DNA of 64,000 nt from a virus: the IMG/VR virus record IMGVR_UViG_3300042922_000827, positions 1 through 64,000 of that record. One strand, given 5' to 3'. Made by a program: the position numbers and the translations under genes. Of this stretch, positions 1 to 64,000 are shown piece after piece. The notes beneath the pieces were generated by a model that was not told the origin of the DNA, did not search any database, and saw nothing but the letters and a program-made list of their open reading frames with translations. Positions within the stretch are counted from its first letter, which is position 1, and each line of letters starts with the position of its first letter.

Positions 1-101
1 TAGAAAAAAGAAAAAATGTATTTTAAATGTTATACTTAGAATAATGGATATGAGAAAACAAGGGTAAAACATCTAAATAATCTAAAAAGGGGGTTTTAAT
101 T

Positions 102-2345
102 ATGGCTGATAAGAGTAATATAAATATGTCGCAGATAAAAAAATTAGAGAAAAATGTTCAAGATAATCTCGGTACATTATATACAGACGTACGCTTTGCC
201 AACCCAGCTACAGCTAATACTATCGATTTTATGAGAAATAAAATGCATCGTAGTATAGATAAACTTATGTCTAATAATGTAAGTAATGCTGGAATGTCTA
301 ATATATCTCATCTGTATTTGCGTAGTAAAAATATGCAAAACGATAAATCTATAATAGATGGCATAGCTAACACATTTGAAAACGAAGCTATTATGAATAA
401 CGTAATGAGCATTTATTCTCAAAATAGTCATTTAAGAGATTTAGACAAAGAAATAGAGGTTATTTGTAAATACATGCCTAAACTTGTAGACGCTATGGAT
501 ACAAGAAAAGAGCATGTGTTATCTGCCGACCATTTTTCTAAAGATTCTATCAATATCAAAAATGGCTCAACTACAGATTCGGATATTAGTTCTGCTAGTA
601 ATATAAAGGAAATGAAAGAAAAATATGATATAGACGAACTTATGAGCAATATATACAAAGAGGCAGATTACAAAGGAGAATGTTTTGTATACATTGTTCC
701 ATATAAAAAAGCCATAAAGAGATTATTGGATAACGATTCTAATAATAATGTTATAGCGAACGAATCTTATAATTATACATATACCAGAGAAAAGGGTATG
801 GCGTTCAAGCAGGTGACTGGTTCTGATATATCCAATAAGGGATTTACTATAGAGCTAGATAAAAGAGGTGTAGTAGAATCGTTTATCAAAGCTCACCAAC
901 AAGCAGAAACATTCATAGCAGAAAATGGGAATCTTGCTCTTAGTGAAAGTGGAAGAATAGTTAGAAAATCAAACAGTGATAATATAACCGAAGAAAGAAA
1001 AGAAGTTAAACCATTAAATAGTGGTTTAATTAAACTGGATAAAACCTTAAATAAAGATATAAAAGAAAAATTTTATTCTTTAGATCCGACGGCATCAGAT
1101 GGGTTTATTGCTACGGATAAAGCTAAAGATACAGAGCTTAATATCCCTGGTTGCGTTGTTAAAATTCTTGACCATACTATGGTTAAACCTCTATATATAG
1201 AAGACGTATGCTTGGGGTATTTTTACATAGAATGTGATAAAACTATGGATTTAGAACAAACTACTTTTTCTAGTACGCTTGGTGGAATAACTCCAGGTAA
1301 GAATTTTAAAAACGAATTTGATCAAGATGAAGATAGTGTTATTCTTAAAAAAATCGCTAAAGAAATGTCTAATAATATTGACAAGAAATTCGTTAACGCT
1401 AATCAGGATTTGTCTAAAGAAATCTATCTTATTCTTAAATATAACCAAGATGTTGGCGTGGATGGAAAAATAAACAAAATTAAAGTTTCATTTATTCCTC
1501 CAGAAGATATGGTTCATGCATATTTCGAGAAAGATCCTAAAACACATCGTGGTATTTCTGGGTTGATGCGTGCGTTATTTCCAGCAAAATTATTTGCTTG
1601 TTTATACATTAGCAATACTATTGCTATCCTCACTAGAGGTCAAGACAAACGAGTATATTATGTAAAACAATCTGTTGATACTAATATAGCTGGAGTATTA
1701 TTAAATACTATCAGTCAAATAAAGAAATCTAATTTTGGGCTTAGACAAATTGAAAATATGAATAACATGCTCAATATAACTGGAAGGTTTAATGATATTA
1801 TTATACCAAGAAGCCCAAGTGGAGACTCTCCAGTTGAATTCGAAGTTATGCAAGGTCAAAATGTAGAAATTAAAACTGAGCTTATGAATATGCTTGAAGA
1901 GATGGCTGTTAATAGCACTGATGTTCCATTAGAAGTAATTCAGGCTAGACAACAGTTAGACTATGCAACTCATTATACAATGAGCAATACCAAATTTCTG
2001 CGTAAAGTATATAACAGACAATCTAAGTTTAAAAAGATATCTGACAGGGTACTGACAAAGGTATACAACGCAGAATTTGATTGTGAAGATAGCATAGATA
2101 CTACATTGCCACCTCCTATGTATTTAAACTTAATGAATACTGGACAAATATTCCAATCCACTAATGAAATGGCACAAAATACAACAGAGATGTACGCAGG
2201 AGACGAAGAGCCAGATGTGCAACAGCTATTCACTAGGGAAGTAAAAAAATATTATTTATCTAGCTTTTTACCAACTGACGAATTAGATAGAATGTTAGAT
2301 AGGGCTAAAATGAAAGCTAAGGTAAACCCAAAACAAATTCAATAA
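102..2345 (+). CDS. Portal protein (head-tail connector vertex)
   Basis: The 747-residue product resembles myovirus portal proteins, which form the dodecameric ring at one head vertex through which DNA is packaged and ejected. The diagnostic stretch is in the second half (about residues 465-660): a PPEDMVHAYFEKDP-type segment, a GISGLMRALFPAKLFACLYISN helix region, a segment rich in hydrophobic helices and a C-terminal acidic tail. The start is set by AAAGGGGG nine bases upstream. It is the only plus-strand gene before a run of minus-strand tail genes and ends in a bidirectional hairpin. The family call is from sequence pattern only, but its size and location next to sheath and tube genes agree. 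Confidence 0.72.
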   Translation: MADKSNINMSQIKKLEKNVQDNLGTLYTDVRFANPATANTIDFMRNKMHRSIDKLMSNNVSNAGMSNISHLYLRSKNMQNDKSIIDGIANTFENEAIMNNVMSIYSQNSHLRDLDKEIEVICKYMPKLVDAMDTRKEHVLSADHFSKDSINIKNGSTTDSDISSASNIKEMKEKYDIDELMSNIYKEADYKGECFVYIVPYKKAIKRLLDNDSNNNVIANESYNYTYTREKGMAFKQVTGSDISNKGFTIELDKRGVVESFIKAHQQAETFIAENGNLALSESGRIVRKSNSDNITEERKEVKPLNSGLIKLDKTLNKDIKEKFYSLDPTASDGFIATDKAKDTELNIPGCVVKILDHTMVKPLYIEDVCLGYFYIECDKTMDLEQTTFSSTLGGITPGKNFKNEFDQDEDSVILKKIAKEMSNNIDKKFVNANQDLSKEIYLILKYNQDVGVDGKINKIKVSFIPPEDMVHAYFEKDPKTHRGISGLMRALFPAKLFACLYISNTIAILTRGQDKRVYYVKQSVDTNIAGVLLNTISQIKKSNFGLRQIENMNNMLNITGRFNDIIIPRSPSGDSPVEFEVMQGQNVEIKTELMNMLEEMAVNSTDVPLEVIQARQQLDYATHYTMSNTKFLRKVYNRQSKFKKISDRVLTKVYNAEFDCEDSIDTTLPPPMYLNLMNTGQIFQSTNEMAQNTTEMYAGDEEPDVQQLFTREVKKYYLSSFLPTDELDRMLDRAKMKAKVNPKQIQ

Positions 2346-2350
2346 TACAC

Positions 2351-2389
2351 AATATACCCCGTATACCATATTGGTATACGGGGTATATT
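2351..2389. terminator. Bidirectional terminator between portal and tail tube genes
   Basis: An 18-bp perfect stem with a 3-base loop (AATATACCCCGTATACCA and its complement) lies between convergent genes, with T-runs on both sides. Confidence 0.85.
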
Positions 2390-2393
2390 TTTA

Positions 2394-3239
2394 TCAACTA
2401 AGACTTGGAGAAGAAGCTCCTGTAATGCCAGTGTTTCCTGGAGTAGGCATTTTGGAAATAGCCTGATATCCAAATTTAGCATCTTCGAAGATAGTATTTT
2501 CATTAATCCACTTAAGGAAATCTACTGCTTTAGCGGTAATTGCAGGACCAGTAATAGGATAGCCATTGAATTGAACGTTTAGTTCTTTCCAACCAATATC
2601 ACCTTTTTCTGCATTGTACATGCTAGTTTCAGCAGTTGTAGGCTGAGCTGATACGATCAGATAAGCCTTTTCAATCTTACGGCAAGTATTATCAGTAACG
2701 AAATATAGAAACTGGAATGTTTCGTACTCATATCCAGCTTCATCCATAACTGGTACTCCACCAGAAGTGCTTGCACGAAGAAGACCATTATACGTTTTAA
2801 CTTGCGTGCGAGGATCTTTAATACCACGAAGGAATAATTCGTGAACCTTTGTGAATACAGAACCCTGACGTTCAAAATAACGCATTTGGAATTGTGATGC
2901 AGATTGCATATTTACTTTTGTAATGACATTCAGAGTTGAAATGCCATTGGTAATTTCAGATGTATCTGAACTAATATCTTCGATACCATCAATACCCCTA
3001 AAGTCATATTCTAGAATATGACGATAGATATCGATTAATTTCTTATATTCATCATTGCTTGCAGCAAGTTGTTCTAAGAAAATAGGAATCTTGAGTGTAA
3101 TCAAAAACGGATACCCAGTTTCAAAGTTATTAAACTGAGCCAGGTTGGACATATCTGTGACTCCGCGACCAAGTGTATATGCGGTTACGTCACGAGGGCT
3201 TAACGTATTTGTAAATATACTGTTAATAGTCTCAGCCAT
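2394..3239 (-). CDS. Probable tail tube protein
   Basis: A 281-residue protein encoded directly downstream of the sheath gene on the same strand, 18 bases away, which is the usual position of the inner tail tube gene in contractile-tailed phages. The sequence begins with a short hydrophilic N-terminus, contains beta-rich segments (for example GISTLNVITKVNM and YETFQFLYFVTDN) and has no membrane segment or enzymatic motif. I do not recognise a unique tube signature, so the call rests on gene order, size and mixed alpha/beta character. An alternative is a neck or tail-terminator protein. Confidence 0.55.
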   Translation of the reverse strand: MAETINSIFTNTLSPRDVTAYTLGRGVTDMSNLAQFNNFETGYPFLITLKIPIFLEQLAASNDEYKKLIDIYRHILEYDFRGIDGIEDISSDTSEITNGISTLNVITKVNMQSASQFQMRYFERQGSVFTKVHELFLRGIKDPRTQVKTYNGLLRASTSGGVPVMDEAGYEYETFQFLYFVTDNTCRKIEKAYLIVSAQPTTAETSMYNAEKGDIGWKELNVQFNGYPITGPAITAKAVDFLKWINENTIFEDAKFGYQAISKMPTPGNTGITGASSPSLS

Positions 3240-3257
3240 AATTTATCTCTCCCTCCT

Positions 3258-5105
3258 TTAGGATGCTCGCATTGCGGAAATTTTGAAGATTTCGGTTTGT
3301 ACAAAATCTTTATACGTAACTTTAATAACAGCATAAAAGATCTTATTAGCTTCATATGCGCTATCTCTTGTATATACAAGTTCAATAGTATTGAATTTTG
3401 TAGTATATCTATCGAGAATAGCTTGAACGTCATCTTTATATTTAGTCAGATCATCGCCTGTAATAAAGTTATAACGTATTTTTGGACATTTTACGCGAAT
3501 TTCTTTAATTAACTCTTGAGTCATTAACACATTGTGCAACCAAGAAAGCTGAGTAAGTCTTTCTTGAGAAGTGTATTCGGATTCTAGAGTAAGTAAATCG
3601 CTATAATACGTAGCATAATTAATTCGGTTATCGTCGAAATATTGTTTTTGATCGACTTTAGGAGTATTCTTAGGCACAAAGTTTACAGTTCCACTAATTA
3701 CCTCTGGGAATGTAACTTCATACAATTGACCACAAAATGGGCGAGCCCTACCATTTAAGAAATGCTTAACGAAATTAGTGCACATAGTGTACATAATTGT
3801 TATAGTAATTTGCTTTTTGGTATAAGGATCTTTAACATCCCAGCTATTATGATATGTAGCACAAAACCTATTTCTTAAATTTTCAGCATTGGCTAATTTA
3901 ATCTCTTCAATTGAAGTAAGACCGGTGCCCATATCACGGAAATAAAACATATCTTCGCGGAATGTTGTTAAGTTTTCTATTTCTCGTTTTACAATAGCTG
4001 GATAATTGGCATCAAATACAACGTCAATTCTGCTATTGTCTAAATCATAAATCTCGTCGCCGGCAGTTCCATTAAATACTTTTACAAGCTCACTTGCATA
4101 AGTATTTGCAACTATAGGACGATCTCCGAATAAACCATTGCTTCCACCAACAAGGCTGATTCCTGTTATAGAATCTAGCTGTACTGTAGAATCGATGATA
4201 ATTTCATCATATGTTTGACCAAATAAATCACACCCGAATAATACATCGGAATATTCAAATTCGCTAGTATCCACTCCAGAAATATATGCAACGTTTTCCA
4301 TAAATGCAGTAATTTCATCTTCGAACATTTTGCTACGAATTTGATTGGATTTTGAGCTAATAACATTTTGAAGAGAAATGTTTGAATCTTTTTCAATGAT
4401 ATCAGGATTAATAGTAAATGTCATTGATTCCAATTCTGTACCATTTTCGATAACTTTCAAAATGTATTTTACATAATCAACTGGTCTGCTGGCAGATGTA
4501 TCTGCATAAATACGGAATTTTTTATTAGAGACACCACGACCATTATCTGCAATTAAGAATAATGGATATTGATCATCCTCACCAATTGTATTTTGGTGAG
4601 CATTATCAGCCAAGAAAGCGGCTGCCATAGAAGGTAAACTATTTCCTGCAATATTAACGGTTTTCAATTCATATGTGATTTTACATTTTTGAATCATGAC
4701 AGGTTGATTGCCAACTGGATCTGTCGTTTCATTATTTCCATCTGTATAAACTGGATTTCCGTTTTCATCGGATTTTTGAACAACTTCTTTAGCTACTTTA
4801 GCGACAACTCCAATATTGGCAAGAGTTGCATCTTCAGCAACAATACGTTTACAAAATAATCTGCCGCCAGCATTAATTACTTTAGCAGCCTGAATTAAAG
4901 TTTGACCATGTTTATAAAATGATGGTTTTGTTCCATAGAGTTTAAAGAATTTATCACCCATGAGCTGCTGATATTCTTCCGGACCTTTATCTGAAGAGAA
5001 TCCTGTCATAAAGACCGGACGATCGACAGTATCTTCCGCTGGAGACGCTATAGGATCGATATCACTCTGGTCGTCCCAGATAAACTTCGTTTGAGCATAG
5101 GACAT
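3258..5105 (-). CDS. Contractile tail sheath protein
   Basis: The 615-residue product has the layout of phage sheath proteins. Near residues 30-50 there is a PVFMTGFSSDKGP segment, followed by the typical NAGGRLFCKRIVAEDATLANIG region in the first domain. The C-terminal domain (from about residue 520) contains the KEIRVKCPKIRYNFI...AILDRYTTKFNTIEL segment and ends in a beta hairpin that would join neighbouring subunits. The sheath contracts to drive the tube through the host envelope. It is the first gene of a sheath-tube pair and has a good AAAGGAGG site. It does not carry the TTATATATTATA promoter, consistent with late expression. Confidence 0.85.
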   Translation of the reverse strand: MSYAQTKFIWDDQSDIDPIASPAEDTVDRPVFMTGFSSDKGPEEYQQLMGDKFFKLYGTKPSFYKHGQTLIQAAKVINAGGRLFCKRIVAEDATLANIGVVAKVAKEVVQKSDENGNPVYTDGNNETTDPVGNQPVMIQKCKITYELKTVNIAGNSLPSMAAAFLADNAHQNTIGEDDQYPLFLIADNGRGVSNKKFRIYADTSASRPVDYVKYILKVIENGTELESMTFTINPDIIEKDSNISLQNVISSKSNQIRSKMFEDEITAFMENVAYISGVDTSEFEYSDVLFGCDLFGQTYDEIIIDSTVQLDSITGISLVGGSNGLFGDRPIVANTYASELVKVFNGTAGDEIYDLDNSRIDVVFDANYPAIVKREIENLTTFREDMFYFRDMGTGLTSIEEIKLANAENLRNRFCATYHNSWDVKDPYTKKQITITIMYTMCTNFVKHFLNGRARPFCGQLYEVTFPEVISGTVNFVPKNTPKVDQKQYFDDNRINYATYYSDLLTLESEYTSQERLTQLSWLHNVLMTQELIKEIRVKCPKIRYNFITGDDLTKYKDDVQAILDRYTTKFNTIELVYTRDSAYEANKIFYAVIKVTYKDFVQTEIFKISAMRAS

Positions 5106-5247
5106 TTAAATTTCCTCCTTTATTGTTTCATTTATACTTTACCACAGGTGCGGTAACTTTATTCATATGTTAAAAGCTACACTCTATAGTTAAACAAGAA
5201 TAATGTTTATAACGACATATTAATAATCTTAAAAGGATGTGGGTAAT

Positions 5248-6432
5248 ATGACAATAGCGCTAACTATAAAAAATAGTATAAATGACATGAGTATAGGAGA
5301 TTGTATACCTTGTAGATATACAGCGTCTTCTGCCGCCGCCGGAATTTTCAGTGAATTAGGTACTTCCATAGCAGATGAAATACCAATAACTGGTACAGCC
5401 ACTCCTAATGGTTTATTCTACTTTATAAAGGTAGATAAAGGAATCTTAATAGCTGATAGAGTATTACAAACAGGAATTAGTTGGGACGCATTGAATAATG
5501 CTGGATATATAGAAGGGTCTATATCTAAAACATATGATAAAAAAGTATCTCCGACAATGACTAGCTCTACCGCTCCTTCGCCTTATGCTGTTACAGCTAG
5601 TAATTTTGAGTGGTATAATGGATCGTGGGGATATGAAGGATACAGAGCTTTTTCTGGTAACCGTTGGAGTACTACTGCATCTCCTCCATCTGGAGGGCAT
5701 TGGCTTAAAATTTTTATGGGATCGCCTACAAGAATAGAATCGATGCTATTACAAGGATATTGTTCTTCGTGGTTTAATAGTTCTATAAGAAATTGGGCTC
5801 TATATGGGTCTAATGACGATATAGGATATACATTGATAACTAGTGCATTGCATCCAAATTTAGGAGGGTCTTCTATTGGCGCTCCATATTCTGCAATTAA
5901 ATATACTTTTTCACCTGCTACATATTCGTATTATAAAATGGTTCTATCAAATGGCTATCAGGCAGCTTCTGCCGTTGGTATTTATTCTATTGGATTTTAT
6001 GTTAATGTAAATTCTATTGGCAATAATATAAAAATACGTTCTCTTGCTGGTGGTAATTCTTATCTTGGCACTGATGGAGAATATAGTTTAACCGATAGAG
6101 GGTTAAGTACATATCCAGTTAATAATGAATATGATAAATATATAATAAAGAATAATTTAAATGGAAAGATTACTCCAGGTGATGACAATGTTTGGCATCG
6201 CAATGTTCTATATTCTACTTGCAAAGACACTCCAATAAGTGGCAATTATAGTGCTATAGATGGAACATCTGGAATTGGAAATTCAACTGCTCGAATATGG
6301 CGAGGATATAATGATACTACTTGGAAAGATTTTGCAATAGTACAAAATTCTCCTGGTATTTGGTCTCTAGGAGGCTTTAGACCAGTTCTTGAGTACCCAG
6401 ATGATTCTAAATGTACAAATATATGGTATTAA
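5248..6432 (+). CDS. Tail fibre / receptor-binding protein with discoidin-like domain
   Basis: A 394-residue protein. I chose the ATG at 5248 over the GTG at 5239 because the AAAGGA site is then ten bases away. Residues about 110-245 look like an F5/8 type C (discoidin) jelly-roll module: a YNGSWGYEGYRAFSG segment, W-rich strands (SGGHWLKIFMG), a RNWALYGSNDD segment and a late YYKMVLSNGY strand. Such modules bind carbohydrate, so a role in adsorption to host surface glycans is inferred. The C-terminal part is W/Y/G-rich and beta-like. It is transcribed alone, divergent from the sheath gene, and ends in a bidirectional hairpin. Confidence 0.68.
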   Translation: MTIALTIKNSINDMSIGDCIPCRYTASSAAAGIFSELGTSIADEIPITGTATPNGLFYFIKVDKGILIADRVLQTGISWDALNNAGYIEGSISKTYDKKVSPTMTSSTAPSPYAVTASNFEWYNGSWGYEGYRAFSGNRWSTTASPPSGGHWLKIFMGSPTRIESMLLQGYCSSWFNSSIRNWALYGSNDDIGYTLITSALHPNLGGSSIGAPYSAIKYTFSPATYSYYKMVLSNGYQAASAVGIYSIGFYVNVNSIGNNIKIRSLAGGNSYLGTDGEYSLTDRGLSTYPVNNEYDKYIIKNNLNGKITPGDDNVWHRNVLYSTCKDTPISGNYSAIDGTSGIGNSTARIWRGYNDTTWKDFAIVQNSPGIWSLGGFRPVLEYPDDSKCTNIWY

Positions 6433-6440
6433 AACACAGT

Positions 6441-6473
6441 ATATCAGGCTACGGATAATCCGTAGCCTGATAT
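6441..6473. terminator. Bidirectional terminator
   Basis: A 15-bp perfect stem with a 3-base loop between convergent genes (fibre and the unknown gene at 6486). Confidence 0.85.
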
Positions 6474-6485
6474 ATTTATTTAAAG

Positions 6486-7226
6486 TTATTCTATCTGCCC
6501 CATTAATACTTTTTCCAATGGAGAGTTTACTTCTTTATCATTCATTGCTGCATGCACTATAGAATCATCAATGTTTTCTGACGTGATAGCTGAATATGAA
6601 CTTATCATTTTAGAAACATCTTTTACACCAATTGACTGATAATCGTTCATATCTTTAGACCCAGATAACCTAAATGGAATATTTATATCTTTTGTACTTC
6701 GACACAATTCAGATTCGATAAATCCAAATAGCTGCAATGAGATACCATAACTATTTCCGCTTAATTCCATATTATCTATGAAATAATTTTGAAGAGTATC
6801 ATATGGAATTGTATTTGGAATATTTCCAGTAATCATAAATAGATTGATAAAATCTTCTACATTTTCAATTTCTTGTGGCACTTTTGTATCTACGATAATA
6901 GCATCATTTGGTTTGTATCTAAGAAGCCTATAATCTTGAGTTTTAGAAGATCCAATAAGCTTAATATCTTTGACCTTATCCATTTTGTATGGTTTAGTTA
7001 AAAATCTAGTTGGATAGTTAAATTGTTTTAATGCTGTTTTTTTACCATTCTTATCTTCCATAGAATAGTCAAGTACACCCAAAATATTAATGTAATCGCC
7101 TACGACAAATGCGACACTTAAATCAAAATACTTTTCAGGAACATAGAAAATAAACTCTCCATCACCATCAAATAAAATAGAAGAGCCTTTACGTTTTAAA
7201 AATAATGGTAACTTACCTTCAGCCAT
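6486..7226 (-). CDS. Unrecognised phage protein
   Basis: A 246-residue soluble protein, start at the ATG at 7226 which has an AGGGGGAT site; a longer reading to 7265 would overlap the previous gene. The N-terminal 90 residues look beta-rich (KGSSILFDGDGEFIFYVPEKY, then a FVVGDYINILGVLDYS segment). The C-terminal half is more helical. No catalytic motif is visible. It follows an ankyrin gene by 12 bases and is probably cotranscribed with it. A structural or baseplate role is possible from location only. Confidence 0.7.
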   Translation of the reverse strand: MAEGKLPLFLKRKGSSILFDGDGEFIFYVPEKYFDLSVAFVVGDYINILGVLDYSMEDKNGKKTALKQFNYPTRFLTKPYKMDKVKDIKLIGSSKTQDYRLLRYKPNDAIIVDTKVPQEIENVEDFINLFMITGNIPNTIPYDTLQNYFIDNMELSGNSYGISLQLFGFIESELCRSTKDINIPFRLSGSKDMNDYQSIGVKDVSKMISSYSAITSENIDDSIVHAAMNDKEVNSPLEKVLMGQIE

Positions 7227-7237
7227 TTTACATCCCC

Positions 7238-7861
7238 CTATTCGCTGTATAAATCCACTAACCATTGTTTAATAGGATGTGCTATTTCATATTTTGTTAA
7301 TAGTTTTAATCCTAAATTATTTTTTGCTTTATAATTTGCGCCATGTTCTACTAAATATTTCGCAACGTTAAAGTTTCCAAATCTACATGCAAAGATGTAT
7401 CCCATTTCTCCATTAATATTTGGATCTACATTGTGCTTCTCTATTAGATATTTAACTGCATTTATATCTCCATAGTGACAAGCTTCTGTAAATACCATTC
7501 CATATTTACCATTAGGATTTACTTTATATTCCTCAAATAAAAGCTCAAGCATTTTCTGCTCTTCTGTTTCGTCACATCTTTTAAAATAATCAATTGCAAT
7601 ATTCTCTAAATTAATATCATTATTATTTTTTATTGCTGCATCTAATATACGTTTACATAACTTAAATGGCAAGTATATAGCGCGATCGACTACATCGTAA
7701 TGTAACATATCTGGATAATTATTAATAATAAAATCTATTATTTTTTCGTCCTCAAGCATAACAACATCTGCAAATAGCTGATATTCATTATTATAATCTC
7801 TTCTATCAATACCTTTAGTATGCAATACTGCAAAAAATTGCTGTTCATTTACTATATTCAT
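7238..7861 (-). CDS. Ankyrin-repeat protein
   Basis: A 207-residue protein whose C-terminal half (about residues 120-190) consists of ankyrin-type repeats: a FTEACHYGDINAVKYLIEKH unit, a GYIFACRFGNFNVAKYLVEHG unit, then NYKAKNNLGLKLL. The N-terminal half is helical and could hold degenerate repeats. Ankyrin repeats bind other proteins; in phages they are uncommon and usually read as host-interaction proteins. A second ankyrin-like gene lies at 53217-53909. The gene has an AAGGAG site and is followed by the unknown gene at 6486. Confidence 0.8.
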   Translation of the reverse strand: MNIVNEQQFFAVLHTKGIDRRDYNNEYQLFADVVMLEDEKIIDFIINNYPDMLHYDVVDRAIYLPFKLCKRILDAAIKNNNDINLENIAIDYFKRCDETEEQKMLELLFEEYKVNPNGKYGMVFTEACHYGDINAVKYLIEKHNVDPNINGEMGYIFACRFGNFNVAKYLVEHGANYKAKNNLGLKLLTKYEIAHPIKQWLVDLYSE

Positions 7862-7890
7862 CCTAATTCAACTCCTTAAACAAAAAATAA

Positions 7891-7915
7891 AATGCTATGG
7901 AATTTCCATAGCATT
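7891..7915 (-). terminator. Terminator after the Gly/Thr-rich fibre gene
   Basis: An inverted repeat of AATGCTATGGAA with a tight loop lies just past the stop of the 7924-9174 gene and is followed by a T-run on the minus strand. Confidence 0.75.
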
Positions 7916-7923
7916 TTTATAAT

Positions 7924-9174
7924 TTATAGCTTAACAGTTCCTATATTGCTAAGAACTGCATTCACAGAATCATTCGTCACGATAAGACCATCTAATGGAT
8001 CAGTAGTATCTGTATCATCATTATCTGGGAATCTTGTAACTGGATTTGTATAGACATTTACGTCAGTATGCGTAGTTGTCAAAGTACCATATTCTGTTTT
8101 ACCACCAACTGTAGTTCCGACAGATCCTGTACCGCCATATATAATAGCTCCAACTATACTATTACCAACTTGATATCCGCCTTCTACAGTGCCTCCAGTA
8201 ATGACACCACCAGATGTTACACCACCACTGGTTTGACCATCTTTAATAACATAATTCACATTATCAATAGAACCAATAGCACTCCCACCATGAAGAGTAC
8301 CTCCTGTGGTAGTCCCACCAACTGCGATATCTCCTGTAACTATAGCTCCCACTGTTACCATATCGCTACCAGTAAGTGTACCTCCACTAACTATTGAATT
8401 ATACAATACTGGCTCTATAACTTTACCGCCAGATGTTTTACCGCCTTCTATTGTACTATTTAATGATATTACATTAGAAATCTCCGTGGCTACTACAGTA
8501 GCTCCGGTTGTAATATTTCCATTCTTGATTCCGCCTTCTACATTACCAAGAACCATAATACCACTAACGAAAGTGCCAACAGTTATTTTACCATCGGTAG
8601 TAGATCCACCAACCGTAGTTATAGGATTTCCATTTGGGTTGTTTCCAGTAGATATACCACCATCTGTAACTCCTGTTACATCTCCAGGAGTCGTAGGAGT
8701 GGGCTTTACAGTGCCATCTATAATATTTCCGTTATCATCTATAGTAACATCAATAAGCGTAACATTTTTAATAGTTCCTACAGTAATACCACCGGTATGT
8801 ACAGCATTAGAAATAGTTGTATCCTCGTCTGCATATTTAATGAAAACTTTAATATCTCTAATCTGACTGGTTTTAATAGTTTTTACATTTGAACTACAAG
8901 ATGCAGATGCATCTATTCTAACAAGATATTCTGTTGATGTCTGTGGCTGAGATGGATCTCTAACTTCAGAGAATCTAGCAACTCCAAGGACTCTACCAAC
9001 TATCTTGTTTAATCTAGCACTTTCTAGATATGTGACGTCATACATAGTACCACTTTTAAGTTTAACCGTATAATCATCCTCAGGATCTGAATATCGTAGA
9101 GTCACATCCAATGTCAAATCTGGAGAGGTTTCTACGTCTATCAATGTAATAACTTTACCCATTAAATCACTCAT
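7924..9174 (-). CDS. Gly/Thr-rich beta-solenoid-like fibre protein
   Basis: A 416-residue protein. Residues 1-130 form a conventional beta-rich domain with DLTLDVTLRYSDPEDDYTVKL and a RIDASASCSS segment. From about residue 130 to 385 the sequence is dominated by short repeats built on V-x-GG, TSGG and TTGG with alternating V/I/T positions, which suggests a long right-handed beta-solenoid. Charged residues and Cys are nearly absent there. The likely role is a fibre, spike or decoration protein that needs no enzymatic site. It has a TAGGAGGA site and is transcribed singly, bounded by hairpins at 7891 and 9215. Confidence 0.6.
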   Translation of the reverse strand: MSDLMGKVITLIDVETSPDLTLDVTLRYSDPEDDYTVKLKSGTMYDVTYLESARLNKIVGRVLGVARFSEVRDPSQPQTSTEYLVRIDASASCSSNVKTIKTSQIRDIKVFIKYADEDTTISNAVHTGGITVGTIKNVTLIDVTIDDNGNIIDGTVKPTPTTPGDVTGVTDGGISTGNNPNGNPITTVGGSTTDGKITVGTFVSGIMVLGNVEGGIKNGNITTGATVVATEISNVISLNSTIEGGKTSGGKVIEPVLYNSIVSGGTLTGSDMVTVGAIVTGDIAVGGTTTGGTLHGGSAIGSIDNVNYVIKDGQTSGGVTSGGVITGGTVEGGYQVGNSIVGAIIYGGTGSVGTTVGGKTEYGTLTTTHTDVNVYTNPVTRFPDNDDTDTTDPLDGLIVTNDSVNAVLSNIGTVKL

Positions 9175-9214
9175 TTAATTAATCCTCCTATTCTTAAGTA
9201 GTTTAATCAAATGT

Positions 9215-9243
9215 TAAGGCTACAGATTAAATCTGTAGCCTTA
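9215..9243 (-). terminator. Terminator after the 9251 gene
   Basis: A 13-bp stem (TAAGGCTACAGAT and its complement) with a TAA loop, immediately past the stop codon. Confidence 0.8.
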
Positions 9244-9250
9244 TATATTT

Positions 9251-10477
9251 TTATACGCTAAAAAGTTCTGTTTGTCTTTTTTCAAGAACAGAAAATAAAT
9301 TTTTTAATTTCTCAATGCATTCAATAGAGAAAGCAGTTTTAGTAGTTCCGGTTCTAGCAAGTGTTACAATATTACGCACTGAACTATACATGAACCAAAC
9401 ACCAGGTTTGTCATCAGGTTTGATATTCTTAGTTACTTCAGCAAGCATAACAATAAATGCCTTGCATTGGTTTTCGTTTAACTTTAAGACATGCGGCAAT
9501 TCAATAAGAAGATTTTTAATATGAATTGTCCGTAGAATACTTCTACCCATAACAAAATCAAAGCTATCACATGCTCGTTCATATCTTTTTATTTTCTTCG
9601 CCAAACCACGGATAAAAACATCATTTTCAAGAAGCTTTAACTGGCGTTCGAATGTATACGCATCAGTATAAGCTTTAGATGTTTCTAAAAGAACTTTTTT
9701 AAGTTCTTCATCTGTAGTAGTATCTGCTTGAGCAATTATACTAACTTCCATTATATTTCTAGTATGTTCGGCATACATATCGACAATTTCTGGAAATGCC
9801 ATAGCTTTAGAAAGTTCATCTTGGAATGCTTTGCATTCCTTATCTAATGACATTTCTTGCATAAGCTCCATTACTACCATACGTGCATACCTATTAATAG
9901 TTTTGACATTTTTAATTTGTAAAGCTCTACAATTAGAAAAAATAATATCATACATTCTTTTTGGAAGTTCTGCTGCCACATTAAGATTAGGATCTGCTTG
10001 AGCTCTTACGGCAACATTATAAAGTTCCATAAGTTCTTCTTCAGTCAAAGAATCAATCATAAGACTATTGACAGTCTTGCTTTCTGGAACTTTGTCATAA
10101 AGTGAAGAAGCCGAACCGTCGCCTTCTTTGATATCTGTAGTTTCTTCAGCAATTGCTGCTCTAAGCTCTTCATCGCTCATATCGGAAATTTTATTATATA
10201 GAATATCATCTTCTACTTTTTCTTTTCCGCCTTCCATTTTAAGGAGAGCTTCCCGCTCAAAAATATTCATTGGTTGTTCTTTTTCATCAACGAAATCAAT
10301 ATCTTTTTCTGTTGCGTTTGGATCTATTTCAGTGATTGGGACAGAGTGTAACATTTCCCCATCTTGCAATTCACGAGGTTTAATTTCAGGATGTTGCATC
10401 TCTCCTATAAATGCGGCATCATCAATAAATATATCTTTTTCTGTTAATCCTCTTATTTCTGTTTTCTTGTCTGTCAT
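9251..10477 (-). CDS. Unrecognised phage protein, mainly helical
   Basis: A 408-residue protein; the ATG at 10477 is chosen because it has AGGGGGAT upstream and avoids overlap with the gene ending at 10491. The N-terminal 130 residues are acidic and probably disordered (many E, D and K, including an EELRAAIAEE segment). The remainder is predominantly alpha-helical with paired Cys at CRALQIK and YERACDSF. No known motif was seen. It is the last gene of the 13101-9251 unit of four genes, probably structural or assembly-related by position before the terminase. Confidence 0.7.
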   Translation of the reverse strand: MTDKKTEIRGLTEKDIFIDDAAFIGEMQHPEIKPRELQDGEMLHSVPITEIDPNATEKDIDFVDEKEQPMNIFEREALLKMEGGKEKVEDDILYNKISDMSDEELRAAIAEETTDIKEGDGSASSLYDKVPESKTVNSLMIDSLTEEELMELYNVAVRAQADPNLNVAAELPKRMYDIIFSNCRALQIKNVKTINRYARMVVMELMQEMSLDKECKAFQDELSKAMAFPEIVDMYAEHTRNIMEVSIIAQADTTTDEELKKVLLETSKAYTDAYTFERQLKLLENDVFIRGLAKKIKRYERACDSFDFVMGRSILRTIHIKNLLIELPHVLKLNENQCKAFIVMLAEVTKNIKPDDKPGVWFMYSSVRNIVTLARTGTTKTAFSIECIEKLKNLFSVLEKRQTELFSV

Positions 10478-10490
10478 TTTATTTATCCCC

Positions 10491-11273
10491 CTATATTTGT
10501 TGTAAACTTGTACTATCATTTGGCGCATTAAGACGCTGAATCTCTAGCCGTATTGCAGTAATCACCAACGGATAAAGAGCTGGATTTTGCAATAGCGAGC
10601 AATATGCAGATTGAAAGAAACTTACTTGTGGGAAAATATGCTGCATAAATAAATTTGTGGCAATAACATTATTCCCGTATATATAATTTAAAATTGTTTC
10701 CATACTAAATTCTACTTGAGTTATGTAGCCAATTACATTAGTAAGATTTGAATTTATAAGTGCAATTTTAGGATCGTTATATAATCTTTTATTATATAAC
10801 GTCGTACTATCTTTAGACTTTTTCGTTTCTTCTAAATGCAGCGATTGATATATCCCATCTTTTTCTCTTGTAATAATTTTTGAGAAAAATAGAGAAACGT
10901 ATGAATTATAATTAGAAATAAAGAAATCGTAGATATATTTAGCAGTTGTAAAAAAATCAACTGTCTCATCATATCTTATTTCCATTTGAAAGTCCTTACA
11001 GATAAGATCAATAATTTCTCTATACGTTTGATCTCTTACTTGCAATATATTATTGCGGTCCGATGGGTATTGAGAAAGTGCAGATTTAAAATTAGATTCA
11101 AATGATATTACAAGATTTGGTTTTGATAATATATCGAAAGACGTATGCCTATCAGCTAGAATATCTTGAATAACACCAAAAATATAATTTGTACTGAAGT
11201 TGGATAGAAGAACGGCTACTTCGTTCTCGGCTTGAATGTTATATGCTTGCGAATTTGCAATAAAAGAACTCAT
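10491..11273 (-). CDS. Unrecognised phage protein
   Basis: A 260-residue soluble protein starting at the ATG at 11273, preceded by ATAGGAGGGAT. It is rich in aromatic and hydrophobic helical segments (YIYDFFISNYNSYVSLFFSK and SMETILNYIYGNNVIATNLF) with no transmembrane pattern long or apolar enough to be convincing. It sits 14 bases upstream of the 9251 gene in the same unit. No homologous family is recognised. Confidence 0.7.
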   Translation of the reverse strand: MSSFIANSQAYNIQAENEVAVLLSNFSTNYIFGVIQDILADRHTSFDILSKPNLVISFESNFKSALSQYPSDRNNILQVRDQTYREIIDLICKDFQMEIRYDETVDFFTTAKYIYDFFISNYNSYVSLFFSKIITREKDGIYQSLHLEETKKSKDSTTLYNKRLYNDPKIALINSNLTNVIGYITQVEFSMETILNYIYGNNVIATNLFMQHIFPQVSFFQSAYCSLLQNPALYPLVITAIRLEIQRLNAPNDSTSLQQI

Positions 11274-11332
11274 AATAATATCCCTCCTATTTGTATTGAT
11301 TATACTACTGTCACCAATGATATAAAAAATAA

Positions 11333-11355
11333 AAGAGAGCAAATAGTGCTCTCTT
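11333..11355 (-). terminator. Terminator after the 11366 gene
   Basis: Stem AAGAGAGC / GCTCTCTT with a short loop, just downstream of the stop at 11366. Confidence 0.75.
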
Positions 11356-11365
11356 AATATTATTT

Positions 11366-12463
11366 TTATTTTGAAAAGTTTAGCATCTTAAGAGCTTCAG
11401 ATAATAAGTTCGGAGTGTTTGTATGTTTGCCACTTTGTCTTTCCTTCTCCGTTTCGATAGAGAGTAATATCATAATCCATCTCTCAATCTTTTGTATATT
11501 ATCATGAGTAGTATCCTTTTTCTTATTAAAAGAATTTAGGATGTAATTAGTAGCCGATATTAGTTTAGAAGTAGTATATTTGATTTCCCCATAATACTCT
11601 ATAAATCTACAAATATAATCTCTAAGCTTTACATAGTCGTACAACTCATTGTCACTATATGTTTTTGGTTCTATTATTGTATCTATAGTTGTAACTATAG
11701 ATATCATTGTATTAAGAAGTGTAACGTTATATTTATCAGAACAATTCTTAATTATGTATTTGAATAAATCTTCTTCTGTAGCTTTCGTTAATGTATAAAT
11801 AGATTGGTCGCTGGATATAATGTTGGTCGACACGCCGTTTACAAAGGAAAATCTTTTAATTGTATATATTTTATTTTCCCCTTCTTTATGCAGTTTAGCA
11901 GTATCTACAATCTTTTTATCATTTAGATTATATGTGGCTTCAAGTATATTATAATATATACTCTCACCAAATATGTAAAATCTTTCCGATTCCCAAGTAT
12001 CTACATTTACTGGAAAGAAATTAACTAATCTATTTAGAATTAATATTGGTGCTTCTTTTGCTGTATTGGCTAGTGCCATTTCTTTATCTCCTCTGCGAGC
12101 AACTTCATACAATTTTGCATAGTCCATATTACTCATAGTGTCATAAATATATCTAATTATATCACTATAGAATACATTTGTCCCAACATTATCAAAGTTC
12201 ATAGAATGCCTTTTATCACCAATTCGTATAGTTATAGTTCTTTCAGCCCCAAGTTCATTAGACGATGTTATTATAACAGGACCGTGTATATCGCATTTTT
12301 CAGACGTTGGTTTAGACGATATAAAATCATATAATATCACATTTAATTTAATACTACGGCAATCTGTAAATTCATCTAAGTGCAATTGTTTATGTAGCTT
12401 ATTATTAATATACACGTCTACGTCTTTGTCTTCATTTAATTTGAAAACAACAAACTGCGTCAC
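11366..12463 (-). CDS. Unrecognised phage protein, translationally coupled
   Basis: A 365-residue protein. I place the start at a GTG (12463-12461) whose last two bases overlap the TGA of the upstream gene (GTGA junction), with GGGGG at a proper distance; an ATG 15 bases earlier has no ribosome binding site. The first 100 residues are beta-rich, the rest helical, with a VTTIDTIIEP segment and a K/E-rich C-terminal region. No catalytic motif was seen. The coupling to the 12460-13101 gene suggests the two products act together or in fixed ratio. Confidence 0.7.
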   Translation of the reverse strand: MTQFVVFKLNEDKDVDVYINNKLHKQLHLDEFTDCRSIKLNVILYDFISSKPTSEKCDIHGPVIITSSNELGAERTITIRIGDKRHSMNFDNVGTNVFYSDIIRYIYDTMSNMDYAKLYEVARRGDKEMALANTAKEAPILILNRLVNFFPVNVDTWESERFYIFGESIYYNILEATYNLNDKKIVDTAKLHKEGENKIYTIKRFSFVNGVSTNIISSDQSIYTLTKATEEDLFKYIIKNCSDKYNVTLLNTMISIVTTIDTIIEPKTYSDNELYDYVKLRDYICRFIEYYGEIKYTTSKLISATNYILNSFNKKKDTTHDNIQKIERWIMILLSIETEKERQSGKHTNTPNLLSEALKMLNFSK

Positions 12464-13101
12464 CACAATAACCCCCATAAATTTCTAATAGATTTATTTT
12501 TAACTTCACCACCACTAATACTTCCAGATACTCTAATTGCCCACGTATTTGTTGCAATCGCATCAGATTTACTATATTCTATAAATTTCCTGTTATTTGT
12601 ATCTGGAAGTGGATAGTCTTCTACAATAGCATTAAGAATATCTTTAGTTCTAGTATTAAGGGATCGAATTAAAGTATTTCGCATACTAATATATCTTGCT
12701 GCAAATGTTTCACTATCGTTATACTCATGCTTTAAAGATTCTGTAATAAATTCATCCAAATATTTTCGTATTAGTTGGATGGATAGAACACCATAAAGTC
12801 TATTAAGTACAGGACCAATATCAGAATATCGAAGTAATTCTTTTAAATGAATATTAATAGATTTAAATACTTCGTATTCTTCCTGCGAGTAGCGTAAACA
12901 TAAAACTTCACTATTGAAAATTAATTTTAGTTCATCCCCATCTTTAACTTCTGTTGTAATTATATATTGGCTTGTTGCACCAAATATACTAATTACACAA
13001 TACACCGGAACTCCATTCTTCATAATAAATAACTCTGTCTCGTTTGTCTCATTTCTCTTTGGAAGTGGAAAATAGCCCGCCAATTTGATTGGTCTTTTCA
13101 T
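12460..13101 (-). CDS. Unrecognised phage protein
   Basis: A 213-residue protein. The ATG at 13101 is preferred to that at 13110 because AAGGAG is then about 11 bases away rather than 2. It has a beta-rich N-terminal third (GVPVYCVISIFGATSQYII) and a helical centre, ending with a W-containing tail. It is first in an operon with the gene at 11366 and has a copy of the phage promoter motif at 13183-13194. No family recognised. Confidence 0.7.
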   Translation of the reverse strand: MKRPIKLAGYFPLPKRNETNETELFIMKNGVPVYCVISIFGATSQYIITTEVKDGDELKLIFNSEVLCLRYSQEEYEVFKSINIHLKELLRYSDIGPVLNRLYGVLSIQLIRKYLDEFITESLKHEYNDSETFAARYISMRNTLIRSLNTRTKDILNAIVEDYPLPDTNNRKFIEYSKSDAIATNTWAIRVSGSISGGEVKNKSIRNLWGLLW

Positions 13102-13182
13102 AGTATACATCTCTCCTTAAATTTTGTTTGGGTATGACCCCATTACTATAATGATAGATACTATTTTAATTTCTATCAAATA

Positions 13183-13194
13183 TATAATATATAA
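13183..13194 (-). promoter_or_regulatory. Phage promoter motif TTATATATTATA, minus strand
   Basis: An exact match to the 12-base motif, followed on the minus strand by TATTTGATAGAAA. It lies 82 bases upstream of the start at 13101. Confidence 0.6.
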
Positions 13195-13210
13195 ACAAAC
13201 ATAAATATAA

Positions 13211-13226
13211 CCATATGAAAATATGG
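13211..13226 (-). other. Small hairpin after a 12-codon ORF
   Basis: CCATAT / ATATGG stem with a 4-base loop, directly after the stop of the micro-ORF at 13227-13265. Confidence 0.35.
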
Positions 13227-13265
13227 CTATAGCTTCCTTAACATTTCCTTTTCGAAATTGTTCAT
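13227..13265 (-). CDS. Possible 12-residue micro-ORF downstream of the terminase
   Basis: The minus strand reads MNNFEKEMLRKL and stop, with AAGGGGAAGAGG immediately upstream, a better ribosome site than chance would usually give. It lies between the terminase terminator hairpins and a further small hairpin. Function unknown and reality uncertain; it may be a leader-like peptide or part of a 3' processed RNA. Confidence 0.25.
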   Translation of the reverse strand: MNNFEKEMLRKL

Positions 13266-13290
13266 CCTCTTCCCCTTATTCACATCTCAG

Positions 13291-13318
13291 GCTCATACCA
13301 ACTGCCCTTGGTATGAGC
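13291..13318 (-). other. Strong hairpin in the terminase 3' region
   Basis: An 11-bp stem GCTCATACCAA / TTGGTATGAGC with loop CTGCCC. It lacks a T-run, so it is not a standard intrinsic terminator; it follows the terminator at 13339 in the direction of terminase transcription. Confidence 0.6.
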
Positions 13319-13338
13319 TGCGGTCTGTCAAAAAATAT

Positions 13339-13364
13339 CCCTCTATAGCAAATGCTATAGAGGG
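13339..13364 (-). terminator. Terminator after the terminase gene
   Basis: Stem CCCTCTATAGC / GCTATAGAGGG with a 4-base loop, ten bases past the terminase stop, followed by a T-run on the minus strand. Confidence 0.8.
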
Positions 13365-13374
13365 TATATACTGT

Positions 13375-15609
13375 CTAAACTCTAAAATTAAAATTTTGAT
13401 CCATCATCTTTTTATAATCTTCCTCATCATCAGAATTAAAATTAGTAAATACAGAATCCGGAATGCCTGTGTCTATACCTAAGTTAGATTCCAAATCAGA
13501 AACTGTACAATTATTTTGCCTAGCATATGCTTCTTTTACAGCTCTATTTTGTAGCATTAATCTAAGCATATTATTTTCTTTTTCCGACTCTTTCAGTTTC
13601 CAGTCACTTAACAGAATACCGGCTGCTGCTTTCATTTCAGCTAGTTCTTTATTTACTTCTTCTTGTTTTTCATTTCCTATATATTCTATTTCTTCTATAA
13701 TATTAGAAAATTTCTCCTCAAGACCATCTACAGTTTCATCAATATCAGCTTCAGTCTTAATTGGACTTTTTTCAATATTGAATAATTCTTTGAGGTTCTT
13801 GCCTTCGTACCATACATATAGAGCCATCAAATATGAAAATACTTGGTCATCATGGCTGGTATCTGAATGTTCTACCCTACCACTTCTTTTTACTTGCATA
13901 CCATTTAATTCTTTATGAAGTACTGGAGAAACAAATTTATCTTTATGGCGTTCCATTCTTTCTCTAAGTATTTCAATTAAAAGATCTCGAGAACCTTTAC
14001 TAGAATCAAATCCAAATACTTTTGTTTTTTGTTTCTTTCTTATTATTCGTATTCCATCATTTTGTTCTTCAATTACTCTATCTTTTATTTCATAATATAA
14101 ATTTTTCTTAACTTTTGACTCTATAAGTTTAGCAAGAACAGAAGCCCCGAATCCTCCGTTTCGCTCTACATTTATTACTACATTTGGCATCATAGTTGTA
14201 GTTATTTCATAAACAACCCTAGCCAAATCTATAGGAGATATATAGTTACATTTAAAATCTGCAAATACTTTAGTTGTTTTAGAATCTATAATAGTAATCG
14301 CAGAAGCATCCTGTTTATAACCTCCAGATACATCGACACCCATAATTGGTGGATACTTTGGAGTATAATCCGATTTGAGAGGTATTCTCTCATAAATATT
14401 TAAAGTATATTTACCAAGAATAAGCTTTTCATCAATACGTTCATGTACTAATCTTCCTACAGTTTCTAGATCTTCTTTATTGAATGGGGAATTCTCCGGA
14501 CTATCACTCCATTCGAGTAATATTTCACGGCGTATTTCGTTCCATTTCCATTCCATTTCTTTACATATATCTTCAAGCCATTTTTCATCTCTGCCAACTT
14601 GCTTATATGTAAATTTTACATAAACAAAATTAGATGAGCTATTAGCGTTAATTATACCCATAATTTGGTCATATCGTAAATCGTACCATCTCTCTGTAAA
14701 ATTTACAGCACCTTGTATCATACGATATGCCTCTTTGCCTTCTGGAGTTGTCAGTATACCAGGGGTAGTAGATAATAGTATACCAAATGGAGATCCAGCT
14801 TTTTTGGCATTTAAAGCTGCTGTTTTAAATGCAGGTATCGTATTGATAAAGATAATATCATTATATGGAATAAACGCCCACTCATCAGCCCATAGTAATG
14901 GAATTGTTCTACCGCGTAATAAGTTGGCTGCGGCTATAGCATTTCTAGCAGAAGGAGCAGTTTTAACTAAATTTTTATTAATAGGGTGCTGGATAGTTTC
15001 TACAGTTGATGGCATTTTGAGCTTTTTATCACCGCTTACACTATATGGTTGATCCATTCGTAAATATGACGGCAATGCGTCTCGTATATCTTTTAGACGC
15101 TGCAAATTCAATTTAGAATCTTTCATAGCTTTGTTTAAGAATGTTATTTCAGAATTTGAAGTGCCAAAATTATAAACATGTAAATACCAAACAACGGCAG
15201 AAATAGATTTACCTTGCTGACGAGGTAACTCGAAAAATATGTTTAAGTTATACATTAAGCAGAAGTTTAATGCCAAGTTGCCTCGATGAAGATGATATTT
15301 AGATCCGTTAGCTACGCCAGATGTAGGTATCCGCACCACTTCTCGCAAATAGTACCAATAGTTATATTTTACTTCTCTAGTTACTTTTGCTTTCATTGTA
15401 ATACTTAAATTTTTATCATGAGGGTCTATGCCAGCTAGATCTGGATCGAATAGAGTGAGCATAAATTTATTATTTTCTATACCAATTTTCTTAAGATAAT
15501 AATGCATCTCTAAGAAAGATCTATTTGTCGTAGACATTTGATGCAATACTGTAGGGATAGCAGCGTTTCTCTGTTGCGGTAAACGCTGCTGTGCATTTTG
15601 TGGTAACAT
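13375..15609 (-). CDS. terL: Terminase large subunit (DNA packaging ATPase-nuclease)
   Basis: The 744-residue product is a two-domain packaging motor. The ATPase domain has a Walker A PRQQGKS at residues 129-135 and a Walker B PLLWADEWAF with the adjacent acidic pair D242-E243. A SxTP-type coupling motif (LLSTTPG) is near 279-285. The nuclease domain begins with the MGVDVSGGY strand (D426) of the RNase H-like fold, with later conserved acidic residues including SHDDQVFSYLMA near 615. It translocates DNA through the portal and cuts genome units. The C-terminal 100 residues are acidic. It is a single-gene unit ending in a double hairpin. No intron or inteln interruption is visible. Confidence 0.93.
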   Translation of the reverse strand: MLPQNAQQRLPQQRNAAIPTVLHQMSTTNRSFLEMHYYLKKIGIENNKFMLTLFDPDLAGIDPHDKNLSITMKAKVTREVKYNYWYYLREVVRIPTSGVANGSKYHLHRGNLALNFCLMYNLNIFFELPRQQGKSISAVVWYLHVYNFGTSNSEITFLNKAMKDSKLNLQRLKDIRDALPSYLRMDQPYSVSGDKKLKMPSTVETIQHPINKNLVKTAPSARNAIAAANLLRGRTIPLLWADEWAFIPYNDIIFINTIPAFKTAALNAKKAGSPFGILLSTTPGILTTPEGKEAYRMIQGAVNFTERWYDLRYDQIMGIINANSSSNFVYVKFTYKQVGRDEKWLEDICKEMEWKWNEIRREILLEWSDSPENSPFNKEDLETVGRLVHERIDEKLILGKYTLNIYERIPLKSDYTPKYPPIMGVDVSGGYKQDASAITIIDSKTTKVFADFKCNYISPIDLARVVYEITTTMMPNVVINVERNGGFGASVLAKLIESKVKKNLYYEIKDRVIEEQNDGIRIIRKKQKTKVFGFDSSKGSRDLLIEILRERMERHKDKFVSPVLHKELNGMQVKRSGRVEHSDTSHDDQVFSYLMALYVWYEGKNLKELFNIEKSPIKTEADIDETVDGLEEKFSNIIEEIEYIGNEKQEEVNKELAEMKAAAGILLSDWKLKESEKENNMLRLMLQNRAVKEAYARQNNCTVSDLESNLGIDTGIPDSVFTNFNSDDEEDYKKMMDQNFNFRV

Positions 15610-15705
15610 TCTGTTTCACCCCTTTATTTGAGCTCTTATAATCTAGTTAACTCAATAAGAGGGCAAATAGAACATAACCCTATTTGTAATACCATATGCA
15701 TTTAA

Positions 15706-15717
15706 TTATATATTATA
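15706..15717 (+). promoter_or_regulatory. Phage promoter motif upstream of the histidine kinase
   Basis: An exact TTATATATTATA followed by TTAGTAAGAATAG, close to the extended consensus N3-GTGAGAATA. It is 44 bases before the kinase ATG at 15762. Confidence 0.65.
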
Positions 15718-15761
15718 TTAGTAAGAATAGAGAAGAATATAATAAAGGGAGATGCATTTCA

Positions 15762-17501
15762 ATGAAGTTTTGTATGAATTCTGTTAATAAGAAAGTTCTC
15801 ATTGCTGTATGTGTAGTATTTGTAATACCATATATTCTAAGTAGTTTTTATGTAACGTCTTTTATTCAAAATAAGGTAGAGGAGGATTATATAAATCTAT
15901 CTAATGAACAAATGGAAAGAGTTTATACTGCATTGTATTATAATGTAATTGAGCAAGCATCTCAAGCCATAGATGTCTTTTCAGTGAGGAAGGAAACTAA
16001 AAATCTAGTAATGCATATAGGGAATAAAATATACGATCCAAAAGAGCTAGATCCAGATTTATATAGCTATTTGCAAATATATAAAGATGCACGTAAAAAT
16101 TATATAACAGCTATTGCTATCGGAACGAACTTGGGTGGATATTTTGAATGTATTGGGGATAGAAAAGAAGATGATGACTATGATCCTCGAGTAAGACCTT
16201 GGTATATACCGGCAATTAACCAACCAAATCAAATAATAATATCAGATCCATATGTAAAAACAAATGGGCAGTTTGCTATTGCAGTTTCTAAAGCAATAAC
16301 TGGAGATAATAATGAGCCTATTGGTGTAATAGCTATAGGCTGGGATCTTGAAAATTTCCAGAAAGAAATAGAAAGTGTAAAAATAGGCATCAGCGGATAT
16401 ATTATTATATTAGATAAAAATAATAATATAATTACTAATCAAAAAGGAACCGATATAGGAAGACAGCAATTGGACGAACTTGATATGAACTCTGAAGCGA
16501 TTCAGAAAATAGCTGTAAATGATAAAATAAAATATATCAGAGTTAAGACCATACAGAATGAGTGGAAAATAATTTCTATTATTGATAATAATGAAATAGA
16601 CTCGCAAGTATCTATTATAACCAAGTCTATTAAAATAACTTATACCATGACTCTTATTATAATGGCTACAATATTTACAATAATTTATCTTAGATTTTCC
16701 ATTGGTATAAAGAAACTATTAGATGCTGCTTGTTCTATTATAAAGGGAAATGAGGAAGTTCATCTAGATATCGATAGAAATGACGAGATAGGCACAATCG
16801 CCAGAGCATTAAACAAAATGATATTGGAAGTAGAAAAAAGAAATAAGGAGCTATTCAGATTAAATGGATTAAATTTAGTTGGTCAGATGGCTGCTGGGAT
16901 TGCTCATGAAATACGCAACCCTATGACTACAGTTAAAGGATACCTTCAATATATTAGTGCAAAAGAACCAAAATATAAAGAACGGTTTGATATTATGCTT
17001 GATGAATTGGATAGAGCAAACTCAATAATCACAGAATTTCTTTCTCTAGCCAAAAATAAACTAGTTGATCTTAAACCACATAATTTAAATGATATAATAT
17101 TAAATATATCTCCTCTTCTAAAGTCAGATGCTTTAATGCAGAATAAAATAATATTATCACATTTAAATTCTATACCAAAATTAAAAGTAGATGAAAAAGA
17201 AATAAGGCAAATGATTTTAAATCTTGTACGTAACGGTTTAGAAGCTATGGAAGAAAAGAAGACTTTAACTATCGAAACTTTCTTTAAAGTAGATGAAGTA
17301 ATTCTCGCAATAAAAGACGAAGGAAGTGGAATCCCTACAGAAATATTAGATACCATAGGTATGCCTTTTGTTACAACCAAAGATACAGGAACTGGTCTTG
17401 GATTGGCTACGTGTTATAGTATCGCTAGTAGAAATAATGCAACTATTAAAATCAATACTAGTGAAAATGGAACAACATTCTTTATAAAATTTAAATGTTA
17501 A
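15762..17501 (+). CDS. Membrane sensor histidine kinase (dCache-HAMP-HisKA-HATPase)
   Basis: A complete 579-residue kinase; the ATG at 15762 has an AAAGGGAG site. One N-terminal membrane helix (about residues 10-30) precedes an extracytoplasmic dCache sensor with the typical YDPRVRPWY and SDPYVKTNGQFAIAVSKA motifs. A second membrane helix (about 285-305) is followed by HAMP. The H box GIAHEIRNPMTTVKGYLQ carries the phospho-acceptor His382. The N box (NLVRNGLEAM), G1 (KDEGSGIP) and F/G2 (PFVTTKDTGTGLGL) boxes are intact, so it should be active. The kinase domain resembles the sporulation phosphorelay kinases of Firmicutes. No response regulator is nearby, so it presumably phosphorylates a host partner. 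It is preceded by the phage promoter motif. Confidence 0.92.
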   Translation: MKFCMNSVNKKVLIAVCVVFVIPYILSSFYVTSFIQNKVEEDYINLSNEQMERVYTALYYNVIEQASQAIDVFSVRKETKNLVMHIGNKIYDPKELDPDLYSYLQIYKDARKNYITAIAIGTNLGGYFECIGDRKEDDDYDPRVRPWYIPAINQPNQIIISDPYVKTNGQFAIAVSKAITGDNNEPIGVIAIGWDLENFQKEIESVKIGISGYIIILDKNNNIITNQKGTDIGRQQLDELDMNSEAIQKIAVNDKIKYIRVKTIQNEWKIISIIDNNEIDSQVSIITKSIKITYTMTLIIMATIFTIIYLRFSIGIKKLLDAACSIIKGNEEVHLDIDRNDEIGTIARALNKMILEVEKRNKELFRLNGLNLVGQMAAGIAHEIRNPMTTVKGYLQYISAKEPKYKERFDIMLDELDRANSIITEFLSLAKNKLVDLKPHNLNDIILNISPLLKSDALMQNKIILSHLNSIPKLKVDEKEIRQMILNLVRNGLEAMEEKKTLTIETFFKVDEVILAIKDEGSGIPTEILDTIGMPFVTTKDTGTGLGLATCYSIASRNNATIKINTSENGTTFFIKFKC

Positions 17502-17569
17502 ATATTGGAATTTATAAAGTTAAATATGTACCTACATCAATGTGAATATATTGGTGGAGGGGTGTTTAC

Positions 17570-18214
17570 ATGTTTAACTTTATTTTTTTACACAAAGGTA
17601 ATTTAGAAGAAATGCTAGAACTACAAGACAAGATGGTAAAGGTACTTCCTAGAAAAGATTTATATTATGGCGATATGGATCTGATTAATAGGAGATTGGT
17701 TTGTCCAGATTCTGTTATTGGAATGCGAGATGGTGATAAATTAATAGCATTTCATGTTATGGATATACCAATTAGAGAAGAAAATCTTGGGGTCGACTTA
17801 GGATTTTCAGAAGAAGATTTATTACATGTTGGACAGATTGGTCCCATATGCATAGACCCAGAATATCAAGGTCGTGGTATAATGAAACAAATAATTAAGC
17901 CACATCTAGACATATTAAAAGAGACTGGATATCATCATGTATTAGCTACTGTTTCCCCATACAACTATGGGAGTATGAAATATGTTCTTACGCATGGGTT
18001 TTCTCTTATGAAGATTACTGAGAAGTATGAGGGGATGAGTAGAGCAATTGTTCACTTAAATCTTAATCAGGAACATAGATATAAGCATACCAAAGTTTTA
18101 GTACCAAATTATGCTATTAAAACTCAGCTTGATCTTATTTCCAATGGATATTGTGGTCATAGTTTAGAAAGAACAGAAAATGGATTTGATATAATTTACA
18201 GTATTAAAGAATAA
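17570..18214 (+). CDS. GNAT-family N-acetyltransferase
   Basis: A 214-residue protein with the GNAT core: the beta4-alpha3 acetyl-CoA loop IGPICIDPEYQGRGIMKQII at about residues 92-111, then an ATVSPYNYGSMKYVLTHGFS segment typical of motif B. The C-terminal 60 residues are an extra region of unknown role. It transfers acetyl groups to an unknown amine substrate, small molecule or protein. It follows the histidine kinase by 68 bases with a GGTGGAGGGG site and no terminator between, so the two form an operon ended by the hairpin at 18215. Confidence 0.85.
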   Translation: MFNFIFLHKGNLEEMLELQDKMVKVLPRKDLYYGDMDLINRRLVCPDSVIGMRDGDKLIAFHVMDIPIREENLGVDLGFSEEDLLHVGQIGPICIDPEYQGRGIMKQIIKPHLDILKETGYHHVLATVSPYNYGSMKYVLTHGFSLMKITEKYEGMSRAIVHLNLNQEHRYKHTKVLVPNYAIKTQLDLISNGYCGHSLERTENGFDIIYSIKE

Positions 18215-18249
18215 ATATAAGAGAGTGGCATAATGCCACTCTCTTATAT
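18215..18249. terminator. Bidirectional terminator
   Basis: A 16-bp stem with a TAA loop (ATATAAGAGAGTGGCA and its complement) between convergent genes. Confidence 0.87.
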
Positions 18250-18253
18250 ATTT

Positions 18254-18466
18254 TTATTTTTTGTTATTTTTAAAATATTCATCCATGGTTTTCTTTTGCA
18301 ACTCTTCTGCTAATTTAAGAAATATCCTACCATATGATGGATTATTTTTTACTTCGAACGCTACCATTTTTTCTGTCTCTTTACTCATTTTAGAATCGAA
18401 AGGATATACTCCTCTCAATGAATCATTAATCAATGGCACGTTATCTAAAGTCATATCTTCTTTCAT
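18254..18466 (-). CDS. Small hypothetical protein
   Basis: A 70-residue hydrophilic protein with an AAGGAAGT site. The C-terminal half forms a lysine-rich helix (RIFLKLAEELQKKTMDEYFK). No family recognised. It ends at the bidirectional hairpin and is last after the helicase and 18517 genes. Confidence 0.65.
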   Translation of the reverse strand: MKEDMTLDNVPLINDSLRGVYPFDSKMSKETEKMVAFEVKNNPSYGRIFLKLAEELQKKTMDEYFKNNKK

Positions 18467-18516
18467 GATTTCACTTCCTTATATTCTAAATAAACATAAC
18501 GCGAGTTAATGTATAT

Positions 18517-19122
18517 TTATACTTTCTTTTTATTCGTTCTTTTTTTAATCGCACCACTAATCTTTGTCTCTTTTTTACGTGAAGCTCTAGATCTTTTATA
18601 TGAATAATTACTGGTCTCATGGTCATAATTCACCTCTTCTATATATCTTTTTTGATATGGTATAATTATCTTAGGTGGAGTAGCAACCACTCGTTCAATA
18701 CTTGAACGATCGGCTAATATCTTTTTAAAATCTCCATCTGATATGCATAAATTATAATCGCATATTTTAAAAAATGGAAAAGTATTTGATATTTTATCTA
18801 TATCTTTTCCATCTGGTTTCTCCACTTCTTTTAATTTTACAAGAATAGGTTTGTGCTTCATAAATTCAACTATACTCATAACGCTAGCCATGGGAATGGA
18901 TATATTTCCATAAAATATTTTGATAGATGGAATACTTTCCGTCCCATTCTGATGTGCGAATATTCCAGTTATTTGCGATAATCCGTACTGCGATATTATG
19001 ATACTTCCCTTTTCATGTATTAAATCATTAACTATGTCATCTTCAGTAAAAGGTTTATATTTAAATACTTCATAATATTTTCCTTCTGAGCCAGCCCTAA
19101 TAGCTCTACTATATGTGTCCAT
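18517..19122 (-). CDS. Unrecognised protein with basic tail, coupled to helicase
   Basis: A 201-residue protein whose start overlaps the end of the helicase gene by 14 bases, implying translational coupling. The body is alpha/beta. The last 40 residues are strongly basic (Lys/Arg-rich, with SYKRSRASRKK and KKRTNKKK), suggesting nucleic-acid binding. No Cys-based finger or catalytic motif was seen. A helicase accessory factor is a reasonable inference from coupling and charge, not from homology. Confidence 0.7.
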   Translation of the reverse strand: MDTYSRAIRAGSEGKYYEVFKYKPFTEDDIVNDLIHEKGSIIISQYGLSQITGIFAHQNGTESIPSIKIFYGNISIPMASVMSIVEFMKHKPILVKLKEVEKPDGKDIDKISNTFPFFKICDYNLCISDGDFKKILADRSSIERVVATPPKIIIPYQKRYIEEVNYDHETSNYSYKRSRASRKKETKISGAIKKRTNKKKV

Positions 19123-20698
19123 TTACTTTCACCCTCTCTACTATAATGCGTTCTACTACATTACGTTGAGCCATATGCATCTGATAGTCATAAATCTGTT
19201 GCATATGAGCATTGTATCTATCTGCAATAATTTTATTATATCTTTCGTCAAGTTCTCTATCACTAATGACTATGTCCGTACACTTAGTAGCATATTTAGA
19301 GAACACTGGCTGTTTAGCTTTGTAATAATTCTTAATAGATAGAAATCCTCTATCTACTGCTTCGATATAAAATGTATTCCTATCTCTAGTTCTGCCTAAA
19401 GATTGTCTAGCTGTAACTTCAGATTTAAAGGGTTCTGCTAAAACAATTGTTAAAGCCAATCCTGCTATATCTATTGCAGCTCCACATGATTTAGTAGTTG
19501 AAAGTATTATTCTTTTATTTAACTGCTCTTGCTTTTGATTCTTTGGAATTAGTGAATGGAAGACTCCTATCTGCCCTCTGTATTCTGGGAAATAATATTC
19601 CATCCAATTATACACTATTGTTATCGCGCTAGTAGTGCCTATATAAATTAAAGTTTTGCCGTTCTTTTTTCTGCTAATTTCCATAAGAATATAAATAAGC
19701 TTATAGAACTCAGGTTTAGTAACTACATAATTGGTATAATTATTTCTATCAAACCCATATACATTCTTGCAACCGTTAATATCAAATGCAGTTGGATGTG
19801 AGTTATAGCTAATACCAATATATTCACTTCTAGGATCTTCTTCTTCATCAAACAAGTCAATTGCAGGTACATTCTTAAAACTAGTCTGGTATATTATATT
19901 CTCTCGTTCATCACTTCTTGCTGGAGTTGCAGTGAGGTATAAAGTCTTCATTGTATTTGTAAAAAAATCTATTTTACAAATATTATCAAAATTAAGATGT
20001 GCTTCATCATATATCTTTATAGCTATACCTAGTATTATAAATAGCTCTCCCACTTTATGCCATCCATGTTTATCGCCATAACTCTTGATGGTATCATGGG
20101 ATGCTAATATAAATTTGTATTTGGTAATATCATTCATTCCATTTAGTAGCCTAGCAATGGAACCACTTCCAGATATAATGTAAATTTCATCTCTCTTTAT
20201 ATCGGTATATTGTAAAATTCGTTTCTTCCATTGATCTATCCAATCTAAAGATGAAGTAATCATCATAGTTAAAAGAGATGTATATGAAGCCATAGCTATA
20301 CTAAGATATGTTTTGCCAGCTCCAGGATTTAGATTTACAGATAGCTGAGATTTGGTTTTTGTGTAACTATATTCATCTTTTCCAAGAATAAATCTAATAG
20401 CTTCTTTTTGAACATCGTCTCTTGGTAAATGTTTGATTCTGATAGGTTCTACTTTTCTATATGAATCACATTTACTAACAAGATGAGCATTACAACCAAA
20501 TAGACCTTCAATAAAATACACATCTATTCCTCTAGGGAGATACATCCTTTTGTTTGCCTCGTCATAATAACATGCTTTAGGAAATCTTGTATGTCTTAAT
20601 TTATCATAAATACTAAAAAAGTTCTCTAATCTAGGACTATCCCCTAGATTATAATTATTGATTATTATCGCTGAATGTCTTACTTCTATTTTATGCAT
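19109..20698 (-). CDS. SF2 DNA helicase (UvsW-like)
   Basis: A 529-residue superfamily 2 helicase. Motif I is NPGAGKT at residues 124-130, motif II is DEAH at 231-234 in KIYDEAHLN, motif III is TATPAR near 255-260, and a motif VI-like QSLGRTRDR is near 432. The C-terminal RecA-like domain includes a TLIYIGTTSAI strand. In T4-like phages UvsW uses such a core to remodel recombination and replication intermediates; that role is assumed here by resemblance. It overlaps the downstream 18517 gene. Confidence 0.87.
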   Translation of the reverse strand: MHKIEVRHSAIIINNYNLGDSPRLENFFSIYDKLRHTRFPKACYYDEANKRMYLPRGIDVYFIEGLFGCNAHLVSKCDSYRKVEPIRIKHLPRDDVQKEAIRFILGKDEYSYTKTKSQLSVNLNPGAGKTYLSIAMASYTSLLTMMITSSLDWIDQWKKRILQYTDIKRDEIYIISGSGSIARLLNGMNDITKYKFILASHDTIKSYGDKHGWHKVGELFIILGIAIKIYDEAHLNFDNICKIDFFTNTMKTLYLTATPARSDERENIIYQTSFKNVPAIDLFDEEEDPRSEYIGISYNSHPTAFDINGCKNVYGFDRNNYTNYVVTKPEFYKLIYILMEISRKKNGKTLIYIGTTSAITIVYNWMEYYFPEYRGQIGVFHSLIPKNQKQEQLNKRIILSTTKSCGAAIDIAGLALTIVLAEPFKSEVTARQSLGRTRDRNTFYIEAVDRGFLSIKNYYKAKQPVFSKYATKCTDIVISDRELDERYNKIIADRYNAHMQQIYDYQMHMAQRNVVERIIVERVKVNGHI

Positions 20699-20745
20699 AT
20701 TCTAATTCCCCCATTACACAACTGTTGGGAAGGTAATAAAAAAGA

Positions 20746-20769
20746 AAAGCTACCTTTTCAGGTAGCTTT
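20746..20769 (-). terminator. Terminator after the zinc-ribbon gene
   Basis: Stem AAAGCTACC / GGTAGCTTT with loop TTTTCA, beginning two bases after the stop and followed by a T-run on the minus strand. Confidence 0.8.
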
Positions 20770-20771
20770 GT

Positions 20772-21026
20772 TTAGGATGCGATTGTAATATTACAATCGC
20801 ATCCTATTAATTGCCCCTTACATTTTGGGCATCTTTCTACGTCGCAATTCAGATGGTGTACTCCTCCTTCTGCGACGTGACAATCATGACAATTTCCTTC
20901 ACCCCAATCTTCATCTTCCTTACCAAAAGGTATTCTATCATATAGAACACCATCTATTTCTACCTTATTAAAATTGCAACCTTTACCACTTTTATACTCA
21001 ACACCACATTTACAACTATATGACAT
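20772..21026 (-). CDS. Small zinc-ribbon protein
   Basis: An 84-residue protein of a small Cys/His-rich family seen in phages and bacteria. Ligand candidates are CKC near the N-terminus, a CHDCHVAEGGVHHLNCDVERCP segment in the middle and KCKGQLIGCDC at the end, enough for two zinc sites. It may bind nucleic acid or act as an adaptor; the role is not known. The last 30 bases of the gene form a perfect palindrome (see 20774). It has a GGGGAGAT site. Confidence 0.8.
   Translation of the reverse strand: MSYSCKCGVEYKSGKGCNFNKVEIDGVLYDRIPFGKEDEDWGEGNCHDCHVAEGGVHHLNCDVERCPKCKGQLIGCDCNITIAS
20774..20805. repeat. 32-base perfect palindrome at the 3' end of the zinc-ribbon gene
   Basis: AGGATGCGATTGTAA, TA, then the exact reverse complement. 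It lies inside the coding sequence (the GCDCNITIAS end) and just before the separate terminator hairpin. Confidence 0.85.
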
Positions 21027-21045
21027 TTTATATATCTCCCCTTAT

Positions 21046-21435
21046 TTATAAATCTAATTGGCTATTCAAATATTTAGTGCTGTAACTAATGAATCCTATT
21101 TGTCTGCCCAAAGATCTAAATTTAGTACTGACTGTGGTTTTATTTATATCAGTACTGATAATATAAAAATCTAAATTATCAACTAATATAATATCTCCTA
21201 CAGACAGTTCTATGTATCCACGACTAAAACGTAAAACTATATGATCTTTTGTATTATTTGGAAATATAGAGTGCGATATTAAATCTAATTTTGTACTTTC
21301 AGACGGTATATCAATAGAAATATCTCTGATAGTGCTTTTATCGAATGTCACCCTTGCTCTGTTATCTAAAATTTTATGGATTTTATTATCATCTTTTCCA
21401 ACGATAAACATTTTACTTTTTTGATATGCATCCAT
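21046..21435 (-). CDS. Unrecognised small protein, beta-rich
   Basis: A 129-residue protein with an AGAAGGAGAG site. Alternating hydrophobic residues (HIVLRFSRGYIELSVGDIILV and DFYIISTDINKTTVSTKF) suggest a small beta-barrel. No motif recognised. It lies 20 bases from the zinc-ribbon gene on the same strand, so probably cotranscribed. Confidence 0.68.
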   Translation of the reverse strand: MDAYQKSKMFIVGKDDNKIHKILDNRARVTFDKSTIRDISIDIPSESTKLDLISHSIFPNNTKDHIVLRFSRGYIELSVGDIILVDNLDFYIISTDINKTTVSTKFRSLGRQIGFISYSTKYLNSQLDL

Positions 21436-21459
21436 CTTATATCTCTCCTTCTAATAAAA

Positions 21460-21490
21460 ATAAGAGAATGCTGTAATAGCATTCTCTTAT
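21460..21490 (-). terminator. Terminator after the 21496 gene
   Basis: Stem TAAGAGAATGCT / AGCATTCTCTTA with a 5-base loop, five bases past the stop. Confidence 0.8.
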
Positions 21491-21495
21491 ATAAG

Positions 21496-21732
21496 TTATT
21501 TAGCGAAATCTGGATGTTTTTGGCATTTGGATAATGATTTGCTCAGAAATTGTTCTTTTGTTATTTCTTTATAATTAACAGCATTATCCTCCCCAAAGCC
21601 GACAGGAGAAAAATCCCCATATGCATCCTCTCCAATAAATGTAACCCCATACACTATTGATGATACACATCCGGCAATATAAATCCTTGATCCTGTAGTA
21701 TGTTCGTAAAATTTACCTAATTCAAATTTCAT
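21496..21732 (-). CDS. Small hypothetical protein
   Basis: A 78-residue soluble protein with an AAGGGGAGAG site. The first half has an ELGKFYEHTTGSRIYIAGC segment resembling small SH3-like phage proteins; the C-terminus has KCQKHPDFAK. It follows the beta' C-terminal gene by 14 bases and shares its promoter. Confidence 0.65.
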   Translation of the reverse strand: MKFELGKFYEHTTGSRIYIAGCVSSIVYGVTFIGEDAYGDFSPVGFGEDNAVNYKEITKEQFLSKSLSKCQKHPDFAK

Positions 21733-21746
21733 TTTTCTCTCTCCCC

Positions 21747-23912
21747 TTATTTATTTTTTACTCTATATCTAACAGCTGGGCAGAAGTTTTCTTTCTTAGG
21801 ATTATCATCAACAATGTTTGAAGTATCGCTAAGGAAGTTCTGCGGTTGCTTCATAAAGAAAAGATCCATATAAGATGTGGATGTTTTCTTAAATGATAAT
21901 GGGGTATATAATATCTTACTTAAATTTTGATATAATAAAGATATTACAATACTTGGATTGTCCATTAAAGATTGATTTAAAGTAAGAATTTGATACTGTT
22001 CATCTGGAGTATCCCAATCTGGTTTGTCTAGAACACTATTAATATTTCTTATTTGATTCATAAGAAGTATTTCTAAATGAACACTAGTAATATGCAATTT
22101 TCCTTCCAACACAAGTTCGATAAGTGTTTGAAGTACTCCATGTCTATTATATTTTTCTGGATCTTCTTTCTTTTTCTTAGGATCTACTTTCTTATTAAGC
22201 ACGTTTTGAATATCATCAAGCGTCTTGCTCAGTTCATTATTATGAAGTTTAATAAGGAATAGAGCAAAATCTTCTTCCTTACTTAATTCGTGCAAATCAA
22301 TCTGCAATGTATTCTCTTCTGTCGCTATTGCATTTTTCCATATATACGAATTAAAATCGGCAGAAATATACATTGGGTTGTCGTCTTCCGTTCTAATAAT
22401 CGATACATTTCCATCTTTAGTTTCTATAGCAAACTCTGTAATAAATTTATTATAGTTAACGTCTACTATATCACTATCATCATCGTCGTCATCTAAGTAA
22501 TCTGTCTTCTTGTAATCATCTTCATTTTCAGAACTTATCTTTTCAGGATCAATAATCATATAAGTTCCTTTTGGAAATTCATAGTCTGGAGACAATTGAA
22601 GTATATTGATATTGACAGAAAAGAATTTGTAAAATGCAGCGACCCAGCGCATCTTTTTAATAATAGTTTCCAATAGATGCTTTGCAGATAACTGTCGTTG
22701 TGTGAGTTCAGATGAAAGATTTTCTGCTGAATATTTACCGATCTTAATAGTATTATTTGTGTAAGCTAAGTCGCCATAACATTTATAGCATACACCATTG
22801 CCCCTAGCAGCAGATGCGCATGTCATTGGACTACGAAGATAAATTTTACTTCCGATTAGGAACTTATCTTTTCTACTTATATGGCGCTCTACACCATTAG
22901 GTGACATCCGATAGTATCTATCGGCTTGCATAATTAATATATCTTCATTCTTTATCTCGACTTCTTGATAATTATTACTATGGCAATCATATGTCGGATC
23001 GTCATGCAACTTCGTATCTATGTTATTTAGCCCTAAGATACGAGCAAAGTTACCGCTATATCCTACATTATTCTTCATTTGAATTTGTGCAACACGAGCA
23101 GAGCTAGAATCTATAAACTGGTTCAATATGCTATTTAAAGCTCCATTAATATAACTACCATCAATAATAGCTGGATGTACTCCGCCTTGACCATTTGGTT
23201 TCGACCCAATATGAATAGCAAATTCCTTATATTGTCTTGGATTGATACCTTCTTTTGATAAAAATGGATCTCTAAGACAATGATGGTAACCAATTAATTC
23301 TTTTGAATCTTTAATGATTATACTCATTGCCCGCTTTGCTCTCTCCATACCAAGATCTTTTACGTCTTCAATAGGAGTATTCTGAAATGATGTATGCAAA
23401 ATATCATCAAATTCTGGACTTGCATTCATTAATGCAATATCATCTTCTAAATTTATTGTATTTGCAATAAACATTGAAAATCTATCCACGTCAGTGAAAT
23501 TATACAGAGTATCATCAATAATATTATTCATAAGAACGCTGTCCATTTCTTTTCTAACAACGTCAACAAAATGCGTATCGATAAAATCTTTAATTGTATC
23601 TTGAGTGATAGCTTCATCGAAATACAAATGTTTGCCCACTATTTGCTTTCCAGATCTTACAATCAGATACCATTGAATTAGATTGAAGTATAAATCCATT
23701 ACAGATAATTCTACAACATCATCATTTCCCATATCTACAGTAATGAATGTTTTTTGCAGAAATTCCGTTTCGATTCCATCCTTCATTAAGTTAAGAACAC
23801 CTGTATAATGTTCTTGCCAGCTTGCCATGGTTATATCTTTGGTATGTAAAACCATGGTTCCTGTCTTAATAAGTTCATCGTAAATATAGTAGTTTTTAAA
23901 ATTGTTTAACAT
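21747..23912 (-). CDS. RNA polymerase beta' subunit, C-terminal half
   Basis: A 721-residue protein matching the C-terminal part of bacterial beta'. Residues 252-295 (GSYINGALNSILNQ, then SSSARVAQIQMKNNVGYSG) correspond to the bridge helix and trigger loop region. Four cysteines at 310, 365, 375 and 378 (the last three in SPMTCASAARGNGVCYKCYG) correspond to the second zinc site of cellular beta'. YSAENLSSELTQRQLSAKH near 394-412 matches the AAQSIGEPGTQLTMRTFH segment. An acidic insertion (YLDDDDDDSD) lies downstream. The N-terminal half is encoded at 55554-57188. Such split subunits are known from phiKZ/AR9-type phage polymerases. It has the phage promoter motif at 23984. Confidence 0.88.
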   Translation of the reverse strand: MLNNFKNYYIYDELIKTGTMVLHTKDITMASWQEHYTGVLNLMKDGIETEFLQKTFITVDMGNDDVVELSVMDLYFNLIQWYLIVRSGKQIVGKHLYFDEAITQDTIKDFIDTHFVDVVRKEMDSVLMNNIIDDTLYNFTDVDRFSMFIANTINLEDDIALMNASPEFDDILHTSFQNTPIEDVKDLGMERAKRAMSIIIKDSKELIGYHHCLRDPFLSKEGINPRQYKEFAIHIGSKPNGQGGVHPAIIDGSYINGALNSILNQFIDSSSARVAQIQMKNNVGYSGNFARILGLNNIDTKLHDDPTYDCHSNNYQEVEIKNEDILIMQADRYYRMSPNGVERHISRKDKFLIGSKIYLRSPMTCASAARGNGVCYKCYGDLAYTNNTIKIGKYSAENLSSELTQRQLSAKHLLETIIKKMRWVAAFYKFFSVNINILQLSPDYEFPKGTYMIIDPEKISSENEDDYKKTDYLDDDDDDSDIVDVNYNKFITEFAIETKDGNVSIIRTEDDNPMYISADFNSYIWKNAIATEENTLQIDLHELSKEEDFALFLIKLHNNELSKTLDDIQNVLNKKVDPKKKKEDPEKYNRHGVLQTLIELVLEGKLHITSVHLEILLMNQIRNINSVLDKPDWDTPDEQYQILTLNQSLMDNPSIVISLLYQNLSKILYTPLSFKKTSTSYMDLFFMKQPQNFLSDTSNIVDDNPKKENFCPAVRYRVKNK

Positions 23913-23983
23913 TCGCAGCCCCCCTAATTTACCTCATAGTATATTATTAAGTTGAGTTAGATTTAAGAATCCATTCTCAAGTA

Positions 23984-23995
23984 TATAATATATAA
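23984..23995 (-). promoter_or_regulatory. Phage promoter motif upstream of beta' C-terminal half
   Basis: An exact TTATATATTATA on the minus strand, followed by TACTTGAGAATGG, close to the extended consensus. It lies 72 bases before the start at 23912 and 13 bases from the terminator of the preceding gene. Confidence 0.68.
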
Positions 23996-24007
23996 TCAAG
24001 ACAAAAT

Positions 24008-24039
24008 ATAAGAGGGATAGCAATTGCTATCCCTCTTAT
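24008..24039 (-). terminator. Terminator after the 24044 gene
   Basis: A 14-bp stem (ATAAGAGGGATAGC and complement) with loop AATT, immediately after the stop. Confidence 0.82.
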
Positions 24040-24043
24040 TTAA

Positions 24044-24472
24044 TTATCTACCAATAGGACGTGTGAATGCATTTGGAGTAAGTTTAAGCAAACTCTTTTG
24101 AGCAACAACAGCATCTTTCTTAACGCGAGTGGCATACTTGTTCATAATTTTGCCAATTAGATCGCGTTCTTTAATACGATTTTTGCGTAGAGCTTCCCAG
24201 TTAGCATCACCGTCTTCTTTTGCTTTTTGAAAAGCGGCAATTTTAACACGACGAGTTAAATCATCCATTTTAGATAAACGAACAATCGTTTTCTTTCCGA
24301 TAACTCCAGCTTCTTCTAAAGCCTTCACTTCATCAGAACCAAGATATTCAGTTCTTTGATCTTCAGTCATCATAGCAACTTCTTGTTCAAAGATTTTTTC
24401 CATTAGGGCATTCTGATCTGTTACTCCAGATTCTTCATTTAACGCAGATGTTTCTTCAATAAAAAATGGCAT
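24044..24472 (-). CDS. Unrecognised small basic-helical protein
   Basis: A 142-residue protein; the ATG at 24472 has AAGGGGGT at the correct distance. The N-terminus is acidic (a TSALNEESGVTD segment) and the rest is helical with many Lys/Arg, ending in NAFTRPIGR. It is alone on its transcript, ended by the hairpin at 24008. No family recognised; a virion core or assembly protein is possible. Confidence 0.66.
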   Translation of the reverse strand: MPFFIEETSALNEESGVTDQNALMEKIFEQEVAMMTEDQRTEYLGSDEVKALEEAGVIGKKTIVRLSKMDDLTRRVKIAAFQKAKEDGDANWEALRKNRIKERDLIGKIMNKYATRVKKDAVVAQKSLLKLTPNAFTRPIGR

Positions 24473-24647
24473 TTTAAAAAACCCCCTTAATATATTCTTG
24501 TTTATATACAGCGCCCACATTAGACACGCTATAGATTATTTAGATGTTTTATAATTATAAACATATTGAATCATTGAATATAAAACTTTAATACCCATCT
24601 TACATTCATATAATGATCTAAATACATTGATAAAGGGGTAATTAGAG

Positions 24648-26756
24648 ATGTTACAAGGAAAACTACTAGATAGATATACTGGTATACTAAAGAGAATTAT
24701 GCCGTTATCTATCCCAGCTTTAACTGATGGGGAGATAGATGAAGCTATTCAATATTCTATTATGAAGAGATTTAAAGATAGTGATTGTACTATTCACAAT
24801 AATTACAAGCACAAAACTGTTAATACAAGTATAGCACAGCTTACAGAGTATATATTGGATAAAGAGCCAATCATGACTTCGTATGGTTGTCTATTTACTA
24901 AACATGGTAAAGTAAAGAATCCTTTATATGATTTAATCGAAGAAATTGTAACTATTAGAGACAAGTTTAAACATGAAATGTTTAAATATAAGAAAGGTAC
25001 AGAAGAATACGAAAAGTATTTTCTATTACAACTATTAGCAAAAGTAGATGCAAACGCTTTATACGGATGCCTTGGGAATTATAGCTCGATGTTCTATAAT
25101 ATTTACGTTGCAACAAGTATTACTCGTCAGGGGAAATCTGCTATCTCTGCTTCGATTATGCTATTTGAGGGGCTGTTAGCTAATAATGTAAAATTTGGTT
25201 CTCTGAATGAAATTATTACATTTATAGATAATACAGTATCAGAAGAAAGAATTTATGACGATAGACAAATATTAGATAGAGAAGTATCTCTAGCCGAAGC
25301 GTATTGTAAAGTTATGGGAACATGTGGATATAATTGGATACCAGATAGGAAAGATGCTAATCTTGTATGGGATATTATGACTAGATTAACTCCACAAGAT
25401 TTGACTAGATTATATTATAAAAATAATATGTATGCCTTTTTCAATAATAGCTTTATAAATAATCTTCTTATGAAAATTTTATGTACTCTTAAACTTCCAT
25501 TCTTAGATCCAAATAAACCACCTAAAGAAATTAAAAATGATCTAAATCAATTAATTGAATATATAAAAGAATATGTATATTATGGATATCAGATTATCGA
25601 TAAACTCGATAGAGTTGAAACTATGACTCGCGATGTTGTTCTTGTCACAGATACAGATTCTTGTATCATTAGTTTAGAGCCATGGTATAGGTTTGTATTA
25701 GATAAGACTAAATATTTTAGTAGCGATCAAATGAATATAAAAAACGAGATTATAGATATCATAGAATATATGAAGATGGATTCATTTGGAGATAGAGAAT
25801 TGCTTCCTATTGTAGAAAGGGTAGATCCTTCATATGATTATGATTTTTATGATGAAACTCTTATCGAACAGCAAAGACTAATCAATCCAGTTAATGTTAT
25901 TCCTCAGGATGGGCTTAGACATTCAATTATAAATATAATGTCATATTGTGTAAGCCAGCTCATACTAGATTATATGTATAAATATACTATCAATCATAAC
26001 TCAGCTGCTCCTAGCAGAAAATGTCTTCTTATAATGAAGAATGAATTTTTATTCAAAACTATTTTACTTACTGATGGTAAAAAGAACTATGCGGCTATAC
26101 AAGAAATACAAGAAGGAAATCTTATACCAAAAGGAATAGATACACAATTAGCAATTTCTGGACTTCCTATTGATAAGGTTGGCATACCAGAATCTACTGG
26201 TAAAGAGCTTAAAAGAATATTGTATGAGGATATATTAAACTCTGGAGATATTGATCAGATTCAAACTCTTAAGGATATAGCAATACTTGAAAGAAAGATA
26301 TTCAATTCAATAGAAAATGGGGAAACAAAATATCATAAGCCGGCAAGAATAAAATCTTTGAGCACATATGATACTCCATTTAGAATCCAAGGAATTAAAG
26401 CATCTGTAGCATATAATGCTCTTAAAGATGAACATGAAGATCCTATTGATTTAAGCAGACGTAACAGTATACTTATCATTAAGGTAAATATCAGTCAAAA
26501 AATTATTGAAGGTCTGAAAGAATCTAATCCTAATAAATATGAACAGATGACAAATCTTTTAGCAACAAAAGAATTTAAGGGTTCAGTTGAGGCTATAGGA
26601 ATACCATCTAATGCTTCTATACCAAGTTGGGTAATTGAATTTATTGATTACAATACAATTATTCATGATAACCTAACTAACTTCCCATTAGAATCAATTG
26701 GTATTACTCGCCTCAATAATAAAAATATAACATATTCCAATATATTGGAATTATAA
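24648..26756 (+). CDS. Family B DNA polymerase, C-terminal (palm-thumb) half
   Basis: The 702-residue product has the later motifs of a family B polymerase: motif B-like AKVDANALYGCLGN at residues 131-144 and motif C VLVTDTDSCII with catalytic aspartates at 335-338. A KNEFLFKTILLTDGKKNYAA strand matches the KxY/thumb-side segment. The exonuclease domain and motif A (DxxSLYPS) are missing, so the N-terminal half must be elsewhere; its own AAGGGG site shows this is a true start rather than a truncation. About 190 residues separate motifs B and C, far more than in T4-like enzymes, implying an insertion. The 3' end overlaps the first copy of a 42-base repeat. Confidence 0.82.
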   Translation: MLQGKLLDRYTGILKRIMPLSIPALTDGEIDEAIQYSIMKRFKDSDCTIHNNYKHKTVNTSIAQLTEYILDKEPIMTSYGCLFTKHGKVKNPLYDLIEEIVTIRDKFKHEMFKYKKGTEEYEKYFLLQLLAKVDANALYGCLGNYSSMFYNIYVATSITRQGKSAISASIMLFEGLLANNVKFGSLNEIITFIDNTVSEERIYDDRQILDREVSLAEAYCKVMGTCGYNWIPDRKDANLVWDIMTRLTPQDLTRLYYKNNMYAFFNNSFINNLLMKILCTLKLPFLDPNKPPKEIKNDLNQLIEYIKEYVYYGYQIIDKLDRVETMTRDVVLVTDTDSCIISLEPWYRFVLDKTKYFSSDQMNIKNEIIDIIEYMKMDSFGDRELLPIVERVDPSYDYDFYDETLIEQQRLINPVNVIPQDGLRHSIINIMSYCVSQLILDYMYKYTINHNSAAPSRKCLLIMKNEFLFKTILLTDGKKNYAAIQEIQEGNLIPKGIDTQLAISGLPIDKVGIPESTGKELKRILYEDILNSGDIDQIQTLKDIAILERKIFNSIENGETKYHKPARIKSLSTYDTPFRIQGIKASVAYNALKDEHEDPIDLSRRNSILIIKVNISQKIIEGLKESNPNKYEQMTNLLATKEFKGSVEAIGIPSNASIPSWVIEFIDYNTIIHDNLTNFPLESIGITRLNNKNITYSNILEL

Positions 26757-26761
26757 GGAGA
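26720..26761 (+). repeat. 42-base direct repeat, copy 1, with 18-base palindrome
   Basis: Identical to 27381-27422. It spans the polymerase stop and the ribosome binding site of the next gene and contains the perfect palindrome ATTCCAATATATTGGAAT at 26734-26751. Confidence 0.93.
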
Positions 26762-26770
26762 AGAGAGAAA

Positions 26771-27391
26771 ATGAAAACAAGAGAAGAAATGTTAGATGCA
26801 GAGCTAAAATATAGATTTGCATCATTTACCGAAGATCTAAACAGATATAATGATAACTTAAAGAAGTCTATTGAAATTAGGAAAAAACTTCTAATCAACG
26901 TACCAGCTACTGTGAAAAATGAAGAGAATTATAAAATTTATGTAAACGCTTCATTAGATACTCTTATTTTTGAACAAAAACATTTACAAAAACTTATTGA
27001 TAGGCATCTCACCACATGTATTGAATCTAAGATGAAAATATTAGATTTGGAAATAGAAGAGCAATTTAAAGAAAATATTAATAAACTCAAAAATATAGCA
27101 AAAGATATATGCAATATAAAATATGACATAGATGCAATTGTAGCTAATATAGAATCTATGTCAATAGACTATAGTAATAGTACAATACTAGAAGGGGTTT
27201 CTATTTTTAATAAAAATATGATTAATTCTATTAAAAATAGAAACGAGCAATTAAATACCATACCGTCTGCTATAGCTGATGCCACTCAATATAAGCGAGA
27301 AATCAATACTTCACTATGTTTTGTTTGCGAGCTTGAATACTTTAAATTGCAAAAAATTATTAATAGCAATACAATAATAGTAAAAATATAA
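26771..27391 (+). CDS. Helical protein with an internally duplicated motif
   Basis: A 206-residue protein, rich in coiled-coil-like helices. Two similar segments occur: one around residues 45-80 (VPATVKNEENYKIYVNASLD, LQKLIDRH) and one near the C-terminus (IPSAIADATQYKREINTSL, LQKIINSN). A third copy forms the end of the next gene. The gene is bracketed by two identical 42-base repeats. Function unknown. The ribosome site AAGGAGA belongs to the repeat. Confidence 0.7.
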   Translation: MKTREEMLDAELKYRFASFTEDLNRYNDNLKKSIEIRKKLLINVPATVKNEENYKIYVNASLDTLIFEQKHLQKLIDRHLTTCIESKMKILDLEIEEQFKENINKLKNIAKDICNIKYDIDAIVANIESMSIDYSNSTILEGVSIFNKNMINSIKNRNEQLNTIPSAIADATQYKREINTSLCFVCELEYFKLQKIINSNTIIVKI

Positions 27392-27422
27392 CATATTCCA
27401 ATATATTGGAATTATAAGGAGA
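27381..27422 (+). repeat. 42-base direct repeat, copy 2, with 18-base palindrome
   Basis: Identical to 26720-26761; the palindrome ATTCCAATATATTGGAAT is at 27395-27412, again just before the ribosome site of the next gene. Confidence 0.93.
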
Positions 27423-27429
27423 TATTAAA

Positions 27430-27795
27430 ATGGCACACGATACTGAAAAATTTGAAGATCAGTGGAAAATAATATATAAAGCAGAACCAAAAGAGGATGC
27501 AGGCAATATTGTATCCTCTAACTCAAATACAGAGCCAGACAATTATGAAAACCTGTCAGTGAAAAGATTTAAAACAGCTTTAGCTAAAGATCCAAATTCA
27601 TCTTTAGTTGATGATATTAAAACATATGATGAATATTTAAAGAAGTATATAAAAGATGTAGAGATATTGCTTATACTATCCGCTCCTCCAGGTATAGATC
27701 CAGAGTATTGTAGAATTGCAAGACAGTCTGCTCTTGATCAATTGACCGACAACCAAAATTGTTTGCAAAAAATTATTGATAAGCATACAATATAA
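27430..27795 (+). CDS. Small paralogue of the 26771 protein
   Basis: A 121-residue protein. The N-terminal 45 residues are hydrophilic and probably disordered. The remainder (LVDDIKTYDEYLKKYIKD, then an APPGIDPEYCRIARQSALD segment ending LQKIIDKHTI) resembles the duplicated unit of the preceding gene. Together with the shared 42-base upstream repeat this points to tandem duplication. Function unknown. Confidence 0.7.
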   Translation: MAHDTEKFEDQWKIIYKAEPKEDAGNIVSSNSNTEPDNYENLSVKRFKTALAKDPNSSLVDDIKTYDEYLKKYIKDVEILLILSAPPGIDPEYCRIARQSALDQLTDNQNCLQKIIDKHTI

Positions 27796-27819
27796 TAAAA
27801 AATAAAGGGGGTATTTCGC

Positions 27820-28113
27820 ATGAAATTATCTGAAATCAAAACTAGTAAATTATTGCTAAACTATATCGCGGAATTTATTTTAAAGCTATCTAACTTTGAA
27901 GCTGTACATAATGTAGTATTAATTCAAAAAGAAACCAATACTATCAAAGCTTCACTTATAGGGGCAAGCGAGTTTAATGCCGATCTAGCACGAGTAACTT
28001 CTGCTCTTGTTAGATTAAATAAACTCAATGGTGGCAATGATCGCATTCGTGCAATCTATGCTACAGTTAAAGACGAAAACGTTAAAAAACGTTTCGCAAA
28101 ATACATACAATAA
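27820..28113 (+). CDS. Small hypothetical protein
   Basis: A 97-residue alpha-helical, basic protein with an AAGGGGGT site. It ends the polymerase-led transcript at the hairpin at 28112. No motif recognised. Confidence 0.67.
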   Translation: MKLSEIKTSKLLLNYIAEFILKLSNFEAVHNVVLIQKETNTIKASLIGASEFNADLARVTSALVRLNKLNGGNDRIRAIYATVKDENVKKRFAKYIQ

Positions 28114-28156
28114 ACAATACACCCGTATCCTCAAAAGGGATACGGGTGTATTGTTT
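28112..28156 (+). terminator. Terminator of the polymerase-led unit
   Basis: A 19-bp stem (AAACAATACACCCGTATCC and complement) with a 7-base loop. The next gene begins 24 bases later, so partial read-through is likely. Confidence 0.78.
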
Positions 28157-28180
28157 CTATAATAAAAGGAGAGAATAATT

Positions 28181-28498
28181 ATGGAAATATCTAGAGAAGA
28201 ATATATGAAAATGCAATTAGCTATATTCGATTTAACTACAAAGTTACAAGATGCTGATAAAAAGGCAGAAGAAAAATTTATAAATAATTTATTATATGCT
28301 AAAGACGAAACCGTAAATAAGATCATCCAAAGAGCAATAGCGGCAGAAACTGAGCTGAGCAGATTAAAGGAAAGATTCGATACTATTAATGATTTAAATA
28401 AACAAATTTTAAAAGATCAAAAAGATACCATAGATAAAGCGTATAATCTAGCAATACTTCATGAAGAGATGAATAAAAGAATGGAAGATATAAGATAG
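28181..28498 (+). CDS. Small coiled-coil protein
   Basis: A 105-residue, almost entirely helical, charged protein (heptad-like spacing through MQLAIFDLTTKLQDADKKAE and later segments). It has an AAAGGAGAG site and lies 11 bases before the 28510 gene. No function recognised. Confidence 0.66.
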   Translation: MEISREEYMKMQLAIFDLTTKLQDADKKAEEKFINNLLYAKDETVNKIIQRAIAAETELSRLKERFDTINDLNKQILKDQKDTIDKAYNLAILHEEMNKRMEDIR

Positions 28499-28509
28499 GA
28501 GCATAGAAA

Positions 28510-28797
28510 ATGGACACTAAATTTGATGAATTGGTTAGAAATGTAACACTTGCATATACAACAGGTGAAAAGATAAGAATTAAGGAAAGTATTAATTTGG
28601 CACAAAAATTATTGCTTACAGATAAGTGTGAAATTAATACTGAAGAGTGTAGAGAGATGATTATATCTACACCATTACGCCTTACATGGATGACTAAAAA
28701 GGAAATTGAAGGCAAAGAATTTTTGGCAATTAAGTATAAAGATATAGCAATAGAATTCTACTCTACTGATATTGTACATACACCTCCTCAGAAATAA
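28510..28797 (+). CDS. Small hypothetical protein
   Basis: A 95-residue protein with an AGGAG site. Two cysteines occur at CEINTEEC, and the C-terminal half is beta-like (FLAIKYKDIAIEFYSTDIV). Cotranscribed with the coiled-coil gene. No family recognised. Confidence 0.65.
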   Translation: MDTKFDELVRNVTLAYTTGEKIRIKESINLAQKLLLTDKCEINTEECREMIISTPLRLTWMTKKEIEGKEFLAIKYKDIAIEFYSTDIVHTPPQK

Positions 28798-28823
28798 AGA
28801 TACGTTAAAGACCGATATTTCAG

Positions 28824-28835
28824 TTATATATTATA
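28824..28835 (+). promoter_or_regulatory. Phage promoter motif
   Basis: An exact TTATATATTATA followed by TATGTGAGAATAA, an almost perfect match to the extended consensus, 71 bases before the start at 28906. Confidence 0.7.
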
Positions 28836-28905
28836 TATGTGAGAATAAATAAAATATATAGACTGAAGCTCGAATATATCGACCAGTCAAAGAGGAGAAT
28901 ATAAA

Positions 28906-29982
28906 ATGATAGTTAATATTGAAGGTACAAAAGTAGAGTTTAATGTAGTGGCTGACGAAGATAGAAATAATGCTCTAGAGGAAGTATTTGCTATATTAGG
29001 ATTCGATCAGCGACCACATGCTAAAGATTGCGATGGCGAAACTCCAGTTCATATGTTAAAACAAATACCAGTAGATGAAAAAGCAGGATATGTCGAAAGG
29101 GTTAATTTATTAGACATAGTTACTATTCTTGGTAGCAGATTTAATATCGAATTTGATTACAAAGATAATCTTGATATTGTTTGTGAAAGAATGGAGAAGA
29201 TTTTCTGCGATCCTCAATCTGCCGCAATGATTACTAGACAAGCTGTTTTAGAATATCAAAAAACATCAGATCTAGCAACAGATATGTTAGAGTTTATCAA
29301 AATATTTGATAGATGTAACGATGCTTCCATTTCGATAGATATGAAAGATAAGAAAATAAATATACTCGAAAGTGGAAATGTATTAGCATCCTTTGGTAAA
29401 GACGGTAGAGTAGAAATAGATTCTACTGCTCCTAAGAAATTTATCGAGTATATAAAAACAGAATTTAAAGATACAATAGTTGTAGAAAAATTTAGCGAAG
29501 CAAATGTAACTGTTCTACCTCCAGATAAAAAGGAGCCACCAAAAATTTTACGAAAATCTATTGAGAGCGAACCTGTAAAGGAGAAACGGGAAACTGCTAA
29601 TGGAAAAGTAATAGAAATAAATAATAAAGATAAAAATGAAATTGTCAAGGTTATACACAATCCTGAGACAACAATTACTTTAGCAAATACGGAACAGATT
29701 GCCACAAGAATTGATATTGAGCTTTTGGGCAAATATATTAATATTGATAGTTTGAAAAATATACCATTTGAATTTAAAGCTAAAGTTATGGCTAGGTTAG
29801 AAGGAGCATTACAAACAGTATTAAAATCGAAAGATGCTCATAAATTATTAAACAAAAATGAAAAGTATGGCATCTCAAAATCCAATTTCTTTAGCAAAGA
29901 TGTTTATAGTTTATTTAACGGAAAACGATATATGAAATTTATCGATGCAGAAAACTTCGTATTTGATACTAAGCTTAATTAA
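28906..29982 (+). CDS. Unrecognised phage protein
   Basis: A 358-residue protein directly behind a promoter motif, with an AGAGGAGA site. Residues 1-150 form an alpha/beta domain, 150-200 are beta-rich, and 205-235 are a Lys/Glu/Pro-rich linker (PPDKKEPPKILRKS). The C-terminal 100 residues form a helical domain. No enzyme motif was found. Promoter type suggests early or middle expression. Confidence 0.7.
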   Translation: MIVNIEGTKVEFNVVADEDRNNALEEVFAILGFDQRPHAKDCDGETPVHMLKQIPVDEKAGYVERVNLLDIVTILGSRFNIEFDYKDNLDIVCERMEKIFCDPQSAAMITRQAVLEYQKTSDLATDMLEFIKIFDRCNDASISIDMKDKKINILESGNVLASFGKDGRVEIDSTAPKKFIEYIKTEFKDTIVVEKFSEANVTVLPPDKKEPPKILRKSIESEPVKEKRETANGKVIEINNKDKNEIVKVIHNPETTITLANTEQIATRIDIELLGKYINIDSLKNIPFEFKAKVMARLEGALQTVLKSKDAHKLLNKNEKYGISKSNFFSKDVYSLFNGKRYMKFIDAENFVFDTKLN

Positions 29983-29988
29983 AGTATT

Positions 29989-30017
29989 GGGGAGAAATTT
30001 CTCCCCTTTATTTTTTT
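29989..30017 (+). terminator. Terminator after the 28906 gene
   Basis: The 18-base palindrome GGGGAGAAATTTCTCCCC followed by TTTATTTTTTT, a classical intrinsic terminator. Confidence 0.88.
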
Positions 30018-30037
30018 AAGAGGGGTGAGGGGGCAAA

Positions 30038-30778
30038 ATGCAGGAATTAAAGTTCGAGAACTATAATAAAATTGAAGATATAGTGTACTACCTCGGACCA
30101 AATGCGGTATTAAAGATGAATCTATCTATGTATAGCAGTTCCGAAAAGTATGGGCGCAAAAGTTATCATCAAGAAATACAATACTACAATGATAAAATAG
30201 GAGAAAAGGTAATTAATATAAAAAGATCATTTGACTATTTCGCCACTATTGAAAATCTTAAAGCTGTAAATAGCATAAAACAATATATAATGATACGGCA
30301 ACAAGATATATTGCTATTGCGTAAAGTAATGAATTCAGTGTTTGATATGTTTAACAAAGAATTCGATAATATGTTTGTCAAAAAGGGTGGGGTTGTCACT
30401 CTTAGGAATAAAATAACACCTGTAGAGTTTACTGGTTTGAATCTTGGGAAATATTTAGTATTCTCCCCAGATATAATGGACACGGCAAATGGCGAGAAAA
30501 TCGGATGTATTAGAATGAATCTATCTTCGCCTAATAATTTTGTTTTAATGCCAATAAGTAAATATAGTGGACTTCTAGAGTGTATAAATAATATGGATAT
30601 GTTTTCATATGCTCAGGGAATGTTATCATATTTTGGTAGACCCAATTATGGAACAAATATGTATGACTTTACAGATTCTCAAGAGATAGAAGATAGTGTA
30701 GTTGCAAGGAGTGGTAGAAAGATACAAGCTAAATCTAATAAGTCTTATTTCGCAAATAAGATGGCTGAAATCGAATAG
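30038..30778 (+). CDS. Unrecognised protein, possible ssDNA-binding-type fold
   Basis: A 246-residue protein with a GTGAGGGGG site 20 bases after a terminator. The middle is helical (DILLLRKVMNSVFDMFNKEF), the following region beta-rich (GKYLVFSPDIM, then a FVLMPISKYSG segment). The C-terminal KSYFANK sequence recurs near the end of the 43196 product, which has a generally similar order of elements. A remote relationship between the two is possible. No function established. Confidence 0.65.
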   Translation: MQELKFENYNKIEDIVYYLGPNAVLKMNLSMYSSSEKYGRKSYHQEIQYYNDKIGEKVINIKRSFDYFATIENLKAVNSIKQYIMIRQQDILLLRKVMNSVFDMFNKEFDNMFVKKGGVVTLRNKITPVEFTGLNLGKYLVFSPDIMDTANGEKIGCIRMNLSSPNNFVLMPISKYSGLLECINNMDMFSYAQGMLSYFGRPNYGTNMYDFTDSQEIEDSVVARSGRKIQAKSNKSYFANKMAEIE

Positions 30779-30783
30779 GATAG

Positions 30784-30810
30784 AGAGGTATAGCGTAACG
30801 CTATACCTCT
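30784..30810. terminator. Bidirectional terminator
   Basis: A 12-bp stem AGAGGTATAGCG / CGCTATACCTCT with a TAA loop and flanking T-run, between convergent genes. Confidence 0.85.
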
Positions 30811-30817
30811 TTATTTT

Positions 30818-31570
30818 TTAATTTACAGTAATCATAATTGGTTGATTTGTGTTTGCAGCGCTAACATAATTATCTTCTAGTTTCTGTACTATTTCTTCTC
30901 TTTTATTGGCTTTTTCTTCTATACTAGACAACTTAAGATCTGTATTTGCAAATACAGTTTCTACACCATCGTAGTGTTTAAGATATTCATATAAATATAC
31001 TGCTACATCTGCCTGAGCCAGAGCTTCAAACGTTTCCATCTTAGTTGGTGCTATAGTCATTAAATTATTTGGGTGTTTTATTAATAGATTTATTGGGATA
31101 CGATTGAAGTTGAGATGGTTGTTTGCTGTAGCTGAAGTTAATCTAATTTTATTTGGCGGATACCAATCTAAATAAATACCATTATTAAATAGAGAATTAT
31201 GATCTGCTGCCATTTGAGTCATCATAATATCCTCTACATCGTATGTAGTATTCATCATATTGAATGTTCCAAACCCTCCCATTATCGTTGGCGACTTGGA
31301 GCTGAATTCGTGCCAGTCTATATCGGCTGCGCCTAAGATTTCTTGATTCTCGCATGTATCCTCATCTATTAAATAGAACTCTCCCTTTTTATTTTGTGGT
31401 CCTAATATATATAGAATTTTATGAGGATAATATCTACTAAAAGTATCGAGTGTTTCGTTGTTTATAACCTTCTTTGCCCAATTATCTTTAGCAATATTTT
31501 TAGGAAGATTAAGAGGTTCTGTACCTAGTCTTCTTTCTATCTTATCTAAAAGACCAGTCATTCTATTCAT
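30818..31570 (-). CDS. Unrecognised phage protein
   Basis: A 250-residue protein. The ATG at 31570 gives a 9-base spacing from AAGGAG; that at 31579 would leave one base. The central part has a FYLIDEDTCENQEILGAADI segment, then Gly/Met-rich (MGGFGTFNMMNTTY), then NNGIYLDWYPPNKIRL. It looks like a soluble alpha/beta protein, possibly structural. It is a single-gene transcript. Confidence 0.68.
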   Translation of the reverse strand: MNRMTGLLDKIERRLGTEPLNLPKNIAKDNWAKKVINNETLDTFSRYYPHKILYILGPQNKKGEFYLIDEDTCENQEILGAADIDWHEFSSKSPTIMGGFGTFNMMNTTYDVEDIMMTQMAADHNSLFNNGIYLDWYPPNKIRLTSATANNHLNFNRIPINLLIKHPNNLMTIAPTKMETFEALAQADVAVYLYEYLKHYDGVETVFANTDLKLSSIEEKANKREEIVQKLEDNYVSAANTNQPIMITVN

Positions 31571-31610
31571 ATTTATCATCTCCTTATTTAAATGTAAATT
31601 TAATAATTGA

Positions 31611-31622
31611 TTATATATTATA
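31611..31622 (+). promoter_or_regulatory. Phage promoter motif
   Basis: An exact TTATATATTATA followed by CATATGAGAAGA; it lies only 25 bases before the start at 31647, so the leader would be very short. Confidence 0.66.
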
Positions 31623-31646
31623 CATATGAGAAGAGGGGGAGTGAAA

Positions 31647-32408
31647 ATGAACTACTTTAACTACAAATACTATATTGATTCAGTGATGAACTTATTGAAT
31701 GGGCAAGTCAATAAAAACTTACGATGTTACCGATATTCTTATATATACTCTACAGATAAAGTATATGCTAGAGAGTGTAATGGGGCAATTACATTTAATC
31801 TACAAAGCATGGCGTATGCATTTAGAAATATGGAACCTCTTACTAGATTTGCATACATAATTAGAACTACATCTCATGAGTTATCTCATGTAGATCAAGA
31901 TGTAAATTACCATAAATATGAAAGGGACTATTCTTATAAAGCATGGATAGAAAAATCGAATGAATTAAACTCTGTATGTTTTATTATTGAGAATCTTAAT
32001 ATGATCAAAAGAAATTTAGGAGACTTTGATCATACAATTTTAGAAGATCTATATCAATATGCAAAGACTAATGGGACAAATTATATACCATCATCTAAGA
32101 GCAAAATGGTATCTAATATAATGGAAACTTATATGATAGATACTAATAAAACTAGATATAAAGAGCTAGATACCATTTTACTAAATCTGAATGGTATACG
32201 TTATATGATAAAACACAAAGGAGAAGTAATAGATCCGAATATACTATATCCAGTGATAAATGAACTAAGTAATTTTAATAGTATGAAGGTATTTAATCTT
32301 GTAAAGAAGGAAGATAATACTTTAATTATTAAAGTGCAAACAGATGACGAGCAAAGAAGATTAGAAGAAATAATATTCAGGATAGATAAAAAATATATTA
32401 TGGGATAA
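31647..32408 (+). CDS. Zincin-like metalloprotease (HELSH)
   Basis: A 253-residue protein; the ATG at 31647 has AGAGGGGGAG upstream. Residues 74-82 read TTSHELSHV, a HExxH zinc motif at 77-81; glutamates at 102 and 106 could supply the third ligand. The rest is helical and matches no peptidase family I can name. It could cut a host or phage protein early in infection, since it stands directly behind the phage promoter motif. A similar HEVSH motif is found in the 44086 gene. Confidence 0.62.
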   Translation: MNYFNYKYYIDSVMNLLNGQVNKNLRCYRYSYIYSTDKVYARECNGAITFNLQSMAYAFRNMEPLTRFAYIIRTTSHELSHVDQDVNYHKYERDYSYKAWIEKSNELNSVCFIIENLNMIKRNLGDFDHTILEDLYQYAKTNGTNYIPSSKSKMVSNIMETYMIDTNKTRYKELDTILLNLNGIRYMIKHKGEVIDPNILYPVINELSNFNSMKVFNLVKKEDNTLIIKVQTDDEQRRLEEIIFRIDKKYIMG

Positions 32409-32420
32409 CATAGAATAATA

Positions 32421-32446
32421 AAAAGTATGCCTAATGGCATACTTTT
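32421..32446 (+). terminator. Terminator after the zincin gene
   Basis: Stem AAAAGTATGCC / GGCATACTTTT with loop TAAT, followed by a T-rich run and then the next promoter motif. Confidence 0.83.
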
Positions 32447-32455
32447 ATTTTTTGC

Positions 32456-32467
32456 TTATATATTATA
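32456..32467 (+). promoter_or_regulatory. Phage promoter motif
   Basis: An exact TTATATATTATA followed by TAAGTGAGCATTAG, nine bases after a terminator and 44 bases before the start at 32511. Confidence 0.7.
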
Positions 32468-32510
32468 TAAGTGAGCATTAGAAAAAATATATTAGTGGAG
32501 GTTATTTTAA

Positions 32511-33011
32511 ATGAACAAAAATACATTCAATGGTTTTATGCAGGACATGTGCAAATTATTAAAGGGTAAGGGTATGTCGATTACTGAAATATCAGAAGTG
32601 ATTGATGTTAACAAGTCGTCGTTATACGGATATATAGGGAATATTGAAAAGCAGTGGTGTCCAGAACGCAAACATAACAGCATTATAGAAAAATTTAAAT
32701 CATTAGTAGGTGACGAAATGGTATATGTTTTAGATAAATATAATATGGTGCAAAAAGTTATAATTGATAAAAATGAAACAGGAGAAGAGAAACCCAAACA
32801 GTCACCACAAACAATACTAGAAGATGTGTATACTATAGACGATATTGCTAATAGAGCTAGTCTATTAGAATTAGATCTAAAAAATCTTCATAGTTCTATT
32901 ACTAACAAAATAGAAACCTTAGAAGAAGAATTGAAAAATCTCAAGGATCAGGAAAAAACTGTACGCGAAACTATCCAAAACTTAAATATCTTAAAAGATA
33001 TAAAGCGCTAA
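32511..33011 (+). CDS. HTH DNA-binding protein with C-terminal coiled coil
   Basis: A 166-residue protein. Residues 8-40 fit a helix-turn-helix of the recombinase/sigma-like type (KGMSITEISEVIDVNKSSLYGYI). Residues 110-160 form a coiled coil (LEEELKNLKDQEKTVRETIQ) that would mediate dimerisation. It is a candidate phage transcription regulator, alone on a transcript behind its own promoter motif. The target is unknown. The start has a good GTGGAGG site. Confidence 0.76.
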   Translation: MNKNTFNGFMQDMCKLLKGKGMSITEISEVIDVNKSSLYGYIGNIEKQWCPERKHNSIIEKFKSLVGDEMVYVLDKYNMVQKVIIDKNETGEEKPKQSPQTILEDVYTIDDIANRASLLELDLKNLHSSITNKIETLEEELKNLKDQEKTVRETIQNLNILKDIKR

Positions 33012-33030
33012 AGATAAAATAAACAGAATG

Positions 33031-33056
33031 AGAGCTAGTGTATATACACTAGCTCT
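33031..33056. terminator. Bidirectional terminator
   Basis: The perfect palindrome AGAGCTAGTGTAT plus its complement, followed by a T-run, between convergent genes. Confidence 0.85.
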
Positions 33057-33063
33057 TTATTTT

Positions 33064-33912
33064 TTATAATTTAAAACAAAAATTCATTACTTCATTTTGA
33101 ATATGACGTTCTACTGGAACTACGATTCTATCATAATTCTTATCAACTAAAGTAACAGATTTGCCATCTTCTGATAATAGAATGCTTTCATAGAAAGTAT
33201 CAAAATTATTAACGATGGTATTAAGATTAGCAGACTCTGCCATAATATAATCTCTTACAGATGCGTTAGTGATAGGAGTTATAATTTGGAATCCTTCTTC
33301 AACTAATTGAATATTGCCATGTTCTTCTACCATCTTAGGAATATAGATATATTTATTAGCCTGCGCGGAAGCTCCCTCGCTAATAATTTTAGTAGTATAT
33401 GCTTTAGGATGTGATGGGTAATAAACACGGTCATATGTAACTATCTTAAGATTACGCACATATGCTTTACCTGCATTTTGTATAATAGTACCTAATGCTC
33501 TAAGAGAAAATGATGGTTTAGCCCCATCTTTAAGATCATCGTTAAATGATCTTCCTAAATCATTATTAGTTCCACGGAAGTTTGCTTTTACAAGATTGCC
33601 TTCCATCCACAACTTAGTATACCAAACTTGTTCCATGAATGGGTCGACTTTCTGTTGTCTTGCTAAGTCATTAGCCGATGGATGACCAGCTTCACCTTTA
33701 AAATTTCCACTAGTTACCATTTCTTGCTGCTTAGCACAATGAATTTCTTTATATAGATCATCATGGGCATAGCATCGTTTATTGCGATTTTCTTCCTCGG
33801 CTTCTTGAATTATACCTTCGGCAATAACGAAATCTCTGTTTTGATTCACTATATTAAATTCTACGTCTTTAGCAGACGATTCACATATAATATATGCTAA
33901 CGTAGTATTCAT
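33064..33912 (-). CDS. Prohead maturation protease
   Basis: A 282-residue protein with the phage prohead protease pattern of T4 gp21/herpesvirus-like serine peptidases. The His motif is FKGEAGHPSANDLARQQ with His77, and the Ser motif is AKPSFSLRALG with Ser134 or Ser136. The enzyme sits in the immature capsid and trims scaffold and capsid proteins before packaging. The gene has a AAAGGAGG site and no TTATATATTATA motif, consistent with late expression. Confidence 0.85.
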   Translation of the reverse strand: MNTTLAYIICESSAKDVEFNIVNQNRDFVIAEGIIQEAEEENRNKRCYAHDDLYKEIHCAKQQEMVTSGNFKGEAGHPSANDLARQQKVDPFMEQVWYTKLWMEGNLVKANFRGTNNDLGRSFNDDLKDGAKPSFSLRALGTIIQNAGKAYVRNLKIVTYDRVYYPSHPKAYTTKIISEGASAQANKYIYIPKMVEEHGNIQLVEEGFQIITPITNASVRDYIMAESANLNTIVNNFDTFYESILLSEDGKSVTLVDKNYDRIVVPVERHIQNEVMNFCFKL

Positions 33913-34006
33913 CTAATTACCTCCTTTGCTTTATATCTATGTTTAAACATATCTAATACAAGCAAATATATGATTTGCCTAATTATGTAATAGTTTGAGT
34001 TTTCAT

Positions 34007-34018
34007 TCATATATTATA
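34007..34018 (+). promoter_or_regulatory. Phage promoter motif, one mismatch
   Basis: TCATATATTATA followed by AAAGTGAATAG, close to the consensus. It opens the short unit that ends at the hairpin at 34226. Confidence 0.6.
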
Positions 34019-34060
34019 AAAGTGAATAGTAATAAAATTACATTCGAAGGGATTAAATCT

Positions 34061-34129
34061 ATGAGTAAAATTAAATTTCGAATGAGTGAAAAATATACGA
34101 AAGGAGAACTAGTATACTCAATAGCCTAA
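34061..34129 (+). CDS. Possible 22-residue peptide
   Basis: Starts MSKIKFRMSEKY and ends LVYSIA; GAAGGGA lies eight bases upstream. An internal ATG at 34082 gives a 15-residue form. Basic and amphipathic-like. Coding status uncertain. Confidence 0.35.
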   Translation: MSKIKFRMSEKYTKGELVYSIA

Positions 34130-34180
34130 CCTAAAATAAAATGAGGGCAGTTATTTTATTATGGGGGGAGGGCGTTTCGA

Positions 34181-34216
34181 ATGGATAACGAAACTACTGG
34201 ATTCGAACACGAATAG
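34181..34216 (+). CDS. Possible 11-residue peptide with very strong ribosome site
   Basis: MDNETTGFEHE preceded by GGGGGGAGGG eight bases upstream, one of the strongest ribosome sites in the window. It ends ten bases before the terminator stem. Coding status uncertain; the purine tract could instead be an antisense or protein-binding site. Confidence 0.35.
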   Translation: MDNETTGFEHE

Positions 34217-34225
34217 TCAATAGAT

Positions 34226-34258
34226 ATAACCGCAAATGAATAATTCATTTGCGGTTAT
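34226..34258. terminator. Bidirectional terminator
   Basis: A 15-bp stem (ATAACCGCAAATGAA and complement) with a TAA loop, between the small plus-strand unit and the 34275 gene. Confidence 0.87.
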
Positions 34259-34274
34259 ATATTTATTAATTTGA

Positions 34275-34820
34275 CTATTTATTTTTTTGATAATTTTTGC
34301 CAGTTGTAACCTTTTCTACTTTATCTGCAACTACTTGTTCTTTAACTTCTAGAGTAGCTGCTTCTACAGCAGATTCAATTTTTTCAGTAGACTCTGGAAC
34401 CTCTTCGGTAGTTTCTGCTATAGGCAGTACAGGAGCGATAACTCTTTCTTGAACTACTGGAACTTCTTCCGCAGTTTGTTCAGATTTGATTTCGACTGTT
34501 TGTTCAAGTTTAACTTCCACTTGTTCGGGCTGCGACTCTATAACCAATTTGCCATCTACCTGTTTTACATCCATAATTACAGCCTTTAGCTCTTCTGGTT
34601 TTGCAATTACGATAGAATTATCTTTATTGTAATTGGTGAAGTCTAAAGGAATAGTTCTGTTTCCGATTACTTCTTCAACCTTTGCTTTACTTCTAATGCA
34701 GATAAGAATCTCATTAATTGTAAGGGTAATACCATTTGCCACCCCAGCTACAGGATATCTCAATCCAGTAATAGGCGCGTTAGTTTTTACATTTACTTTC
34801 TTTTTTGTTACTGTTGTCAT
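34275..34820 (-). CDS. Unrecognised protein with acidic, repetitive C-terminal half
   Basis: A 181-residue protein with a AGGAGGAAAT site. Residues 1-100 form a small alpha/beta domain starting MTTVTKKKVNVKT. Residues 100-165 are Glu/Val/Pro/Thr-rich with repeated EQTVEIKSEQTAEEVP-like units, probably an extended linker. It ends in a basic tail (TGKNYQKNK). Possibly a virion decoration or head protein, which often have such linkers; no family recognised. Confidence 0.66.
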   Translation of the reverse strand: MTTVTKKKVNVKTNAPITGLRYPVAGVANGITLTINEILICIRSKAKVEEVIGNRTIPLDFTNYNKDNSIVIAKPEELKAVIMDVKQVDGKLVIESQPEQVEVKLEQTVEIKSEQTAEEVPVVQERVIAPVLPIAETTEEVPESTEKIESAVEAATLEVKEQVVADKVEKVTTGKNYQKNK

Positions 34821-34844
34821 TTTATTTCCTCCTAAAAATTAATT

Positions 34845-35018
34845 TTAATCTGAATAAACTGTGTCGTCTTCACCCATAACAATATCGATAGCGTCACTAT
34901 CCGAAATATTGTCTGATAGCAAATCTTCTTCAGCATCGATAATATCATCAATATCGCCATCTACAACAGACATGACAATATCATCATCGATAAATTCTTC
35001 ATATAGCATATCGAGCAT
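34845..35018 (-). CDS. Acidic microprotein, 57 residues
   Basis: A very acidic protein starting MLDMLYEEFIDDDIVMS with more than a third Asp/Glu. The ribosome site GGAGGT lies eight bases before the ATG and argues that it is real. It follows another acidic small gene by five bases. Such DNA-mimic-like composition is seen in phage inhibitors of host DNA-binding proteins, but that role is only a possibility. Confidence 0.7.
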   Translation of the reverse strand: MLDMLYEEFIDDDIVMSVVDGDIDDIIDAEEDLLSDNISDSDAIDIVMGEDDTVYSD

Positions 35019-35022
35019 TTAC

Positions 35023-35211
35023 TTATACCTCCATATATTTTTCTTCAGATGGGAAAATATCGGATAGATCTTCATTAATAGACGTTGTTTCCATAATGCT
35101 ATCAAGAATGTCATCATCGTCCATACACATCAAATCATCTTCGTCCTCTTTCGCCATCTCATTGTATAGAAGTTCATCGAAAGCTTTAGACAAATTAATC
35201 TCTCCTTCCAT
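35023..35211 (-). CDS. Acidic microprotein, 62 residues
   Basis: Starts MEGEINLSKAFDELLYNEM and has a DEDDLMCMDDDDILDS core. The ribosome site is weak (AAGATTG), so translation may depend on the gene upstream, whose stop is 18 bases away. Together with 34845 it forms a pair of small acidic proteins of unknown function. Confidence 0.6.
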   Translation of the reverse strand: MEGEINLSKAFDELLYNEMAKEDEDDLMCMDDDDILDSIMETTSINEDLSDIFPSEEKYMEV

Positions 35212-35229
35212 AGCAATCTTATTTATATG

Positions 35230-36447
35230 TTAAACCAGTCTCTTTATATCAGTTTTTAATAAATCGATTGCATATTTTTCTAATACAAATATAACCATAG
35301 GAATAGTATAAAATAGCTCTACTCCAGGACTAAATTCTAATTGCTCTAAAGCATTTATCATATCTTGAGTTATATCTTTTTTATTAAAATAACTACTAAT
35401 AATATTATAATATTCTTTAGCATTGCCAACTTCAAAAGTTTTACCATTCATAATAGCATCTATAAAGTCTGCATCAAGAATATCAATAGGATCTGCCAAT
35501 ACTCCTAATTTAACTTTGTAATCTATCATAAAGTAGTCTTCCATTCTAGTAGTTAATAGCGAAGTAGGGTCTGTTATAAGAACACCATATGCTCTAGGGA
35601 AATTAGTTTTATTATTTCTTTGCTCTAAGCATCTGAATATAGTTTTATCATATTCTATACAAAATGTTTGTGGCAAATATACTTGCTGTGTGATATAACT
35701 ATACTTATCTCTACCATAATCGAGTATCCCATTGCGTATAATAAACTCGATCATATAAGGATCATAGAAATAAACGTCACCATATGCAAATATATAAGTT
35801 TGCACTCTATGCTTAAAAAATAAACTATTGAAATATTCTCTAAGTATAGAAGTTACATTTTGTATACTTTCTATGAATTTATATTCTTCATTTATCACGA
35901 CAGATTTTAGATCGCTACCTATATTACTAGCAACCATATTAAATTCATTTATAACCTGTGCTTCTATCTTGAGATCAAAATTATCAAGCTTATATGTGAG
36001 CTTATAGAAATTATTTCCATTTTCTAAAGTATCAATGTTTACTCCAACTACTCTAAAAAATATATTTTTACCTAAATGATTAATTACAAAATACCCCTCT
36101 TGATATGGAGTAAATGTATTAGGAGGAAGTATAACTTCTCCTTCGATTGGACTGGACTCTGGTCCCCATTCTCCCATATCGATATCCAATTGAATTTTTT
36201 CCATACCATATAAGAATACATCATTTATCTTATTAAACCTCAATCCACTTTGAGGTCCAACAGATTCATATATTTGTTTTGTCGACTCGTCCAATGTCGA
36301 TACATCAATATTTGGATTGTAGTATGTCACTACAGTAGGGGATTTGTCTATAAAGATGTAAAACGGATTATCTAGTCTTCCCTTTACTCCCTGAACGAGA
36401 CTATCTACTGTAACTTTCATATCAGTATTTAAAAATTTACCAGCCAA
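35230..36447 (-). CDS. Unrecognised, probably structural protein; TTG start
   Basis: A 405-residue protein that begins at a TTG (36447-36445) five bases after AGGAGG. The N-terminal 200 residues are beta-rich (FYIFIDKSPTVVTYYNPN, GEWGPESSPIEGEVILPPN), the rest mixed. Aromatic content is high. Nothing catalytic was seen. Size, beta content and lack of an early promoter motif suggest a virion protein, for example head-tail joining or baseplate; this is inference. Confidence 0.68.
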   Translation of the reverse strand: MAGKFLNTDMKVTVDSLVQGVKGRLDNPFYIFIDKSPTVVTYYNPNIDVSTLDESTKQIYESVGPQSGLRFNKINDVFLYGMEKIQLDIDMGEWGPESSPIEGEVILPPNTFTPYQEGYFVINHLGKNIFFRVVGVNIDTLENGNNFYKLTYKLDNFDLKIEAQVINEFNMVASNIGSDLKSVVINEEYKFIESIQNVTSILREYFNSLFFKHRVQTYIFAYGDVYFYDPYMIEFIIRNGILDYGRDKYSYITQQVYLPQTFCIEYDKTIFRCLEQRNNKTNFPRAYGVLITDPTSLLTTRMEDYFMIDYKVKLGVLADPIDILDADFIDAIMNGKTFEVGNAKEYYNIISSYFNKKDITQDMINALEQLEFSPGVELFYTIPMVIFVLEKYAIDLLKTDIKRLV

Positions 36448-36490
36448 TTAAATTACCTCCTTTCTTTAATCGAATGTTTGACAAAAAATA

Positions 36491-36516
36491 AAGCACATTG
36501 GTTTCCCAATGTGCTT
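36491..36516 (-). terminator. Terminator at the primase 3' end
   Basis: Stem AAGCACATTGG / CCAATGTGCTT with loop TTTC, overlapping the primase stop, followed by a T-run on the minus strand. Confidence 0.8.
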
Positions 36517-37558
36517 ATATACGTATAATTTGATCTTTTATTCTTTCCAAATTAACGCCAAAATCTTTTTCCCCTGGCAGTACATTGCGATGTATAAAAA
36601 CCTGTATTCCTATAGGGCTGAGCAGATCTCGTATTATTCTTATTTCTTCATTTGGGATATCGTTATCCACATATATGTGAAAAACGCAATTCATTATACC
36701 CATTCTAACTAAGAATAATTTTATAACGTTTATGTATGATCTGCCACCAACTGAAGTATAAATGTTCTGCTTTCTATTTCCTTTATTAAGATTATGAAAT
36801 ATAGACAGTATATCAAATGATCCCTCAGCTATATGAATTTTTATTGGTTCTGGAGATATAATATTGCACCTGGTTGGTATATTGTAAAATCTCATAGAGT
36901 TATCATCTGCTTCAAATATACTATAGTTTGTGTATCTATGATCTATATACTTATTTACTTCGCCAGGTTTCCTTAAGTTTTTAAGATTAATAAATCCATT
37001 ATCCATGGATAAAAATCCTATAAAACTATCATCTAATTCATTTACAATATTATCATATCTGGTGTACTTGGTTATTTTATTATAATTTAATATATCTCCT
37101 AGATTAAGAACTATCTTATCTTTAAGTAAATCAATGTAAGTAAGATTTAATCCAAGTCTTCTATTTATATAATATAACTTAGCTTTACTAAGTTCGTCAT
37201 TTCTTATATATCCATTAGATATTCTATATGTCTTATTTGTGCTAAGCCTATTTTTCGAAATTTTAATTGCTTTTGTATTATGCATTTTTAGAGCATGTAA
37301 GATTTCTCCATCTTGATTACAATCTATCATAGCTCTTAATATATTTGGAGTTAGTATTCCCTTTTCTCCGCATTTAAAGCATAAATAAAGTGGGGTTTTA
37401 TTTTCTCCACCAAGTGACATATATAAATGCCTAGCTTTCAAATCTGAAGAGCTATCTCCGCAGAACCTACATCTAAGTGCAATTTCTTTATTTCCAGATG
37501 CATTACGCGCATCTGGAAATTTACGTTTTAAAAATTCTCGTAAGTCATCTTGAAACAT
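36515..37558 (-). CDS. DnaG-type primase (zinc finger plus TOPRIM)
   Basis: A 347-residue protein starting at the ATG at 37558, which lies just past the stop of the upstream membrane gene. The N-terminal zinc-binding domain has Cys30, Cys33, Cys60 and Cys63 (LRCRFCGDS and LYLCFKCGEKG). The TOPRIM part has AEGSFDILSI with Glu245 and IYVDNDIPN with Asp298 and Asp300. It would make RNA primers for phage DNA replication. The protein is shorter than bacterial DnaG and lacks the helicase-binding domain. The ribosome site (TAGGG) is weak. Confidence 0.83.
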   Translation of the reverse strand: MFQDDLREFLKRKFPDARNASGNKEIALRCRFCGDSSSDLKARHLYMSLGGENKTPLYLCFKCGEKGILTPNILRAMIDCNQDGEILHALKMHNTKAIKISKNRLSTNKTYRISNGYIRNDELSKAKLYYINRRLGLNLTYIDLLKDKIVLNLGDILNYNKITKYTRYDNIVNELDDSFIGFLSMDNGFINLKNLRKPGEVNKYIDHRYTNYSIFEADDNSMRFYNIPTRCNIISPEPIKIHIAEGSFDILSIFHNLNKGNRKQNIYTSVGGRSYINVIKLFLVRMGIMNCVFHIYVDNDIPNEEIRIIRDLLSPIGIQVFIHRNVLPGEKDFGVNLERIKDQIIRI

Positions 37559-37568
37559 AGTTGCAACC

Positions 37569-37766
37569 CTACTCTCTAATCTCCAGCTCAAATAAAAATG
37601 ATCCGAGATGGATGGAAATAATACCGAATAGAATCTTATTAAAGTTTCCAAATATTAAGTTTACTATGCCGCCATTATATTCGTTTAAAACATGAACGAA
37701 TATAGACGCTCCTGCTAATAAAAGTAATATAGAAATTAGAATATTTGATATTTTTAGATAATTCAA
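37569..37766 (-). CDS. Small membrane protein, two transmembrane helices
   Basis: A 65-residue protein starting at a TTG with AAGGAGG 11 bases upstream. Two apolar helices (ISNILISILLLLAGASIFVHV and ILFGIISIHLGSFLFEL) are separated by a short polar loop. It sits between another two-helix protein and primase. Holin-like size, but no proof. Confidence 0.62.
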   Translation of the reverse strand: MNYLKISNILISILLLLAGASIFVHVLNEYNGGIVNLIFGNFNKILFGIISIHLGSFLFELEIRE

Positions 37767-37809
37767 GTTGTTTTATTCCTCCTTATTAAATTCCGTGAGT
37801 AATTATATG

Positions 37810-38031
37810 TTATGACTTATTTGAACCATCAGATGGCTTAGATCCAATATGGCTATTGTGAATAGAATTAATTTTAGTAGATAGTATAAAAATAAGCCAT
37901 ATTAATATCATGATAGCAATAAATTCAATATTAGTTAATTCATTTGTAAGCAATATTATAGTAGCCGCTATAATAGCCAATACAAATGAAACTAATAATA
38001 TAGCTAATACACATTTTATATTGTTTTTCAT
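37810..38031 (-). CDS. Small membrane protein, two transmembrane helices
   Basis: A 73-residue protein with an AAGGAG site. Two hydrophobic helices (VLAILLVSFVLAIIAATIILL and FIAIMILIWLIFILSTKI) precede a polar C-terminal tail (HIGSKPSDGSNKS). A class II holin has this layout, but the nearest lysin is 15 kb away, so the role is open. Confidence 0.66.
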   Translation of the reverse strand: MKNNIKCVLAILLVSFVLAIIAATIILLTNELTNIEFIAIMILIWLIFILSTKINSIHNSHIGSKPSDGSNKS

Positions 38032-38065
38032 ATCTCTTCTCCTTATTATGTGAATTAAATACAGT

Positions 38066-38089
38066 GGGAGTATGCAAATGCATACTCCC
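38066..38089 (-). terminator. Terminator after the 38098 gene
   Basis: Stem GGGAGTATGC / GCATACTCCC with a 4-base loop, nine bases past the stop. Confidence 0.75.
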
Positions 38090-38097
38090 GTTTATGA

Positions 38098-39684
38098 TCA
38101 GATTAATAAAGTAAATAATAACATTTCTTCGCAGATAATCTCTGGAGGAGTACATTCTACTTTAATTCCATTGAGATCATCATTGTATGGGTCTATATTT
38201 CTGAACTCCGATGCTAAGATTTGAGCAATATTTTTAAATAATATTTGCTCTTGAATTTTTTCATTCCTATACTTAGCCACAACTTTAGGGAAGTTATCTG
38301 ATAGCATCATTCTCTGTAGGATTTTTTTGTTTACTGTTTTTCTAGTAACAAAGCGGCTAATTCTCCCACCAAGAACAAATGGCAATAGAGTTTGTCCTTC
38401 TCTTATTAATTTTCTTTTAGCAGCTATCATAAGAATTATATAATCCCTATTATTTATAAGTTTAACGGCTTGAGTGTCGCAAAAATTGTTTAAAAATATA
38501 TATGATATTAGATTGCTTTGGAATTCGTTCTTTAGAGGCTTCCCATCAATCGTAAGCTCTTTCCTATAAAATTCTATTTCTTCTTCTGAAAATGGACCGA
38601 ACTCTTGAATGATATTCCTCATTGTGGTTTCGCAATTTACATTAGTTTGAATAAGCATAGCTTCATCTTGTTTAGCCATATGAGCTTCAAACTTATCGCT
38701 TTCACTATTATTATCATCATCGCGATTTGATGACGATACTGTAATTAATGCAAATTCATATGGGATATCAGTAATCTTATATTTAATATCCCGCATAATA
38801 GCATCAAAGTTAAAATGAATGATATTTTTAGAATATGTGTACTTTGGAATTATCTGCATGATGATATCTTCCAACGTATACATAGAATGTACGGTTGGAT
38901 TTCTACCTCTTATGTCTTGCATGTCAAAGAGAACAATATTGTTATTACGACTTTTATTTACATTTGTAAATGTAGTTTCTAAGAGTTTAGATATCATATC
39001 TACGTTATACTTATGCACTATCATAACAAAGATACGATCAAAGGATCTTAGTAAAATTCTCTTAACTTCTTGAGGTGAAACGTTTCTTGTATAGATATAA
39101 TGTGATACTAATGGTATTATAATATTTTGCATCATTGAGATTTCCATTAATATCATTGCATGGAAATCTGTATATTCCAAGCATGGGTTTTTATTATTCC
39201 TATAACTTAAATGGATATTGTAGTTATCTCGATTCATGCACCCTATATTATAATGCAATATAGGAGATGCCATATGATCTATGAGATATCTAACCAAGTC
39301 GTTGATAAAATTGTCTTCACCGTAGCCTTCTTGATAATCAATGTAGTACTTCAATCTGGCATAGATATAGAGTAACCTATGATCTCTGTCATAAAACTTT
39401 TCGAAATAATTTAGATACGTAGTATTGTGTTCTCTGAATCCTATTATTACTTTGTCTTCGTTTGTTTTTGGATCTTTCTTAAGTTTTGTGTCGCTGTTGT
39501 AGCAACGCTTAGGAGCCATCATAAAATAATTAATTCCACTGTTTTCTGGCATCCCATAAACAGATGCTATATTTGCAATTATAGCACCTCTTGTGTGAGA
39601 AAACACACAATCTTCTGGTTCCATCTCCCACTCATCTACGGATACGAATTTAGGTATAGTACATCTCTCCGCTATAGTTTTCAA
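38098..39684 (-). CDS. Unrecognised large protein; TTG start, promoter motif
   Basis: A 528-residue protein. The start is a TTG at 39684 with AGGGGG eight bases upstream. It is mainly helical, with basic and aromatic residues and no membrane segment. No motif of a known enzyme was recognised; a DYQEGYGEDNF region and a VSSSNRDDDNNSES acidic linker are visible. The promoter motif at 39750 suggests expression with replication or takeover genes; it precedes small membrane proteins and primase. Confidence 0.7.
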   Translation of the reverse strand: MKTIAERCTIPKFVSVDEWEMEPEDCVFSHTRGAIIANIASVYGMPENSGINYFMMAPKRCYNSDTKLKKDPKTNEDKVIIGFREHNTTYLNYFEKFYDRDHRLLYIYARLKYYIDYQEGYGEDNFINDLVRYLIDHMASPILHYNIGCMNRDNYNIHLSYRNNKNPCLEYTDFHAMILMEISMMQNIIIPLVSHYIYTRNVSPQEVKRILLRSFDRIFVMIVHKYNVDMISKLLETTFTNVNKSRNNNIVLFDMQDIRGRNPTVHSMYTLEDIIMQIIPKYTYSKNIIHFNFDAIMRDIKYKITDIPYEFALITVSSSNRDDDNNSESDKFEAHMAKQDEAMLIQTNVNCETTMRNIIQEFGPFSEEEIEFYRKELTIDGKPLKNEFQSNLISYIFLNNFCDTQAVKLINNRDYIILMIAAKRKLIREGQTLLPFVLGGRISRFVTRKTVNKKILQRMMLSDNFPKVVAKYRNEKIQEQILFKNIAQILASEFRNIDPYNDDLNGIKVECTPPEIICEEMLLFTLLI

Positions 39685-39749
39685 GTAAATTTCCCCCTAA
39701 TCTCATAAAACAAAATTATTATATCCTAATATTTTTCATCTCTCATAGA

Positions 39750-39761
39750 TATAATATATAA
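39750..39761 (-). promoter_or_regulatory. Phage promoter motif
   Basis: An exact TTATATATTATA on the minus strand followed by TCTATGAGAGATG. It lies 66 bases before the start at 39684, directly after the stop of the upstream gene. Confidence 0.67.
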
Positions 39762-39762
39762 T

Positions 39763-40548
39763 TTACTTTCGGTTTGTTGTTTTAGTATGCTTAGTAGTTT
39801 TTATAGTTTTTATCATACTAGTTTTCTTATTAACAACAGTATTAGATACACTTTTTGTGGCTCTCTTCCCAGCATTAGAACCAGTATCAGATACATTACC
39901 TTTGGGGTTTCCTTTTCTTCTGGCTTTGTTTTCCTTTTCTTGCTGCTCTCCTTTTATCTGACGATCTTCCACTTTCTTGTCAGCATTTTCTACAAATGCC
40001 AATAAATTTCTAGCTACATATTTAACCCCCTCTGCTGCCCATATAGGTTTTTTATCTAAACCCCTAAGTTTAATAAAAAGATACGCAAAATATAAAGATT
40101 TGACATAACCAACAACATTTTTGGGATTTCTTATATCTGCCCCATCTTTCAATGCCCTTTTACTCATTTTGGGTTTAAGATCATCTATGAATAATTTATT
40201 CTGTGCAAACGAATATGCATATGTAAATACGAAAGCAGGATCATTTGAAAAGAACTTGACTTCGTAGTTTTTTAAACTGTTTTCTAACTCTATTGTAGCA
40301 TCGTTTGTTGTAAACTCTATGATCACATCGTAGTAGAATTTACTAACAAGCTCTGATGGTATTTTGATATGAATAAGATAGCGTCTATCGCTATCTTTAT
40401 ATAATCTATAATTAATAGTTCCAGCTTCTCTGGCTATAACAGCATCGAATTTTTTAGTATAAATTTCTTTAAATAATTCCCTTTGACTATAAACTGCATT
40501 ATTCTTACCCATAGGGTTTTTGATATATTCTTCTAAAGTCATAATCAT
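39763..40548 (-). CDS. Unrecognised protein with basic tail
   Basis: A 261-residue protein, start at the ATG at 40548 six bases after AGGGGGAG. Residues 1-190 form a globular alpha/beta domain. The last 65 residues are very rich in Lys, Arg, Thr and Asn (ARRKGNPKGNVSDTGSNAGK and later a TKHTKTTNRK end), suggesting DNA or RNA binding or packaging in the virion. No family recognised. Confidence 0.68.
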   Translation of the reverse strand: MIMTLEEYIKNPMGKNNAVYSQRELFKEIYTKKFDAVIAREAGTINYRLYKDSDRRYLIHIKIPSELVSKFYYDVIIEFTTNDATIELENSLKNYEVKFFSNDPAFVFTYAYSFAQNKLFIDDLKPKMSKRALKDGADIRNPKNVVGYVKSLYFAYLFIKLRGLDKKPIWAAEGVKYVARNLLAFVENADKKVEDRQIKGEQQEKENKARRKGNPKGNVSDTGSNAGKRATKSVSNTVVNKKTSMIKTIKTTKHTKTTNRK

Positions 40549-40611
40549 TACTTTCTCCCCCTATTCATTTTTATTAATAATAGTTAAAATTCCCCCTTTA
40601 AATGTTATAAT

Positions 40612-40647
40612 ATATTAAGGCTACTGCATAGACAGTAGCCTTAATAT
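40612..40647 (-). terminator. Terminator after the chaperonin gene
   Basis: A 15-bp stem (ATATTAAGGCTACTG and complement) with a 6-base loop, 38 bases past the chaperonin stop. Confidence 0.75.
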
Positions 40648-40684
40648 AACCTTTTTAATTAAATGTAATAGATGATATTATTTT

Positions 40685-42442
40685 TTATTCTGGGTCGATA
40701 TAAACATTATACTCTGGAGCTTCGCACAAATATTGATTTGTGCTAAACACCAATCCAATGATCTTAGATATAGCATCTAAAATAACTTGATCCGATTTGA
40801 TAGAGCTTAATACATTTCCATCAAATTCTTCAGTTCTGATATTGAATGGTGTTTCATTCATAATGCACCGCAATGTTAAATTAATAGCGTTGGCTTTATT
40901 ACCACCACAATATGCTAAGTATAGTGAAGAGATAAGCTCGGCATATGCACTATTGAGTACAGCATAAATATTAAACTTTTCATTAGATTTCATTTTTTCA
41001 AAATCTTCTTCGGTATAATCTTTTACTGACTCTTTTTCTAATTGATTGAATGCTCGGAACCCTTCAAAATTAGCACCAAATCCATATCCGTCTTTTGCAG
41101 CACTACGGCAATTTAATACAGCATCTTCTACAAGATCTTTTAATGCATCTCGATCAGTCATAGAAATACCACCAACTAAGTAATCAACCATATTGGCTTT
41201 GAGAGAATTGATTCTCCTTTTAAGGATGCCAATTTTAGTAATTTCTTCTTTTGTTGATTCGTAGTTTTCCAGCATCGAATAAAGACCATTAATAAGCTCG
41301 TTATACACGTCGCTTTTAGTTCCGTCTTCATTATGCATAAGCTTAGGATTGACAACTTTAGTTTTCATATTATCCGATTCGATAAGTTCGGCTTCTCCGG
41401 CAAATTCATGAAGATTTTGTGGAGTTGCTGCGAGACCGGCAGAAATATCAATTTGCTGTAACTTAGGATCAATATATTTCTTAATCAATTTAGCACCACT
41501 AAGGCGAGCCAAGTCTACAAGAAGATCCCCCTTAAATATATTTGTTACAATAGAAAATGGAGGTCTATTTTCGGCTGGCATAGATGCTAATTGCCCAATT
41601 AAAGAATCTACCATAGCATCCATATCATTTCCTAATTCTGGGCAGAAAACAACTGTTGGGACTAATTTGGCTCCAGCTGCATGTCCTTCTTCAGATGATG
41701 GAAAGAAAACATTTTGGTATATAATTTGATCTAAGAAAGCCCGCATTTCTGGAGTATTAATTTCTCCATCGAATACATAAACTTTAGCATTACGAATAGA
41801 AGAAATTTTTCTTGAGCTATCTGTAATAAATGCTGGATCAGAATACCCGCTATCGAAAGTTAATCCATCATAAACTTTCTGAACATTATGTATAGAATTA
41901 GAAACTCCAACGTCTATAAATACATCCATACCATGCTCGGCATAAATATTTTTAATATTTGCTGCCACCTCAGTATTTCCATTTGTAGCGATCATAGCAA
42001 TACGATAAATATCATCGATTGTCGTTTCTTTCTTATTTGCTTCTATAATTTTGATTGCTTCGCCTACAGCATTCTGTAGCTGGCTGATCAATTCATTGTC
42101 ACTAATAGCATATTTTTTGCTCGCTTCTACAAGCGCATTAAAAATAATAGCAGAAAGTATAATAGCAGAAGTAGTACCATCGCCCACTTCAACTACGATT
42201 CTTCTAGTAATATCCTCTAGATCGTCACGCATCGTATATTCAATAGGTCTATTAAATTTAATAGATCCTAAAATAGTATGACCATCTTTAGAATATTTTG
42301 TTAAAGCGCCTTTTTGTCTAATAGCAGTAACAGATCCTGTTGGACCGAAAGAGTTTATTAATGAATTTGAAATGATTTCTAGAGCTTTCTGCTGTGCTTC
42401 TCTTACCTTGTGTTTTGGAACGATATTTGTATAAACTGTCAT
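40685..42442 (-). CDS. GroEL-like group I chaperonin
   Basis: A 585-residue protein related to GroEL. The ATP site has GPTGS near residues 33-37 (GroEL GPKGR) and VGDGTTSAIILSAII near 87-100 with the catalytic Asp88. An apical segment YDGLTFDSGYSDPAFITD corresponds to GroEL EGMQFDRGYLSPYF. Phage chaperonins of this type, for example in phages EL and OBP, fold phage proteins and can work without a GroES; no GroES gene is seen here. Its ATG overlaps the TGA of the upstream gene (ATGA), so the two are translationally coupled. Confidence 0.88.
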   Translation of the reverse strand: MTVYTNIVPKHKVREAQQKALEIISNSLINSFGPTGSVTAIRQKGALTKYSKDGHTILGSIKFNRPIEYTMRDDLEDITRRIVVEVGDGTTSAIILSAIIFNALVEASKKYAISDNELISQLQNAVGEAIKIIEANKKETTIDDIYRIAMIATNGNTEVAANIKNIYAEHGMDVFIDVGVSNSIHNVQKVYDGLTFDSGYSDPAFITDSSRKISSIRNAKVYVFDGEINTPEMRAFLDQIIYQNVFFPSSEEGHAAGAKLVPTVVFCPELGNDMDAMVDSLIGQLASMPAENRPPFSIVTNIFKGDLLVDLARLSGAKLIKKYIDPKLQQIDISAGLAATPQNLHEFAGEAELIESDNMKTKVVNPKLMHNEDGTKSDVYNELINGLYSMLENYESTKEEITKIGILKRRINSLKANMVDYLVGGISMTDRDALKDLVEDAVLNCRSAAKDGYGFGANFEGFRAFNQLEKESVKDYTEEDFEKMKSNEKFNIYAVLNSAYAELISSLYLAYCGGNKANAINLTLRCIMNETPFNIRTEEFDGNVLSSIKSDQVILDAISKIIGLVFSTNQYLCEAPEYNVYIDPE

Positions 42443-43092
42443 TTTTGTTCTCCCCCTATTTTTGGTAAAGTTAGTCCTACATATGGGTCAACTGTACGTA
42501 CTTTATTAGAACCGGAAACGGCTAATATAACTTTCTTTGGTAATCCGCTAACTTCATCTATATTGTGCATATAGTTTAGTAGAAATATATACTTGCCACC
42601 CATGTTCTTATATTGTACGACTTGCTCCACATATTTTAGAAATAGACAATTGTAGGTAGTCATATCAGTTTCATTTATTATAGCTACGATAGAACTATCT
42701 AAATCATTAATATACTGTTTTTGCATTTGATTTTTACAACTAATAAAGTTTCTAATAATACCATCAGAAGATTCTAAAGTTTTTGCAAATTTTAAAATAT
42801 CATTTGGTTTGCAGTAAGTTAAAATTTCTTCCATATGTTTAGCTTCCAGGTCTTTTAACATATCATCTGCACTACTGATATATTCTTCCTTGAGTAATAT
42901 TGTAATAGGATTGGCTAATTTTCTAGCCAGCAACAAATTCCTTTTTACATTTTCACTACTAGCATTAACTACGAACTGATTAAAGTATATTGATTTCTTG
43001 TATTTTGAAATCATATAATTTATAATACCGAGATCAATATCTACTACAGATTCAAAAGCTAATAAGTTTGAGAAAGAATACTCCCTTTCCAT
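42439..43092 (-). CDS. Unrecognised protein coupled to the chaperonin
   Basis: A 217-residue, mainly helical protein, first of the two-gene chaperonin unit with the ATGA stop-start overlap. Contains KSIYFNQFVVNASSENVKR and a KYIFLLNYMHNIDEVS segment. No motif recognised. Its coupling makes a chaperonin cofactor or client plausible, but no homology supports it. Confidence 0.68.
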   Translation of the reverse strand: MEREYSFSNLLAFESVVDIDLGIINYMISKYKKSIYFNQFVVNASSENVKRNLLLARKLANPITILLKEEYISSADDMLKDLEAKHMEEILTYCKPNDILKFAKTLESSDGIIRNFISCKNQMQKQYINDLDSSIVAIINETDMTTYNCLFLKYVEQVVQYKNMGGKYIFLLNYMHNIDEVSGLPKKVILAVSGSNKVRTVDPYVGLTLPKIGGEQK

Positions 43093-43151
43093 TTTTATCC
43101 CCCTCTAATTTTTATTTAACAATATTTTCCATTAAGAAACTAATTAAAAAA

Positions 43152-43184
43152 ATACAGACGTATCTTTTTTAGATACGTCTGTAT
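43152..43184 (-). terminator. Terminator after the 43196 gene
   Basis: A 14-bp stem ATACAGACGTATCT / AGATACGTCTGTAT with a T loop, 12 bases past the stop. Confidence 0.82.
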
Positions 43185-43195
43185 AATTTGATTTA

Positions 43196-43972
43196 TTAAT
43201 CTTCGTCCATAATATCACTAATAGTGCTGGAAGAAGATTTGTTAGCCCCTGCGCCTTTATTAGCGAAATAACTAGAACCGCTGCTTTTTGATGATTTTTG
43301 AGTATACAGTTCAACACCAACACCTGATGCTATTTTAGCCAAACTTTCATTTGTGCGATTTTGTGAAAATGATAAGTTGTCAACAACACTGAATGCCACA
43401 GCTCCAGTCATTGCATTATAATAGTTTTCAAGCATTGTAATTACTTGTAAAATTTCTAAGTTTTGAAATGAATCATAGTCACTAGAAAAATCACCAGTTT
43501 TTTCATCGAATTTTTCAATAGCGCAATGATAATTACGCTTAAATTCATAAGCGTAAGAACTTTCCACTTGACCGCTTTCACCAATTTTTCTAATAATTAA
43601 GCATGGAGCATTTTTACCAAACTCTTCTCCTGTAGAAACAGTAATAAGACCTTGTCCAGCCCATGTTCCGCGTTGATTGAATGCTTTTGGATCTTTAACA
43701 AAACCTTTAAGAGTTTCAGCAAAGATGCGTGCTTTTGAATGGTTTAAGTAAATTGTTGCTGCTGCTTTTGTATCCCATTTGATATTTTCATCTTTATTAG
43801 CCGTTTCAATTTTAGGAGAGATAGCAAGTTTAAGAGTACCTTTCCACATTGAATGGGATAAATTTGTTACATCGATCTCACTTTCAGTATTACTCATTGA
43901 ATACCCATATACAGTTGGACGATATTGATCCTTTTCTTTTTCACCATTATTATTGTAGCTTCCTAATGCCAT
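43196..43972 (-). CDS. Possible single-stranded DNA-binding protein
   Basis: A 258-residue protein with an AAAGGAGG site. The body is beta-rich (a MWKGTLKLAISPKI strand and a LITVSTGEEF turn). The C-terminus is a Ser/Lys linker followed by the acidic end ISDIMDED, a layout shared with ssDNA-binding proteins that recruit partners through an acidic tip. The NYHCAIEKFDEKTGDFSSDY segment and the later helix are compatible. There is no clear OB-fold signature, so the call is tentative. A SYFANK sequence is shared with the 30038 product. Confidence 0.45.
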   Translation of the reverse strand: MALGSYNNNGEKEKDQYRPTVYGYSMSNTESEIDVTNLSHSMWKGTLKLAISPKIETANKDENIKWDTKAAATIYLNHSKARIFAETLKGFVKDPKAFNQRGTWAGQGLITVSTGEEFGKNAPCLIIRKIGESGQVESSYAYEFKRNYHCAIEKFDEKTGDFSSDYDSFQNLEILQVITMLENYYNAMTGAVAFSVVDNLSFSQNRTNESLAKIASGVGVELYTQKSSKSSGSSYFANKGAGANKSSSSTISDIMDED

Positions 43973-44049
43973 TATGACATCCTCCTTTAAATTAAATAAA
44001 TTTAATTATAGTATTGATTATAAAAATGTATGTGTTATAATCAAAAGCT

Positions 44050-44083
44050 AATAAGGGACATAGCCTTAGCTATGTCCCTTATT
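44050..44083 (-). terminator. Terminator after the 44086 gene
   Basis: A 15-bp stem (AATAAGGGACATAGC and complement) with a 4-base loop immediately past the stop. Confidence 0.84.
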
Positions 44084-44085
44084 GA

Positions 44086-45231
44086 TTAATTATCAAATCC
44101 ATAATTTACATAAAGTCTTGTTTTATTCTGATAGATTTTATTTTTTGATATAGTGCCGCGCAAATTATTATATTTATTATACAAATCCATCCAACGTTTG
44201 TAGGCTACTCTATCTAATTCTTCTGAAGTTAAGAAATCATCAATTACAGCCATACGGGAATTAATCTGGTGAATCAACAATACAGCATCGTCTTGTGTTT
44301 CCATATTGTTTACATTGAATTCGATTTCATAAAAATCATCTTCATAACCTTTAATGCCGTTAAGTTTCATCTTATTCGCATTGCGTTTAAATACCTGCAC
44401 AATATCGTCAATAAAACTTTCCGATATAAGAACATCATCGTCTATTCTTTCTAATCGACGAATGATATTGCTCATTTCTTTGCGTTCTAATTTAGATGCA
44501 GTAATTTCCATTCCTTTATTGAGAGTATGAATAGCAGCAATACGATTATGTAGTACGTCTTTATATAACCGCATTACCCAAGATAATACAACGACCTTAT
44601 TATCAATAGGACTATTTACATTATACCCATTGCATGATATTTTACTCATTGCACTTTTCAACAAATCTGAATTACCGCAATCTATATCAAACTGATCTAC
44701 GATTTCGTTTTCTTCAGCTTCAAATATAGATGTAACTTTACGCAATGCATCTCTAATACCATAAGAAAGAATTTCTATATAGTGTATAGAATCTGTAAGT
44801 TTGATAGTTTCATTGCGCTGCAAAAGATAATTATCAATATTATTTTTTACTAACTCCATTGGAGTAGAATCTGTAACTAGATGAGAAACCTCATGTAATA
44901 TGATAGCAGATATCTCTTTATATGACAATGCCATACCAGCATCAAATAGTTTTGAATCTAATTCCAAATAGTACTCAGAAACAATATACTTATCGTCATT
45001 TTGAATGATACCGATAACATTCTTAGCTGGTATTATAGGCATTGCACATACTCCAAAAAACATTTTATCAGTATTTTCAGTATAGATTACTTGTTTGCAT
45101 CCATTACCAAATAAACGATTTAATGAATTTTTTGTCTCATTAAGTATATTTGAATTTTGTTGTCGTAAAAGAACTTCTATACATGAATCAAAATCTGAAA
45201 TATCGTTACGCAGTTTTTCACTAATAGCCAT
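44086..45231 (-). CDS. Putative zinc metalloprotease (HEVSH)
   Basis: A 381-residue protein; the ATG at 45231 is used because AGGAGGTG is then six bases away. Residues 107-117 (ISAIILHEVSH) contain the HExxH zinc motif at 113-117, preceded by a hydrophobic strand as in zincins. The C-terminal 250 residues are helical. It sits downstream of the major capsid gene, so an extra role in head maturation is possible, though the serine-type prohead protease is encoded at 33064. Confidence 0.6.
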   Translation of the reverse strand: MAISEKLRNDISDFDSCIEVLLRQQNSNILNETKNSLNRLFGNGCKQVIYTENTDKMFFGVCAMPIIPAKNVIGIIQNDDKYIVSEYYLELDSKLFDAGMALSYKEISAIILHEVSHLVTDSTPMELVKNNIDNYLLQRNETIKLTDSIHYIEILSYGIRDALRKVTSIFEAEENEIVDQFDIDCGNSDLLKSAMSKISCNGYNVNSPIDNKVVVLSWVMRLYKDVLHNRIAAIHTLNKGMEITASKLERKEMSNIIRRLERIDDDVLISESFIDDIVQVFKRNANKMKLNGIKGYEDDFYEIEFNVNNMETQDDAVLLIHQINSRMAVIDDFLTSEELDRVAYKRWMDLYNKYNNLRGTISKNKIYQNKTRLYVNYGFDN

Positions 45232-45256
45232 TGAATACACCTCCTTATTTACTAAA

Positions 45257-45292
45257 AAATATAGACCTACAGATATCTGTAGGTCTATATTT
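45257..45292 (-). terminator. Terminator after the capsid gene
   Basis: A nearly perfect palindrome around CCTACAGATATCTGTAGG directly past the capsid stop. Confidence 0.82.
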
Positions 45293-45301
45293 AAATTTTA
45301 A

Positions 45302-47131
45302 TTATGGTTTGATCGCACCATTAATTGCACTAGCATATGTTACACCGTTTGCAGTATAGTCATTTGCAGCACTAACACCAATTGGATCTGCATTATTAAT
45401 ATCTTCACGAAGACCAGTTGGGTTCATGATCTGAATACGTCCTTGTACAGGTTGGTATTCCAAGAACATCCAGCGTTCGAAGCAAGTAATACCAGGCAAC
45501 TGATAGTTGGTAGTATCACGAATTTCGTTTGAGATGTATAATTGATAATCAACAATTTTGTACATTACCCTTTGGCTGTTGCGAGGAGTAAGAATAACAA
45601 TTAAATTGTTGTTATTACGCATCTTTTGGCTAGAAATGAATTGGTATACACGTTTCTCGCCAGTAACAATGGTCTTTTTGTAATCAAGCTCAATTGGACC
45701 AATGTTAGATGGGCTAGAGTAGCTATAATCGCGAGGAGTGATTTTCTTAATCAACTCTGGGCGACCAAATACAGTTACTGACATGTTTTCATCGTTAAGA
45801 ACATTTAACATGTAAGTTACTTGAGTATCCAAATAATCCATAAAGGTTTCTTGTCTCCATGATACATGAGAACCCATGTAAGAACCTTGAGGAGGAATGA
45901 AGTCAAATGCTCCACTAATTTTCTGAGTTGAAGGTAATTTTAAGAAAGATTTATCAAGCTCATCATGAATAGTGTCATCTTTATAATGCATCAAACCTAA
46001 ACGCATTTGGCTCATGATTTTAGTAATTTGATTTACGTTATAAAGTGCAGTGACATCTTTTACTTCTTCGGGAGATACTGTGGTTGTCATGTGCGGTGCT
46101 TCTGGAACTTCGAAGATATCCGTACGAGCACTCCATTTTGTTCTGCAAGTTGGGAATGCAGCAGATGATACATCGACTACAGCATTAAGACGAACAGCTT
46201 TAACATCAGCCGTGTTCATGCAAGTAATCATAAATTTATTTTTCTTTACATAGCCGCTAATGATACCTTTAACAATTTTTGTGTTAGTAGCATCAGTTTT
46301 TGCAACTACTGTAAAAGAAGCCATGATAGAGCGATCGAATTCACCATAAGATGGAACGAATTTCAAATCCCCTACATTAAACAATACTGGTTTTACACCG
46401 GCTCCGCCAGCTTCTACAGTATCAATAGTTTTGGTTGTTGTATTGTAATACTTCTCACCGACTGCAACGTAGCTATCAATAAGAACTGCATTGATACAAG
46501 TTTTAATACTTAAATTAGCATTGCTAATTCCGAATTCATCTTTTAAAATATCAAGAGATTCGTTTTCTGGAAGAGTAATGATAATATCTTTTGTTGGGAC
46601 ACTATTTTTAATAGCATCTTTGATTTTGTACTGTTCCAAGAACATATCGATTTCTTCTCCGTCTGGAGTAACAAGAGTTCTTGTTTCCATAGTTAAAGTA
46701 AACTTAGGAGATTTAGTGATATCTTTTGGCATCGATTGATCAAAAACAGCATTCATCAAAAGATTTTTATGCATAGGGAAAGTAATACCAATAACAGGAT
46801 TGAATGCTCCTAAAGGTGCATTTTCAGATATTGCCTTACGGTCATTAAGATATAATTCCCCAAGATCTGCTTCAAGTTGAGCAATGTCTTCTGCATCTTG
46901 ATACCTAGGATCTTTAGGATCGTAAGCCTCTTTAATGAAAAGTTTCCTCATCTCATCGTTTGTGGCATTTTTTTGAAAGAACATTGAAGGTTGTTCGTAT
47001 AAACTAACACCCGATTCGCTTATAGCGCTTTTTGCAATGTCTAAGAACTGCTCGGCTAATTTATACATTGAATCTTTTCTATAACCTTTTGACGCTGCCA
47101 AAGGGTTTTCGCGTTCACCTACAGCTGGCAT
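45302..47131 (-). CDS. Major capsid protein (HK97-like)
   Basis: A 609-residue protein with the composition and layout of a jumbo-phage capsid protein. A helical N-terminal region of about 100 residues could be a cleavable delta-domain. Later beta-rich parts include FNPVIGITFPMHKNLLM, TVFGRPELIKKITPRDYSY and VYQFISSQKMRNNNNLIVIL, typical of the P-domain and spine of the HK97 fold. The end carries ITCFERWMFLEYQPVQGRI. The genes for prohead protease, terminase and portal in the window support the call. It has a GGAGG site and no early promoter motif. Confidence 0.75.
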   Translation of the reverse strand: MPAVGERENPLAASKGYRKDSMYKLAEQFLDIAKSAISESGVSLYEQPSMFFQKNATNDEMRKLFIKEAYDPKDPRYQDAEDIAQLEADLGELYLNDRKAISENAPLGAFNPVIGITFPMHKNLLMNAVFDQSMPKDITKSPKFTLTMETRTLVTPDGEEIDMFLEQYKIKDAIKNSVPTKDIIITLPENESLDILKDEFGISNANLSIKTCINAVLIDSYVAVGEKYYNTTTKTIDTVEAGGAGVKPVLFNVGDLKFVPSYGEFDRSIMASFTVVAKTDATNTKIVKGIISGYVKKNKFMITCMNTADVKAVRLNAVVDVSSAAFPTCRTKWSARTDIFEVPEAPHMTTTVSPEEVKDVTALYNVNQITKIMSQMRLGLMHYKDDTIHDELDKSFLKLPSTQKISGAFDFIPPQGSYMGSHVSWRQETFMDYLDTQVTYMLNVLNDENMSVTVFGRPELIKKITPRDYSYSSPSNIGPIELDYKKTIVTGEKRVYQFISSQKMRNNNNLIVILTPRNSQRVMYKIVDYQLYISNEIRDTTNYQLPGITCFERWMFLEYQPVQGRIQIMNPTGLREDINNADPIGVSAANDYTANGVTYASAINGAIKP

Positions 47132-47250
47132 AATATATTTCCTCCTTAATGAAAATTATAATTTTTATTTTTGGTTTATTATATTTTAACCTAATCAGGT
47201 TTAAATATTTACTATATTGTTATATTTAGCAGATACTATTCAATTAAAAT

Positions 47251-48435
47251 TCATTTCTTATTTTTGCCCAATTCTTCTAAAATATTGGTAAGAGTTGAGA
47301 AGATTGCCATGTGCCGTTGTAGTATTATTTGATTCTCCACGTAGCTTCTGGTGTCATAAGACTGAATTAGAGAGTCTCTTACGAGGTCTTTTAACTCTAA
47401 AAGCTTCCTCGTAACAAATTCGATGGGTCTGATATTGTCTTCGACTCTGTTTACTTTAGAGAGACGATCTATACATTTCTCTATATTTGCATAGAGAGAA
47501 ACAAACTGAGTTTTTAATTCTGTTTGTTTAATTTCTATTTGTTCTGGAGACATATTAGAGAACAATTCTGTCTCCATTTGTTTTATCTCGTCGTCTCCTT
47601 CGCCTCCACCTTGAACATCGTCTCCAGTACCTGTTCCATCATCTCCATCCCGCTCATCTCCGTAGTTAGGGGTAGAATCATCGTCACCTTCACCGGTTCC
47701 GCCATCTACATTTGGGTCGCTGCCTGTACCATCATCACCATCTGTTCCTCCTCCATCTACAGTTCCATCATCTCCACCTGGGTTGTCGTCGCCATAGTTA
47801 GGGGTTAGATCGTCGTCACCTCCACCAGTTCCACCATCTGTATTTGGATCATCGTTATTATCTAACCCAGAATCCAAATTCCCACCAGTATTATCATCTC
47901 CTGCTCCATTATCTCCAGGAGTTCCTGCATTTGTAGTATTATCGTTTCCATCGTCTAGATTATCATCACCGTAGTTAGGAGTTAAATCATCATCACCTTC
48001 TTCTCCTGTAGTAGTATCATCAGGATTGGAAGGGGCTCCATCTGTTCCGACTACTTCATTTGCATCTGGATTGTCTGTAGTATAGTTGGGAGTTGTATCA
48101 TCTTGGCTGTCTTCTCCTCCATCTATATGCTCTGTACCTGTAGGAGCAGGAGTATTTTGGTTATCTATATTATCATTTGCGCCATCTTGATCATCATCAG
48201 TATAGTTAGCTGTGTCGTTTTTATCATCTTCTGTATCTAACGATTTTCCATTAGCAATGATTTCTTCATTTACACTGCTTCTATATTCTGGATCTATTCG
48301 CATTCTTTCTTTAATGGAACGAAGTTTACTTAACCATCTTTTATCATTTTGCTGTTCAGCTATAGCGATATATTTATTCAATAGTGTATCTTTACTATAA
48401 TCTTCATTCAGTACGAATTTATTAAAATCAAACAC
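47251..48435 (-). CDS. Acidic Asp/Gly repeat protein next to the capsid gene
   Basis: A 394-residue protein. The start is a GTG at 48435 with AAGGAGG seven bases upstream. Residues 1-65 and 285-394 are helical and charged; between them lies about 220 residues of Asp/Gly/Asn/Thr-rich low complexity with four imperfect copies of a DDxTPNYGDD unit. Residues 20-45 (KYIAIAEQQNDKRW) match a segment in the C-terminus of the 48450 product. The location upstream of the capsid gene suggests a scaffold, core or decoration protein; this is inference. Confidence 0.62.
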   Translation of the reverse strand: MFDFNKFVLNEDYSKDTLLNKYIAIAEQQNDKRWLSKLRSIKERMRIDPEYRSSVNEEIIANGKSLDTEDDKNDTANYTDDDQDGANDNIDNQNTPAPTGTEHIDGGEDSQDDTTPNYTTDNPDANEVVGTDGAPSNPDDTTTGEEGDDDLTPNYGDDNLDDGNDNTTNAGTPGDNGAGDDNTGGNLDSGLDNNDDPNTDGGTGGGDDDLTPNYGDDNPGGDDGTVDGGGTDGDDGTGSDPNVDGGTGEGDDDSTPNYGDERDGDDGTGTGDDVQGGGEGDDEIKQMETELFSNMSPEQIEIKQTELKTQFVSLYANIEKCIDRLSKVNRVEDNIRPIEFVTRKLLELKDLVRDSLIQSYDTRSYVENQIILQRHMAIFSTLTNILEELGKNKK

Positions 48436-48449
48436 ATTTATACCTCCTT

Positions 48450-50726
48450 CTAATCATTTTCTTTTCCTAATGGCTTAACGTTATTATCATCCCACTCAAG
48501 TTTAATTTTATATCTTAGTCTTGCATCTTGAGCTTGTAATTTTTTCTTAAGAAGAAGAAGTTCTCTAAGACGTTTCATATCTTTATTATCTTCTGCTATA
48601 GCGATATATTTATCTACCATAGTAAGTTCAACGTCTAGTTCATCCAATACCAATTGACGCTCTTTGGTTCTTATTCTAGAATTCATTGCAAACCTGCCAA
48701 GAAGTAAAATAAGAGCAGCCGCAGGATGAATGAGCCAAGCAGCTCCAGCTGTAACGATAGCCATTTTAATAACTTTAGAAGCTTGAGGCAAAATGTCTCC
48801 ACGGATAACAGCCTCTCTATTTTCCATAGTCATAGCCTTTTCCACACTTCTAGAAACCATAGCACATGCAGAGTCTACGCTTCTAGACATTATTTTTTCT
48901 TTATCGGAAAGATTGCTTACAACTTTAGATAACTTTTGGACTGCTAATTTTAAATTACTTGTCAAACTTAATTCATTTATAGACTGAACGTATGAATTTA
49001 TAGAATTTGTATATTCATACAACTCATTTAGTTGAGAAAATAAATTTTCTTCGACTTCTGTATCTATGGAAAATATATTATCGAACGAATCAAAACTATT
49101 CATATTACTAATATCTTCCACATCGCTAGACATAAGTTTAGAAATATTTTCAGCATAACAATTAATCTTATTATAATTGATAATGCCATTTATTGAAGCT
49201 TGTTTATCTGCAAATTGCAATGCTTCTATAAACTTATCTTTACTTAACATATGTGGATATTTAACACAAAACTCTGTAAGAAAATCTACATCCTCTAACT
49301 GCATTTCTACAATATTATTACTAGAGAATAAAACTTTCTCATTTGCCTTTTGATCCCATTTGATAGAGCTTACAGCAGATTCGATAACCACTATATTGGT
49401 AGCTACAATTTTAGCATCTTCATCAAAGTTAATATTAAAGTTAAAATCTCCACCTTTATCAGGCTTTGTTTCCCAACTTTTCTTTTCATCATCTCCTCTA
49501 AGAGAATCAGAATATCCTTCCAATGAGTCGATGCTTTTATCCAACTGTTTTAGATATTCTTCCAATCTAGCTTTTTTCTTATTATCTTTACATTTATCTA
49601 TCTTCCTGGCTACTGAATCTCTATTCCTATACCATACTTTGAGTATATCTGTCATATACTTTCTTTCAGTTATAAAGTTTATTGTCTTTGCCACAATAGC
49701 AGCAAAGATTCCAGCATATACACTAATAGATATAGCGCCGACAACACATAAAAAATAAAAAGCTATAGATAAAAGATTCTTTGTACCATTTACTATATTA
49801 TTATCTTTATTAACTACTAAAATATTTATAAGCATTAATTTTAATGCTTCTGGTGTTTTGGATGGAAGTGTTTTGAATTTATCTATAATATCTTTTGTTT
49901 TATCTTTTAAAGAAGATTCTAATAGAGAATCTATTGTATTCTCTTCGACTGTTTCTACTATAGAACTTTGCAATCTTTCAATATAGCAAGCATCTTCATG
50001 TGTAAAGAATCTATTTTGTGCAGCAGTTTCTCCAAGAATATGTAATAGTTCTCTAGAAGAATCCTCTTCATTCATATGAGTGCTTAAAAAATAATCAGTT
50101 ACTGCTTCTAATATTGATGCCGAATTTGCCTTTACATTATTCTTATAAAAAGTAAATAATACTTCTTCTAATGCGATGCTATATTTAGAATTCACGCCCA
50201 TATTATATGTATCGATAAAAGAACAAAGTTCATGAATCGTATCATTAATATTATCACCATATGCATTCTCTCTCACATAAGAATCAATATTAAATCTTTT
50301 GGAAATCATTAAATGATTTTTTATAAGTCTATCGCAATGAATACTTTCATTTATTCTACCTAAAATAGACGCTAAACAAGATTTTCGTACATCATTAGAT
50401 TCTTTAATTTTTGTAGATATGACCGGTCTAAGCAGCGATGGATCATCTAATGAAAAAATAATATTCTCATTAATTCTGTCTGTAATAGTATCGAGCTGTT
50501 TGCTTGTTCCCTTAGATGAAACAATATCAAATAGCTCCAATACTTTATCTAGAGATTCCCCCATATTTTCAGAATACGATGCCCATCTTTCTACAGAATT
50601 TTTAATATTATCAAAATTATAATTTTCTTTATAAGATTGATATAAAGGATATGGTATAGACCCTCTAAATGGCTTTGTCCGATAGTATCGCTTGTTCAAA
50701 ACTAATGTAGAAATACTTTCCTTCAT
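48450..50726 (-). CDS. Large virion-like protein with two hydrophobic segments
   Basis: A 758-residue protein with an AAAGGGAGAGG site. Residues 315-350 (YFLCVVGAISISVYAGIFAA) and a stretch near 660-690 (AIVTAGAAWLIHPAAALILL) are hydrophobic enough to span a membrane. The rest is helical, with a Lys-rich coiled-coil-like region after the first segment. Near the C-terminus KYIAIAEDNKDMKRL matches the N-terminal module of the neighbouring acidic repeat protein. A role in ejection or in the inner head is a guess. Confidence 0.65.
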   Translation of the reverse strand: MKESISTLVLNKRYYRTKPFRGSIPYPLYQSYKENYNFDNIKNSVERWASYSENMGESLDKVLELFDIVSSKGTSKQLDTITDRINENIIFSLDDPSLLRPVISTKIKESNDVRKSCLASILGRINESIHCDRLIKNHLMISKRFNIDSYVRENAYGDNINDTIHELCSFIDTYNMGVNSKYSIALEEVLFTFYKNNVKANSASILEAVTDYFLSTHMNEEDSSRELLHILGETAAQNRFFTHEDACYIERLQSSIVETVEENTIDSLLESSLKDKTKDIIDKFKTLPSKTPEALKLMLINILVVNKDNNIVNGTKNLLSIAFYFLCVVGAISISVYAGIFAAIVAKTINFITERKYMTDILKVWYRNRDSVARKIDKCKDNKKKARLEEYLKQLDKSIDSLEGYSDSLRGDDEKKSWETKPDKGGDFNFNINFDEDAKIVATNIVVIESAVSSIKWDQKANEKVLFSSNNIVEMQLEDVDFLTEFCVKYPHMLSKDKFIEALQFADKQASINGIINYNKINCYAENISKLMSSDVEDISNMNSFDSFDNIFSIDTEVEENLFSQLNELYEYTNSINSYVQSINELSLTSNLKLAVQKLSKVVSNLSDKEKIMSRSVDSACAMVSRSVEKAMTMENREAVIRGDILPQASKVIKMAIVTAGAAWLIHPAAALILLLGRFAMNSRIRTKERQLVLDELDVELTMVDKYIAIAEDNKDMKRLRELLLLKKKLQAQDARLRYKIKLEWDDNNVKPLGKEND

Positions 50727-50802
50727 TATACATCCTCTCCCTTTTAAATTCGTTTAATATAAAGTTTGATATTTCTTTATTCTATTATGTTAGATACAAA
50801 AA

Positions 50803-50830
50803 ATAAAGCATCTCATATGAGATGCTTTAT
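50803..50830 (-). terminator. Terminator after the 50840 micro-gene
   Basis: The perfect 28-base palindrome around AAAGCATCTCATATGAGATG, ten bases past the stop at 50840. Confidence 0.82.
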
Positions 50831-50839
50831 ATGTTTTTA

Positions 50840-50899
50840 TTAGTCTTTGATTAAATTTATAGTTTTTGTTTCGCCATCACTATCTAATATTTTCTTCAT
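50840..50899 (-). CDS. 19-residue microprotein overlapping the previous gene
   Basis: MKKILDSDGETKTINLIKD with AGGAGG about seven bases before the ATG. Its start overlaps the last 20 bases of the 50880 gene, so translation would be coupled, and the terminator follows right after its stop. Function unknown. Confidence 0.5.
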   Translation of the reverse strand: MKKILDSDGETKTINLIKD

Positions 50900-51923
50900 T
50901 TTCACTCCTCCTGGCGGCTATTAAATCTTCCCATGTTTTAGATTTAGAAGATGAATATATTTCTCGCATTTTTAATACAAGAGATTTTTCTTCCTCAGTT
51001 AAAATTACTTCTATCTTTTGGTCAAATGCTTGAGATATACGAGTAGAATCCGATGATTTATCAAACTTATAATTTTTAGATAAAACCTTTCCAGGTATTA
51101 TTTCTTGATCGAAATCATTTATAACTTTAAGACCAAATGGAACAACCCCATCAATAATAGACTGCAAATGTTCTTCTATAGCTTTGGTGCGACAATTCTC
51201 ACTATTTAGTATTTTTTTAGCTTCTTCTTGCAACCATTCCCAAACACTTTCAGGGATAGAAGTAAATCTATTTTCGAATTGAGGATATAAAAGATCGCCG
51301 AATTTGGTTATTTCGAATGGCTCTTGTAGCCCATTCCATCGTTTAACAAATTCTAAAGCAACTGATTTGCCTTGAGCTCCTGTCATACCTCCGGTACTTC
51401 TATCTATTGCATTGGCGGCAGCGATCGCTGCCGCCGTTGCCGCTTGGAGAATAGAGCCATATGTGCTATTCGCCAATTTATTACAAAAATCTGATAGTGT
51501 TTCTAATGTTTGTATTTTTGCATCTTTATACCATTCTTCTTGTAATTGTATTTTGCTATTAAAACCATATTTAAAAGCATTGAAGAATGGGTTTTGTTCT
51601 CCATTATCTCCATCTAATAATTCTAATGTAAATGATTCATCAATATTTTCTCTTCCAGCATATGGAGAAGTTTGATTTACGCGCACTACACGATCGCCAA
51701 TCTTTTCAATTTTTGCACCGATGTATATTTCCCCAAATCCTAGGTCGTAAGCCATCCTAATACCAACAAATTTATCTGTATCACGATCACTAAAAGTAAA
51801 AATATATTTTATTACTCTATTGGGCTTTCCATAAATGCTGATTGTTTTATCTTTGAGGGTTTGCAAAGACACGCAAACCCCACTCAAATTTGATTCTGTT
51901 AAAATAATTTGTTTATCAGTCAT
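50880..51923 (-). CDS. Unrecognised phage protein
   Basis: A 347-residue protein from the ATG at 51923, which has GGAGGT upstream; the earlier in-frame ATG at 51983 would overlap the 51940 gene. Residues 30-100 are beta-rich, and the middle has an Ala-rich helix (LQAATAAAIAAANAI) followed by a Gly-rich loop. The C-terminal third is charged and helical. No family recognised. It stands last but one in a small-gene operon starting at 52629. Confidence 0.68.
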   Translation of the reverse strand: MTDKQIILTESNLSGVCVSLQTLKDKTISIYGKPNRVIKYIFTFSDRDTDKFVGIRMAYDLGFGEIYIGAKIEKIGDRVVRVNQTSPYAGRENIDESFTLELLDGDNGEQNPFFNAFKYGFNSKIQLQEEWYKDAKIQTLETLSDFCNKLANSTYGSILQAATAAAIAAANAIDRSTGGMTGAQGKSVALEFVKRWNGLQEPFEITKFGDLLYPQFENRFTSIPESVWEWLQEEAKKILNSENCRTKAIEEHLQSIIDGVVPFGLKVINDFDQEIIPGKVLSKNYKFDKSSDSTRISQAFDQKIEVILTEEEKSLVLKMREIYSSSKSKTWEDLIAARRSENEENIR

Positions 51924-51939
51924 AATTTCTAACCTCCAT

Positions 51940-52170
51940 TTATTTTTTATTATTTTTTGCTTTAAAGCATTCTTTAGAAACACGCGTACATTTCTTAAGC
52001 GATGTTAATGGAACTGTTTTCTCAACAATACTATTGAATTTTATAGTAGCTGTATTATTAAAAACATACATAATGCAAACTTTCACTGGAGGTGGCGGCA
52101 CCGAAGACTTCTCGTCAGACCAATCGTATATTGCTATATCTCCAGGTAAAATATCATTAATTTTTTCCAT
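51940..52170 (-). CDS. Small hypothetical protein
   Basis: A 76-residue protein with a GAGGGGAT site. The start (ILPGDIAIYDWSDEKSS) and a following VPPPPVKVCIMYVFNN segment suggest an SH3-like beta barrel; the C-terminus is Lys-rich. No family recognised. Confidence 0.63.
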   Translation of the reverse strand: MEKINDILPGDIAIYDWSDEKSSVPPPPVKVCIMYVFNNTATIKFNSIVEKTVPLTSLKKCTRVSKECFKAKNNKK

Positions 52171-52172
52171 TT

Positions 52173-52496
52173 TTAAATCCCCTCTATATTTATTTTACCT
52201 TTATTTATATACTCTTGCTGTTCTTTTAAAGACAGAAACATAGGTCTAAACCATGCTTGCGGGCAATTATCGTCTATATATTTTAGTGCAATAGGTCTTG
52301 CTGAAATTATAATAATCTGTAGCATCGGAGCCGAACCATAATCTTCTTTAGTATCTCCCCATCTTCCTTTCATTTCTTTCATTGATTCGTCTTCTACAAT
52401 TAATTTGACTACGTCTTCAATTTGATTTTCAAACATTCCATTCTTATGCAAATATTCTTTTAAGCCATCTAATAGAGTAGGTGATTTTTTATCCAT
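52173..52496 (-). CDS. Small hypothetical protein
   Basis: A 107-residue alpha/beta protein with an AAGGGGGAAG site. A conserved-looking core MLQIIIISARPIALKYIDDN followed by PQAWFRPMFLS recalls small phage and Firmicutes proteins of unknown function. It lies two bases upstream of the next gene and is probably cotranscribed. Confidence 0.65.
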   Translation of the reverse strand: MDKKSPTLLDGLKEYLHKNGMFENQIEDVVKLIVEDESMKEMKGRWGDTKEDYGSAPMLQIIIISARPIALKYIDDNCPQAWFRPMFLSLKEQQEYINKGKINIEGI

Positions 52497-52509
52497 TATA
52501 ACTTCCCCC

Positions 52510-52629
52510 TTATAAATTAAATTGCCAATTTTTCATCATTTCGATTTGTTCGCTAGTAAATGAGTCGATATTATTATCGCTCAAACATACTTCTAGCATT
52601 AATCTAACTAACTCTTCATTTTTATCCAT
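52510..52629 (-). CDS. 39-residue small protein
   Basis: MDKNEELVRLMLEVCLSDNN and onwards to a KNWQFNL end. A TAAGGGGG site precedes the ATG at 52629 and the phage promoter motif is 30 bases further upstream. Acidic and helical. It leads the operon that continues to 50840. Confidence 0.66.
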   Translation of the reverse strand: MDKNEELVRLMLEVCLSDNNIDSFTSEQIEMMKNWQFNL

Positions 52630-52658
52630 TATAAATCCCCCTTATTTATTCTCATTTA

Positions 52659-52670
52659 TATAATATATAA
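52659..52670 (-). promoter_or_regulatory. Phage promoter motif
   Basis: An exact TTATATATTATA on the minus strand followed by TAAATGAGAATAA, an excellent match to the extended consensus. It lies between the terminator at 52684 and the 39-residue gene. Confidence 0.72.
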
Positions 52671-52683
52671 TCAAAAAGAAATA

Positions 52684-52719
52684 AATATGCAGTATAGCAA
52701 TTTTGCTATACTGCATATT
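52684..52719 (-). terminator. Terminator after the lysin gene
   Basis: A 17-bp near-perfect stem (AATATGCAGTATAGCAA and complement), three bases past the lysin stop. Confidence 0.85.
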
Positions 52720-52721
52720 AT

Positions 52722-53144
52722 TCATTCACCAAAACATTCAGTGTATATTTCTCTACAACGTCTAATGTAAGTTTCTAAAGAGTCACTAAAATATTTACCT
52801 CTCTTTAGTGCCATAATATACTCTTCTAACGTTGTAACTTGATCGATTCCATTCTCAATGTAATACCCAAGATATCTTCCAAAATAATCCCCATATTCTT
52901 CAAATGTATTAAAATTCATATAGTAGTAAGGACCATCTGGTTGTGGCGTATCGTTTTCTTCTTCTTGAGTTAGACCTCCAAGATTATGATTTGATGCTTG
53001 AAGATCTGAAGTGAACAAACCGGTTTCGTGAGCAAATTGACAGTAAATCCATCTCCAGCTTATATTACATAAACCTTTCTTTTTAGACGCAGATTCTGCT
53101 GCAATACATGCGATACCAGCGAAATATTCGTTAATAGTTTCCAT
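52722..53144 (-). CDS. Glucosaminidase-type lysin (GH73-like)
   Basis: A 140-residue protein consisting only of a catalytic domain. WRWIYCQFAHETGLFTSDL with Glu40 as the presumed acid, an NHNLGGLT segment and a FNTFEEYGDYFGRYL region match phage and bacterial N-acetylglucosaminidases. It would cut the glycan strand of peptidoglycan. There is no signal peptide or binding domain, so release needs a holin or it is a virion enzyme. Its leader contains an inverted repeat at 53155-53195. The ribosome site is TAGGTGA. Confidence 0.78.
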   Translation of the reverse strand: METINEYFAGIACIAAESASKKKGLCNISWRWIYCQFAHETGLFTSDLQASNHNLGGLTQEEENDTPQPDGPYYYMNFNTFEEYGDYFGRYLGYYIENGIDQVTTLEEYIMALKRGKYFSDSLETYIRRCREIYTECFGE

Positions 53145-53154
53145 ATTTATTCAC

Positions 53155-53195
53155 CTACTTTAATATATTAAGGTGGACCACCACCTTATATTAAA
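53155..53195 (-). promoter_or_regulatory. Inverted repeat in the leader of the lysin gene
   Basis: On the minus strand CTTTAATATAAGGTGG, TGGT, CCACCT, a 3-base bulge and TATATTAAAG form a 16-pair structure 11 bases before the start at 53144. It could be a translation control element. Confidence 0.5.
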
Positions 53196-53205
53196 GTTAT
53201 AAAAA

Positions 53206-53230
53206 ATAAAGGAGAATCACTCTCCTTTAT
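53206..53230 (-). terminator. Terminator after the ankyrin gene
   Basis: Stem ATAAAGGAGA / TCTCCTTTAT with a 5-base loop, overlapping the stop of the 53217 gene. Confidence 0.78.
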
Positions 53231-53909
53231 TTTTCTTTAATTTAGAATCTAGTTTAATTATTAGATCTGCAAGTATATCTGTAAAAATTTGAGTATATTG
53301 ATTTGACATAGTTTTTATAACAGAATAATCCTTTACAGATATATCGGCACCTAAGTCTATTATAAGCTTTGTTAATTCATCATCGCATTCCGACTCACAA
53401 AGATATACTACTCTTTCAATCAAATATTGTCTCTTACTTTGAATAAAATAATTCACATCTATTATTTTATTTTCAAGTAAAAATCTTATACTTTGTATAT
53501 CCCTACCAGATCCAAAACCGGTTTCTAATAATTTTACAATTTTTTCTTTTGGAAGTCCCGCATTTCTTTCTTGTACTAAGTAAGTTGCTATATCCATTTT
53601 ACCATTGCGTATAGCATGATATAGCATTAATTCTTTTGTTATAGGAGTTTTATTAAGTCGATCTATGAACTTATAGTCTACAAATTTCTTAAAGAAATCT
53701 AAAGTGCAATTATTACTAATCATAGCTTCTACAAGACCTCTAGAGTCAGAGACATGTTTGATAACTGTCTCTACATCATCTAGCCTATTAGCATTCAAAA
53801 AAACAGCTATGGTATTATAAAATGTATAAATATTTTCTCCACTAATACTAAGCTTATTTACTAATATTTTTTTCAATATAATTTCACAATCTTCTGTTTG
53901 TGTAAACAT
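53217..53909 (-). CDS. Ankyrin-like repeat protein
   Basis: A 230-residue protein built of ankyrin-type helix pairs. A LMLYHAIRNGKMDIATYLVQE unit is clear at about residues 97-117, and others (QSIRFLLENKIIDVNYF, then DELTKLIIDLGADISVKD) follow. The N-terminal helices may be degenerate repeats. It would bind an unknown protein. It ends the second copy of the duplicated two-gene operon. Confidence 0.7.
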   Translation of the reverse strand: MFTQTEDCEIILKKILVNKLSISGENIYTFYNTIAVFLNANRLDDVETVIKHVSDSRGLVEAMISNNCTLDFFKKFVDYKFIDRLNKTPITKELMLYHAIRNGKMDIATYLVQERNAGLPKEKIVKLLETGFGSGRDIQSIRFLLENKIIDVNYFIQSKRQYLIERVVYLCESECDDELTKLIIDLGADISVKDYSVIKTMSNQYTQIFTDILADLIIKLDSKLKKNKGE

Positions 53910-53928
53910 AGCTAGAGCTCCTTTATTT

Positions 53929-54249
53929 TTATTTGAATCCTATGATTGTGTCATTTAATTTAAGTTCAGTTAACCTCTCAAAAGATGTAGTATTGATAAT
54001 AACATCTGCGTTCCAAATAGAAATTCCACGTTCAGTTTTAGATTTAACAAAGAAATTTTTATCTATATAGACATCACCTTCTTTAGTTAATAGCATTCTA
54101 TCTCCATCTATAAATTTGACTCCGAAATCTCTGCCTTCTTCCCAGTAGATATATCTTACTTTGGATTTAGCACCATCTACGGTAACAAATTCAAATTCTT
54201 TTAAAATAGTTTCACAAGACCAAAAATACAAAGCAGCTTCAATTTCCAT
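53929..54249 (-). CDS. Small protein of paralogous type I (copy B)
   Basis: A 106-residue protein with an AGGAGGAA site, closely related to the 54701 product. Shared features: MEIEAALYF start, EFEFVTVDG, a LLTKEGDVYIDKNFFVK segment and WNADVIINTTSFERL. It lies after a type II gene, repeating the order of the neighbouring operon. Function unknown. Confidence 0.76.
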   Translation of the reverse strand: MEIEAALYFWSCETILKEFEFVTVDGAKSKVRYIYWEEGRDFGVKFIDGDRMLLTKEGDVYIDKNFFVKSKTERGISIWNADVIINTTSFERLTELKLNDTIIGFK

Positions 54250-54250
54250 T

Positions 54251-54598
54251 TTAATTCCTCCTAAAATCTCTATTTACTACATCTAAGAATATAGTTGTTT
54301 CAATAGTACTTTGATTTTGTAAAAAATTCATTAATGCTTCCATAGAATGAGCATTAATAATCATATAACCATTCCACAAATCTCCGTCCACTTTATGCCA
54401 GTATATCATACTATCAGTGTATATATTTTGCGCGTATTCTAATCTTATACCTGCGTCAAAATATAAGCTCAATTCATCATCCCAATCTTCTCCATCTAAA
54501 TGAATACCCCTACTTGAATTTATATTTTCATTTTTAGAGATAGTAAAAGCATTATACCAAAATTGATTTCTAGTTATAAAGTTGCATTCAATTTCCAT
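54251..54598 (-). CDS. Small protein of paralogous type II (copy B)
   Basis: A 115-residue protein with an AGGGGGAA site. It matches the layout of the 55077 product: a LSLYFDAGIRLEYAQNIYTDS strand set, a W-containing strand (LWNGYMIINAHSMEAL) and a C-terminal helix. One base separates it from the type I gene. It is the first gene behind the promoter motif at 54638. Function unknown. Confidence 0.74.
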   Translation of the reverse strand: MEIECNFITRNQFWYNAFTISKNENINSSRGIHLDGEDWDDELSLYFDAGIRLEYAQNIYTDSMIYWHKVDGDLWNGYMIINAHSMEALMNFLQNQSTIETTIFLDVVNRDFRRN

Positions 54599-54637
54599 TT
54601 TAATTTCCCCCTAATATATTTTATTTATTCTCATATT

Positions 54638-54649
54638 TATAATATATAA
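54638..54649 (-). promoter_or_regulatory. Phage promoter motif, operon copy B
   Basis: An exact TTATATATTATA on the minus strand followed by AATATGAGAATAAATAA. It lies 40 bases before the start at 54598 and after the terminator of the upstream operon. Confidence 0.72.
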
Positions 54650-54677
54650 CTAAGTATTGCTTAAAATACAAAAAAGA

Positions 54678-54702
54678 AAAGGTAAGCATTATGCTTACCT
54701 TT
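54678..54702 (-). terminator. Terminator after operon copy A
   Basis: Stem AAAGGTAAGC / GCTTACCTTT with a short loop, overlapping the stop at 54701. Confidence 0.78.
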
Positions 54703-55051
54703 ATATTTTATTAGGAATTCCATCTATCTTATTAATAGTAATAGCTACTGATTTATTCAGAATGGCACGTACTATTCTTTCTATAGATGGTGTATTAATA
54801 ACAACATCAGCACTCCATTTAAAATTTCCTTGACTGGCTTCTGGTTTTACAATAAACGGTTGATCGACGTTTACATCGCCTTCTTTTGTTAAATGTAACA
54901 AATCCCCTTTTGTAAAGACAAAAGCGAATTCGGATTCCTTTTTATGGTCTTTATATATCATTCTAGGCTTATCACCATTTGGTGTGACAAAGTCAAATTC
55001 ATTAAAAATATCCTTATCTGATTTAAAATACAATGTGGCTTCAACTTTCAT
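54701..55051 (-). CDS. Small protein of paralogous type I (copy A)
   Basis: A 116-residue protein. MKVEATLYFKSDKDIFNEFD, FVTPNGDKP, LHLTKEGDVNVDQPFIVK and WSADVVINTPSIERI align with the 53929 product over its full length. Glu/Lys-rich, beta-sandwich-like alternation, no catalytic motif. Function unknown. It follows the type II gene by 25 bases. Confidence 0.76.
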   Translation of the reverse strand: MKVEATLYFKSDKDIFNEFDFVTPNGDKPRMIYKDHKKESEFAFVFTKGDLLHLTKEGDVNVDQPFIVKPEASQGNFKWSADVVINTPSIERIVRAILNKSVAITINKIDGIPNKI

Positions 55052-55076
55052 TTCAATACACTCCCAAATTATTCAA

Positions 55077-55421
55077 TTAAACTAATTCTAATTTCTTGAT
55101 AATGACATTTGAAATCCCATGCTGAGTTGATATAAACTCGTGCAATTCTTCTATTGATGGAGTGCTAACACTGAGAGTTCCGATCCATTGTTCGCTTTGT
55201 TCATCATAAAAGAATTGAATTGGAGTGTCGCAATAGATAGTATCTGTTAGTGCTAATCTACTAGTACTACTGAAGTAAACATTATAAATCTTTTCATTGG
55301 CATTCGCACTGAAGTGGAGCCCGTCAGATGTAGAAAGAATGGCACCATTGACATTCTTAACTGGATATACATCGAATAGTAAAGATGGTTGCGGTGTTTT
55401 AACGTGGCATAAAATATTCAT
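55077..55421 (-). CDS. Small protein of paralogous type II (copy A)
   Basis: A 114-residue protein with AAGGAGG upstream. A YNVYFSSTSRLALTDTIYCD segment, a W-containing strand (WIGTLSVSTPSIEEL) and a C-terminal helix and strand mirror the 54251 product at lower identity. First gene behind the promoter motif at 55465. Function unknown. Confidence 0.74.
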   Translation of the reverse strand: MNILCHVKTPQPSLLFDVYPVKNVNGAILSTSDGLHFSANANEKIYNVYFSSTSRLALTDTIYCDTPIQFFYDEQSEQWIGTLSVSTPSIEELHEFISTQHGISNVIIKKLELV

Positions 55422-55464
55422 AATTAAATTCCTCCTTATGATGCAATCTATTATTGCTCATATT

Positions 55465-55476
55465 TATAATATATAA
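55465..55476 (-). promoter_or_regulatory. Phage promoter motif, operon copy A
   Basis: An exact TTATATATTATA on the minus strand followed by AATATGAGCAATAAT, 44 bases before the start at 55421. Confidence 0.72.
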
Positions 55477-55487
55477 CTCAAAAAAAT

Positions 55488-55514
55488 AAAGAGAAGAGCA
55501 TTGCTCTTCTCTTT
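55488..55514 (-). terminator. Terminator after beta' N-terminal half
   Basis: Stem AAAGAGAAGAGC / GCTCTTCTCTTT with a short loop, 40 bases past the stop at 55554. Confidence 0.8.
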
Positions 55515-55553
55515 TATAACTTCATTATTATGATATATGCTTAAAAATTATAA

Positions 55554-57188
55554 TTAAAATACTGGCTTTGTCAATCTCTTCTCATCTTCTGGTAAAACCA
55601 TAGTTAGATTATATATGGATTGCATACCTTCATTGGTAGTTTCCATAATATTTTGTCCACCAAGAGATATATAATGAGCCTTAGAATTTAGCTGTTTTTT
55701 AAGTTCCTCGTTTGCTTCTATACTAAAAACAGACTTACAGCTTACTTGGTCGCCATCATAATCCCCACCTATAGAACCTAAATAAGCATTACATATTTGA
55801 GCAGTATCAATAAATAGATTACTAGTATTCTTCCCAATATCTTCTTGTCTAATTTTAGGATAATGAGAATAGAAACAATTATTGATAACCATTGGTTCTG
55901 TTAGTTTTGTAGAGCTTACTCTTATTTTTGTTGGAAATTGATTATAGTAACTATCTATAGGATATCTAGTGATAAGAACTGTTTTATCTTTAGTAACCTC
56001 TACAGCAGCTATATAAATAAGATCACACCAGGTTAAATCTCTATCCATTATAGGAAACTTAAGAATATCATTTCCATCTTTGTATTGCTTATCTGTAATT
56101 CCTCTACCTTTGAAACGTAGAGAAACCTTTTTCTTTTCATCTTCCAATGGAAGCAAAATTGGACGGAATCTATTTGAATATCCGTGCATAAATCTATCCA
56201 GCTCTTCTTTTAATACTGTATCAGAAAAAGCTATTTGGTAATCTTTCATTTTATATTGTTTTACTGTTCCATCTAAAGTAGTTACTGTTCTTATAGGATC
56301 GTTTGCAAATTCGTTTTCAAAGAATCTTCTTAAATAGAATATAATATACGGGAAAAAGTTAGCTACTATAGATGCTAATGGTACCGCTGTGTGGTCAAGA
56401 TCTGTGAGCATATCTTCCATATGCTCAACTTTAAGGTTAGGTGCAGATAGTACCAAGCGAGATGAATAATCTGTTGTTTTACTAAGATTAGATCTTCTAA
56501 GTATACCTCTCTTGCCTGGTATATTAGGTTCTGATGTAAACCAATCGTATATACTAGCCAAAATTTCTTGGATTCTTCCTCTTACAGAATTTGCAAGAGT
56601 CAATCCATATTCAGAAGATTCTTTTAAAGATCTAGTTGCAATAATAAGAGAGTTATATAATTTGTTTACATCTCCTATACCAACATATCCACCATCACTG
56701 TTAATATCTCTATAATATGCCGGAATAACGATCATGTTTTCTATAAAGATATAATCTTTATACTCTTTTAGGAAATTAATATTAGTATCTCTCCGAGAAG
56801 ATCCAGTTGATTTGATTTTAATTTTGTCTATATTCTTTTTTAAGAACGACAAACCGGTCTCCCCATCTTCATCTTCTACCAATTCTCCAGAAGAATTTAT
56901 CTTGAAATAACTAGTACCATAAACACATGCTTTAATCTTATTATCCATCTTAGACCACACTTTATAAAACAATGGGTGCATAAATGGATCTTTTCCTAAA
57001 GATATATATGCAAACGTATTTGCCCTATCGTCTTTAGATATACCAAAGATCTCATTAGACAATAATCCATCTGTGGTAGGTGAATTATTCTTAGAAAAAA
57101 AGATAGGATTTGTTATTTCTGAAAGTTTATTTACTTTAATAAAATTATTTATTTTTAACGGTTTTATTGATAAATATCGCTGAGCCAT
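55554..57188 (-). CDS. RNA polymerase beta' subunit, N-terminal half
   Basis: A 544-residue protein; the ATG at 57188 has AAAGGAGAG upstream. It contains the early beta' landmarks: PTTDGLLSNEIFG near residues 37-49 (cellular ERDGLFCARIFG), GKRGILRRSNLSKTTDYSSR (cellular [20 protein letters not shown]) and the catalytic loop GGDYDGDQVSCK with the metal-binding aspartates 476, 478 and 480. The N-terminal zinc finger of cellular beta' is missing. The protein ends about 65 residues after the catalytic loop; the rest is encoded at 21747-23912. No beta subunit gene is in the window. Confidence 0.9.
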   Translation of the reverse strand: MAQRYLSIKPLKINNFIKVNKLSEITNPIFFSKNNSPTTDGLLSNEIFGISKDDRANTFAYISLGKDPFMHPLFYKVWSKMDNKIKACVYGTSYFKINSSGELVEDEDGETGLSFLKKNIDKIKIKSTGSSRRDTNINFLKEYKDYIFIENMIVIPAYYRDINSDGGYVGIGDVNKLYNSLIIATRSLKESSEYGLTLANSVRGRIQEILASIYDWFTSEPNIPGKRGILRRSNLSKTTDYSSRLVLSAPNLKVEHMEDMLTDLDHTAVPLASIVANFFPYIIFYLRRFFENEFANDPIRTVTTLDGTVKQYKMKDYQIAFSDTVLKEELDRFMHGYSNRFRPILLPLEDEKKKVSLRFKGRGITDKQYKDGNDILKFPIMDRDLTWCDLIYIAAVEVTKDKTVLITRYPIDSYYNQFPTKIRVSSTKLTEPMVINNCFYSHYPKIRQEDIGKNTSNLFIDTAQICNAYLGSIGGDYDGDQVSCKSVFSIEANEELKKQLNSKAHYISLGGQNIMETTNEGMQSIYNLTMVLPEDEKRLTKPVF

Positions 57189-57236
57189 TTGTATCTCTCC
57201 TTTCAATTATCTCAATGTTTGATAACCAAAAGAATA

Positions 57237-57262
57237 AAGGGTATGGCTTAAGCCATACCCTT
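57237..57262 (-). terminator. Terminator after the 57248 gene
   Basis: A 26-base perfect palindrome around GGGTATGGCTTAAGCCATAC, overlapping the stop. Confidence 0.8.
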
Positions 57263-57565
57263 CTTATCTATAAGTCGTATAATTATATTATTATCATTGC
57301 ATATCGTAACCCCAACAACAAATTTATGTGCGAAGAAATCGACTCTAATGTTATTATACAACGATTCCATATATGATATATCGCAATTTTTACTTGGACG
57401 TAGCAGGTAAAAACACCCATCTTCATCTTCTTTCAGATCTATATTAATATCACTGAAATTTGTAGATAATAGACTATGCAGTACCAGATGCTCGTCGAAA
57501 TATTTATACATTTCTTTTTCTTGATCTTTATGTTTTACTAATTGCGAAAACTGTTCTAGATCCAT
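57248..57565 (-). CDS. Small hypothetical protein
   Basis: A 105-residue acidic protein with a GGGGGTGTAA site. Helical N-terminal half (EQFSQLVKHKDQEKEMYKYF), beta-rich end (VVGVTICNDNNIIIRLID). No family recognised. It precedes beta' N-terminal half by 59 bases but a terminator hairpin separates them. Confidence 0.65.
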   Translation of the reverse strand: MDLEQFSQLVKHKDQEKEMYKYFDEHLVLHSLLSTNFSDINIDLKEDEDGCFYLLRPSKNCDISYMESLYNNIRVDFFAHKFVVGVTICNDNNIIIRLIDKKGMA

Positions 57566-57719
57566 TTTACATTACACCCCCATCATAGCATCTGCTACAA
57601 TTTTTAATATAATTGCTATATTTCATTTTAGAGATTATTACACCACTATCACGTCTATAACATAATAAGTTATATTTTAAATATTATAACTATTAAATAA
57701 TAAAAATGGGGTGATGCAA

Positions 57720-58532
57720 ATGGGTAAAATTAATTTAATTGGACAAATATTTGGTTACTGGAAAGTATTAGACTTTGACGTAGTTTCTATTGGAACAACA
57801 CATCCAAAATGGATATGTCTATGTACAAATTGTGGTAAAACCAAATCGGTTTATTCTCATAAACTAAGAAGTGGCGAATCTACCAGTTGTGGTTGTACAT
57901 CAAGAAGAAAAAATATTGATGGTCAAACTTTTGGTAATTGGAAAGTTATTGGCTACGACGATGAAGAACAACAGAGAATCATTCAGTGTGTAAAATGTGG
58001 AGAAATAAGGAAAACGACTACGTATAGACTATTGCACAAATCAGATACTATCTTTTGCAATTCGTGTAAATATTATAGAAATACTAGATGGCACGGATGT
58101 AGTGCGTTATATCCATCAGAATTCTCAACATATAGATCTATGATTAGTCGATGCTATAATAAGAATGATGTAAATTATCCTTACTATGGAGGACGATCCA
58201 TATTTGTTTGTGATGAGTGGATAGAATCATTCGAAATATTTGTCAAAGATATGGGACTAAGACCAGAAGGTAAGACTTTAGACAGAAAAGATTTCAATGG
58301 AAATTACGAACCCGATAATTGTAGATGGGCAGATTGGAAAGTACAAGCCAATAATAGGTCAAATAATGTATATGAGACTATTAATGATATAACTTTAACC
58401 AAATCGCAATGGATAAACCTAATTGATATCAGTAGAAATGTAATTGAATATAGAATGCGCAAACAAAATATGAATTTTGAGGAAGCTTTATTTAAAGATA
58501 GTCTAATAAATATAGTCGAACGGATTAAATAA
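57720..58532 (+). CDS. HNH-like homing endonuclease-type protein with zinc ribbons
   Basis: A 270-residue protein; the ATG at 57720 has GGGGTG upstream. Two similar N-terminal Cys-rich modules (IGQIFGYWKVLDFD with CLCTNCGKTKS, then DGQTFGNWKVIGYD with QCVKCGEIRK) look like duplicated zinc ribbons. The core FSTYRSMISRCYNKNDVNYP, YYGGRSIFVCDEW, then TLDRKDFNGNYEPDNCRWA is the phage HNH/AP2-associated pattern. Such genes are usually mobile endonucleases. It stands alone on the opposite strand between minus-strand genes, as expected for an inserted element. Confidence 0.78.
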   Translation: MGKINLIGQIFGYWKVLDFDVVSIGTTHPKWICLCTNCGKTKSVYSHKLRSGESTSCGCTSRRKNIDGQTFGNWKVIGYDDEEQQRIIQCVKCGEIRKTTTYRLLHKSDTIFCNSCKYYRNTRWHGCSALYPSEFSTYRSMISRCYNKNDVNYPYYGGRSIFVCDEWIESFEIFVKDMGLRPEGKTLDRKDFNGNYEPDNCRWADWKVQANNRSNNVYETINDITLTKSQWINLIDISRNVIEYRMRKQNMNFEEALFKDSLINIVERIK

Positions 58533-58534
58533 AT

Positions 58535-58563
58535 ATATAGGGATGCGGATAGCATCCCTATAT
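58535..58563. terminator. Bidirectional terminator
   Basis: A 12-bp stem around ATATAGGGATGC with a 5-base loop, between convergent genes. Confidence 0.83.
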
Positions 58564-58580
58564 TTCATTTTTCAATTATA

Positions 58581-60364
58581 TTAAGATATGGCATCTATTA
58601 TGGTATTGTTTTGTTGCTCGGCTTTACCAGCATCAGTTTTGGCTTCTTGCACCGCCGAATAGTATAAATAATGCAAGAAGCCCATCGGTTGTCTCAAGGC
58701 TTCTACAAAACTAAGTCTATTTCTATAGTACTTAGTTAGCATATTTACTCTATCGAGTAGTTGCTTGTAGCTACCAATTGATGCCGTAAAAAAAGCAAGT
58801 TTAATGGAAGTATTGGCTCTGGTGCGAAATGATGTGTACACTTTACATTTGCTTTTGTTGTACCGGTACAATCAGCTTCTGGGATCTGATATATAATATC
58901 ATCTTCGAGCAGTTTATTAATTGCACTAACTTCAGAACCGATTAATCCGTATTGATCAGAGGTTAGTTTTTTGATTATATTATAATATGCTACAACTTTA
59001 TTCTTAACAGTTTTTGTAACGTTATCTGGATCTGGTTTGGTGTCAATTGGAATGAGATTTTTTGTTTGCGCATCAATAAGATATACACCCTCGATATAGG
59101 AAAGAATGCTAAGAATATCTGCATATTTTGTAGTGAATTCTTCATTTAATGCACTAGTTTCAAAAATTAATCCATATACATGCGGAGCACGCATAGCAAA
59201 TACATAATGTTCAGAAACTTGCACAAGTTTAGGCTCTAATGCAGAAGGGGTAGTATCTTCTCCATTAGCCAAAAGATGTTGAAATTTTGTTTTTACTTCT
59301 TCATTTGGATAGTGGACCATATCATCAATATTGGAAGTTTTTAATTCTAAATTAGAACAAGCAGGGCAATTGTACGTTAAATGATTATTATACATAAACG
59401 TTGCTCTATACAGTGCAAAATATAAATGGTTAATATCAAATCCGCAAATAGTCTTTAACCATACATCCATATTTTGTGGTTTATTTGGATCTACAAGATG
59501 ATTAAACATGATAGAATATGCTGTTCTAAATGCATGCATTCTATTTTTAAAGTTTTCTTGATTTAGATTAGTAATTTCTTCGCCGCTTAATTCAGAAAAT
59601 GTAATAAGGCGGTTTGAATTTGGCAGACCCCATTGTGCAGTATTTATTTGTTTTGTGGCATTACCAAGAGCCTTTGTAATAGAAATTGGTTTGCTAGAGA
59701 TTCTAAATTCTTTTAGATCTATAGCATTAGGAATAACCTTTACAGTGGATTTAATTTGAGATTGATATTCTTTAAAGATTTGCTTTTGACGTTCGTGCTC
59801 TTCAGCATCTTCTTTTTCTTTCTTTTTTTCTTCTTCATCGTCTTCTTTAGCTTGTTTTTCTAAATCAGCTTCATCTTCACCATCGAGTAGATCTTTAAGA
59901 TCTTCATCATCAATGGAGAATCTGCTCATATCGCTTAATGCGCTAAGATCTTGAGCATCCATAATCTTACTTTCCGCAGACTGCACTGTCTGTCTTGTAG
60001 AATCAATGCTAATTTTATCAGGTTCTGATGTTTCGTTAGCTTCTGCTTCGAGTCTTGCCGCAACCATATTATCTTTCATTGGTCCGATGACGTTCTCTTG
60101 CAAATCTTTTTTAACTCTTTCTATATTTTCATCAATTAGTTTTAAAGCATTTTCTTCAAATACTTTTCCTGGTTCTACTCTTGGCGCAAACGCAGCTATT
60201 TCTCCAATATTTACGTTTTCCCCGTCTCCAACACCACCAACAGCATTAGGAGTGATAACTCCATTTGTAGCTCCTTCGTTCTTTTGAGATTTGGAATCAG
60301 GTATATTGACTCCTAGTTCTGCCAATGTAATTGTTTTTACATTTCCTTCGTTTTCTGTACTCAT
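58581..60364 (-). CDS. Frameshift fusion product of the hub/tail-chaperone gene
   Basis: A predicted 594-residue protein made by a -1 ribosomal frameshift at the TTTTTTA site at 58793-58787. It shares its first 526 residues with the zero-frame product and then gains 68 residues (starting TASIGSYKQLLDRVNMLTKY, with a LRQPMGFLHYLYYSAVQEAK segment). The extension has no start codon or ribosome site of its own. The relation gp25, then this gene, mirrors T4 gene order 25-26-51, so the extension may be the counterpart of gp51 or of a lambda gpGT-type tail chaperone. Function inferred. Confidence 0.7.
58745..60364 (-). CDS. Baseplate hub-type / tail assembly protein, zero-frame product
   Basis: A 539-residue protein with a GGAGGG site. 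Residues 1-215 are acidic and disordered-looking, with a DEEEKKKEKEDAEEHERQKQ stretch. The C-terminal half is globular and has two cysteine pairs (NCPACSN and later CTGTTKANVKC) that could bind zinc. It follows the gp25-like gene by 14 bases, so T4 gp26-like is the best guess. The frame ends at 58745 unless the ribosome slips at 58787. Confidence 0.72.
   Translation of the reverse strand: MSTENEGNVKTITLAELGVNIPDSKSQKNEGATNGVITPNAVGGVGDGENVNIGEIAAFAPRVEPGKVFEENALKLIDENIERVKKDLQENVIGPMKDNMVAARLEAEANETSEPDKISIDSTRQTVQSAESKIMDAQDLSALSDMSRFSIDDEDLKDLLDGEDEADLEKQAKEDDEEEKKKEKEDAEEHERQKQIFKEYQSQIKSTVKVIPNAIDLKEFRISSKPISITKALGNATKQINTAQWGLPNSNRLITFSELSGEEITNLNQENFKNRMHAFRTAYSIMFNHLVDPNKPQNMDVWLKTICGFDINHLYFALYRATFMYNNHLTYNCPACSNLELKTSNIDDMVHYPNEEVKTKFQHLLANGEDTTPSALEPKLVQVSEHYVFAMRAPHVYGLIFETSALNEEFTTKYADILSILSYIEGVYLIDAQTKNLIPIDTKPDPDNVTKTVKNKVVAYYNIIKKLTSDQYGLIGSEVSAINKLLEDDIIYQIPEADCTGTTKANVKCTHHFAPEPILPLNLLFLRHQLVATSNYSIE
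58787..58793 (-). promoter_or_regulatory. -1 programmed frameshift slippery site TTTTTTA
   Basis: Read on the minus strand in zero frame as CTT TTT TTA, so the heptamer T TTT TTA is in the canonical X XXY YYZ phase. A stem TACTC / GAGTA with loop GATA begins about 28 bases downstream and overlaps the zero-frame stop. Confidence 0.8.
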
Positions 60365-60378
60365 TTAATTTCCCTCCA

Positions 60379-60750
60379 TTATAATGATTCTAACGTTGTC
60401 GTTTCTTTATTAAAGGTTAATCTATATACTACATCGTCTATTACAATAGATATTCTAATCGTTTTATCCGATTCTGATACATTAACCTCAGCCGCTATTA
60501 ATTCTGGTAGATATGTGGCTATTTGATCTTCATAGTCACTTTTAAGTTGTTCCAGATCATCACTAGATGAATAGCGGTATCTAGATATAATTCCAAGACC
60601 CATATCTGGTCTTGTTGGCATTGTCCCCTTTTCCAGCAATGCTAGCTCTATAAGCTTAATACATGTAGCATCTTGATCTTCGAAGACTTTAGGTCTATTG
60701 AATTCGTTTAGTGACATACTGTGCTCTCTTAAAGTGACATTATCACTCAT
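60379..60750 (-). CDS. Baseplate wedge protein gp25-like
   Basis: A 123-residue protein of the gp25/gpW family that forms part of the sheath-initiating baseplate wedge. RPKVFEDQDATCIKLIELALLEKGTMP and PDMGLGIISR mirror the family's GTMPFRPDFG-like N-terminal segment; residues 60-123 contain the beta-strands and the LTFNKETTTLESL end. It leads the two-gene unit with the frameshift gene and has a GGAGAT site. Confidence 0.8.
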   Translation of the reverse strand: MSDNVTLREHSMSLNEFNRPKVFEDQDATCIKLIELALLEKGTMPTRPDMGLGIISRYRYSSSDDLEQLKSDYEDQIATYLPELIAAEVNVSESDKTIRISIVIDDVVYRLTFNKETTTLESL

Positions 60751-60857
60751 TTAACCACATCTCCTTTATAAATTTACTATTAAGTTGTTAGATTTAGGTA
60801 TTTACACGCTTTAAATATAATGAAAACATATCAATAAGTTAAAAGGAGGACGGTCAT

Positions 60858-63059
60858 ATGAAAAAATATAATTGCCCATATTGTGGATATAGAGGTTCTA
60901 GGGAAGATTTGATATCTCATATAGAAGAAGAGCATGATGAAATGATACCAGAAAATTTTACTGCGGCTAGAGTAGTATTTAATTTAGTTAATAAAAAAGA
61001 TCATGGAGTGTGTGTTGTTTGTAAAAGAGAAACTGAATGGAATGAAAATGCTAGTAAATATGATAGAATGTGCGGACGCAAAGCTTGTTCAGATGCTTTG
61101 AGAAAAATAGCAGTAACTAATCATATCAAAGTATATAATAAACCTACTCTTCTTGGAGATGATGAACATCAAGAAAAAATGCTAGCCAATAGAGGTATAT
61201 CCGGAAAGTATAGATTTACAGACGGAGGATATGTAGTTTATACTGGATCTTATGAAAAGAAGGCACTGGAGTTTATAGATAAAGTGCTAGGATTTAAATC
61301 ATGGGATATACTTTGCCCAGGTCCAGTATTTGAATATGAATATGAAGGTAAAACTCATAAGTGGATTACTGATATGCTTCTTATTCCGTTTAATCTAATT
61401 ATAGAAGTTAAGGATGGTGGAAGCAATCCTAATAATCGTACTATGACTTCATATAGAGAAAAGCAAGTGGCTAAAGAACAAATGATTACATCTCTTGGTA
61501 AATTTAATTATCTTAGATTGACAGATAACAACTTTGCTCAACTATTAGGAACAATTGCTGAACTCAAAGCTCAAATGATTGACGATAGTGAAGATAATAA
61601 GAAAGTAGTTATCAATATAAATGAAGAAGTAGAAGCTTTAAATGAAGAATCTTCAAAAGATATAACAAAGTTTAAAGCTATGATTCTAAAAAAAGTAAAC
61701 GCCAATTCTAAATTTAAAAATTTTATAAAAGGCAAATCAAAAGATGATATAAAAAAAATAAATGATAAGATATACAACTCATCAGCTAAAATATTACGCG
61801 AAGTCGCTAGATTGACATTCAATACAAAGCATCTTTCGGAAAAATTATTTTGGGCTGTTGCTATAGGATATGTATTATCAATGTTTGGCATAATCGCATC
61901 GTCGGCTATAATGTTTGGAACTGCCATTGGAGTAGACTATGCTGTAGACGCAAGGTATAATAAAAAGAACGAATCTACTGAATTAGAATCGGAGATTATA
62001 GATGAAATGTCTATAAGTGTGCCATTGAATAAAGATCATATACAAAAAGGGAATAAGTCTTTATTCTCCTTTAAAAAAGTTTCTATAACTGATAATGATA
62101 TTAATAAATATAAACAAGATATGAAATCATTATCACATATAAGAACAGAAGATGGGTACAAAGGAACCATATTCTTAGATAAAAACAATCCAGTTTGCTA
62201 TGTAAATGTAAACTCTAATAATGGAATGATACAGGCACTGGAGATATCTAAAGACTATCAGGGATATGGATTATCATCGCAATTATTGAAATATGCTGTA
62301 TCTACACTAAAAGCAACATCATTAACGGTAAATAAAAAAAATGAAGTTGCAATAAACGTGTATAAAAAGCAAGGCTTTAAACAAGTTAAAGCTACCGATA
62401 ATATGATAACTATGTCTATAGATGAGAGTATGGGTCTTGCAGGAATTGGCGGAATGCCAGCACCTTCTAATCAATTCATTACTCAATTTGGTCCTAGATC
62501 TACTTTCTCAGATGATACAGTAGAAGGGTATGCCATTCACAACGATATCATTACAGATAAGATACTATTAGTAGATAAGAATGGTAATCTTGCGGTTAAA
62601 GAATCTTCTTTCTTAGAAGGAAGAAAGATAAGAATATTTAAATACATTGGCGAGAATGTGGATGAATATTACAAGATATTAAAATCTGCAAAGAAAAATA
62701 AAAAAGCATATAGAGAATATCTATATGAAGCGCTAACTGGGAAAAGGCTATTATCAGACGATCAGATAATCTGTGATGAATGCTTCGAAGAAATATCCCC
62801 AGTTAAAATCTTTGCAGAATACAACTCAGCCGCTCAAACAATTGTAGATCAGTATAAAGAAATAATTGGAGAAGAAATAGTTAGATTTCCACTAATGAAT
62901 GAAAAATCTATATCTGAAGCTTCTAAGATTACAACTGGCAATATTCATATTAATATATTTGAAAATATGAACGGATACTTTGCAGAAAATGCTATAACTC
63001 GCCAAAGGACTGCATATTATAAGGATATAAAAGATATTCAAATTGAGGTGATATTGTAA
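60858..63059 (+). CDS. Zinc-finger, nuclease-like, membrane-spanning, GNAT fusion protein
   Basis: A 733-residue multidomain protein with AAAAGGAGG upstream. A C2H2 finger (Cys6, Cys9, His21, His26) opens it, and a second Cys group (CVVCKRE, MCGRKACSD) follows. Residues 125-190 look like a PD-(D/E)xK nuclease: YTGSYEKKALEFIDKVLGF, then HKWITDMLLIPFNLIIEVKDG with Asp172 and the Glu183-Lys185 pair. A hydrophobic helix pair lies near 340-375. Residues 405-530 resemble GNAT (LEISKDYQGYGLSSQLLKYA, then YKKQGFKQVK). The C-terminal 190 residues are unrecognised and contain a CDECFEEI pair. Possibly a virion or injected protein. Confidence 0.72.
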   Translation: MKKYNCPYCGYRGSREDLISHIEEEHDEMIPENFTAARVVFNLVNKKDHGVCVVCKRETEWNENASKYDRMCGRKACSDALRKIAVTNHIKVYNKPTLLGDDEHQEKMLANRGISGKYRFTDGGYVVYTGSYEKKALEFIDKVLGFKSWDILCPGPVFEYEYEGKTHKWITDMLLIPFNLIIEVKDGGSNPNNRTMTSYREKQVAKEQMITSLGKFNYLRLTDNNFAQLLGTIAELKAQMIDDSEDNKKVVININEEVEALNEESSKDITKFKAMILKKVNANSKFKNFIKGKSKDDIKKINDKIYNSSAKILREVARLTFNTKHLSEKLFWAVAIGYVLSMFGIIASSAIMFGTAIGVDYAVDARYNKKNESTELESEIIDEMSISVPLNKDHIQKGNKSLFSFKKVSITDNDINKYKQDMKSLSHIRTEDGYKGTIFLDKNNPVCYVNVNSNNGMIQALEISKDYQGYGLSSQLLKYAVSTLKATSLTVNKKNEVAINVYKKQGFKQVKATDNMITMSIDESMGLAGIGGMPAPSNQFITQFGPRSTFSDDTVEGYAIHNDIITDKILLVDKNGNLAVKESSFLEGRKIRIFKYIGENVDEYYKILKSAKKNKKAYREYLYEALTGKRLLSDDQIICDECFEEISPVKIFAEYNSAAQTIVDQYKEIIGEEIVRFPLMNEKSISEASKITTGNIHINIFENMNGYFAENAITRQRTAYYKDIKDIQIEVIL

Positions 63060-64000
63060 TGATAGGTATCGATGATGAGGTTATAACTACTGGGTTAGAC
63101 GATAGAGAAATAAAAGATTGGAGATTGTCTCATAATATGATTCTTCTCCATAGTAGCTATCAGACAGAGAAAAAATTAAGAGATGATTGGGAAAAATTTA
63201 ATAATATGACAATTCAAGATAGGATTGAAAGCGATTGGAAATCTATAGATTTATTTGGATTCAGTAATATTGATAGATATGAAACAATGCTATCTGAATT
63301 TCTTAAAAACGATATTCCAGATGAATTATATGATAATTTATATGTTCCTATGAAGGAATCGTATGATCAAGCAGATGAATGGAATAAGAATAATATAAAT
63401 AAAGTTATATCCAAAGCAAGCTCTTTAAAAGATCTTGAGAAGCAATGGGGTGTATATAATAGCATCCCAGTTTCTGATAGGTACGAAGTTGATGATGCTT
63501 CTATCGAATTATTTGATATGGACAACACGCAACATTATTTGGCTCAAAGAAAAGAATTCCTTAAAAAAGATATAAACCATTCTGCTCCAACTATACAATA
63601 TGTTCCATCTAGAGAAGAAGCTCTACGTCTATATGCATCTAAAATAGATATTGTGGGGGCAGCAAAAACTTGTGCTAGGATTCAAGAATCTACTTCAAAT
63701 AATATTTCTGATATTATATTCGAAAGTGCTGAAAGGAATATTAGCGATAAAATAAATATTGATAACATGATAGCTCTATCTATTACCCCATTCTATTCTC
63801 CATATGAAATGGAAAAACTCGGCATATCTACTATAGATACTGGAATATATAGTGACGAACCAGATAATGTTCTAATTGGAGATATTACGACAAAGCAATG
63901 GTTTCAAGAATATAAAAATAGATTTAATGGATTTGACGACGATGCATTAATTCAATCTACTATAGGAGACATTGGAGGGTGGGCAGAAACTATAAAGAAA
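63059..64000 (+). CDS. Unrecognised protein, truncated by the window end
   Basis: An open reading frame of at least 314 codons that begins at ATG 63059, overlapping the stop of the previous gene (TAATG), and runs to the edge. It starts MIGIDDEVITTGLDDREIKD, is acidic and rich in aromatic residues, with no recognised motif. The stop-start overlap indicates coupling to the fusion protein, so the two may work together. Confidence 0.7.
   Translation, partial: MIGIDDEVITTGLDDREIKDWRLSHNMILLHSSYQTEKKLRDDWEKFNNMTIQDRIESDWKSIDLFGFSNIDRYETMLSEFLKNDIPDELYDNLYVPMKESYDQADEWNKNNINKVISKASSLKDLEKQWGVYNSIPVSDRYEVDDASIELFDMDNTQHYLAQRKEFLKKDINHSAPTIQYVPSREEALRLYASKIDIVGAAKTCARIQESTSNNISDIIFESAERNISDKINIDNMIALSITPFYSPYEMEKLGISTIDTGIYSDEPDNVLIGDITTKQWFQEYKNRFNGFDDDALIQSTIGDIGGWAETIKK

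Follow-up and report, generated by a model that had tools for sequence, protein, structure and literature searches.

The 64,000-nucleotide stretch of DNA analysed here (the window; positions 1-64000 of the 87,773-base virus record IMGVR_UViG_3300042922_000827) encodes a transmembrane sensor histidine kinase of 579 amino acids (15762..17501, + strand), located between the terminase large subunit (TerL) and helicase genes of a putative jumbo phage. The kinase gene is under strong purifying selection and is preceded by a sequence resembling the promoters used by the virion RNA polymerase of phage AR9. We consider it somewhat better than an even bet (roughly 0.55) that the gene product is a functional, early phage membrane histidine kinase (or phosphatase), which would act in trans on a response regulator of the host. 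As infection begins, such an enzyme may alter a decision taken by host signalling, possibly that to form spores.

Domain architecture of the kinase

The encoded protein consists of a transmembrane (TM) segment (residues ~8-35), a dCache_1 sensor domain (~36-290), a second TM segment (~290-316), and HAMP, HisKA and HATPase_c domains. All four Pfam matches (HATPase_c 1.6e-17, HisKA 8e-14, dCache_1 3.1e-15, HAMP 1.3e-5) exceed the curated cut-offs. The H box (HEIRNP) contains the phospho-accepting histidine H382, and the N (NLVRNGLEA, 487-495), G1 (DEGSGI, 519-524), F (PFVTTK, 535-540) and G2 (GTGLGL, 543-548) boxes are all present. An earlier note on this DNA, made from the sequence alone, had described a complete kinase with intact catalytic boxes and an external dCache sensor; the domain matches, the conserved boxes and the two hydrophobic segments that bracket the sensor bear out both parts of this description. 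Furthermore, with the HisKA histidine, the full set of boxes (N, G1, F, G2), a pair of TM segments and no fused receiver, the protein has the features of an orthodox transmembrane histidine kinase. Nearly the full length of the protein is covered by the PHROG family phrog_857 (4.5e-40), which represents a possible precedent. An AlphaFold2 model of the kinase, built without homologues, was discarded (mean pLDDT 36).

A ribosome-binding site (AAAGGGAG; 15744..15751, +) is located ahead of the ATG at 15762. The longer open reading frame (ORF) starting at 15696 is not conserved, since L002, the sister contig, differs by one base and thereby loses the reading frame ahead of this ATG. Together, the ribosome-binding site and the broken upstream frame identify 15762 as the correct start of the kinase.

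Promoter and transcription unit

The sequence TTATATATTATA at 15706-15717, 44 bases ahead of the kinase ATG, forms the core of a predicted early (virion RNA polymerase) promoter (15706..15723, +), with the predicted start at an A (15723). The window contains ten exact copies of TTATATATTATA, whereas shuffled sequences give an expectation of 0.42 (0/100 shuffles reached 10), and nearly all of the copies sit directly upstream of genes. Transcription from the experimentally mapped early promoters of AR9 relies on the polymerase that the virion injects, and their consensus is AAATATATATTAT-N6-G(+1) (PMC5312081). In the phage analysed here, TATATATTAT-N6-G fits 12 sites other than the kinase promoter, all with G at +1. 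The kinase promoter matches the core and spacing of TATATATTAT-N6 exactly, but carries A at +1, and it is conserved in L002 with this A included. While the G-to-A change could weaken the promoter, early activity is likely, although not certain, because the early promoter of AR9 g044 also deviates at the start point yet is active, whereas the virion polymerase of AR9 can be sensitive to promoter changes (PMC5312081). Thus, the phage promoter that had been proposed 44 bases upstream of the kinase agrees with both the enrichment of TTATATATTATA and the AR9 early core, with the A at +1 as a correction.

The AR9 late-promoter consensus AACA-N6-TA is also matched ahead of the early promoter (15671..15682, +; position -91 relative to the gene), and this copy is shared with L002. 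This short motif is a weak candidate for a second promoter, which would add late, i.e. continuous, expression of the kinase unit. The use of late promoters in AR9 needs uracil-containing DNA. Across the phage, AACA-N6-TA is approximately threefold enriched upstream of genes (13 sense matches versus 4.2 +/- 2.1 in shuffled sequences) and is found, for example, upstream of the late genes at 24044-24520 (-), 33064-33912 (-) and 76765-77898 (-). This enrichment ahead of genes suggests that the promoter specificity of the nvRNAP is also common to AR9 and the phage.

The kinase gene is followed by a gene encoding a GNAT-family acetyltransferase of 214 amino acids (17570..18214, +; Pfam Acetyltransf_1, 3e-8), with which it is presumably co-transcribed. 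The 68-base gap between the two genes contains no early promoter core, and a predicted intrinsic terminator with a 16-pair stem and a T-rich tail (18215..18249, +) closes the unit; its stem-loop is kept in the sister contig L116 with one change in the stem. Based on these features and the gene order, we predict a single, self-contained early unit consisting of early promoter, kinase, GNAT and terminator, running opposite to the late genes and to the genes for TerL and the helicase.

The region also contains a 17-base direct repeat (TATTTGTAATACCATAT; 15681-15697 and 15817-15833, 136 bases apart), of which the first copy precedes the kinase promoter and the second lies within the first TM segment of the kinase. 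The repeat is largely kept in L002, and only one other distinct repeat of comparable length and spacing exists across the 87.8 kb of the record.

Phage affiliation and genomic setting

TerL (13375..15609, -), the divergent neighbour of the kinase unit, is 38% identical to its counterparts in the Bacillus jumbo phages BpSp and Goe21 and ~33% identical to those of Staphylococcus jumbo phages, and shares 97% (L002), 59% (L004) and 52% (L005, L006, L008) identity with its counterparts in other contigs. The helicase gene (19109..20698, -) flanks the kinase unit on the side away from TerL. In addition, the phage encodes a beta subunit of a multisubunit-type RNA polymerase (PHROG 3015) and a divergent family B DNA polymerase (Pfam). 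Based on TerL, both polymerases and the AR9-type early promoters, we assign the record to a fragment of an AR9/PBS1-like jumbo phage, an assignment by gene content and promoters for a record of 87.8 kb as compared with a jumbo genome size of >200 kb. AR9-like genomes are ~250 kb in size.

No tRNA was found in the window. A joint scan of its 55 ORFs identified a GroEL-like chaperonin, two ankyrin-repeat proteins and an F5/8 type C domain protein. The ORF at 60858-63059 encodes an N-terminal PHROG endonuclease domain with an acetyltransferase domain beyond it, representing a second GNAT in the phage.

Affinity of the kinase core and candidate targets

The nearest core in the searched collections belongs to a kinase of Paenibacillus cellulosilyticus (L016), with 44% identity over the HisKA/HATPase core and a front end composed of five TM segments (5TM) and a PAS domain. 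The earlier note had called for a phylogeny of the HisKA domain; in a maximum-likelihood tree, the phage core and the Paenibacillus kinase are sisters (support 98/98) within a Bacillota group of modest support (89/69). This group includes a B. velezensis kinase identified by synteny, the gene of which lies between those for an AbrB-family protein and a gamma-glutamylcyclotransferase, near mreBH and ktrC, surroundings that we take to be the known kinC neighbourhood, and the kinase presumably to be KinC. The annotated Bacillota members of the tree are orphans without an adjacent regulator, while the outgroups (ZraS, AtoS and Sinorhizobium) adjoin their regulators, and the hybrid kinases of other large viral contigs branch separately. 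The tree comparators were drawn from a plasmid collection rather than from chromosomal Bacillota kinases such as B. subtilis KinA-E. The donor likewise rests on these comparators, since a search of genome contigs with a single-protein query returned one distant cyanobacterial match only.

The clustering of the phage core with Bacillota orphan kinases is the grouping expected of the Spo0 orphan (KinA-E) type. Family models do not separate the candidates (KinD 150, AtoS 166 and ZraS 154 bits), and the core fails the KinD equivalog model NF053867, scoring 150.2 versus 775 bits over residues 363-575 only. Of the earlier suggestion of a sporulation-kinase-like core, the resemblance is thus real and is carried by the tree, but it does not amount to membership.

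Bacillota orphan kinases (KinA-E) mostly feed Spo0F or Spo0A. As the core is of this type, the Spo0 phosphorelay (Spo0F or Spo0A) is tentatively the likeliest single target. Nearly as likely, the kinase would act on another two-component regulator of the host, responding to nutrients or to envelope or membrane stress, and unrelated to sporulation. In line with this alternative, the AtoS and ZraS models score as high as that of KinD, the best solved core structures are those of ZraS, ThkA and KinB, and the sensor resembles those of nutrient chemoreceptors; however, the tree places the core with the orphan Bacillota kinases, the usual partners of Spo0F and Spo0A, and not with ZraS or AtoS. No receiver domain was identified in the 87.8-kb record, and the phage scans that were run revealed neither a response regulator nor another gene of sporulation. 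The partner would therefore be encoded by the host or on unsequenced phage DNA; as the record is a fragment relative to the ~250 kb of related genomes, a phage-borne regulator may be missing from it.

The dCache sensor

The best solved relatives of the sensor are dCache domains from chemoreceptors and from one diguanylate cyclase (6mni, 1e-13; 7w0w; 6iop; 7k5n). In PctA, the amino acid-binding dCache_1AA motif comprises Y121, R126, W128, Y129, Y144 and D173, and the amino group of the ligand is held by an aspartate (D173 in PctA, D235 in PctD) (PMC10104139, PMC11245519). The phage sensor keeps five of the motif positions as Y140, R145, W147, Y148 and Y164 (Y-R-W-Y-Y), and the aspartate position aligns with G193 in every comparison and in both phage copies. 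With glycine in place of PctA D173 and PctD D235, the sensor falls outside the definitions of both the amino acid (dCache_1AA) and the amine (dCache_1AM) sensors. A complete dCache_1AA motif with D195 as the aspartate was rejected, as all alignments put G193 at this position. Since the amine-binding aspartate is replaced, we favour a ligand that lacks an amino group, probably a carboxylate, over an amino acid.

The same substitution would be compatible with a decoy that pairs with host kinases or drains phosphate and thereby lowers host signalling without responding to a ligand. We regard this as improbable because, between the two phage genotypes, purifying selection is as strong on the sensor region (residues 1-316) as on the core (dN/dS 0.052 versus 0.051), a constraint needless for a mere decoy, and because the five tyrosine, arginine and tryptophan positions are retained. 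A ligand-responsive kinase acting on a host regulator is preferred.

Conservation and selection

The contig IMGVR_UViG_3300042923_001382 contains the same junction of TerL, promoter and kinase, with 97% identity of the kinase over 441 amino acids. The other side of the locus is found in contig 3300042923_000651 from the same metagenome, in which an orthologue of the GNAT (85% identity) occupies the same place and the helicase is 98% identical. Over the 441 kinase codons, the two phage genotypes differ by 59 synonymous and 14 non-synonymous changes, corresponding to a dN/dS of 0.052, close to that of TerL (0.036). A dN/dS value for a 370-amino-acid neighbour was an alignment artefact caused by unaligned indels and was dropped.

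All seven of the more distant relatives examined (four IMG/VR records, AR9, BpSp and SA1) lack a HisKA domain. In L004, TerL and the helicase are close together with only small ORFs and no kinase between them, and the backbone order TerL-helicase-RNA polymerase occurs in relatives without the kinase. Taken together, the relatives without HisKA and the arrangement in L004 indicate that the kinase unit was acquired in the phage lineage studied here. Although these absences would also be seen with an assembly chimera or with a host segment that inserted recently or is carried passively, such an origin is highly improbable in view of the same junction in an independent contig diverged by dS 0.26-0.40, the purifying selection, the phage promoter and the matching G+C content (29% against 31%). 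A chimera or contaminant had been named as one outcome that would undo the earlier interpretation; it is rejected, as the junction recurs in the diverged L002, and selection and promoter together uphold the view that the kinase is not a passive insert.

Proposed mechanism and implications

The complete kinase is encoded behind an early-type promoter together with the GNAT and a terminator, and is selected in two genotypes. As in AR9, the injected virion RNA polymerase would transcribe the gene independently of the host polymerase. The kinase would then insert into the host membrane, where the dCache domain would read a small extracellular ligand, and the Bacillota orphan-type DHp/CA core would donate phosphate to, or take it from, a host response regulator. 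With Spo0F or Spo0A as the target, the phage would set the sporulation commitment of the host early in infection. A net phosphatase would block sporulation and keep the cell productive, and a kinase would drive sporulation for entrapment in spores; the data choose neither direction. Feeding of the phosphorelay, with a bias in sporulation or latency in spores as suggested in the earlier note, is thus retained as a hypothesis. The most specific version, in which a lytic jumbo phage installs a ligand-gated kinase atop the Spo0 phosphorelay within minutes via its injected RNA polymerase, is doubtful.

Known phage control of host dormancy involves sigma factors or truncated regulators acting late. 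If expressed early, an intact and selected membrane kinase would represent control at the sensory input, and would imply that phages of the AR9 type use their own polymerase to express signalling cargo of host type. If Spo0 is indeed the target, a phage sensor that monitors the surroundings of the infected cell would determine whether that cell sporulates. The question of whether virulent phages sense an external signal to decide the fate of the host thereby becomes testable.

Comparison with known systems

Among cellular kinases, the closest counterparts are the Bacillota orphan sporulation kinases, of which L016 is the nearest. The phage kinase shares with L016 the core, the membrane-bound state and the lack of an adjacent response regulator, but combines dCache and HAMP domains where L016 has 5TM and PAS, and is phage-borne and located behind a phage early promoter. 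KinD has an external dCache sensor and the same TM-dCache-TM-kinase plan, and its model matches the phage core (6e-44). However, this match covers the core only, and the phage kinase carries a HAMP domain, in contrast to the distinct linker of KinD.

Phage-borne histidine kinases as such are already known. The Clostridioides difficile phage phiCDHM1 carries an AgrC histidine kinase, likewise a host-type membrane kinase, which is transcribed by its phage (PMC3901668). In contrast to the lone dCache kinase of a jumbo phage with its own polymerases, AgrC is encoded by a temperate phage next to agrB and agrD and has a quorum-sensing HATPase of another family (PMC3901668). Within IMG/VR, one two-pattern scan identified 86 stretches encoding histidine kinases, several of them on contigs of >147 kb, and those read were mostly soluble PAS hybrids with receivers. 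As these hybrids are located on large, putatively viral contigs, the gene class recurs, although they differ from the phage kinase in their PAS-type architecture, C-terminal receiver and HDFNN-type H box, and mostly lack an external sensor. The earlier note had considered a membrane-bound host-signal sensor very unusual in a phage; the 86 stretches weaken this view, although soluble hybrids predominate among those read. Hybrid kinases with receivers were found on IMG/VR contigs of 250-500 kb (L035, L038/L043, L062, L078, L094 and L104), and the L035 record also holds a distant homologue (25-42%) of the phage TerL.

Kinase matches in phage collections were not accepted as precedent, since those opened were bacterial WGS contigs labelled as phage, or unverified. 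The phage-filed contigs AFYI01000006 and CAKLQH020000023, which represent Salmonella zraSR and Acinetobacter atoSC regions, would mislead naive searches. The sasA gene of Microcystis phage MaAM05 lies among rnhC, coaE and aspS and was not relied on. Histidine kinases go unmentioned in a recent jumbo-phage review (PMC13282480), as do kinases in two reports on phage-encoded sporulation genes (PMC9429907, PMC10294663). As far as could be found, a stand-alone, external-sensor kinase of the sporulation-kinase type behind a virion-polymerase promoter is undescribed. That phages carry sporulation sigma factors, as the earlier note had stated, is documented in the latter two reports, which also describe phage-encoded truncated Spo0A (PMC9429907, PMC10294663). 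These genes and the kinase have a putative strategy in common, in which the control of host dormancy is targeted by a phage gene; the known examples act downstream on transcription, whereas the kinase would act at the sensory input.

Follow-up and report, generated by a model that had tools for sequence, protein, structure and literature searches.

In an AR9-like jumbo phage represented by a 64,000-nucleotide stretch of viral DNA (the window; bases 1-64000 of an IMG/VR record of 87,773 bases, ~87.8 kb), the gap between the head maturation protease gene and the gene preceding it probably contains a miniature early transcription unit, either coding for micropeptides or left over from a larger early mRNA. 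The features described in the initial annotation are confirmed, but most of them are commonplace in this phage. A discrete transcription unit at this locus is well supported, because its predicted promoter matches an experimentally defined class. We propose that the injected virion RNA polymerase would start at G34024 and produce an RNA of ~240 nt ending at the hairpin at 34224-34260. Since the only frames with ribosome sites on this RNA have 22 and 11 codons, it would represent an early mRNA shrunk to micropeptides or the relic of a gene, lying in a slot that may take up early cassettes, flanked by the protease gene and its predecessor. The motif, the reading frames, the hairpin and the occupancy of the slot in relatives are read directly from the sequences.

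The phage and its early promoter

The window encodes the beta subunit of a multisubunit RNA polymerase (21747-23912; phrog_3015, E 1.9e-49), a terminase, GroEL and a major head protein, and its head protease matches those of Bacillus phage Goe21 (32%), Listeria phage LPJP1 and Staphylococcus jumbo phages. Together, these genes identify the source, as judged by sequence, as an uncultivated AR9/PBS1-like jumbo phage, related to the giant Bacillus phage AR9. The GroEL-like chaperonin is encoded at 40685-42442 on the minus strand (phrog_5725, E 1.9e-52). In AR9, the virion RNA polymerase reads early genes from AAATATATATTAT-6N-G, the non-virion polymerase reads late genes from AACA-6N-TA/G, and an early promoter with a one-base deviation is inactive (PMC5312081). 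With this promoter class in hand, the gene-free stretch becomes readable, and the following features can be assigned:

33064-33912, minus: head maturation protease (Peptidase_S77), a late gene, one flank of the slot
33932-33943, minus: late (non-virion RNA polymerase) promoter AACATAGATATA of the protease gene, AR9 late consensus AACA-6N-TA/G, the other slot end
34005-34024, plus: AR9-type early (virion RNA polymerase) promoter, variant ATTCATATATTAT-AAAAGT-G, predicted start G34024, from a motif scan
34024-34045, plus: 5'-terminal hairpin GAAU-A-GUAAU-AAA-AUUAC-AUUC, -4.0 kcal/mol for the first 30 nt
34043-34207, no strand: four TTCGAA copies (34043, 34077, 34176, 34202), from a word count
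34061-34129, plus: ORF1, 22 codons, MSKIKFRMSEKYTKGELVYSIA, weak ribosome site GAAGGGA, from the ORF listing
34163-34172, plus: ribosome site GGGGGGAGGG of ORF2, 8-nt spacer to the ATG
34181-34216, plus: ORF2, 11 codons, MDNETTGFEHE, in the frame of ORF1, with TAA and TGA between them
34224-34260, plus: 17-bp hairpin (5 G-C of 17 pairs) with a T-rich tail, probable terminator
34275-34820, minus: late gene of 181 aa, the other flank, at a conserved position before the protease gene

The gap between called genes (33913-34274, 362 bp) exceeds all others in the window, which agrees with the initial annotation of this region as its longest gene-free stretch. The unit runs on the plus strand, opposite to the surrounding late head genes, and thus resembles the early units of AR9 (Takahashivirus), which share the ATATATTAT-6N-G promoter, lie opposite to the late genes around them and have a late neighbour with an AACA-6N-TA promoter. 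The late promoter of the protease gene is a perfect match, placing its start site 20 nt upstream of the protease ATG.

The promoter motif noted in the initial annotation is present and is of the AR9 early type, not sigma-70; a scan for sigma-70 promoters gave no excess over shuffles. It consists of the core ATATATTAT followed by six nucleotides and G (34009-34024), and the site as a whole agrees with the extended AR9 consensus at 10 of 13 positions. Elsewhere the window carries nine near-identical early promoters of the form TTATATATTAT-6N-GA, eight of which continue as GAG and all of which lead to an ORF; the RNA polymerase beta-subunit gene is among the genes fronted by the early motif. Scored against the phage's own motif (TTATATATTAT-6N-GAG), the 34005-34024 site reaches 14.2 bits versus 24-30 for the nine strong copies, from which it departs by C for T and by GAA for GAG. 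Markov-simulated single-strand sequence (20 x 64 kb) gave five matches with a comparable score, a chance expectation of ~0.25 per strand per 64 kb. The C form recurs in six early promoters of the closest relative (G001) with CATATACTAT, and in G005/G007 as TACATATATTAT upstream of an ordinary early gene; the relatives' ordinary early genes are fronted by CATATATTAT and CATATACTAT forms. The site therefore reads as a weaker variant that fits the early virion polymerase motif of the AR9 group, and its predicted activity is likely but not certain, because the AR9 enzyme can reject single deviations. A small early gene absent from the ORF list lies at 52496-52672 of the window (minus strand), where an early promoter and a GGGGG ribosome site precede an ORF of 39 codons, itself followed by a 107-aa gene.

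Reading frames and terminator of the predicted transcript

The predicted RNA opens with a hairpin comparable to those at the 5' ends of several early transcripts of the window phage and of most in G001. ORF1 starts 37 nt past the predicted transcription start, within the 13-67 nt seen for the window's normal early genes. Both short frames reported earlier exist, and they share one frame; each start has a ribosome site at normal spacing, strong for ORF2 and weak for ORF1. The site GGGGGGAGGG, initially described as extreme, proved ordinary, because GGGGG-type ribosome sites are the norm in this phage: 18 of the 24 runs of five or more G in the window precede the start of an ORF of 30 or more codons. 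Two ORFs of at least 8 codons with Shine-Dalgarno (SD) sites appeared in only 1.6% of shuffles. The initial annotation had offered a regulatory RNA, a ribosome decoy or anti-SD element, and a micropeptide locus; because of the position of ORF1 at +37, like that of normal early genes, and the rarity of two SD-ORFs in shuffles, a micropeptide-coding (or relic) mini-mRNA fits best. Transcription, translation and any activity of the peptides we infer.

The common frame of ORF1 and ORF2 ends 7 nt before the hairpin at 34224-34260. Read through its stops, it would fit a decayed gene of ~51 codons, a reading that has no supporting homologue: neither ORF1, ORF2 nor the read-through frame (stops as X) had a homologue or family in the collections searched, and the peptides are not conserved in the relatives. 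The variant promoter, the weak ribosome site of ORF1 and this lack of peptide homologues all count against a micropeptide or relic mRNA. On balance, the locus probably codes for micropeptides or is a shrunken early gene, and a novel type of RNA is less likely.

The terminator claimed for the unit is indeed present as the 34224-34260 hairpin, whose tail is richer in T on the plus strand than on the minus strand, and it probably serves two transcripts. In five related records (L010, L011, L012, L014 and L049), a hairpin closes the homologue of the gene before the protease. Because relatives lacking the unit keep a late-gene terminator at this place, we consider the window's hairpin to be probably shared between the unit and the convergent late gene 34275-34820.

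The slot in relatives and alternative readings

Distinct records of relatives were found with proteases 42-60% identical to that of the window phage. In the closest, L007 (IMGVR_UViG_3300028048_000077; the same phage as G001; protease 60% identical), an early cassette occupies the equivalent slot at 4533-4950 (minus strand), on the equivalent strand relative to the protease gene, in the order TTATATACTAT-AAATAT-GAATAG, 5' hairpin, AAGGAGG, 97-codon ORF and strong terminator. This cassette shares with the window unit its place before the protease gene, strand, early promoter, 5' hairpin and terminator; it differs in holding an ordinary small gene whose ribosome site is strong, and no sequence similarity between the two was found. 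The slot measures 60-100 bp and has no cassette in seven distinct, more distant records (L008-L012, L014 and L049; proteases 42-49% identical). A cassette in L007 and none in these seven records indicate, at the sequence level, a protease-adjacent slot in which early cassettes come and go. The 97-aa protein has no match anywhere in the window's record, so descent of the unit from that gene is not demonstrated.

An unlikely alternative is a functional early non-coding RNA of ~240 nt, in which the micro-ORFs would be incidental and the TTCGAA repeats would form alternative long-range helices. The cluster of four TTCGAA copies in 165 bases, pointed out at the outset, is real and beyond chance: 4 of the 20 copies in the 64-kb window fall within the unit (P = 0.00035, ~0.0004, for this word alone), and when all rare hexamers are considered, two such clusters occur in the window (TTCGAA and one other) versus one in 20 simulations. 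CATTCGAA at 34041 has two possible partners, the TTCGAATG copies at 34077 and 34176, and in the fold ensemble the 34041-34176 helix (~0.45) competes with local hairpins (~0.53). A gene-less early unit with conserved stems in a relative, described below, and intergenic small RNAs in phiR1-37 and phiKZ speak for the same possibility. The phiR1-37 misc_4 RNA and the phiKZ candidates are likewise short (~100-300 nt) and lie in gene-free gaps; they were detected by RNA-seq, Grad-seq or northern blot, whereas the window unit is known from sequence alone and has micro-ORFs with ribosome sites.

Folding and conservation argue against such an RNA. The unit body without its terminator folds with z = -2.9, which is unexceptional and within the spread of 160 random 200-nt window segments (mean z -0.96, sd 1.63, minimum -7.4). 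Rfam gave nothing at the gathering threshold and only chance-level matches below it. Beyond the promoter, the unit body has no homologue or conserved sequence in the relatives; blastn against phages returned chance matches only, and exact DNA patterns of the unit were absent from IMG/VR. The primase as bait yielded no further relatives, nor did bacterial genome contigs contain one. The initial annotation made its proposal depend on conservation in close relatives, and as far as the relatives searched reach, the idea of a conserved RNA fails, because they show no sequence conservation. A regulatory RNA keeps some plausibility, but its fold is unexceptional; among the original proposals the micropeptide locus fares best, and the decoy and anti-SD elements are not supported.

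That no active unit exists, the promoter-like sequence being fortuitous or decayed and the hairpin terminating the late gene 34275-34820 only, we regard as decidedly unlikely. The weakness of the promoter relative to the window's others, the sensitivity of the AR9 virion polymerase to deviations and the hairpins of late genes at the equivalent place in relatives would be consistent with this explanation. Against it stand the low chance expectation for the promoter score, the C at the variant position in six G001 early promoters and in G005/G007, the T-richer hairpin tail on the plus strand, and the enrichment of SD-ORFs over shuffles. A ribosome decoy or anti-SD element is hardly credible despite the long purine run at 34163-34172, as runs of five to six G are this phage's everyday ribosome sites, an ATG follows 8 nt downstream, a single short site is indistinguishable from an ordinary start, and a run rich in purines corresponds to an SD rather than an anti-SD sequence.

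Early mini units in related phages

The micropeptide or relic mRNA proposed for the window has counterparts in G001, where other early mini units combine SD-ORFs of 10-34 codons with terminators. A permissive scan, false sites included, found no ORF of 45 codons behind 7-8 of the 21 early sites of G001, behind up to 9 of the 67 of G007 and behind 2 of the 32 of AR9. The window unit, whose longest frame has 22 codons, differs in this respect from AR9, where an ORF of 45 or more codons follows 30 of the 32 early-like sites scanned. These observations suggest that early mini units, with micro-ORFs or none, recur in AR9-like jumbo phages and have escaped annotation; should they be functional, they would be factors of immediate-early host takeover overlooked by gene callers. 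It is a long shot that the window unit itself makes a functional immediate-early product, whether a peptide of 11 or 22 residues or a TTCGAA-based switching RNA, acting on the host within minutes of infection, and that the unit belongs to a class of early units, poor in genes, that AR9-like phages carry.

Three related records contain a gene-less early unit of ~265 nt (L011:3201-3500 and L012/L013:3225-3515, minus strand) with an early promoter, a strong terminator and a fold z of -5.0 but no ORF of 45 codons. Of 289 aligned columns, 53 differ between its two versions, and 61 consensus pairs are intact. The differences avoid paired positions (10 of 148 paired versus 43 of 141 unpaired columns by the L013 fold, P 1e-7), more weakly so by the L011 fold (P 0.002). 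We consider it a candidate conserved early non-coding RNA. Homology of the window unit to it was rejected, as the two align in the promoter only.

In G001, four early mini units (G001:C1 56788(-), 79197(-), 56534(-) and 112028(+)) encode hydrophobic peptides of 26-34 residues, which occurred in no other record searched; two of them, MIMKFFIQFILGLLQSLIIELIKILIQMI and MMKILIQFILGLIESLIIELIKFLIF, are clear paralogues. At G001:C1 86942(+), 87110(+) and 100615(+), early promoters and terminators enclose ORF-free units of ~80-120 nt. The RNA from 87110 contains GGATTCACCTCCTTTCT, which would exceed the anti-SD tail of 16S rRNA by one base and which could also be just the complement of a ribosome site. 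Finally, at G001:C1 13747(-), an early promoter, a 10-codon ORF with a ribosome site and a terminator directly precede a 391-aa gene, an arrangement that resembles a leader-peptide attenuator.
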